Source of the DNA: a virus
Strand: one strand, 5' to 3'
DNA: 22,875 nucleotides
Virus record (IMG/VR): IMGVR_UViG_3300037153_000362
Coordinates: 1-22,875 of that record
Positions 1-22,875 of the stretch are shown here, piece after piece (within the stretch, counting starts at the first letter, position 1; each line of letters begins with the position of its first letter). The position numbers and the translations under genes are program-made. Below the pieces are notes generated by a model. That model was not told the DNA's origin. It worked only from the letters and a program-made list of their open reading frames with translations, and ran no database searches.

Positions 1-127
1 GACGAGTTCTCGATCGTGTTCACCGGCAACGTCCACCTGTGGGGGTACCCCACCAGCCCGGGCGAGTCAGCGTTGACCGCGATCCAGGAGGCCGCCGACG
101 CGGAGTTCCCCGGCGTCGCCAACGTCT
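1..127. repeat. Terminal direct repeat, copy 1 (circular overlap)
   Basis: Bases 1-127 are identical to 22749-22875. The length is exactly 127 and the repeat lies inside a protein-coding gene. This is what a k=127 assembly graph leaves when a circular or circularly permuted molecule is closed, so I read it as an assembly overlap and not as a physical terminal repeat. Confidence 0.95.
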
Positions 128-834
128 ACACCGACCGGTACGGCAGATTGTGCGCCCACGGCCGGTACGCGAGGTTCCACCCGGCCGAGGTGGCCGCGTC
201 CGCCGGGGACGACGCGTGGGACTGGCATCACTGGCAGGCCGGCGACAGCCAGGCGGTCGCTGTGGCCCCCGGGTCGACCGCCCACCTGCGCCGGTTCGCC
301 GCCAACCGCGGGCTCGCGAAGATCATCAACAGCGCGGTAGCGACCCCTGTCTGGGTTAGCAGCAATGGGGGGACCGCGGCCCCCCCGACCCCAGCCCAGC
401 TCGTCGCCCAGCTCGAGCAGGACACCGCTTCGCAGGGCAGCTACGGGATCCGGTCCTGGTCAGCCGAGAACCTGTTGACGATGGAATCCGTCGACGGCCT
501 ATCGGACAGCCTCGTCGAAACGAAACGGTTCGCCGAGTACTACGTCCGCAACTACGCCGCCCCCCGCAACCGGGTCACCGACATCGCGTTCCGCACCATG
601 CGGCCCGGCCAGCCCGGCGCCACCACCACCTGGAACCTCCTCTCCAAGGTGGATATCGCCGACCAGATCGACGTCACCGTCCAGAGCCCCGGAGGGGGCG
701 GCCTCACCAGCGAACCGTATTTCGTCGAGGGCGTCCACGAGACCGTCCAACCCCTGAACGACGCCTACGACGACGTCACATTGACTCTGGACCTGTCACC
801 GCAGGCCTACTTCGAGAACGACCCATGGGCCTGA
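1..834 (+). CDS. Minor tail protein, 3' part (gene starts at 22200)
   Basis: This is the C-terminal 277 residues of a 460-residue protein whose first 183 residues are encoded at 22200-22748. The frame is continuous across the circular junction, so the gene is intact and split only by where the circle was opened. I infer a tail-tip (baseplate hub or distal tail) role, because the gene directly follows the tape measure and precedes the putative receptor-binding proteins. The last part is rich in beta-strand-like stretches, for example near YFVEGVHETV, followed by LTLDLSP. I see no catalytic motif. The stop overlaps the next gene's start by 10 bases. The internal ATG-like start at 16 should not be taken as the gene start. 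Family assignment rests on position and general resemblance to actinophage minor tail proteins. Confidence 0.8.
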   Translation, partial: DEFSIVFTGNVHLWGYPTSPGESALTAIQEAADAEFPGVANVYTDRYGRLCAHGRYARFHPAEVAASAGDDAWDWHHWQAGDSQAVAVAPGSTAHLRRFAANRGLAKIINSAVATPVWVSSNGGTAAPPTPAQLVAQLEQDTASQGSYGIRSWSAENLLTMESVDGLSDSLVETKRFAEYYVRNYAAPRNRVTDIAFRTMRPGQPGATTTWNLLSKVDIADQIDVTVQSPGGGGLTSEPYFVEGVHETVQPLNDAYDDVTLTLDLSPQAYFENDPWA

Positions 835-2525
835 ACAACCCCAAACCCGTGCTGCACGGGAAAGACCATGCGGTCGGCGCCACCGACCCGGTCCCCGGGC
901 TCGGCGAATACAAGCATGACGGCGTTCCCATCCACGACGCGTACTACAACCCCGGCAGCCTGTGCGGCTGGTGGCGGCTCGGCGACCCCCCCGGCTCCTG
1001 GCCTGCCGGCCCGACACTCAGCGTCCCCAACTTCATACTCGACCACGGGCCGGCGCCCACCCACAACCTGTCGGCGGTGAACATCGACCATAACGGGACA
1101 GGGTCGGCGCTGCCATCGTCGGACTGGCCGAACTTGGCTAGCGGCGCCTTGATCGGCGGTAGCGCGAACGACGGGGCGATGGTGTTCCACTTCAACGACG
1201 TCCAGGTCCAGGCCAGCGAAACAGGGGTGAAGCTGGCGTTGAGCGGAAGCGTCCCCGACTCCTGCCTGGCCGAGGTGCTCGGCCCCAACGAGGCGGACAC
1301 ACCGGTCGGGCGCGGCCACACCGTCTCATGCTGGTTGAAGGCCGAATCCGTGGGCGTCGGCGGGACCGACAACATTGACCCGTACACGGTCGCTGATTGC
1401 CCGCCCCGGAAAATCGTGTCGTGCTGGTATAAGCCGCTGGGCGGCACCGCTGGCGGCTGGTGGTTCGGGTTCAAGCCGGGCACCCTGTTCACCCCGTTCC
1501 CGCCCGGCGACCTGTATTTCGGGTCTGGCGGCGGTGCCCTCTACCCGGGCGGCGACTACTTCGGGCAAACCTGGTTCCTCTGCAAAACGGGTATCGCCGA
1601 CTTCGTGCATGTGGCGAAAGTGTTCAAGAAAACCGGGACGAACAAGTACGAGCGCACGATCTACGTGAACCTGGCACCGGTCTCGTACGTGCACGGGAAC
1701 GCCGCGACGGTGCGTCCCGCCACCGCGGCCGGCTCGGCGCTTGTCGTCGGCGGCGGCTGGGACGACGACGTCCGGTTCGCCCATTGCCGCGGCTCCGTCG
1801 ACGAGCTCGCGATCTGGACGGTCGCGCTCACCAACCAGCAGCTCCAGGACATCTACAACGGACGGGTTATCAACCCGGGCGAGTCATGGACAACCGAGGG
1901 TCTCGACCCGGCCATGGACATCCCGGACGGGTCGCTCGGCGCCCAGAAAATCACCGGGTACCCGGCCGACCCGGGCGTCGTGCTACGCGGCGATGGGATG
2001 TGGGCGCCTCCCACCACCGGCGCCGTCAAGCTGGCCGAGACCACCGGGGGGAGCGGCACCTACCCGTTTACGAATCTCGACCCGTCCTACTCGCGGTTCC
2101 GCCTGGTCGTCAACGCTAGGGGTGACGCGACCGCGAACTTCGTTGACTTGCTGTTGCGGTTCAACGGGGACACCGGTTCGAACTACTCCTATATGGGGAC
2201 CGACTGGAACGGGACGGCCCAGTCAGGGGTAGGCCCCGGCCCCGCGACGTCGATGATCGTTGGCGCCGTCCCGGCCGCGGCCGGGGCCGCGAACCATCGC
2301 GGCCAGACGATCATCGAGATAGGCAATCCCGGTAACACCGCCGCCGGGAAACAGGTGACAGCGCAAAGCTACGCGTACTGGGCGACCGGCGCGGGCGGCT
2401 CGGTTATCCGGTCGGTCGGCGGTGTGTGGATGGGCGCCGCCGCCGCCATCAGCCAGATGACGCTGCTCCTCTCCTCGGGGAGTTTCCAGGCGAGCAGCCG
2501 CGCCGTGCTCTGGGGTTACACGTAA
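825..2525 (+). CDS. Tail protein with LamG/concanavalin-like domain, probable receptor binding
   Basis: The 566-residue protein starts with a motif common at the N-terminus of phage tail fibres (HGKDHAVGATDPVPG, residues 11-25). A long beta-rich region of about residues 40-350 follows and ends with ELAIWTVALTNQQLQDIYNG. That ending is the typical last strand and helix of a LamG/concanavalin A-like jellyroll. A short connector containing LRGDGMWAPP leads to a C-terminal domain of about 170 residues rich in Gly, Ala and Ser, probably a separate binding head. The start overlaps the end of the previous tail gene by 10 bases. LamG-like domains bind sugars, so host surface recognition is likely. 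The ligand is unknown and no hydrolase residues are evident. Confidence 0.75.
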   Translation: MGLNNPKPVLHGKDHAVGATDPVPGLGEYKHDGVPIHDAYYNPGSLCGWWRLGDPPGSWPAGPTLSVPNFILDHGPAPTHNLSAVNIDHNGTGSALPSSDWPNLASGALIGGSANDGAMVFHFNDVQVQASETGVKLALSGSVPDSCLAEVLGPNEADTPVGRGHTVSCWLKAESVGVGGTDNIDPYTVADCPPRKIVSCWYKPLGGTAGGWWFGFKPGTLFTPFPPGDLYFGSGGGALYPGGDYFGQTWFLCKTGIADFVHVAKVFKKTGTNKYERTIYVNLAPVSYVHGNAATVRPATAAGSALVVGGGWDDDVRFAHCRGSVDELAIWTVALTNQQLQDIYNGRVINPGESWTTEGLDPAMDIPDGSLGAQKITGYPADPGVVLRGDGMWAPPTTGAVKLAETTGGSGTYPFTNLDPSYSRFRLVVNARGDATANFVDLLLRFNGDTGSNYSYMGTDWNGTAQSGVGPGPATSMIVGAVPAAAGAANHRGQTIIEIGNPGNTAAGKQVTAQSYAYWATGAGGSVIRSVGGVWMGAAAAISQMTLLLSSGSFQASSRAVLWGYT

Positions 2526-2540
2526 AGGAAGGAGCCGGGT

Positions 2541-2894
2541 ATGGCTGATCTCCCCCAGACGTTCAACCTGAAGGCGTACATGGGGGACTCCTGGTCGAAA
2601 ACGTTCCTGCTGTGGACGGACGGGGCGCCCACCGACCTCACCGGCGCAACCGTCGCCGCGTGGGCGCGAACCTGCGGGAACGGGGCTGCCCCCACCTATC
2701 TTGTCCTGCAGGTGACATTGGGCGTCGACCCGGGGACGGTTGTGCTCGCACCCCCCGCCGGCGGGTTCACCAAACCGGAGATGCTCACCTATGACCTCGA
2801 GGTGACGATGCCCGACGGCACCATCACCACCTGGGTTAGGGGGAGGCTCCAGGTCGACCAGGACGTCACCAACACCGCCGGGGTCACCCCATGA
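2541..2894 (+). CDS. Small beta-rich tail protein (baseplate upper protein-like)
   Basis: A 117-residue protein with a very good ribosome binding site (AAAGGAAGGAG at 2524-2534, 6 bases before ATG). The pattern [12 protein letters not shown], followed by hydrophobic strands and [13 protein letters not shown], resembles the immunoglobulin-like small proteins that accompany phage fibres (BppU N-terminal type). It ends in an ATGA overlap with the collagen-like fibre gene, so the two are probably translated together. It may help attach the fibre to the tail tip. The function is inferred from fold-like patterns and position only. Confidence 0.6.
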
Positions 2895-4273
2895 CCAACG
2901 ACGTAACGCTCGTCGGCACCTCGAGCGGCGACGTCGCCCTCGTCACCAGCGGCGGCAGCGGGCCGCCCGGCCCCCAGGGGCCGCCTGGCCCCACCGGCCC
3001 GCAAGGTCCGGACGGGCCGCCCGGCCCCCCAGGCCCGCAAGGTGATCCCGGCCCCGCCGGCAACACCGGCCCCACCGGGCCGGCCGGCAGCACCGGGCCG
3101 CCCGGCCCCGCCGGCCCTACCGGCAACACCGGCCCCGCCGGCCCCCAGGGGTTAACAGGCCCGCAGGGCACCACTGGCCCCCCCGGCGCCGACGGCGCCC
3201 CCGGCCCCCAAGGCCCACAGGGGCTCACCGGCCCGCAGGGGCCGCAGGGGCTGAAGGGCGACCCCGGCAACACCGGCCCGCAGGGGGCGACCGGGAACAC
3301 CGGCCCCCAGGGCGTGAAAGGCGACCAGGGCGACCCCGGCCCCCAGGGCGCAGCAGGGTCACAAGGCCCGGCCGGCAGCACGGGGGCGCAGGGGCCGCAG
3401 GGTCCCGCCGGCCCCACCGGGAACACCGGCCCGCAGGGTCCCGCCGGCGCCGCGGGTGACAACTGGATCTACGGGACAGGAGCCCCCGGCGTGTCCGCCG
3501 ACCCGGTCGGAACCCTCTACCTCGACGGCGCCACCGGCAACGTGTGGGAACAGCAGGCGGGCGGCTGGGTGTTCACCGGCATCAACCTTAAAGGCCCGAT
3601 CGGCGCCACCGGCTCACAAGGCCCGAAAGGCGACACAGGTGCGGCCGGGTCACAGGGTCCCGCCGGCCCCGGGGTCGCCGCCGGCGGCACCGCCGGCCAG
3701 GTGCTCACCAAGAACACCGCCACCAACTACGACACCGTCTGGGCCACCCCCGTGTCGGGGGGTGGCGCCTACGGTCTAACCCCGCCCGCCACACCCGCTG
3801 ACGGTGACAGGTGGACGCTCCCGATCGCCAACGGGGTGGTGTGGCAGTTCCGTTACAACGCGAGCGGCGGCACCTACAAATGGGAGTTCGTCGGCGGCTC
3901 CGACGCGTACCAAATGGTTGCTGCCGCGGAGGGCACGACCACCCAAGCCACCTGGCTGAACCTCAACACGAACGGGCCGCTCGTCACTGTGCCGCGAGCC
4001 GGCGACTACCTCGTAACCTACGGAGCCAGGGGGTTCCACTCGGTTGTCGGTGGTTCATTCTCAGTGGGTCCAGCCCTCGGCGACACAAGCCCCGCCAACT
4101 GCGCGGTCGGGAATGCGACCGGTGTCAACTACTCGCTGATGCTGCCGATGAAGGTCCTGTTTTCCGGTGTCCCGGCTTCAACGGCGATCAAATTGCGCTA
4201 CTTCATGAGCGTGGCGGGAACCGCGACGTGGGTTGATCGTTGGATCAGCGTGGTGCCCGTGAGAGTGAGCTAA
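2891..4273 (+). CDS. Collagen-like tail fibre with globular C-terminal head
   Basis: The 460-residue protein has a 23-residue leader, then 55 uninterrupted Gly-X-Y triplets (residues 24-188), a non-collagen insert of about 46 residues with WIYGTGAPG and [13 protein letters not shown], and a second block of nine triplets (residues 235-261). Next comes a segment with [20 protein letters not shown], a word I recognise from actinophage tail proteins. The last 110 residues look like a beta jellyroll head ([18 protein letters not shown]). Collagen-like triplets form trimeric stalks, so this is probably a trimeric fibre with a terminal receptor-binding head, similar in layout to C1q. Translation is coupled to the previous gene by ATGA. 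Confidence 0.85.
2960..3454 (+). repeat. Collagen-like Gly-X-Y coding repeat, 55 triplets
   Basis: Nine-base units encode Gly-Pro-X or Gly-X-Y without interruption. Recurring triplets are GPQ, GPA, GNT, GLT and GDP. The extreme GC content and repetition make the antisense strand look like a Gly-Pro-rich ORF too, which is an artefact. A shorter second block of nine triplets lies at 3593-3673. The copy number is likely to vary among relatives and is a place where short-read assembly can collapse. Confidence 0.9.
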
Positions 4274-4288
4274 CAGGAGCATCCGCCC

Positions 4289-5191
4289 ATGACAACGATC
4301 GGGCCACAGGACGGGATCCACGCGAGCATTGAACGCCTCCGCGCGCTCGACCCGGGCGGCACCAAGCCGAACCGCGACCCCAACAACCTCGCCACCTGGG
4401 GGGCGTGGGACAAGCTCGAGCGCACGTTGCAGATCCTGAAGGACACCCACGACGGGGTTGAGTCCAGCCCGCCCGACCCCGAGCCCGAACCCGGGCCGCC
4501 GGATGTGGTCGTCCCCGCCTCCTATGAGTGCGGCGTGTTCATAGCGGGCGGCGCCGGCTCGAACATGAGCGACCCGGACTCGCCGCAAGCCGACACAGGG
4601 CGGGATTACAACGGGAGGCCGTGGAACCCCGACCAGGCGTGCGACGCTATCGCCCGCTCCGGGTACAGGGGCGTCCTGGTGCAGCTGTACCGGGAACAGG
4701 GCGCCGACTACATGGCCTGCGGGAGGGCGCGCGGCCTGCGGGTCGGGTTGTGGGACGCATGGCCGTCCGCCGCCAGGGCCGAGCTCGCGTTGAGTTTCGG
4801 GCCGGACATGTACTGCGCGCAGGCGGAGACGGGGCAGGGGCAGGCGGCGATGGACGCGATCGGGAGGGCGTACGAGATCAACCCGGTCCTCCCGCTCGGC
4901 ATCGTGACGAACATGGAGCCGTCCCGGACCGTGGAGGGGTTCGACATCTTCATGCAGGAACGCGACGTGATCTGCATGCCCGAGGTGTACGCGAACGAGA
5001 ACCCCGAATGGAACCAGAACCCCGTCGGGTTCAAGGATGCCCTGGTCGGCGAATGCCTCGAGCGCGGCTACCTCGGTGTCATCCCCGTGTTCGGCGTCTA
5101 CTGGGGCTGGACGGTCAGCCAGTACGAGCCGGGGGACGAGCCGTTCTACCCGTACCTCGCCGAGGACATGAGCCACGCGGAGCTCGCGTGA
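4289..5191 (+). CDS. TIM-barrel-like protein, possible glycoside hydrolase of the tail or lysis region
   Basis: A 300-residue protein with a ribosome binding site CAGGAG nine bases before ATG. Residues 1-55 are polar and helical, residues 59-74 form a Pro/Glu/Asp linker (PPDPEPEPGPPD), and residues 78-280 show regularly spaced hydrophobic strands: GVFIAGG, GVLVQLY, RVGLWDAW, DMYCAQAE, LGIVTNME, VICMPEVYAN and VIPVFGVYWGW. That spacing fits a (beta/alpha)8 barrel, and acidic residues at strand ends (D156, E180, E210, E232) are candidates for catalysis. It sits between the fibre and the endolysin. It could be a tail-borne polysaccharide or wall hydrolase, or an inactive barrel. I cannot name a family. 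Confidence 0.55.
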   Translation: MTTIGPQDGIHASIERLRALDPGGTKPNRDPNNLATWGAWDKLERTLQILKDTHDGVESSPPDPEPEPGPPDVVVPASYECGVFIAGGAGSNMSDPDSPQADTGRDYNGRPWNPDQACDAIARSGYRGVLVQLYREQGADYMACGRARGLRVGLWDAWPSAARAELALSFGPDMYCAQAETGQGQAAMDAIGRAYEINPVLPLGIVTNMEPSRTVEGFDIFMQERDVICMPEVYANENPEWNQNPVGFKDALVGECLERGYLGVIPVFGVYWGWTVSQYEPGDEPFYPYLAEDMSHAELA

Positions 5192-5364
5192 GCTGGTTCA
5201 GGCATTGGCGGTGGGGCCGCCACCACAACCACGCCACGGGGAACGAGCGGCCCCGGCGGCCGCCCCCACGCCCCGACCCCGACCGGGAGCCATCCCACCC
5301 GGGGGCCAGGCGGGGGGACAGGGCGGACTGGTGGGAGGAGTGGAAGCGTGCCGCTCACCCGTAA
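5188..5364 (+). CDS. Small Trp/Arg/Pro-rich protein
   Basis: This 58-residue ORF starts with GTG in a GTGA overlap with the upstream gene and overlaps the endolysin start by 17 bases. Its N-terminus is rich in Trp, Arg and His (WFRHWRWGRHHNH), the middle is Pro/Arg-rich, and the end is Trp-rich (ADWWEEWKRAAHP). No membrane helix is present. The same overlap style is used by secure genes in this genome, which supports translation. The composition is unusual and I recognise no family. A role in lysis regulation is possible from position only. Confidence 0.45.
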   Translation: MSWFRHWRWGRHHNHATGNERPRRPPPRPDPDREPSHPGARRGDRADWWEEWKRAAHP

Positions 5365-6151
5365 ACAGTTCCCGTCCCCGAACTACTCGAGCCGCGGCGG
5401 CGCTTCGGTCAGGCTGATCGTGATCCACACCGCCGAGGGGGCGCGGACGATCGAGGAGCTCGGCAACTTCTTCGCCAGCTCGAGCTCGGGGGTGAGCTCG
5501 CACACGGGGATCGACGACACCCCGAACACGGTGGGCGAGTACGTGAAACGGCCGGACAAGGCGTGGACGGCCGCGAACGCGAACCCCGTCAGCGTGCAGA
5601 CCGAGCTGTGCGCGTTCGCCGCCTGGACTTTGCAGGAGTGGAACCAGCACCCGGTGATGCTCGAGAACTGCGCCCGCTGGATCGCCGAAGAATCAGCCTA
5701 CTTCGGCATCCCCCTTACGAAGCTGACGCCCGCCCAAGCGCAGGGCAGCGGCCGCGGCGTCTGCCAGCACACCGACCTCGGCAGCTGGGGCGGCGGGCAC
5801 TGGGACTGCGGCGGCAGTTTCCCCATCGACCAGGTGCTCGACATCGCACGCGGAGGGGAGGACGAGATGGGGTATCCCGCGTGGTTCTGGGACTGGAGCA
5901 ACTGGTACCTGACCACCGACCGCGACCAGGACGCCCGCCCCGACGGCGCCCCCGACCAGATCCCCGAATGGGCGTGGGACGGCCTCGACGAGATCGAGCG
6001 GATCGGGAAGCGCTACGGGATGACCGTGGGGGAGCGCGACTGGATCACCTGGTACCTGGGCGGCAAGCACGGCCCCCGCCCCGACGTGCCGCAGACGATC
6101 CCCGACCGCTGGTGGGACGACGAAGCGTACGTCCTGAAGCGGGAGACATGA
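5348..6151 (+). CDS. Endolysin: N-acetylmuramoyl-L-alanine amidase (Amidase_2 type)
   Basis: The 267-residue enzyme probably cuts the amide bond between muramic acid and L-alanine in peptidoglycan at lysis. The zinc-binding pattern of the Amidase_2/PGRP fold is visible: H27 in VIHTAEG, H141 in CQHTDLG and C154 in HWDCGG. The catalytic domain spans about residues 18-168. The C-terminus (176-261) contains two copies of a Trp-rich unit, WSNWYL...RPDGAPDQIPEWAW and WITWYL...RPDVPQTIPDRWW, probably a wall-binding module. There is no signal peptide, which fits holin-dependent release. The GTG start at 5348 has GGGAGGAG seven bases upstream. The gene overlaps the holin candidate by ATGA. Confidence 0.88.
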   Translation: MPLTRKQFPSPNYSSRGGASVRLIVIHTAEGARTIEELGNFFASSSSGVSSHTGIDDTPNTVGEYVKRPDKAWTAANANPVSVQTELCAFAAWTLQEWNQHPVMLENCARWIAEESAYFGIPLTKLTPAQAQGSGRGVCQHTDLGSWGGGHWDCGGSFPIDQVLDIARGGEDEMGYPAWFWDWSNWYLTTDRDQDARPDGAPDQIPEWAWDGLDEIERIGKRYGMTVGERDWITWYLGGKHGPRPDVPQTIPDRWWDDEAYVLKRET

Positions 6152-6333
6152 ACCCTGTCCGCCAGCAGATGTACCTGATCCTGTGCGGCGTCGCCGCGCT
6201 GGTGCTGGGCGGCGTCGCCCAGGCGCTCGCCCACGACACGACCGAGCATCTCCTCGCCGCCCTGGGGATCGTCGGCGGCCTCGCGATCGTCGTCGTCGCG
6301 CTCCCCGTCGACCGCGGCAAGAACGGCGACTAG
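6148..6333 (+). CDS. Holin candidate, two membrane helices
   Basis: A 61-residue protein starting in an ATGA overlap with the endolysin. It has two hydrophobic segments, about residues 6-26 (MYLILCGVAALVLGG...) and 34-53 (LLAALGIVGGLAIVVVALPV), and a short charged tail, DRGKNGD. Length, two helices, charged C-terminus and adjacency to an amidase fit a class II holin, which would open the inner membrane to let the endolysin out. The assignment rests on topology and context, because holins share little sequence. A second coding-like frame follows directly after the stop. Confidence 0.7.
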   Translation: MNPVRQQMYLILCGVAALVLGGVAQALAHDTTEHLLAALGIVGGLAIVVVALPVDRGKNGD

Positions 6334-6334
6334 C

Positions 6335-6505
6335 GCGCCCGGTCGCAGCCGCATCGGCAAGTGGCGCCGCCTCGGCGTCGTCATCCCCGACGGCAGGCGC
6401 GTCCCGTTCCCGAAGCCGGTGCTCACAGTGCGAGCCACACCACTCTGGTCAGGGCGAGACATCCGAGAGCTACGCAGCCTGCTCGAGGAACCCCAAAAAC
6501 CGTAG
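6335..6505 (+). pseudogene. Coding-like frame without a start codon (remnant or frameshift extension)
   Basis: The frame beginning at 6335 reads a plausible polypeptide containing IGKWRRLGVVIPDGRR, VPFPKPVLTVRATPLW and SGRDIRELRSLLEEP, ending at TAG 6503-6505. Amphipathic order and GC-rich third positions make it look coded. Back to the in-frame stop at 6176 there is no ATG, GTG or TTG in this frame, so it cannot start by itself. It may be a gene remnant, a +1 frameshift product of the holin gene, or the result of an indel. The gap 6334-6526 between the convergent holin and repressor genes holds nothing else clear. A bulged hairpin (ACCG around 6498-6501 with CGGT around 6509-6512) is too weak to call a terminator. 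Confidence 0.3.
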
Positions 6506-6526
6506 ATGCGGTTGGCTCGATGGCGT

Positions 6527-6907
6527 CTAGCTGGAGGCGGTGCGCGGCCAGGCGGGGTCGTCTTCAGCCTCCTGGGTCGCGAGCACCTCGCGCACCAGCA
6601 CTTTCAGTTTCTCGATCTCGGCGAGGATTAACTGCTCCCCTGGTGACAGTGGCGGCGGGCTCTCCTCGACGAGCTCGGCCACCTCGATCCCGAGCACCTG
6701 CGCGATCCGTACGAGCTCCCGCACGGGCGGTAGCTTCCCGCGTTCCCACCGGGACACGCTGCCGGGGCTGACGTTCGCTTCACCGGCGAACACCAGTTGC
6801 GTCCATCCCTTCCGGATCCGCGCCGCGGCGATCCGCCGGCCGACCTCGTCGGGAGCGAACGTCACCAACCCAAGGCTGAACGAAGTTCTCGCTATTTGCG
6901 TCGCCAC
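6527..6907 (-). CDS. Cro/CI-type repressor, probable immunity repressor
   Basis: A 126-residue protein on the minus strand with a classic HTH_3 domain at about residues 23-77. The recognition unit is TQLVFAGEANVSPGSVSRWE and the end of the domain is LVRIAQVLGIEVAELVEE. After a Pro-rich link comes an amphipathic helix (EQLILAEIEKLKVLVREVL) that could dimerise. There is no LexA/CI-type peptidase domain, so induction by RecA-driven self-cleavage is unlikely. It is transcribed away from the Cro-like gene across a 54-bp switch. The listed start is GTG at 6907, which has no ribosome binding site. An internal GTG (residue 15, position 6865) would also leave the HTH intact. Confidence 0.82.
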   Translation of the reverse strand: MATQIARTSFSLGLVTFAPDEVGRRIAAARIRKGWTQLVFAGEANVSPGSVSRWERGKLPPVRELVRIAQVLGIEVAELVEESPPPLSPGEQLILAEIEKLKVLVREVLATQEAEDDPAWPRTASS

Positions 6908-6921
6908 TGTGCAGCACCCAG

Positions 6922-6950
6922 TTGCCTATCCATTCTACGGCTAGTAGATT
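6922..6950 (+). promoter_or_regulatory. Rightward early promoter (PR-like) giving a near-leaderless transcript
   Basis: TTGCCT (6922-6927) and TAGATT (6945-6950) are 17 bp apart and fit a vegetative promoter facing the Cro-like gene. Transcription would begin near 6957, about five bases before ATG 6962, so the mRNA would be nearly leaderless. That agrees with the lack of a ribosome binding site there. It probably drives cro, xis, int and the early genes. Confidence 0.6.
6932..6937 (-). promoter_or_regulatory. Possible leftward -10 for the repressor gene
   Basis: On the minus strand the bases read TAGAAT, with a start expected near 6925, 18 bases before GTG 6907. No good -35 is present at 17 bp, so the promoter may be weak or activated. 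Confidence 0.35.
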
Positions 6951-6957
6951 TCTAGCC
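6939..6957. promoter_or_regulatory. Operator candidate: perfect inverted repeat GGCTAG-N7-CTAGCC
   Basis: The arms are 6939-6944 and 6952-6957. The 19-bp site covers the -10 and start region of the rightward promoter and the upstream part of the leftward one. Binding of a dimer here would block rightward transcription directly. It is the only perfect dyad of this length in the switch. Confidence 0.6.
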
Positions 6958-6961
6958 TTCG

Positions 6962-7177
6962 ATGGAGCGGCTGGCAAGCAGAATCCGCGCCGCGAGGCTC
7001 GAGGCAGGCCTGTCCCGTGAGCGTCTCGCCGGGAAGGTCGGTTGTTCTCTCACAACGATCGTCCGGTATGAAACCGGCCGCAACCAAGGCGGCTCGCTCT
7101 CGACCCTGGCGAAGATCGCGACAGCGACCGGTAAGCCAATCGCCTGGTTCTTCGAGGACGACGGGGTGGCCGTGTGA
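6962..7177 (+). CDS. Cro-like HTH regulator
   Basis: A 71-residue protein made almost wholly of an HTH_3 domain: IRAARLEAGLSRERLAGKVG, CSLTTIVRYETGR and LSTLAKIATATGKPIAWFF. It is the first gene rightward from the switch and diverges from the repressor, the usual place for Cro. It likely binds the same operator and sets the lytic side of the switch. ATG 6962 has no ribosome binding site and lies about five bases from the predicted transcript start. It is followed by the excisionase-like gene. Confidence 0.8.
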   Translation: MERLASRIRAARLEAGLSRERLAGKVGCSLTTIVRYETGRNQGGSLSTLAKIATATGKPIAWFFEDDGVAV

Positions 7178-7218
7178 TGGCAGTGATGCCGCTACGCGGG
7201 GGGAGGCGACATATTCGC

Positions 7219-7452
7219 ATGGGGATCGAGCGTCACTACAACGGGCACGAGCTGGCTGAGCTGCTGGGCGTCGACTACGAGACGGTGCTGCACATGGCCC
7301 AAACAGGGGAGATCGAGTCTGTCCGGGTCGGCCGGCTGCGCCGGTTCCCGGAGTCGGCCGTGCTCGACTACCTCGACCGTCAGCGTGACAGGAACGTGAT
7401 CCCGCTGCGCCCACGAGATACATCTCCTCCCCGGCGCAAGGAGGCCCGCTAG
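7219..7452 (+). CDS. Excisionase-like MerR-type HTH protein
   Basis: A 77-residue basic protein with a winged-helix domain of the HTH_17/excisionase type: YNGHELAELLGVDYETVLHM, then GEIESVRVGRLRRFPESAVL. The C-terminus is Arg/Pro-rich. It ends directly before the integrase start, the usual place for a recombination directionality factor. I chose ATG 7219 because GGGAGG (7201-7206) lies upstream and the domain begins soon after. GTG 7174, which overlaps the cro stop as GTGA, would add 15 residues and is a real alternative. It could act in excision or transcription. Confidence 0.72.
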   Translation: MGIERHYNGHELAELLGVDYETVLHMAQTGEIESVRVGRLRRFPESAVLDYLDRQRDRNVIPLRPRDTSPPRRKEAR

Positions 7453-8571
7453 ATGTCGATCCGCAAACACGGCCGCACCTTCCAGGTGCGGCTCCCCGGC
7501 GAACGCGCGAGAAGCTTCCCGACCCATGCGGCGGCCGAGAAGTACGAGCTCAACCGCAAGCTCGCGCGTTCGCTCGGGGACCTCCACGCCGAGCCGCCGG
7601 TCACGATCACCGAGATGCTCGACGGGTACCTGCACCGCTGGCAGACGCGGGAACACCCGGCGCCAGGGACCGTCGACCGCGCCCGCGACGCGCTCCGGTT
7701 CCTGCACCGCGAGTTCGGCGGGCTGCTGCTACCGCAACTCGGGCTCGTCCAGGTGGAGGACGCGATCATCGACCGGGCCGTCGAGCACCCGAACGCCGCC
7801 AAGAAGGAGCTCGAGTGGCTGAAGCGCGGTCTCCGCGACGCACGCCGCCGCGGGCAGCGGTTCGACCTGGCGCTCCTCATGATCGACCCGATCCGCGTGG
7901 CGAGCAGGCAGGGTGTCGCGCTCGACGTCGACCAGCTCGACAGGCTCGCGTCCTGGTTCCCGGAGCACTTGGCGGCGATGGCGCCGTTCATGGGGTCGGT
8001 GGGGACACGGATCGGGGAGACGCTCACGCTCACCGACGACCGCGTCGACGTGAAGCGCGGCAGCATCTTCATCCCCGCCGCCCAGTGCAAGGAGAACCGG
8101 GACAAGCTGATCGAGTTGACCGAGGACGAGCGGCAGCTCCTCGCCGAGCAGTTGCTCGCCCGCCCCACGGGGACACCGTTCGTGTTTCCGAGGCTGGGCG
8201 GCGGCCGCCACCACGCCGGCCCCTACGACGACCACTCCTACTTCTACGAGAAGGTGTGGCACCCGGCCCGCAAGGGCGCGGCGATGGAATGGCGGCAGGA
8301 GCGCGGCCTCCCCCATGGGGCGGCCACCGTGTTCGACCGGCTCGTCCCCCACGACCTCCGCCACACCGCCATCAGCCTGATGGCCGCCGGCGGGATGCGC
8401 CCCGAGACGGTCGCCGCCAGGGTCGGCCACAAGGATGGCGGCAAGCTGATCCTCGACCGGTACCGGCACCTGTTCCCCGACGAGATGCGCGTCCACCTCG
8501 ACCGGTACGAGACCTACCTCCGCGACCGCCGCGACACGAAGCGGCAGGAGGCAGGCGAAGCGGCCCGGTGA
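7453..8571 (+). CDS. int: Tyrosine integrase
   Basis: A 372-residue tyrosine recombinase that would join attP to the host attB. Catalytic residues are visible: R186 in GTRIGETL, a candidate K213 in QCKENRDKL, H300 and R303 in HDLRHT, H326 in VGHKDGGK, and nucleophile Y337 in DRYRHL. Residues 1-45 form a small basic domain (MSIRKHGRTFQVRLPG) likely to bind arm sites, and residues 50-145 fit a SAM-like core-binding domain. It starts directly after the excisionase-like gene with AAGGAGG eight bases before ATG. The attP region lies less than 200 bp downstream. Confidence 0.93.
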   Translation: MSIRKHGRTFQVRLPGERARSFPTHAAAEKYELNRKLARSLGDLHAEPPVTITEMLDGYLHRWQTREHPAPGTVDRARDALRFLHREFGGLLLPQLGLVQVEDAIIDRAVEHPNAAKKELEWLKRGLRDARRRGQRFDLALLMIDPIRVASRQGVALDVDQLDRLASWFPEHLAAMAPFMGSVGTRIGETLTLTDDRVDVKRGSIFIPAAQCKENRDKLIELTEDERQLLAEQLLARPTGTPFVFPRLGGGRHHAGPYDDHSYFYEKVWHPARKGAAMEWRQERGLPHGAATVFDRLVPHDLRHTAISLMAAGGMRPETVAARVGHKDGGKLILDRYRHLFPDEMRVHLDRYETYLRDRRDTKRQEAGEAAR

Positions 8572-8708
8572 ACGGCTGGGTGCTCATCGCGCTCGCCGCG
8601 CTCGCGGGCTGGGCCACGGCGAGCGGACTGTTCCTGCTCTGGCTCATCCTCCCCCGTCGCCGCCATGGCGACGTCGCCGAGATCGAGCGTCTGGTGCGCC
8701 GCCGATGA
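8568..8708 (+). CDS. Small single-helix membrane protein
   Basis: A 46-residue protein starting with GTG in a GTGA overlap with int. Residues 2-28 form one hydrophobic helix (VLIALAALAGWATASGLFLL), followed by a basic tail, ILPRRRHGD...ERLVRRR. The topology predicts a cytoplasmic positive tail. It sits between int and attP, so in a lysogen it would be the last phage gene before the junction. The role is unknown. Superinfection exclusion is one possibility, from context only. Confidence 0.6.
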   Translation: MNGWVLIALAALAGWATASGLFLLWLILPRRRHGDVAEIERLVRRR

Positions 8709-8744
8709 GCGCCGAAAACGCGGGTTTGGCGGCGATCGTGTCCA

Positions 8745-8771
8745 TCTCATGTGGACAGGAGAAGGACAAGC
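8745..8771 (+). repeat. attP arm-type repeat A, copy 1
   Basis: A 27-bp unit begins TCTCATGTGGACAGGA and ends GGACAAGC. It matches copy 2 at 8979-9005 in 25 of 27 bases. Each copy contains two GGACA words about 11 bp apart, like tandem integrase arm sites. The word TGTGGACAG is also one base from the actinobacterial DnaA box TGTGGACAA, an alternative reading. Confidence 0.65.
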
Positions 8772-8824
8772 CGCTCGCGTCGGGAACGCGGACTGCGCCG
8801 CAAACCCGTATGGTTAAGCGGATT

Positions 8825-8868
8825 GGCGGGGTGCCGGAGTGGTCGAACGGGACGGTCTTGAAAGCCCT
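8825..8868 (+). other. Partial tRNA-Ser(TGA): 5' half, likely attP core
   Basis: The bases can be laid out as a class II tRNA: acceptor 5' strand GGCGGGG (8825-8831), TG, D-arm CCGGAGTGGTCGAACGGG, anticodon stem ACGGT (8852-8856), loop CTTGAAA (8857-8863) with anticodon TGA (8859-8861), then GCCCT. The 3' stem has one mismatch (C28-C42), and no variable arm, T-arm or acceptor 3' strand follows. Similarity to tRNA thus ends a few bases after the anticodon. A -10-like TATGGT lies at 8809-8814, without a clear -35. Confidence 0.7.
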
Positions 8869-8875
8869 TAGACGC

Positions 8876-8903
8876 CGAACACGCCCCGACACGCTCCGAC
8901 ACG
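8876..8903 (+). repeat. attP repeat B, copy 1
   Basis: A 28-bp unit built of three CGA(A/C)ACG-type words with a 10-bp step (CGAACACG, CCGACACG, CCGACACG). It matches 8949-8976 in 25 of 28 bases. The 10-bp step places the words on one face of the helix, suggesting cooperative binding by integrase or excisionase. Confidence 0.6.
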
Positions 8904-8948
8904 ATACCACCCGTTTTGCAGGGATTTCGTGGTGGGCGCTCACCGGCT

Positions 8949-8976
8949 CGAACACGCCCGGACACGCTGGGACACG
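8949..8976 (+). repeat. attP repeat B, copy 2
   Basis: Second copy of the 28-bp unit. The three differences from 8876-8903 are all C to G within the words (CGGACACG, GGGACACG). It is followed after two bases by repeat A copy 2. Confidence 0.6.
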
Positions 8977-8978
8977 GT

Positions 8979-9005
8979 TCTCATGTGGACAGGAAATGGA
9001 CAAGC
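8979..9005 (+). repeat. attP arm-type repeat A, copy 2
   Basis: Second copy of the 27-bp unit, differing from 8745-8771 at two positions in the centre (AAT in place of GAA). The two copies lie on either side of the tRNA-like core in the same orientation, as expected for P and P' arms. Confidence 0.65.
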
Positions 9006-9027
9006 GTTGTCGCCACCGCAGACAACG
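9005..9027. promoter_or_regulatory. Inverted repeat CGTTGTC-N9-GACAACG before the early genes
   Basis: The perfect 7-bp arms are 9005-9011 and 9021-9027, with a 9-bp spacer. It lies 21 bases before the GTG start of the next gene. It could be an operator or an RNA hairpin in the leader. No -10/-35 pair is clear nearby. Confidence 0.4.
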
Positions 9028-9048
9028 ACGCGGTGAGGCTGCTCCCGG

Positions 9049-9237
9049 GTGAACCCGCGCTTCTACGTGTTTACGTTGTCGAGCGGGACGGGCGGCCGGT
9101 CGTTCTACATCTTCGACCGGCTGAACAACCACCGGGAGGTCGCCACCTACCGCGCCCACCCGAACCGGGACGACGTGGTCACGTGGGCGGTCGCCCACGC
9201 CCACTGCGACCGGCTCAACCAGCAGGCGGGCTGGTGA
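9049..9237 (+). CDS. Small conserved-looking hypothetical protein
   Basis: A 62-residue protein with mixed strand and helix character: FYVFTLSSG, SFYIFDRLNNHREVATYR, then VVTWAVAHAHCDRLNQQ. The word DRLN recurs at both ends of the protein. It starts with GTG, with GTGAGG about ten bases upstream, and ends in a GTGA overlap with the next gene. It resembles short actinophage early-region proteins of unknown role. No catalytic motif is visible, and I cannot suggest a function. Confidence 0.6.
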   Translation: MNPRFYVFTLSSGTGGRSFYIFDRLNNHREVATYRAHPNRDDVVTWAVAHAHCDRLNQQAGW

Positions 9238-9527
9238 GCGAGTACGAGCAGGCGTGGATGCAGAACGGGCTCGTATACGAGCAACTGTTCCAGCTCGCCG
9301 AGACCCTCGACCCGATCCAGGACAAACGGGCGAATCGGGAGGTCGCCCGGATGCGCGCCGCCAGCGAACGGTTGAACGCGTACGTCCGTCTGAGGATCCA
9401 CGAGGAACAAACCGTCCGCGGCCTGGGCGATCCGGCCGTAACGGGCTCTGCCCCCGGTGGTCCCACTGAGCCATCCGCGGGTGAACCCGTGGGCCGCGGG
9501 CGCGTCAAGACGAGGCTGCGAACCTGA
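9234..9527 (+). CDS. Hypothetical helical protein
   Basis: A 97-residue protein starting with GTG in a GTGA overlap. Residues 8-65 are predicted mainly helical and charged (YEQLFQLAETLDPIQDKRA, VARMRAASERLNAYVRLRI). The C-terminus is a Gly/Pro/Arg-rich tail ending RGRVKTRLRT. The basic tail could bind nucleic acid. The stop shares one base with the start of the Rpf-like gene. I do not recognise a family. Confidence 0.6.
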   Translation: MSEYEQAWMQNGLVYEQLFQLAETLDPIQDKRANREVARMRAASERLNAYVRLRIHEEQTVRGLGDPAVTGSAPGGPTEPSAGEPVGRGRVKTRLRT

Positions 9528-10003
9528 TGTGCTCGAGACGGTACGCCGCATTGCTCGTCCTGGTGCTCGCACTCGCGGCCGCCGTGGCTGCGTGGGGTGC
9601 ACGCACCCCCCAGCAGCCCGACCGGGAGCTCGGGTACGGGCAGATCCGGTTCCAAGGTGTCGGCCCGGAGCGGTGGGCGCAACGCTACCGGCAAGAACGC
9701 AAGAGGGTCTGGGCGCTCCGCGGCGCGCTCACCGCCCGGGTCGACAGGCTCACCGGGATCATCAGCGGCCTGCTGTGCATCCACCAGTACGAGGGCAGCT
9801 GGACGGACCCGGGCGCCCCGTACTACGGCGGCCTCCAAATGGACGCGAACTTCATGGCCTCCTATGGGGGCCGGCTGCTGCAGTCCCGCGGCACCGCCGA
9901 CCACTGGACGATCGGCGAGCAGTTGGCCGCCGGCGTGCAGGCGTATTTGGAGCGCGGCTGGCAGCCCTGGCCCATCACATCGAGGAGATGCGGATTGCAA
10001 TGA
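9527..10003 (+). CDS. Membrane-anchored or exported Rpf/transglycosylase-like protein
   Basis: A 158-residue protein with an N-terminal hydrophobic segment at about residues 7-23 (ALLVLVLALAAAVAAWG), a helical linker (45-78), and a lysozyme-like domain of the Rpf/transglycosylase type at about residues 80-156. Family marks are the probable catalytic E89 in IHQYEGSW, YYGGLQMD, ADHWTIGEQLAAGVQAY and WQPWPITSRRCGL. C84 and C155 could form the disulfide seen in the family. It would act outside the membrane on glycan strands. It lies in the early region, far from the lysis genes, so a role other than final lysis is likely. Confidence 0.78.
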   Translation: MCSRRYAALLVLVLALAAAVAAWGARTPQQPDRELGYGQIRFQGVGPERWAQRYRQERKRVWALRGALTARVDRLTGIISGLLCIHQYEGSWTDPGAPYYGGLQMDANFMASYGGRLLQSRGTADHWTIGEQLAAGVQAYLERGWQPWPITSRRCGLQ

Positions 10004-10182
10004 GCAAGACCAAGGATCTCAAGCGTGCGTCTAGTGCTGCGTCGTTCGCTGGGCTATCGATCCTGCAACGAAGAAGTCTCGCCCGCATGCTGCTGGTTCC
10101 CAGGCATCGCACGTCGCGGAAGGGGCGCGGGCTGACGCGTCCACCAGGCGGTGGCCCATCGCGCACACGGGGCGGCCGGTGA
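10000..10182 (+). CDS. Small basic hypothetical protein
   Basis: A 60-residue ORF with ATGA and GTGA overlaps to its neighbours on both sides. The product is strongly basic (MSKTKDLKRASS, LQRRSLARMLLVPRHRTSRK) and ends in a Gly/Arg/Pro tail. Base composition in this stretch is less ordered than in neighbouring genes and another frame is also partly open, so coding is uncertain. If real, it may bind nucleic acid. Confidence 0.35.
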   Translation: MSKTKDLKRASSAASFAGLSILQRRSLARMLLVPRHRTSRKGRGLTRPPGGGPSRTRGGR

Positions 10183-10394
10183 CGACGGGGAATTGGGAGC
10201 GGGCGAACATGGGCCACCTCGTCGGCGCCCGCGTCGAAACCCTCGGCGGCAGGGGCCGGGTGGAGGGGTTCGAGACGGAACGCTGGTGGAGCTTCGGCCG
10301 GCCCCATTACACCGTCTGGTTCCACGTCGCGCTGGATTCGGGCCGGTATGTGTTGTTGACCAGGGAGCGGTTCGAGGTGGCTTCGGATGAGTGA
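10179..10394 (+). CDS. Small beta-barrel-like hypothetical protein
   Basis: A 71-residue protein starting with GTG 10179 in a GTGA overlap. ATG 10209, with GGGAGCGGG upstream, is an alternative start giving 61 residues. The sequence alternates short strands and turns: HLVGARVETLGGRGRVEGFE, YTVWFHVALDSGRYVLLTRE. This is like a KOW/SH3-type small barrel. It overlaps the RecT-like gene by eight bases. A nucleic-acid-related role is possible but unproven. Confidence 0.6.
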   Translation: MTTGNWERANMGHLVGARVETLGGRGRVEGFETERWWSFGRPHYTVWFHVALDSGRYVLLTRERFEVASDE

Positions 10395-11484
10395 GACGCT
10401 GCCCGCCGTCAGGGATTCGGAGTTGGACCGGTTCGCCCGTGTTGGGCGTTGGCTGGCCGCGTCGGAGGCTGCTGGGGATCAGGTGCAGCAGCGTGAGATG
10501 AGCGCCGCACTCAGGTTGTTCTTCGTGCACGAGCTCGGACTCCCCGTCACAGCCGCTTCGGAGGTGACGGTGATCCGCGGCCGGTTGTTCATGCAGGCGA
10601 AACTACTCCGGGCGCTCGCGGTGCGGCATGGGTACCGCGTTGTCAGGGCGGCCGGCAGCGACGACCGGTCGTGTACGGCCGTCCTGATCAGCCGCGACAC
10701 GGGTGAGGAGCTCGGCCGGGTCACGTTCACGATGGAGGACGCGAAACGCGCCGGCCTCGTCAGGGCTCAGAGCGCATGGCAGTCGCACCCGGCGAGGATG
10801 CTATGGGCCAGGGCCTCCAAGTTCGTGCTCGACGACTTCGCCCCCGAAGTCACGTTGGGGTTGGGGTCGGAGGATGAGATTCCGGAGGTCACCGGTGAGA
10901 CCCGGGCCGCCCCAGCGGCGGGAGAGGCCTCACCGGTGACCGAACCGGAAGAGGGCGAGTGGTGGGAACCCGACTATGACCCCGCCGACGGGCAGCAGCC
11001 TGACGAGGGCACGCTGCCTGCGCCTGCCGTCGCTGGGCCGCCGGCGACGGCAGGCCAGCTCAGGAAGCTGCAGGCCGCCTACCGCGACCACCGGGTCACC
11101 GACCGTCAGGCGAGGCTCGAGTTCGCAGCCACCGTTGTGGGCCGCGACATCACGTCGTCGAAGGAGCTCACCGGCCGGGAGGTCACCCAGGTCATGGTGG
11201 CATTGGGCAGCAGCGAGCACTCGATGCGCGCGCTGCTCGAGCAGCTCCAGGACCCACCCGAGCCCGAGCCGGACGAGCCGGACGATTTGGCGGGGCCGGT
11301 GCAGCGCACCCAGATCGTGCAGCTGCTCGAGCAGCGCCACCTGACCGGCACCCAGCGACTCGACCTGTTGAGCGAGCTGACGAACAGGCCGATCCACGCG
11401 ATCGACCACCTCACCTCGGATGAGGCGGGGTTCGTGATCCAGATGCTGACCAATGAGGGGCAGACGGTGATGCCCGAGCAATAG
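10387..11484 (+). CDS. RecT-like single-strand annealing protein with duplicated C-terminal module
   Basis: The 365-residue protein has an N-terminal RecT-type domain at about residues 36-160. Marks are LFFVHELGLPVTAASEVTVI, RGRLFMQAKLLRALAVRHGY, GRVTFTMEDAKRAGL and HPARMLWARASKF. These proteins anneal complementary single strands in phage recombination and replication. An acidic Pro-rich linker (165-218) follows. Two similar helical modules come next (about 223-273 and 308-355), sharing the pattern R-x(7-9)-GR/NR-x-I-x(4)-LT. No partner exonuclease or SSB gene is nearby, so the phage may use host nucleases. It is the last gene before a 260-bp gap. Confidence 0.75.
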   Translation: MSETLPAVRDSELDRFARVGRWLAASEAAGDQVQQREMSAALRLFFVHELGLPVTAASEVTVIRGRLFMQAKLLRALAVRHGYRVVRAAGSDDRSCTAVLISRDTGEELGRVTFTMEDAKRAGLVRAQSAWQSHPARMLWARASKFVLDDFAPEVTLGLGSEDEIPEVTGETRAAPAAGEASPVTEPEEGEWWEPDYDPADGQQPDEGTLPAPAVAGPPATAGQLRKLQAAYRDHRVTDRQARLEFAATVVGRDITSSKELTGREVTQVMVALGSSEHSMRALLEQLQDPPEPEPDEPDDLAGPVQRTQIVQLLEQRHLTGTQRLDLLSELTNRPIHAIDHLTSDEAGFVIQMLTNEGQTVMPEQ

Positions 11485-11487
11485 GCG

Positions 11488-11613
11488 GTGATGGTGACCA
11501 CGGGGCGGACGGTGACGGACCGAGCTACCGCCAGCGCGTCCAGGCCGATCGCCAGGCCTGTGCAAAACCCTGTGGATTCATTGTTGAAACGTGGCGAGGG
11601 GGAGGGGGGGTAA
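11488..11613 (+). CDS. Possible 41-residue ORF in the post-RecT gap
   Basis: A GTG-started ORF four bases after the RecT stop (MMVTTGRTVTDRA..., ending LLKRGEGEGG). It has no clear ribosome binding site, and the DnaA-box-like words lie inside it. A further 36-codon frame begins at the TAATG overlap (11613). Both have low-complexity composition and may be chance. Confidence 0.2.
   Translation: MMVTTGRTVTDRATASASRPIARPVQNPVDSLLKRGEGEGG
11559..11579. other. Two DnaA-box-like words, possible origin
   Basis: TGTGCAAAA (11559-11567) fits the reverse complement of the DnaA box TTWTNCACA exactly. TGTGGATTC (11571-11579) fits 7 of 9 bases of TGTGGATAA. They are 12 bp apart, in one orientation, next to a less GC-rich patch (CATTGTTGAAAC). 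This is the best origin candidate in a genome with no visible initiator gene. Confidence 0.35.
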
Positions 11614-11663
11614 TGGGAGAACCGCTCACGGCCCTGACTACTACAACCACACCCGTTCGGGCG

Positions 11664-11705
11664 CCGGCCCGCCCGCCCCTTCAGGGGTGGAGCGGGGCGG
11701 GCCGG
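11664..11705 (+). terminator. GC-rich nested hairpin, probable terminator of the early operon
   Basis: Perfect 11-bp arms CCGGCCCGCCC (11664-11674) and GGGCGGGCCGG (11695-11705) enclose an inner stem CCCC-TTCA-GGGG (11676-11687). No T-run follows, as is common for terminators in high-GC actinobacteria. It lies between RecT and the next strong ribosome binding site. Confidence 0.5.
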
Positions 11706-11744
11706 TCGCACCACTTACGCTAGAACCACAGCAAGGAGGAACGG

Positions 11745-11831
11745 ATGCCCACATCCATCACCGTCGGCGAGATCGCAATGGTCATCATCGCCATCTTCGT
11801 CATCCTCGCCTACTTCCACGGGTGGGGCTAA
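11745..11831 (+). CDS. 28-residue single-helix membrane peptide
   Basis: ATG 11745 has a near-perfect ribosome binding site (AAGGAGGA, 11733-11740). The product, MPTSITVGEIAMVIIAIFVI followed by LAYFHGWG, is almost one transmembrane helix with a short polar N-terminus. It stops two bases before the start of the fibre-like gene, so the two are probably co-translated. It is too short for family assignment. The strong ribosome binding site argues that it is really made. Confidence 0.6.
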   Translation: MPTSITVGEIAMVIIAIFVILAYFHGWG

Positions 11832-11833
11832 CC

Positions 11834-12361
11834 ATGGGCTACGCCTACCTCAGCGAAATCCCGTTCTACCCGGCCGACGTGAACCTCGACCTCCCAGGCA
11901 CCTGGGGCTCCGGCGCACTCATCTACGTCGAAGGCGACGGGTACCGGTACAGCGACGGCACCCAATGGCACCGCATGGGCGTCGGCCTCGAACAGCTCGC
12001 CCACATCGAACGCGACACCGACCTCGTCGTCGCCGGCGGCGCCACAGCCACCCTGCTCCAGGCCACCATCACCATCGACATCCAAACCGAGATGCTCGTC
12101 CGCGCCAGCATCCCCATGCTCGAGCTCACCAACACCAGCGGTGGCGAAGCCCGCATCTACGCTGACGTCGACGGCACCCCCTATGACCTTGGCCACGTCA
12201 CCAGCGACCGCCAGTTCGGATGGCCCCTGTTGGTGCAACGCGTAATCCCCGTCACCAAGGGCGCACTCACCGTCACCCTGCTCATCCAATCCATCAGCAA
12301 CCCGCTGACAGCGCACGCCGGCAGCGGGATGGGCGAAACCATGATGCGGATCATCGCGTGA
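11834..12361 (+). CDS. Fibre-like structural protein
   Basis: A 175-residue, nearly lysine-free, beta-rich protein. The N-terminus (YPADVNLDLPGTWGSGALIY, GDGYRYSDGTQWHRMG) resembles the folds that attach phage fibres. The rest (TLLQATITIDIQTEMLVRAS, GWPLLVQRVIPVTKGALTVT) resembles C-terminal jellyroll heads of tail fibres. ATG 11834 is preferred over the upstream in-frame extension because it follows the membrane peptide stop by two bases. It lies outside the tail module, just before packaging genes, so it may be a head decoration, a second fibre, or a protein made in lysogens. Confidence 0.55.
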   Translation: MGYAYLSEIPFYPADVNLDLPGTWGSGALIYVEGDGYRYSDGTQWHRMGVGLEQLAHIERDTDLVVAGGATATLLQATITIDIQTEMLVRASIPMLELTNTSGGEARIYADVDGTPYDLGHVTSDRQFGWPLLVQRVIPVTKGALTVTLLIQSISNPLTAHAGSGMGETMMRIIA

Positions 12362-12367
12362 AGCGCT

Positions 12368-12559
12368 TTACCAGCCGAGCGTGTAGTGCGCAGCAACCCC
12401 ACAGGCCACAACCAGCACCGTCGCAACAACCGGATGGCGTGTCACCCCACCGTTCAACCAACGGCCCGGAGGGCCAGTCATCAACATGCGCACCACACCG
12501 AACGCAGCAGCAGCCAACACCGCGAACAGCACAACCGAGAGAACCAGACGCATGCTCAT
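12368..12559 (-). CDS. Two-helix membrane protein on the minus strand
   Basis: A 63-residue protein (MSMRLVLSVVLF...) with helices at about residues 4-26 and 40-58 (HPVVATVLVVACGVAAHYTL) and a short loop, TGPPGRWLNGG. It is the only leftward gene besides the repressor. A second ATG at 12553 has GAGGG seven bases upstream and may be the true start, giving 61 residues. A longer frame reaching 12907 is Pro-rich and runs antisense to the terminase, so I reject that extension. It ends six bases from the convergent fibre-like gene. Being leftward like the repressor, it may be expressed in the lysogen. Superinfection exclusion is a guess. Confidence 0.5.
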   Translation of the reverse strand: MSMRLVLSVVLFAVLAAAAFGVVRMLMTGPPGRWLNGGVTRHPVVATVLVVACGVAAHYTLGW

Positions 12560-12711
12560 ACCCTCATCGTCGTCGCCGCCAGCCCCCTGTCCATACCCCA
12601 GACGGGGGGGTCGGTTTTTGGGGCGACCGGTGACTCCGCTGCGGCCGCAGACGGAAAAACCCCCCTGCTGGGCGACCGGTGCGGGGCCTGGGTGAGGGGG
12701 GCGGGGTTGGG
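12560..12711. other. Non-coding gap before terminase: repeats, palindrome, cos/pac candidate
   Basis: The gap holds a 12-bp direct repeat GGGCGACCGGTG (12621-12632 and 12670-12681, 49 bp apart), a 12-bp palindrome CTGCGGCCGCAG (12639-12650) between the copies, and an inverted pair GGTTTTT (12613-12619) and AAAAACC (12655-12661) next to runs of G and C. Packaging sites often lie just upstream of terminase genes and contain such repeats. The inverted pair could instead be a bidirectional terminator. I see no clear promoter for either flanking gene. Confidence 0.4.
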
Positions 12712-14484
12712 GTGACTGCGCGCGTGTATGGGCGAGTTGGGGGGATCGGGTCGACGGCGGCCAGGGGGTATGGGGCGAAGCATCAGGCGAAACGCGCCCA
12801 GTTGGAGCCGCTGGTTCTGGCTGGGGGTGCGTCTTGTGTCCGGTGCGGCGGCCTGATTCTGCCGGGGGAGCCGTGGGACCTCGGGCATGTTGATGGTGAC
12901 AAGACACGGTATGCGGGGCCGGAGCACCGGTGGTGTAACCGGGGGTGGCATCGGAAGGGGCAGCTCGCCCAGTCGCCGCCGGCGAAGCAGGTGGTGGCGG
13001 AGCCGGTGGGGCTGCCCGCGAACGATCCGCGGTGGCGTGTCCCGTGGCTGCGGGGGCTGCGGCGGCCGCCCAGGGATGCGACGTGGCCCAGGTTGATGAC
13101 GGTGCCGCACCCGGACGCGACCGGGTCGCTCGGCCGGGTGTTCATCGGGTGGGCGGAGGAGCGGGAGGGGCGGCGGCTCCGCTGGTGGCAGCGGCTGGTC
13201 GCGACGCGGCTGCTTGAGCATGACGGGGACGACAGGCTGGTGTGGGACGCGCTGATCCTGAGCATGGCCCGCCAGCTCGGCAAATCGTGGCTGCTCCGCG
13301 AGCTGCTTCTTTGGCGGATTCATCAGGGCGACCGGTTCGGGGAGCCGCAGGACGTTTTGCATACGGGGAAGGACATCGCGATCTGCAAGGAGGTGCAGCG
13401 GACAGCCCGGATCTGGTGCCGTCAGCGGCCCAGGGAGTACAAGGTGACGGAGGTGAACGGGCAGGAGGCGATCGAGTGGCTGGGTGACCGGTCGAGGTGG
13501 ATGATCCGCGCCCGCGGCGCCGTGTACGGGTACTCGGTGAGCCTAGGCGCGGTGGATGAGGGGTGGAAGGTCGACGAACAGGTCGTCAGCGAGGGGCTCG
13601 CCCCGACGATGGTCGAGCGGGCGCAGCCGCAGCTGCTGCTGGTGTCGACCGCGCACCGGCTCGCCACCCCGTTGATGGTCGACCGGCGCCGCGCCGCGCT
13701 CGCCGAGCTCGAGACCGGCGACGGCGACCTCCTGATCGAATGGAGTGCTCCCAGGGACGCGCACCTCGAGGACCGCACCGGGTGGCGATTGGCCAGTCCG
13801 CATTGGACGCCGCAACGCGAGAAGCTCGTCGCGCAGCAATTGGCGAACGCCCGCGCCGGCGGCACCCTGGACCCGGACGAGCCCGACCCGGTCGAAGGCT
13901 TCCGGTCGCAGTGGCTGAATCAGTGGCCGGAACAGGCGGCGGTCAAGCTGGACGGGGAGGAGCTGCTCCCACCCGGCGTCTGGGCATCACTAGCCGGTGA
14001 CGTGGACGCGACCGGGCCGATGTGGCTCGCCGTCGAGGACAACTGGGGGAAGGGGGCGGCGGTCGCCGCCGTGTGCCTGCTCCCAGACGGGCAACTCGAG
14101 GTCGACGGGTGGGTGTACGACGACTGGGACAGCGCGATCCTCGACGTCGAACACTTGGCCGGCTACTGGGACGTCACCCAGATCCTGGTGGGCGCCAACC
14201 TGTTGTCGCGTGTCCCGTTGGAGATGCTGCCGACCCCGGAGCCGTCCGGGATCAAAGAGACCCGGACGGGGCTCCCACTGTTCCGCGACCTGGCCGCGAA
14301 CAGGGTCATCGTGCATCACAAGCCGGCGCAGGAGCTCACCGCTGCCGTCGAACAAGCCCGCGTCCGTGAGGGCATCAACGGGATGACGCTGATCCCCATG
14401 TACGGTCACCCCCATCTGGTGAAAGCACTCGTGTGGGCTGTGAACGCTGCGCATCAGCCGGCACCGACCCCGGCGATCTACTAG
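12712..14484 (+). CDS. Terminase large subunit with N-terminal HNH nuclease-like fusion
   Basis: A 590-residue protein counted from GTG 12712 (an in-frame GTG at 12679 is possible). Residues 42-76 hold an HNH pattern: CVRCG (C42, C45), WDLGHVDGD (D56, H59) and GPEHRWCN (H72, C75, N76). The terminase ATPase follows: Walker A-like SMARQLGKS (184-192) and Walker B-like VSLGAVDE (D282, E283). An RNase H-type nuclease domain then begins near LAVEDNWGKG (E442/D443). The enzyme cuts and pumps DNA into the prohead. HNH proteins are usually separate genes beside the terminase, so the fusion is unusual. No small terminase subunit is seen. Confidence 0.85.
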   Translation: MTARVYGRVGGIGSTAARGYGAKHQAKRAQLEPLVLAGGASCVRCGGLILPGEPWDLGHVDGDKTRYAGPEHRWCNRGWHRKGQLAQSPPAKQVVAEPVGLPANDPRWRVPWLRGLRRPPRDATWPRLMTVPHPDATGSLGRVFIGWAEEREGRRLRWWQRLVATRLLEHDGDDRLVWDALILSMARQLGKSWLLRELLLWRIHQGDRFGEPQDVLHTGKDIAICKEVQRTARIWCRQRPREYKVTEVNGQEAIEWLGDRSRWMIRARGAVYGYSVSLGAVDEGWKVDEQVVSEGLAPTMVERAQPQLLLVSTAHRLATPLMVDRRRAALAELETGDGDLLIEWSAPRDAHLEDRTGWRLASPHWTPQREKLVAQQLANARAGGTLDPDEPDPVEGFRSQWLNQWPEQAAVKLDGEELLPPGVWASLAGDVDATGPMWLAVEDNWGKGAAVAAVCLLPDGQLEVDGWVYDDWDSAILDVEHLAGYWDVTQILVGANLLSRVPLEMLPTPEPSGIKETRTGLPLFRDLAANRVIVHHKPAQELTAAVEQARVREGINGMTLIPMYGHPHLVKALVWAVNAAHQPAPTPAIY

Positions 14485-14493
14485 CCCGACGCT

Positions 14494-14520
14494 TTGTCCA
14501 CCAAATCAGTGGGGTATACT
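14494..14520 (+). promoter_or_regulatory. Promoter for the portal/head operon, probably leaderless
   Basis: TATACT (14515-14520) is a strong -10. TTGTCC (14494-14499) is a weak -35 at a short 15-bp spacing. Transcription would start near 14527, two bases before GTG 14529, which has no ribosome binding site. It occupies the only gap (44 bp) between terminase and portal. Confidence 0.5.
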
Positions 14521-14528
14521 CCGGTGGC

Positions 14529-15830
14529 GTGGGGATCCGCGATCTCGCTGCCCGTATGGCGCTGCGGCCGCCCGACGACATCACCCCCAACCCGAACGAC
14601 CCCGCGTCGGTTCCGCCGTCGACTGTCGGCCCCGACCAGCTGGTAACACCGGGGGACCCGCACGGCGTCACGGTCGAGGGGGCCGACGTGTTCGCAGGGC
14701 CGCCACCCAGGATCATGGCGTCCGCCTGGTCGGGGTGGCCGAGTGATTGGTGGCCGCCCGCGTGGCAGCAATCGCTCACACCCCAGCTGACGGACACCGC
14801 GTGGATGTGCCTGGACCGCAACTCGAGTGTCCTGTCGACGATGCCGCCCTACCTGGTCGGCGCCGCCGACTACCTGGGGGCCGACTGGATGAACAACCCC
14901 GACCCCGACGTGTACAACAGCTTCGAGGAGTTCTCGAAAGAGCTGTTCTGGGCGTTCCAGCTCGGCGAGGCGTTCGTGATCACCACCGCCCGGTACGCGA
15001 CCGGGTGGCCCGCCCGGTTCCACGTTGTCCCGCCGGGATTGGTGAGCGCGGAGCTGTCACCCGACGGGGGCCGCCGCTACCGGATCGGCGACATGCCCGT
15101 GTCGGCGGGGGTGAGCCCCACCGGCCCAGGCGGCGACCTGCTCCACATCCGGTACTCGAGCAGTGTCGCCGACGCGCGCGGGCACGGCCCGCTCGAAGCC
15201 GGGGGTTACCGGATGGTCGCAGCCCAGGTGTTGACCCGGTACGGCACCCAGCTCGCCGCCGGCGGCGGCATCCCCGCCGGCATCCTCACCGTCCCCGGGA
15301 ACAGGGATCCCGTCCAGGCCGCCACACTCCAGGCCGACTGGGTCGACGCGCGCGCCAGCACCGTCGGGAAACCCGCCGTCCTGTCCGGGGGTGTCACCTG
15401 GGAGGCCGTCCAGGTCGACCCCGTCCAAATGGCGCTCGTCGAGCTGCTCCAGTTCAACGAGGCCAGGATCGCGGAGCTCCTCGGGGTGCCCGGCCCACTG
15501 GTGGGGCTGCCCGCCGGCCCGGACAGCATGACCTACAAGACGATGGAAGGCATGTACGACTACCACTGGCGCACCGGGCTCCGCCCCAAAGCGCGCGCGG
15601 TGATGTCGGCCCTGTCCGGGTGGCTGCTCCCCAGGGGAACCAGGGTGGAGCTGAACAGCGACTCGTATGTGCAGCCGGAACCACTGATCCGGGCGCAAAC
15701 CGCCCAGATCCTGAACAGCATTGTGGACCCGGTGACCGGGCAGCCGGCATTGACGGTCCAGGAGATCCGGGACGCCGAACGGCTCGACAACAGCGTCCCC
15801 ACCGACGTGTCCGCGGGGGTACTGAAATGA
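14529..15830 (+). CDS. Portal protein (HK97 type)
   Basis: A 433-residue protein that forms the ring through which DNA enters the head and to which the tail joins. It matches the HK97-type portal family by order and by stretches such as AWMCLDRNSSVLSTMPPYLV, LFWAFQLGEAFVITTAR, VELLQFNEARIAELLGVPG and MTYKTMEGMYDYHWR. The N-terminal 70 residues are Pro-rich and variable. GTG 14529 fits the predicted leaderless transcript. ATG 14556 is an alternative. It overlaps the protease gene by ATGA. Confidence 0.88.
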   Translation: MGIRDLAARMALRPPDDITPNPNDPASVPPSTVGPDQLVTPGDPHGVTVEGADVFAGPPPRIMASAWSGWPSDWWPPAWQQSLTPQLTDTAWMCLDRNSSVLSTMPPYLVGAADYLGADWMNNPDPDVYNSFEEFSKELFWAFQLGEAFVITTARYATGWPARFHVVPPGLVSAELSPDGGRRYRIGDMPVSAGVSPTGPGGDLLHIRYSSSVADARGHGPLEAGGYRMVAAQVLTRYGTQLAAGGGIPAGILTVPGNRDPVQAATLQADWVDARASTVGKPAVLSGGVTWEAVQVDPVQMALVELLQFNEARIAELLGVPGPLVGLPAGPDSMTYKTMEGMYDYHWRTGLRPKARAVMSALSGWLLPRGTRVELNSDSYVQPEPLIRAQTAQILNSIVDPVTGQPALTVQEIRDAERLDNSVPTDVSAGVLK

Positions 15831-16414
15831 CCACACTGGAGCTCGAGTTCCGGTCCGCCACCCAGGTCGGCGTGTCGTTCCCGAAACGGCAGATCGAGCT
15901 GATCGTGATGCCGTACGAGACCGAAGCGCAGGTTGTGCACAAGGGCAGGCTGATCCGGGAGATCGTGTCGCGCGGCGCGTTCGAGGGGCTGGACGCCCGC
16001 CACCGGCGTATCGCGGTCAACCGCGGCCACGTGATCGACCAGGTCGTCGGGAGGGCGGTCGCGTTCCACCCCTCCCGGGAGGTTGGCCTGGTCGCCGAGC
16101 TGCAGATCGCGAGGACCGCCGCGGGTGACGAGACGCTCGCACTGGCCGACGACGGCCTGCTGGACGCCAGCGCCGGGTTCGGGGTCCCCGACGGCGGCGA
16201 GACGTGGCCCGAGCGAGGGTTGCGCCGCCTGAACCGCCTGTGGCTCGACCATATTGCGATGACACCCGACCCCGCCTACAAGACCGCCCAGGTGCTGGCT
16301 GTCCGGGAGGCCGGTGAGCCCGGCGACCCGGTCCCGCGCCCCAACCTCGACATGGTCAGGGGTTGGATGCTCGCCGACCGGTATGCGACACTCGGGGTGA
16401 CCACCGAACGCTGA
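15827..16414 (+). CDS. HK97-family prohead protease
   Basis: A 195-residue serine protease of the S78 type that trims the capsid protein during maturation. Marks are LIVMPYETEA, IREIVSRGAFEGL, catalytic H68 in AVNRGHVI and S115 in LLDASAGFGV. The final 40 residues form a charged tail that may link it to the shell interior. It starts in ATGA overlap with the portal gene and is followed by a 100-bp leader before the capsid gene. Confidence 0.88.
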   Translation: MTTLELEFRSATQVGVSFPKRQIELIVMPYETEAQVVHKGRLIREIVSRGAFEGLDARHRRIAVNRGHVIDQVVGRAVAFHPSREVGLVAELQIARTAAGDETLALADDGLLDASAGFGVPDGGETWPERGLRRLNRLWLDHIAMTPDPAYKTAQVLAVREAGEPGDPVPRPNLDMVRGWMLADRYATLGVTTER

Positions 16415-16514
16415 CCGTTGATGGCCGCCGTGGGCGGCGCCGGCAGAACCCGTGGGGTAGGTGGCGCTCGAGCGAAACCAGTCCTTTTCGCTTAGGGAAG
16501 CGAGGCTACCCCGC
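16415..16514 (+). promoter_or_regulatory. Leader of the capsid gene with two hairpins
   Basis: GCCGCC-GTG-GGCGGC (16424-16438) and AGCGAAA-N8-TTTCGCT (16471-16492) are perfect hairpins. The second ends 22 bases before ATG 16515, just upstream of GAGG (16502-16505). The palindrome CGCTCGAGCG (16465-16474) overlaps it. The leader may stabilise the capsid mRNA or set its high translation. No clear promoter is seen. Confidence 0.45.
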
Positions 16515-17735
16515 ATGAACACAACGGACCAGGTTCTCACCCGCCTCGTCGGCGAGGTGAACGACCAGCAAGGGTTCATCGACGTGACCGTCGAGGCCGC
16601 CGAGAAAGAGGGCCGCGACCTCACGTCCCAGGAGATGGAGATGGTGACGCGCGCCCGCGAGCGGATGGGCGAGCTCCACAAGCAGATCGGCCCGTTGAAG
16701 GAGACCCGGCAGATCGCGATCGACAGCCGGGCGCAGCTCGCCGAGATCGCGAAGTTCATGGGCGACCGCGACAAAAGCACGCCGCCGAAGGTGGAGTACC
16801 GGACGGCGGGCGAATACATGTCGGATTACATCCAGGTGCTGATGGGGTCGTCGGTCGCCGCGAAGGAACGGCTGGAGCGGTACCAGGTTGAGCAGCGCGC
16901 CGCGGCGCATCAGACGACCGCGGACAACCCCGGCCTGATCCCAGCCCCCATCCTCGGCCCGGTCGTGAACTTCATCGACACGAACCGGTCGCTCGTCACC
17001 CAGCTCGGCCCCAGGCAGCTGCCCGGGCAGACATGGTCGAGGCCGAAGGTGACGCAGCATACGAGCGTCGCGACGCAGTCGGCGGAGAAAGGCGAGCTCG
17101 TCTCCCAGAAGATGACGATCACCAAGCTCACCGCGACCGCGGTCACCTACGGCGGCTACGTCAACGTCTCGAGGCAGGACGTCGATTTCACGACGCCGGG
17201 GATCATGGACATCGTGGTCGGCGACCTCGCCGCGAACTACGCCATCCAGACCGAGGCCGCAGCCTGTGCGGCGTTCGACTCGGCGGCCACGGCGGGCGTC
17301 CCGATCGCCACCGGCGCTGCCACCGCCGCCGGCGTCTCAGCGTCCCTGTGGGACGCCGCGTCGAAGATTTACCTCGCCACGAAGGGGGCCGGCCGGGTGT
17401 TCGCGGTCACCGGCCCCGACATGCTCCCCATCCTCGCCCCCATCTTCCCGCCCGTGAACCCGCAGAACGCGATCAGCGAAGGGTTCGCCGCCGCCGGTAT
17501 GGGGACAGGCCTGGTCGGCAGCATCAGCGGCGTCCCCCTCTATGTGAGCGCGGGTGTCGGGACGCTGCGGATCCTCATGTTCTCGAGTGCGGCCGCGGAG
17601 GTGTACGAGGACCGGATCGGGTCCCTGTCCGTCGTCGAGCCGTCCGTGCTCGGCGTCCAGGTCGCCTATGCGGGCTACTTCACGCCGATGGTGATCGAGA
17701 GCACGGGCATCGTGAAGATCGTCAAGACGCCGTGA
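16515..17735 (+). CDS. Major capsid protein (HK97 fold) with N-terminal delta domain
   Basis: A 406-residue shell protein. Residues 1-90 are charged and helical (DVTVEAAEKEGRDLTSQEME, ERMGELHKQIGPLKETR), typical of the scaffold-like delta domain removed by the protease. The mature part probably begins near residues 134-140, before PGLIPAPILGPVVNFID. Family marks are SRPKVTQHTSVATQSAEKGE, GGYVNVSRQDVDFTTPGIMD and a C-terminal YAGYFTPMVIESTGIVK. No separate scaffold gene is present, which agrees with the delta domain. ATG 16515 is preferred over GTG 16461, because the longer form would translate through the leader hairpin. Confidence 0.88.
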   Translation: MNTTDQVLTRLVGEVNDQQGFIDVTVEAAEKEGRDLTSQEMEMVTRARERMGELHKQIGPLKETRQIAIDSRAQLAEIAKFMGDRDKSTPPKVEYRTAGEYMSDYIQVLMGSSVAAKERLERYQVEQRAAAHQTTADNPGLIPAPILGPVVNFIDTNRSLVTQLGPRQLPGQTWSRPKVTQHTSVATQSAEKGELVSQKMTITKLTATAVTYGGYVNVSRQDVDFTTPGIMDIVVGDLAANYAIQTEAAACAAFDSAATAGVPIATGAATAAGVSASLWDAASKIYLATKGAGRVFAVTGPDMLPILAPIFPPVNPQNAISEGFAAAGMGTGLVGSISGVPLYVSAGVGTLRILMFSSAAAEVYEDRIGSLSVVEPSVLGVQVAYAGYFTPMVIESTGIVKIVKTP

Positions 17736-17986
17736 TGGCCGAGCTCTGGGACAACCCGAACCAGCAGGTCGTCCGCGCCGACAGCTCAGGGCCGGGGGAC
17801 GAGGGCACCGGCGGCCAGTCAGGTGAGCAAGCGGCGGAGGAAGCCGAGGGGTTGGAGGGGATGACGAAGGACGAGCTGCTCGCCTACGCCCAGGAGCACG
17901 GGGTGTCACCGGCGAACGCGAGCATGAACAAGGCCGACATCATCGCCAGCATCCGGGCCGCCGAGAAACAGGAGGAGGGGGACTGA
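17735..17986 (+). CDS. Small acidic head protein with SAP/Rho_N-like C-terminus
   Basis: An 83-residue protein whose start shares one base with the capsid stop. The N-terminal half is a Gly/Glu/Gln-rich linker. The C-terminal half (MTKDELLAYAQEHGV, SMNKADIIASIRAAE) is a helix-extended-helix of the SAP/Rho_N type that can touch nucleic acid. Similar small proteins often follow the capsid gene in siphophages. It may be a head-associated or connector accessory protein. Confidence 0.65.
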   Translation: MAELWDNPNQQVVRADSSGPGDEGTGGQSGEQAAEEAEGLEGMTKDELLAYAQEHGVSPANASMNKADIIASIRAAEKQEEGD

Positions 17987-17987
17987 G

Positions 17988-18329
17988 GTGGCGTACGCGG
18001 CCGTCTGCGACCTCCAGATGTACCTGCAGAAACCCCAGGCCACGCCCGGGGAGGTGGCCGCGATGCAACGCTGCCTCGACGAGGCGGCGGCGGAGATCGA
18101 CTGGGAGCTCGGCTACGACCCGGTCGGCAACCCTGCCCCTGTGCCGCCGCCGCCTCTCGTCGTCGGTGTGAACCTCGACAGGGCGGTCGAGCATTGGCGA
18201 CAGACGTTCAGCGCGTTCGGGTCGCTGCCGGTGGGGCAGGAAGCGGTGCCGGTGTTCATGGGCCTGGACACGTGGCGGCGGCACGCGCTGAAGCTGACCC
18301 CGCTGAAGGTCCACGAAGGGATCGCGTAG
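17988..18329 (+). CDS. Head-tail connector protein (adaptor-like)
   Basis: A 113-residue protein with GTG start and a strong ribosome binding site, GGAGGAGGGG (17971-17980). The N-terminus is helical (CDLQMYLQKPQATPGEVAAM, RCLDEAAAEIDWELGY), followed by a Pro-rich loop and a further helix (VNLDRAVEHWRQTFSAFG). Helical adaptor proteins of HK97 gp6 type have this size and lie in this position between capsid and tail genes. Assigned by pattern and order. Confidence 0.65.
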   Translation: MAYAAVCDLQMYLQKPQATPGEVAAMQRCLDEAAAEIDWELGYDPVGNPAPVPPPPLVVGVNLDRAVEHWRQTFSAFGSLPVGQEAVPVFMGLDTWRRHALKLTPLKVHEGIA

Positions 18330-18758
18330 ATGGCGACGGCGACCACGGGCCTCGAGGATGTCGCCCTCGCGTTCATGGACGCGCTCCAGGTGATCGCCGA
18401 CGAGATCCCCGAGCTCCAGGTGGTCGCCTACGTGAACAACATGCCCACGCCGCCGTCCCTCGACGTCTACCCGTCCGACCCGTTCATCGACCCGGCCGGG
18501 TTCGGGGTCGGCGACGCCCTGCTCGCCTGGACTGTCCGCGCCCGCGTGTCACAGGTCGACCCGGTCGCGGGGATGCAGACCCTGTACCGGCTCATGGACC
18601 CCGGTGACCCCGCCGGCGTCGAACCCGCACTCGCCAATGTCGCCGTGTTGGCGCAGGGCGGCGTGTCCGGGTGGCGGACCTACCCGTCGGAGGCGACCGG
18701 CGACCAGCTGCTCGGCTGCGAGTGGCGGTTCCAGCGCTTCCTGAAAGGCGACCCATGA
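18330..18758 (+). CDS. Probable tail terminator or neck protein
   Basis: A 142-residue protein starting directly after the previous stop. It begins with a helix (LEDVALAFMDALQVIADEIP) and continues with alternating strands (LQVVAYVNNMPTPPSLDVYP, GDALLAWTVRARVSQVDP), consistent with the alpha/beta fold of tail terminators that cap the tail tube. Gene order (after the connector, before the tube protein) supports this. No motif settles it, and a minor neck role is possible. Confidence 0.55.
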   Translation: MATATTGLEDVALAFMDALQVIADEIPELQVVAYVNNMPTPPSLDVYPSDPFIDPAGFGVGDALLAWTVRARVSQVDPVAGMQTLYRLMDPGDPAGVEPALANVAVLAQGGVSGWRTYPSEATGDQLLGCEWRFQRFLKGDP

Positions 18759-18934
18759 CCAAGCAGACGTACAGGGTGACCGGGAACACCGCGTACCGGG
18801 GCCACCAGCCCGGGGAGACGTTCGACGCGGACCTCACAGACGACGAGAAGCGGCGCGCCATCGACCGCGGCTCGATCGCCGCCGTGTCGAGCCCGAAGAA
18901 GACCAGCGGGAAGGAAGGAGCGAAGGATGCCTAA
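18755..18934 (+). CDS. Small conserved-type head/tail protein
   Basis: A 59-residue protein in ATGA overlap with the upstream gene and eight-base overlap with the tail-tube gene. The core, YRVTGNTAYRGHQPGETFDA followed by DLTDDEKRRAIDRGSIAAV, resembles short proteins found in the head-tail region of other siphophages. The end is Lys/Ser-rich. Its role is unknown. The ribosome binding site of the tube gene lies inside its 3' end. Confidence 0.6.
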   Translation: MTKQTYRVTGNTAYRGHQPGETFDADLTDDEKRRAIDRGSIAAVSSPKKTSGKEGAKDA

Positions 18935-19349
18935 GAGGGTCGCGTTCAAGGATTCGGTGACGGTCGACACCACCGACCTGTCCCAGTTCGCCCGGTCGGT
19001 GTCGTTCACGTCGGAGCATGAGCGCGTCGACGTGTCGGGGTTCAACCCGACCGGGGCGAGCGAGTTCCTCGCCGGTGTCACCACCCAGTCGGTGACCGTC
19101 GAGTTCTATGGCGCCTACGGGACCGGTGAGACGCATCAGACGCTGTACCCGATCCACCAGAACCGGGATGTCGTCGCGTTCGAGTGGATGCCCGACGGGA
19201 GCGCGACGGTGGGGCCGTCGAACCCGAAGCTGACCGGGAACGTCCAGATCCTCACCTACAACCCCGGGGCGACCAGGGGGGACGCCGACACGTACAGCGT
19301 GGAGTTCACGGCGGCCGACCCGGCCGGCCTCACCTTCGTCACCGCATAG
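18927..19349 (+). CDS. Major tail tube protein
   Basis: A 140-residue beta-rich protein with an excellent ribosome binding site (AAGGAAGGAG, six bases before ATG), as expected for an abundant protein. It contains DTTDLSQFARSVSFTSEHER, VDVSGFNPTGASEFLAG and VQILTYNPGATRGDADTYSV, typical of short actinophage tube proteins. It would polymerise around the tape measure to form the flexible tail. Its place two genes before the assembly chaperone agrees. Confidence 0.75.
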   Translation: MPKRVAFKDSVTVDTTDLSQFARSVSFTSEHERVDVSGFNPTGASEFLAGVTTQSVTVEFYGAYGTGETHQTLYPIHQNRDVVAFEWMPDGSATVGPSNPKLTGNVQILTYNPGATRGDADTYSVEFTAADPAGLTFVTA

Positions 19350-19351
19350 CG

Positions 19352-19723
19352 ATGCCGAGGGATGTTCTCGTTGTTCGCGGGCTCCGCCCGCTGATGATGG
19401 TCAACGCCCGCGCGGAACGGCAGGTGCGGCTGGCGAACCGGGCGATCCTCCGAACCGTCGGTGACGCGGTCAAGAACGACGCGGCCGCCAGGATCCTCCC
19501 CGTCTCCCCGAAAACGGCGCGCAGCTTCAAGACCAGCGTCACCCAGAGAGGCGTGTCGGTGTACCAGTCGCAACGGTCGACGGGGACGCACCCGGAGTTC
19601 GGGCGGATGGTGATGCGCTGCCTGTTGATTGCGAGGAACCGGAACGTCGCCGAGACCGAACACGCCTACGAGCTGGCGCTCGACAGGATCGCCGCCAACT
19701 GGGAGCAGGGCGGCATCCTGTGA
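19352..19723 (+). CDS. HK97 gp10-like tail/neck protein
   Basis: A 123-residue basic protein starting two bases after the tube gene. It contains long helices with AERQVRLANRAILRTVGDAV and a middle segment, ARILPVSPKTARSFKTSVTQ, where HK97 gp10-like proteins carry a P-x-TG-x-L motif. Here Thr-Gly is replaced by Pro-Lys-Thr-Ala. Its place after the tube protein is not the commonest for gp10. The resemblance is moderate, and a minor tail role is an alternative. Confidence 0.45.
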   Translation: MPRDVLVVRGLRPLMMVNARAERQVRLANRAILRTVGDAVKNDAAARILPVSPKTARSFKTSVTQRGVSVYQSQRSTGTHPEFGRMVMRCLLIARNRNVAETEHAYELALDRIAANWEQGGIL

Positions 19724-20184
19724 ACACCATCACCATCCGCAACTCCGCCCCCTGGGACGGCGTATACGAGTTCGGGGAGCTCGACGCGTTCACCGTCCGC
19801 GAATGGGGCTGGCTGAAACGGTTCGCCCAGGTGTACCCGGCCACCCTCGTCGACGCGCTCCGCCGCGCCGACGCCGAGCTCGTCGCGGTCATCGCCGTCA
19901 TCGCGTTGCACCGCGCCGGCCGCGTCAACCCCGACCAGGCCCAGGACGTGTGGGAACGCCTCGGGGACGGCCCGTTCGCGTCCAGCTTCGACCTCGACTT
20001 CGGCGACACCGAAACCGGCGGCGAGGATGATGCCGGCCCCCCAGCCGCAAACTCGACCGGGAGCTCCGACTCTTCTGGGGCAGGTTCGACCGCGAGTTCG
20101 GCGACACCGCCCAACCCCCCGAACGGCTCTGGCGGCCCAGCCTCGGCTATTTCGCAATCCGGCCCGGTGACGTGGGGGACCTGA
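19720..20184 (+). CDS. Tail assembly chaperone, short form (G-like)
   Basis: A 154-residue zero-frame product starting with GTG in a GTGA overlap. The N-terminal domain (WDGVYEFGELDAFTVREWGW, VDALRRADAELVAVIAVIAL) is of the chaperone type found before tape measures. After the C-run at 20037 the zero frame turns into low-complexity Ser/Gly/Pro/Ala sequence until TGA 20182-20184, because the real selection there is on the other frame. It helps hold the tape measure while the tube assembles. Confidence 0.75.
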   Translation: MNTITIRNSAPWDGVYEFGELDAFTVREWGWLKRFAQVYPATLVDALRRADAELVAVIAVIALHRAGRVNPDQAQDVWERLGDGPFASSFDLDFGDTETGGEDDAGPPAANSTGSSDSSGAGSTASSATPPNPPNGSGGPASAISQSGPVTWGT

Positions 20185-20252
20185 CCCCCGCGAACATGCT
20201 CGCCTGCCACGACCTGTTCACGGCGTTCCTCCAGCTGAGGGGGTTCGAGTAA
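19720..20252 (+). CDS. Tail assembly chaperone, long form by -1 frameshift (GT-like)
   Basis: Ribosomes slipping -1 on C-CCC-CCA (20037-20043) leave the 107-codon first part and read a second frame to TAA 20250-20252, giving 177 residues. The second frame encodes ordered, non-low-complexity sequence: SRKLDRELRLFWGRFDREFG, RLWRPSLGYFAIRPGDV and LACHDLFTAFLQLRGFE. It has no start of its own and a stop at 20028-20030, so the slip must occur between 20031 and about 20045. This is the standard logic of the G/GT pair before a tape measure. The C6 slip site is inferred. Confidence 0.75.
20037..20043 (+). promoter_or_regulatory. -1 ribosomal slippery site C-CCC-CCA
   Basis: A run of six C followed by A lets the Pro-CCC and Pro-CCA decoding tRNAs re-pair one base back as CCC and CCC. 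It is the only slip-prone run in the 15-base window where both frames are open. No strong downstream pseudoknot was identified by eye. Confidence 0.65.
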
Positions 20253-20253
20253 A

Positions 20254-22203
20254 TTGGCGCGCCGCCTCGAGGTCCAGATCGTCGGTGACAGCACCAGCCT
20301 CGAGCGGGCGTTCGCGAAATCGTCCAGGAGCGCCGCCAAGTTCCAGCGCGACATGAGCAGGGCCGGCCGGGCCGGCGGGCGCCCCGGCGGCGGCCCGTTC
20401 ATGGGTGACGTGTTGAAGGGGATGGTCGCGTTCGCGGGAGCTACGACCGCGTTCGAGGTCATGAAAGAGGGCGTCCAGGGTGCGGTCGACCTCCAGAAAC
20501 AGGTGCAGCGCCTCGACGTGGTGTTCGGCGAATCCTCGAAGTCGATCGAGGACTGGTCGAAAACCACCGCCGAATCGATGGGCGTGTCGGAGCGGGCGGC
20601 GGTCACCGCCGCCGGCGCGTTCGGCGCCCTGTTCAAACCCATGAATGTCACTGCGGGCCAGGCCGCCCAGATGTCCGAGACGATGACCCAGCTCGCCGCT
20701 GATCTCGCGTCGTTCAAGGGGGGCACGTTCGACGAGGCGTTCCGCGCCGTCCAGTCCGCGCTTGCCGGCATGTCACGCGGCTTGAAACGCTACGGGGTTC
20801 TCATCACCGCGGCGATGACAACCCAGCAGGCGATGGCCGACACCGGGAAAACGAACGCGGCGTCGCTCACCGAGCAGGAAAAGGTGATGGCCCGGTACGA
20901 GCTGATCCTCGAGCACACGAAGCTGCAGCAGGGGAACTTCGCGCGCACCCAGGGGACCGCCGCGAACCAGGCCAAGAAGTTCCACGCGAACATCGAGGAC
21001 CTCAAGGACGCGCTCGGCACCGGGCTGATCCCCATGCTCGTCACCGCCGCGAAACGAGCGAACCAGCTGATCGAGGTTCTCAAGAAGGCGGGGAGCGTCC
21101 AGTTGCCCTCCCAGAAGGGCGGCGGCGGGGGCAGCATCGGGAAGCTCGTTGGGTTCCTGGACAAGCCGATCTGGACGCAGGCGATCGACCAGTTCAAGAC
21201 CATGGGGCAGATGCTCGGGATCATCGACGAGAACGCGCAGGGCGCGGCCGGGTCGATGGACGCGTTCGAGGCTGCCACCCATGCCGCCACGACGCTCACG
21301 CAGGGGCTGAAGCCGGGCACGTTCTCGGATCTTCCTGGGGTGACCCCGTTCCGGGGGCACCCGGTCAACATCACGAACGCGCAACGGAACCAGTTCCGCG
21401 ACGCCAGGCTCGCCCGGATGATCGACCGCGTCCAGGACATCCCCACGTTGCAAGGGCAGATCAAGAGGTTGCGGGAGATCTCCGCGCTGGTGCAGAAGTG
21501 GATTGACGCCGCCAAGGACGTCACCCGCAAACAGACCTTGCAGGATGACCTGTTGCAGATCCAGCGGGACATCCTGTCCGACCAGGAGCAGATCGCGAGC
21601 GACGCCGCCGACGCCGCCTCGAGGGCGGCGGAGAAACAGAAGGAGCTCGCCCAGAAACGCCACGACGCGCTCGTCGCCCGCCAGTTCGGGATCCTCGGGT
21701 TGGGGCCGACCGGTGAGGACCCGATCCCCGGCATGAAAGCGTTGCGCCGCCAGCTCGCCCGGGTCGCCGACCACCTGAAAGGCACCGAGCTCGACACCAG
21801 GGGGAACCGGTCGTTGTTGCAGCGGATCCGGAAAGCCCTCGACTTCAAATCGCTGGAGCCGGAGGTCAGGCAGAAGATCCGGGAGCTGCTGCAGGGGATC
21901 CAGGACGAGTTCAAGCAGGGCGGCGACCACATCCTCCGGTTCCGGAAGCTCCAGCCGGACGCGTTCATCAACCAGTTGGGTCTCGGCCTCACACCGCAGC
22001 AGCGGCGCCGGCTCAGGCAGGGGCTCGCCGGGGTCGGGCCGGGCGGCACCGTCGCGGCCCCGTCGTCCGCGTTCGCGCTCGCCCACGGCGCGGTGTTCAA
22101 CGGGCCGGTCACGTTCAACGGCGTCCAGGACGTGAAGGCGATGGAACACGCGCTCGCGAAACGAACGAAAGCCAGGTCGCACCAGCGCAGAGGCGCGAGA
22201 TGA
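20254..22203 (+). CDS. Tape measure protein
   Basis: A 649-residue protein that sets tail length. At the usual 0.15 nm per residue it would give a tail near 100 nm. It starts with TTG, ten bases after GAGGGGG, directly behind the long chaperone stop. The N-terminus (RRLEVQIVGDSTSLERAFAK) is typical of this family, and residues 50-75 include a hydrophobic patch. Long helical, Gln/Ala-rich stretches follow (KQKELAQKRHDALVARQFG), with a basic C-terminus. No peptidase or lysozyme domain is visible. It ends in ATGA overlap with the minor tail gene. Confidence 0.88.
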   Translation: MARRLEVQIVGDSTSLERAFAKSSRSAAKFQRDMSRAGRAGGRPGGGPFMGDVLKGMVAFAGATTAFEVMKEGVQGAVDLQKQVQRLDVVFGESSKSIEDWSKTTAESMGVSERAAVTAAGAFGALFKPMNVTAGQAAQMSETMTQLAADLASFKGGTFDEAFRAVQSALAGMSRGLKRYGVLITAAMTTQQAMADTGKTNAASLTEQEKVMARYELILEHTKLQQGNFARTQGTAANQAKKFHANIEDLKDALGTGLIPMLVTAAKRANQLIEVLKKAGSVQLPSQKGGGGGSIGKLVGFLDKPIWTQAIDQFKTMGQMLGIIDENAQGAAGSMDAFEAATHAATTLTQGLKPGTFSDLPGVTPFRGHPVNITNAQRNQFRDARLARMIDRVQDIPTLQGQIKRLREISALVQKWIDAAKDVTRKQTLQDDLLQIQRDILSDQEQIASDAADAASRAAEKQKELAQKRHDALVARQFGILGLGPTGEDPIPGMKALRRQLARVADHLKGTELDTRGNRSLLQRIRKALDFKSLEPEVRQKIRELLQGIQDEFKQGGDHILRFRKLQPDAFINQLGLGLTPQQRRRLRQGLAGVGPGGTVAAPSSAFALAHGAVFNGPVTFNGVQDVKAMEHALAKRTKARSHQRRGAR

Positions 22204-22875
22204 GTCTCGACCCCAGCCCCGTCCAGTCCAGGGTCGCCATAGCGTTCCAGGCGGGTGCGCTGGTGTGGGCGCCCGCGTGGGCGCAGCTTGACCAGCTGTA
22301 CCCGAACCTCGTCACCAGCTACCAGATCGACCGGGGCCGCCAGTTCGAGCTCGACCGCACCGATGTCGGCAGGGCGACCGTCGAGATCGCCGACGTCGAC
22401 GGCGTGTTGGACCCCACCAACCCGTCGTCACCCTATGTGGGGTTGATCGAACCGTTGAAGCAGGTGCAGATCAACAGGTTCAACCCCGTCGACGGGAACT
22501 GGTACCGGAGGTTCCGCGGCTGGATCGAAGAGTACGACTACTCGTTCCACCCGTCGCAGCGGGTGAACATGCTCACCCTCGCGTGCGTCGACATCTTCGA
22601 GATCCTGGCGGCCGTCGAGATGCAGCTGACCGACCCGCCCACCTGGGGCATCCAGTGCCCCAAGCAGTCGGACGGGAATATCTGCTGGTACGACGGCGAC
22701 CCCATCGACACCAGGATCAACCAGATCCTGGGGCAGGCGAACATCCCCGACGAGTTCTCGATCGTGTTCACCGGCAACGTCCACCTGTGGGGGTACCCCA
22801 CCAGCCCGGGCGAGTCAGCGTTGACCGCGATCCAGGAGGCCGCCGACGCGGAGTTCCCCGGCGTCGCCAACGTCT
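22200..22875 (+). CDS. Minor tail protein, 5' part (continues at base 1)
   Basis: The gene starts in ATGA overlap with the tape measure and runs off the window end. It continues in frame at base 1 (bases 22749-22875 repeat 1-127), giving 460 residues ending at 834. The N-terminal part contains VAIAFQAGALVWAPAWAQL, FELDRTDVGRATVEIADVDG and WYRRFRGWIEEYDYSFHPSQ. This looks like a tail-tip protein of the distal-tail/hub group common in actinophages. The pair DVDGVLDPTNPSSPY resembles the domain that contacts the tube end. Assigned by position and pattern. Confidence 0.78.
   Translation, partial: MSLDPSPVQSRVAIAFQAGALVWAPAWAQLDQLYPNLVTSYQIDRGRQFELDRTDVGRATVEIADVDGVLDPTNPSSPYVGLIEPLKQVQINRFNPVDGNWYRRFRGWIEEYDYSFHPSQRVNMLTLACVDIFEILAAVEMQLTDPPTWGIQCPKQSDGNICWYDGDPIDTRINQILGQANIPDEFSIVFTGNVHLWGYPTSPGESALTAIQEAADAEFPGVANV
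22749..22875. repeat. Terminal direct repeat, copy 2 (circular overlap)
   Basis: Identical to 1-127. Merging the two copies gives a circle of 22,748 bp and restores the minor tail gene. Confidence 0.95.

Follow-up and report, generated by a model that had tools for sequence, protein, structure and literature searches.

The window, by which we mean the whole stretch of DNA analyzed here, is the full length (22,875 bases) of IMG/VR virus record IMGVR_UViG_3300037153_000362, and it encodes portal, capsid, terminase, endolysin, and RecT-like genes. Its lysogeny module consists of an HTH repressor, a cro-like gene, an HTH_17 excisionase-like gene, and a tyrosine integrase gene, int (Table 1). The predicted integrase of the attachment module possesses the R, HxxR, H, and Y catalytic residues (R186, HxxR at 300-303, H326, and Y337), which were invariant across five aligned sequences. 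When the integrase was used to search INPHARED, the only match was to the integrase of Gordonia phage Schmidt, over a stretch with 29% identity. Elsewhere in the window, the ORF at 12679-14484 matched an HNH endonuclease (residues 25-93) and a terminase large subunit (residues 136-568), i.e., an HNH-terminase fusion, and positions 2891-4273, in the tail gene region, encode a protein with collagen-like GPP/GPQ repeats. A small ORF with a hydrophobic stretch, NGWVLIALAALAGWATASGLFLLWLI, is located at 8568-8708 between int and the attachment site, with a similar reading in the related phages L008 and L010.

Table 1 Features of the lysogeny module and the putative attachment site in the window
Feature	Coordinates	Strand	Evidence or remark
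Probable lysogeny repressor (HTH_3)	6527..6907	-	PF01381 E 2.8e-12; phrog_8, phrog_3
cro-like gene	6962-7177		Divergent from HTH_3 repressor; part of lysogeny module
Probable excisionase/RDF (HTH_17)	7174..7452	+	PF12728 E 1.7e-10; phrog_66 excisionase E 3.3e-5; directly upstream of int
Tyrosine integrase gene (int), 372 aa	7453..8571	+	PF00589 E 3.3e-14; phrog_1 integrase E 1.2e-38
P-arm putative integrase arm-type site, GTGGACAGGAGAAGGAC	8751..8767	+	Direct repeat of 8985-9001; same position in L004, L008, L010
-10-like TATGGT, candidate promoter of reconstituted tRNA	8809..8814	+	TANNNT ending 10 nt before G1
5' half of tRNA-Ser(UGA), nt 1-39, attP identity block	8825..8863	+	E 1.7e-15 match to host tRNA-Ser(tga)
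CTTGAAA anticodon loop, inferred 7-bp overlap (crossover) region	8857..8863	+	Last block fully shared in Ser phages
P'-arm (C/G)NACACG(C/A) repeats	8876..8967	+	Repeat family D1, motif list
P'-arm putative integrase arm-type site, GTGGACAGGAAATGGAC	8985..9001	+	Near-identical repeat of 8751-8767

Downstream of int, a comparison of 138 host-locus tRNA genes with the whole window by blastn revealed 97% identity between positions 8825-8863 and nt 1-39 of tRNA-Ser(UGA) (E 1.7e-15), with the half beginning 253 bp past the end of int (int ends at 8571, and the core starts at 8825). The second-best tRNA match anywhere in the window covered 15 nt (E 0.001). An earlier note on this DNA had claimed that the attP carries the 5' rather than the 3' half of tRNA-Ser(TGA), with similarity extending from the acceptor 5' end to just past the anticodon; both statements held, as the window contained one serious match and its limit was the end of the anticodon loop (8863). 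The exception is the CC of the 3' stem, for GCC at 8864-8866 may provide two further nucleotides of the 3' anticodon stem. The block extends from tRNA nt 1 as far as the presumed crossover and does not reach the 3' end, and the tRNA 3' half that is carried by a classical tRNA attP had no blastn match among host tRNA genes in the attP region and no comparable match elsewhere in the window. Nor did these searches detect a shared core at another position of the window, an outcome that the earlier note had listed as grounds for abandoning its proposal. ARAGORN and Rfam reported no tRNAs in the window, a record that may be incomplete. The succession of P arm, core, and P' arm at 8751-9001 is the layout of a lambda-like attP, and we name the site by this context; the arm-type repeats that flank the core are putative integrase-binding sites.

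Integrase searches of IMG/VR yielded L003 (76% identity), L008 and L010 (69%), L009 (65%), and L004, the int of which has lost an internal stretch. L003 carries nt 1-42 of tRNA-Ser(UGA), identical to host genes and ending 3 nt past the loop, and the remaining four phages carry 5' halves of tRNA-Sec that have the same limits and the loop counterpart CTTCAAA. The L009 half scored 34.5 bits with Rfam RF01852 (under the gathering score of 47), whereas those of L004, L008, and L010 were identified through their match to host tRNA-Sec genes; the first 25 nt were identical to host tRNA-Sec genes in three of these four phages. In all six phages the similarity begins at G1, fades a few nucleotides past the anticodon loop, and is bordered on both sides by paired arm repeats, so the polarity seen in the window is kept in all five relatives. 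The whole attP cassette of L003 (P arm, tRNA-Ser 5' half, and P' arm; 4400-4720, minus strand) is inverted relative to int when compared with the window, and inverted attP sites are also present in phages Omega and Gaia (PMC10865867). A pattern search of IMG/VR contigs with the tRNA-Sec block recovered exactly L004, L008, L009, and L010. The corresponding search with core letters near those of the window gave no match in IMG/VR, and a looser pattern found only the contig of L003 along with two complete tRNA-Ser genes in unrelated contigs. At L004:2949-3386, the integrase gene is without a large internal part and its frame is changed; the attP is nonetheless intact.

A 42-nt pattern that accommodates the blocks of both Ser phages matched 30 genome contigs, all from actinobacterial MAGs, and those named more closely were Gaiellaceae or Thermoleophilia. 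The letters of L003 were present in 29 of the 30 contigs. A complete tRNA-Ser(UGA) gene was likewise found in 29; the remaining one was cut by the locus end, with the complete gene in L115. Among 129 Gaiellales genomes searched, the tRNA-Ser genes nearest to the 39-nt half of the window (G004 and G287) differed from it by 1 nt, which bears out the expectation that the half would align with tRNA-Ser genes of candidate hosts, and 34 genomes possessed tRNA-Sec genes close to the phage halves. The genomes searched contained no intact prophage of the integrase clade, and the GTDB genome contigs contained no relative. In G320, a distant integrase fragment (L035:2-631) faces the tRNA-Ser(UGA) 3' end, and the same tRNA gene thus appears to host a classical 3'-type element; this locus (L035/L136) was set aside because its geometry is classical.

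Hybrid genes were constructed in silico by fusing phage sequence up to and including the anticodon loop to the host sequence that follows it, and they were scored by ARAGORN. The program called tRNA-Ser(tga) in all 30 host hybrids, with the half of the window as well as with that of L003, and tRNA-SeC in 25-28 of 29 host hybrids made with the Sec phage halves, whereas the window attP alone yielded no tRNA. The phage 5' half and the host 3' half are thus predicted to form a complete tRNA. The core of a lambda-type integrase needs far fewer bases than a whole tRNA 5' half, and selection for a functional hybrid tRNA is therefore the best explanation of identity over the entire half. Our best explanation is that 8751-9001 forms the attP of a temperate phage of soil bacteria, the Gaiellales, with the crossover and the rebuilt tRNA set out next, and we assign this joint explanation a probability of about 0.85.

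According to the mechanism that we propose, the tyrosine integrase would act on the host tRNA-Ser(UGA) gene within its anticodon loop, CTTGAAA, this being the presumed crossover position. The phage would contribute nt 1-39 of the tRNA together with the phage DNA upstream of them, and integration would consequently leave the host promoter and the original 5' half stranded at one end of the prophage, while a complete tRNA composed of phage 5' half and host 3' half would be rebuilt at the other end. In the predicted lysogen, transcription of the rebuilt tRNA would have to be initiated from phage DNA, and the likeliest place is the -10-like TATGGT of the P arm, a putative promoter. The earlier proposal that integration replaces the host 5' half is supported both by the hybrid tRNAs and by Gaiellales loci, described below, with displaced 5' halves upstream of complete tRNAs. 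On integration, phage DNA very probably takes the place of the 5' half and promoter of an essential host tRNA-Ser gene, and serine decoding by the host would then depend on the prophage. Part of the tRNA comes from the phage in classical 3'-half prophages too, so it is the promoter swap that is special.

The earlier note had placed TATGGT 11 bases upstream of the half; the hexamer was confirmed, and the distance was corrected to 10 nt before G1. TANNNT ended 5-11 nt before G1 in 49 of 61 host tRNA-Ser/Sec genes, compared to 0 and 1 of 61 in control windows further upstream, and its chance rate in phage DNA was ∼0.4-0.6% per 7-nt window. L003 has TAGTTT 9 nt before G1. Because a -10-like element lies at host-like spacing in both Ser phages, their P arm is likely to supply transcription of the rebuilt tRNA. 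TANNNT at the host spacing was present in only these two of the six phages and absent from the four Sec phages. At 8 nt before G1, L008 and L010 have CAAAAT and L004 has GAAAAT, sequences that loosely resemble the (C/G)ACAAT of six host tRNA-Ser genes; L009 has neither. On the element side of the tRNA-Sec genes of G231 and G209, TAGGCT and TACGCT occur at 6. An alternative that accepts 5'-half integration is that the rebuilt tRNA is read through from int or other phage genes rather than transcribed from a P-arm promoter. The int of the window does read toward the tRNA half, as had been noted, the Sec phages are without TANNNT in the right place, and a sigma-70 consensus scan found no promoter, although such a generic scan is uninformative in high-GC DNA. 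The host tRNA genes themselves show only a -10 element, so the missing -35 carries no weight, and the cassette of L003 is inverted relative to int, yet retains TAGTTT at the host-like distance. The int of L003 is directed away from the tRNA, which rules out read-through from int as a general solution, and we regard read-through as rather unlikely.

The predicted product of integration is a displaced host 5' half, an element, and a complete tRNA. We observed this arrangement in G231, G209, and G030, in each case as a remnant, with breakpoints at or just past the anticodon-loop crossover block; none contained a prophage of this integrase clade. Contig G231:C123 has a tRNA-Sec 5' half, followed by the arm repeat GTAGACGAGAAGTAGAC 117 nt past the core (119 nt in L008), a 46-aa integrase-like C-terminus with no Pfam match, an RHH/DUF5615 pair, a second arm repeat, GTAGACGAGAGGTAGAC, and a tRNA-Sec gene cut by the contig end. 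Two or more repeats of this type occurred in 20 of 200 shuffles when 3 mismatches were allowed; the two observed were exact and in the right places. The RHH_5-like and DUF5615 genes (L142:150-1516) lie between the integrase-like remnant and the attachment site and form a probable toxin-antitoxin pair. In G209:C153, selB is followed 24 nt on by the displaced half and, after 2.6 kb, by a complete tRNA-SeC gene; selB is directly followed by tRNA-Sec in several relatives, which represents the empty layout. The host flank in G030 is syntenic with G134 exactly to GGTCTT; the next 110 bp differ, and a complete tRNA-Ser gene is located 145 bp on.

Such loci could also be local duplications of tRNA 5' halves that are unrelated to integration. 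A half in G255 has the same 19 nt upstream as the complete gene and looks like just such a duplication; we set it aside as an occupied site, and it makes short scars alone ambiguous. The repeat scan detected no arm sites in G209, and upstream synteny at the G231 site was uninformative. Against duplication, the two tRNA-Sec copies of G231 have different upstream sequences and enclose two arm-type repeats at phage-like distances with the integrase-like C-terminus between them, and the foreign stretch of G030 starts exactly at the crossover. We therefore consider local duplication an improbable source of these loci. Because no intact prophage of the clade was found, the remnants are attributed to 5'-type integration by their architecture, most strongly for G231, and are supportive of the model. 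After the displaced tRNA-Ser halves at L144:930-1025 (G255) and L113:1390-1435 (G030) there is in both cases a stretch resembling a hairpin, GGAACCCTTGGTT, and CCCCCTCCTT, which may represent a repeat or a terminator.

tRNA genes are found in many actinophages, and the match in the window is gene-oriented with a -10-like hexamer upstream, features that would also fit the remains of a phage-borne tRNA-Ser gene, or a tRNA fragment serving some other purpose (a decoy, for example), rather than an attachment site. Decay would not end at the same nucleotide, and the five relatives keep the limits from nt 1 to just past the loop, four of them use tRNA-Sec in the same place, arm repeats surround the half in every phage, and the 5' half matches the host gene perfectly or almost perfectly with the 3' half absent, making this explanation very improbable. 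Also very improbable is tRNA-dependent lysogeny of the Fionnbharth type, known in actinobacteriophages (PMC10865867), in which a short core breaks the host tRNA, a separate phage tRNA complements the loss, and the 5' similarity would be incidental: the core shared on the 3' side of the loop is indeed short here, but the window, although possibly an incomplete record, encodes no complete tRNA of the disrupted isotype or any other tRNA gene, and the Fionnbharth core of about 10 bp without tRNA reconstruction (PMC10865867) stands against a 39-42-nt block and a tRNA predicted in 30 of 30 hosts. The two systems share an effect on an essential host tRNA (PMC10865867); in Fionnbharth lysogens the host tRNA is not rebuilt and is complemented by a phage tRNA gene, whereas here it is rebuilt in silico.

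Integration with 5'-half polarity is rare and already known. Of the 3919 islands in Islander, 3760 have a 3' and 159 a 5' tDNA fragment (PMC4383910). As proposed here, the 5' islands displace a 5' tRNA fragment and have a complete tRNA downstream, and the anticodon loop is a known crossover subsite (PMC4383910). Islander describes integrated islands in sequenced genomes, whereas the present case concerns a clade of phages infecting uncultured Gaiellales, in which 5' polarity is conserved although two different tRNAs are used. The archaeal plasmid pTN3 of Thermococcus nautili shares 41 bp with a tRNA-Leu gene, which is cut off from its promoter when rebuilt (PMC5495485); the shared part is the 5' half, a situation seldom encountered in bacteria (review PMC8371274). 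The attP of pTN3-like integrases thus resembles ours in carrying a tRNA 5' half and, as predicted for our site, in leaving the rebuilt tRNA apart from the original promoter (PMC5495485, PMC8371274). Their integrase gene itself contains attP and is split when the element integrates, in contrast to the separate int described here (ending at 8571, before the core begins at 8825) and the lambda-like attP of about 250 bp, with its core between two arms. Classical actinobacteriophage systems likewise use a tyrosine integrase, a core with arm-type sites, and a tRNA rebuilt at one junction; the stretch common to the phage and bacterial sites is typically 30-45 bp long and takes in the tRNA 3' half, which is the opposite polarity (PMC10865867). 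Given the Islander and pTN3 precedents, the finding belongs to a rare known kind rather than a new one.

In a maximum-likelihood tree, the five 5'-half integrases formed one group (100/100), separate from eight integrases facing a complete tRNA (Val, Glu, Ala, or Gly) from its 3' side, the classical geometry; the 3' label of these eight was assigned by geometry, not from displaced fragments, and L050 was left unlabelled for want of a nearby tRNA. The Gaiellales and Thermoleophilia genomes searched contained only 31-47% identical integrase relatives with 3'-type geometry. Because these more distant integrases face the tRNA 3' side, 5' polarity marks the 65-76% identical clade, whereas the 31-47% identical relatives look 3'-type. 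We tentatively suggest, as a possible but doubtful scenario, that the clade switched from 3'-half to 5'-half integration and kept the new polarity across the change between Ser and Sec targets, such that in a lysogen an essential or recoding tRNA would exchange its promoter for one located within the integrase-binding arm of the phage.

Prophages in tRNA genes are usually viewed as leaving the host promoter in place, and a clade of reverse polarity would be a natural experiment in promoter replacement at a tRNA gene that the host cannot do without. The integrase tree permits study of the polarity switch, and this group of phages gains a host assignment. The combination of a tRNA 5' half with paired arm sites also provides a search signature, one that may escape searches designed around 3' fragments. 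If the polarity switch and promoter swap did take place, the tRNA supply of a lysogen could respond to integrase, excisionase, or phage regulation.
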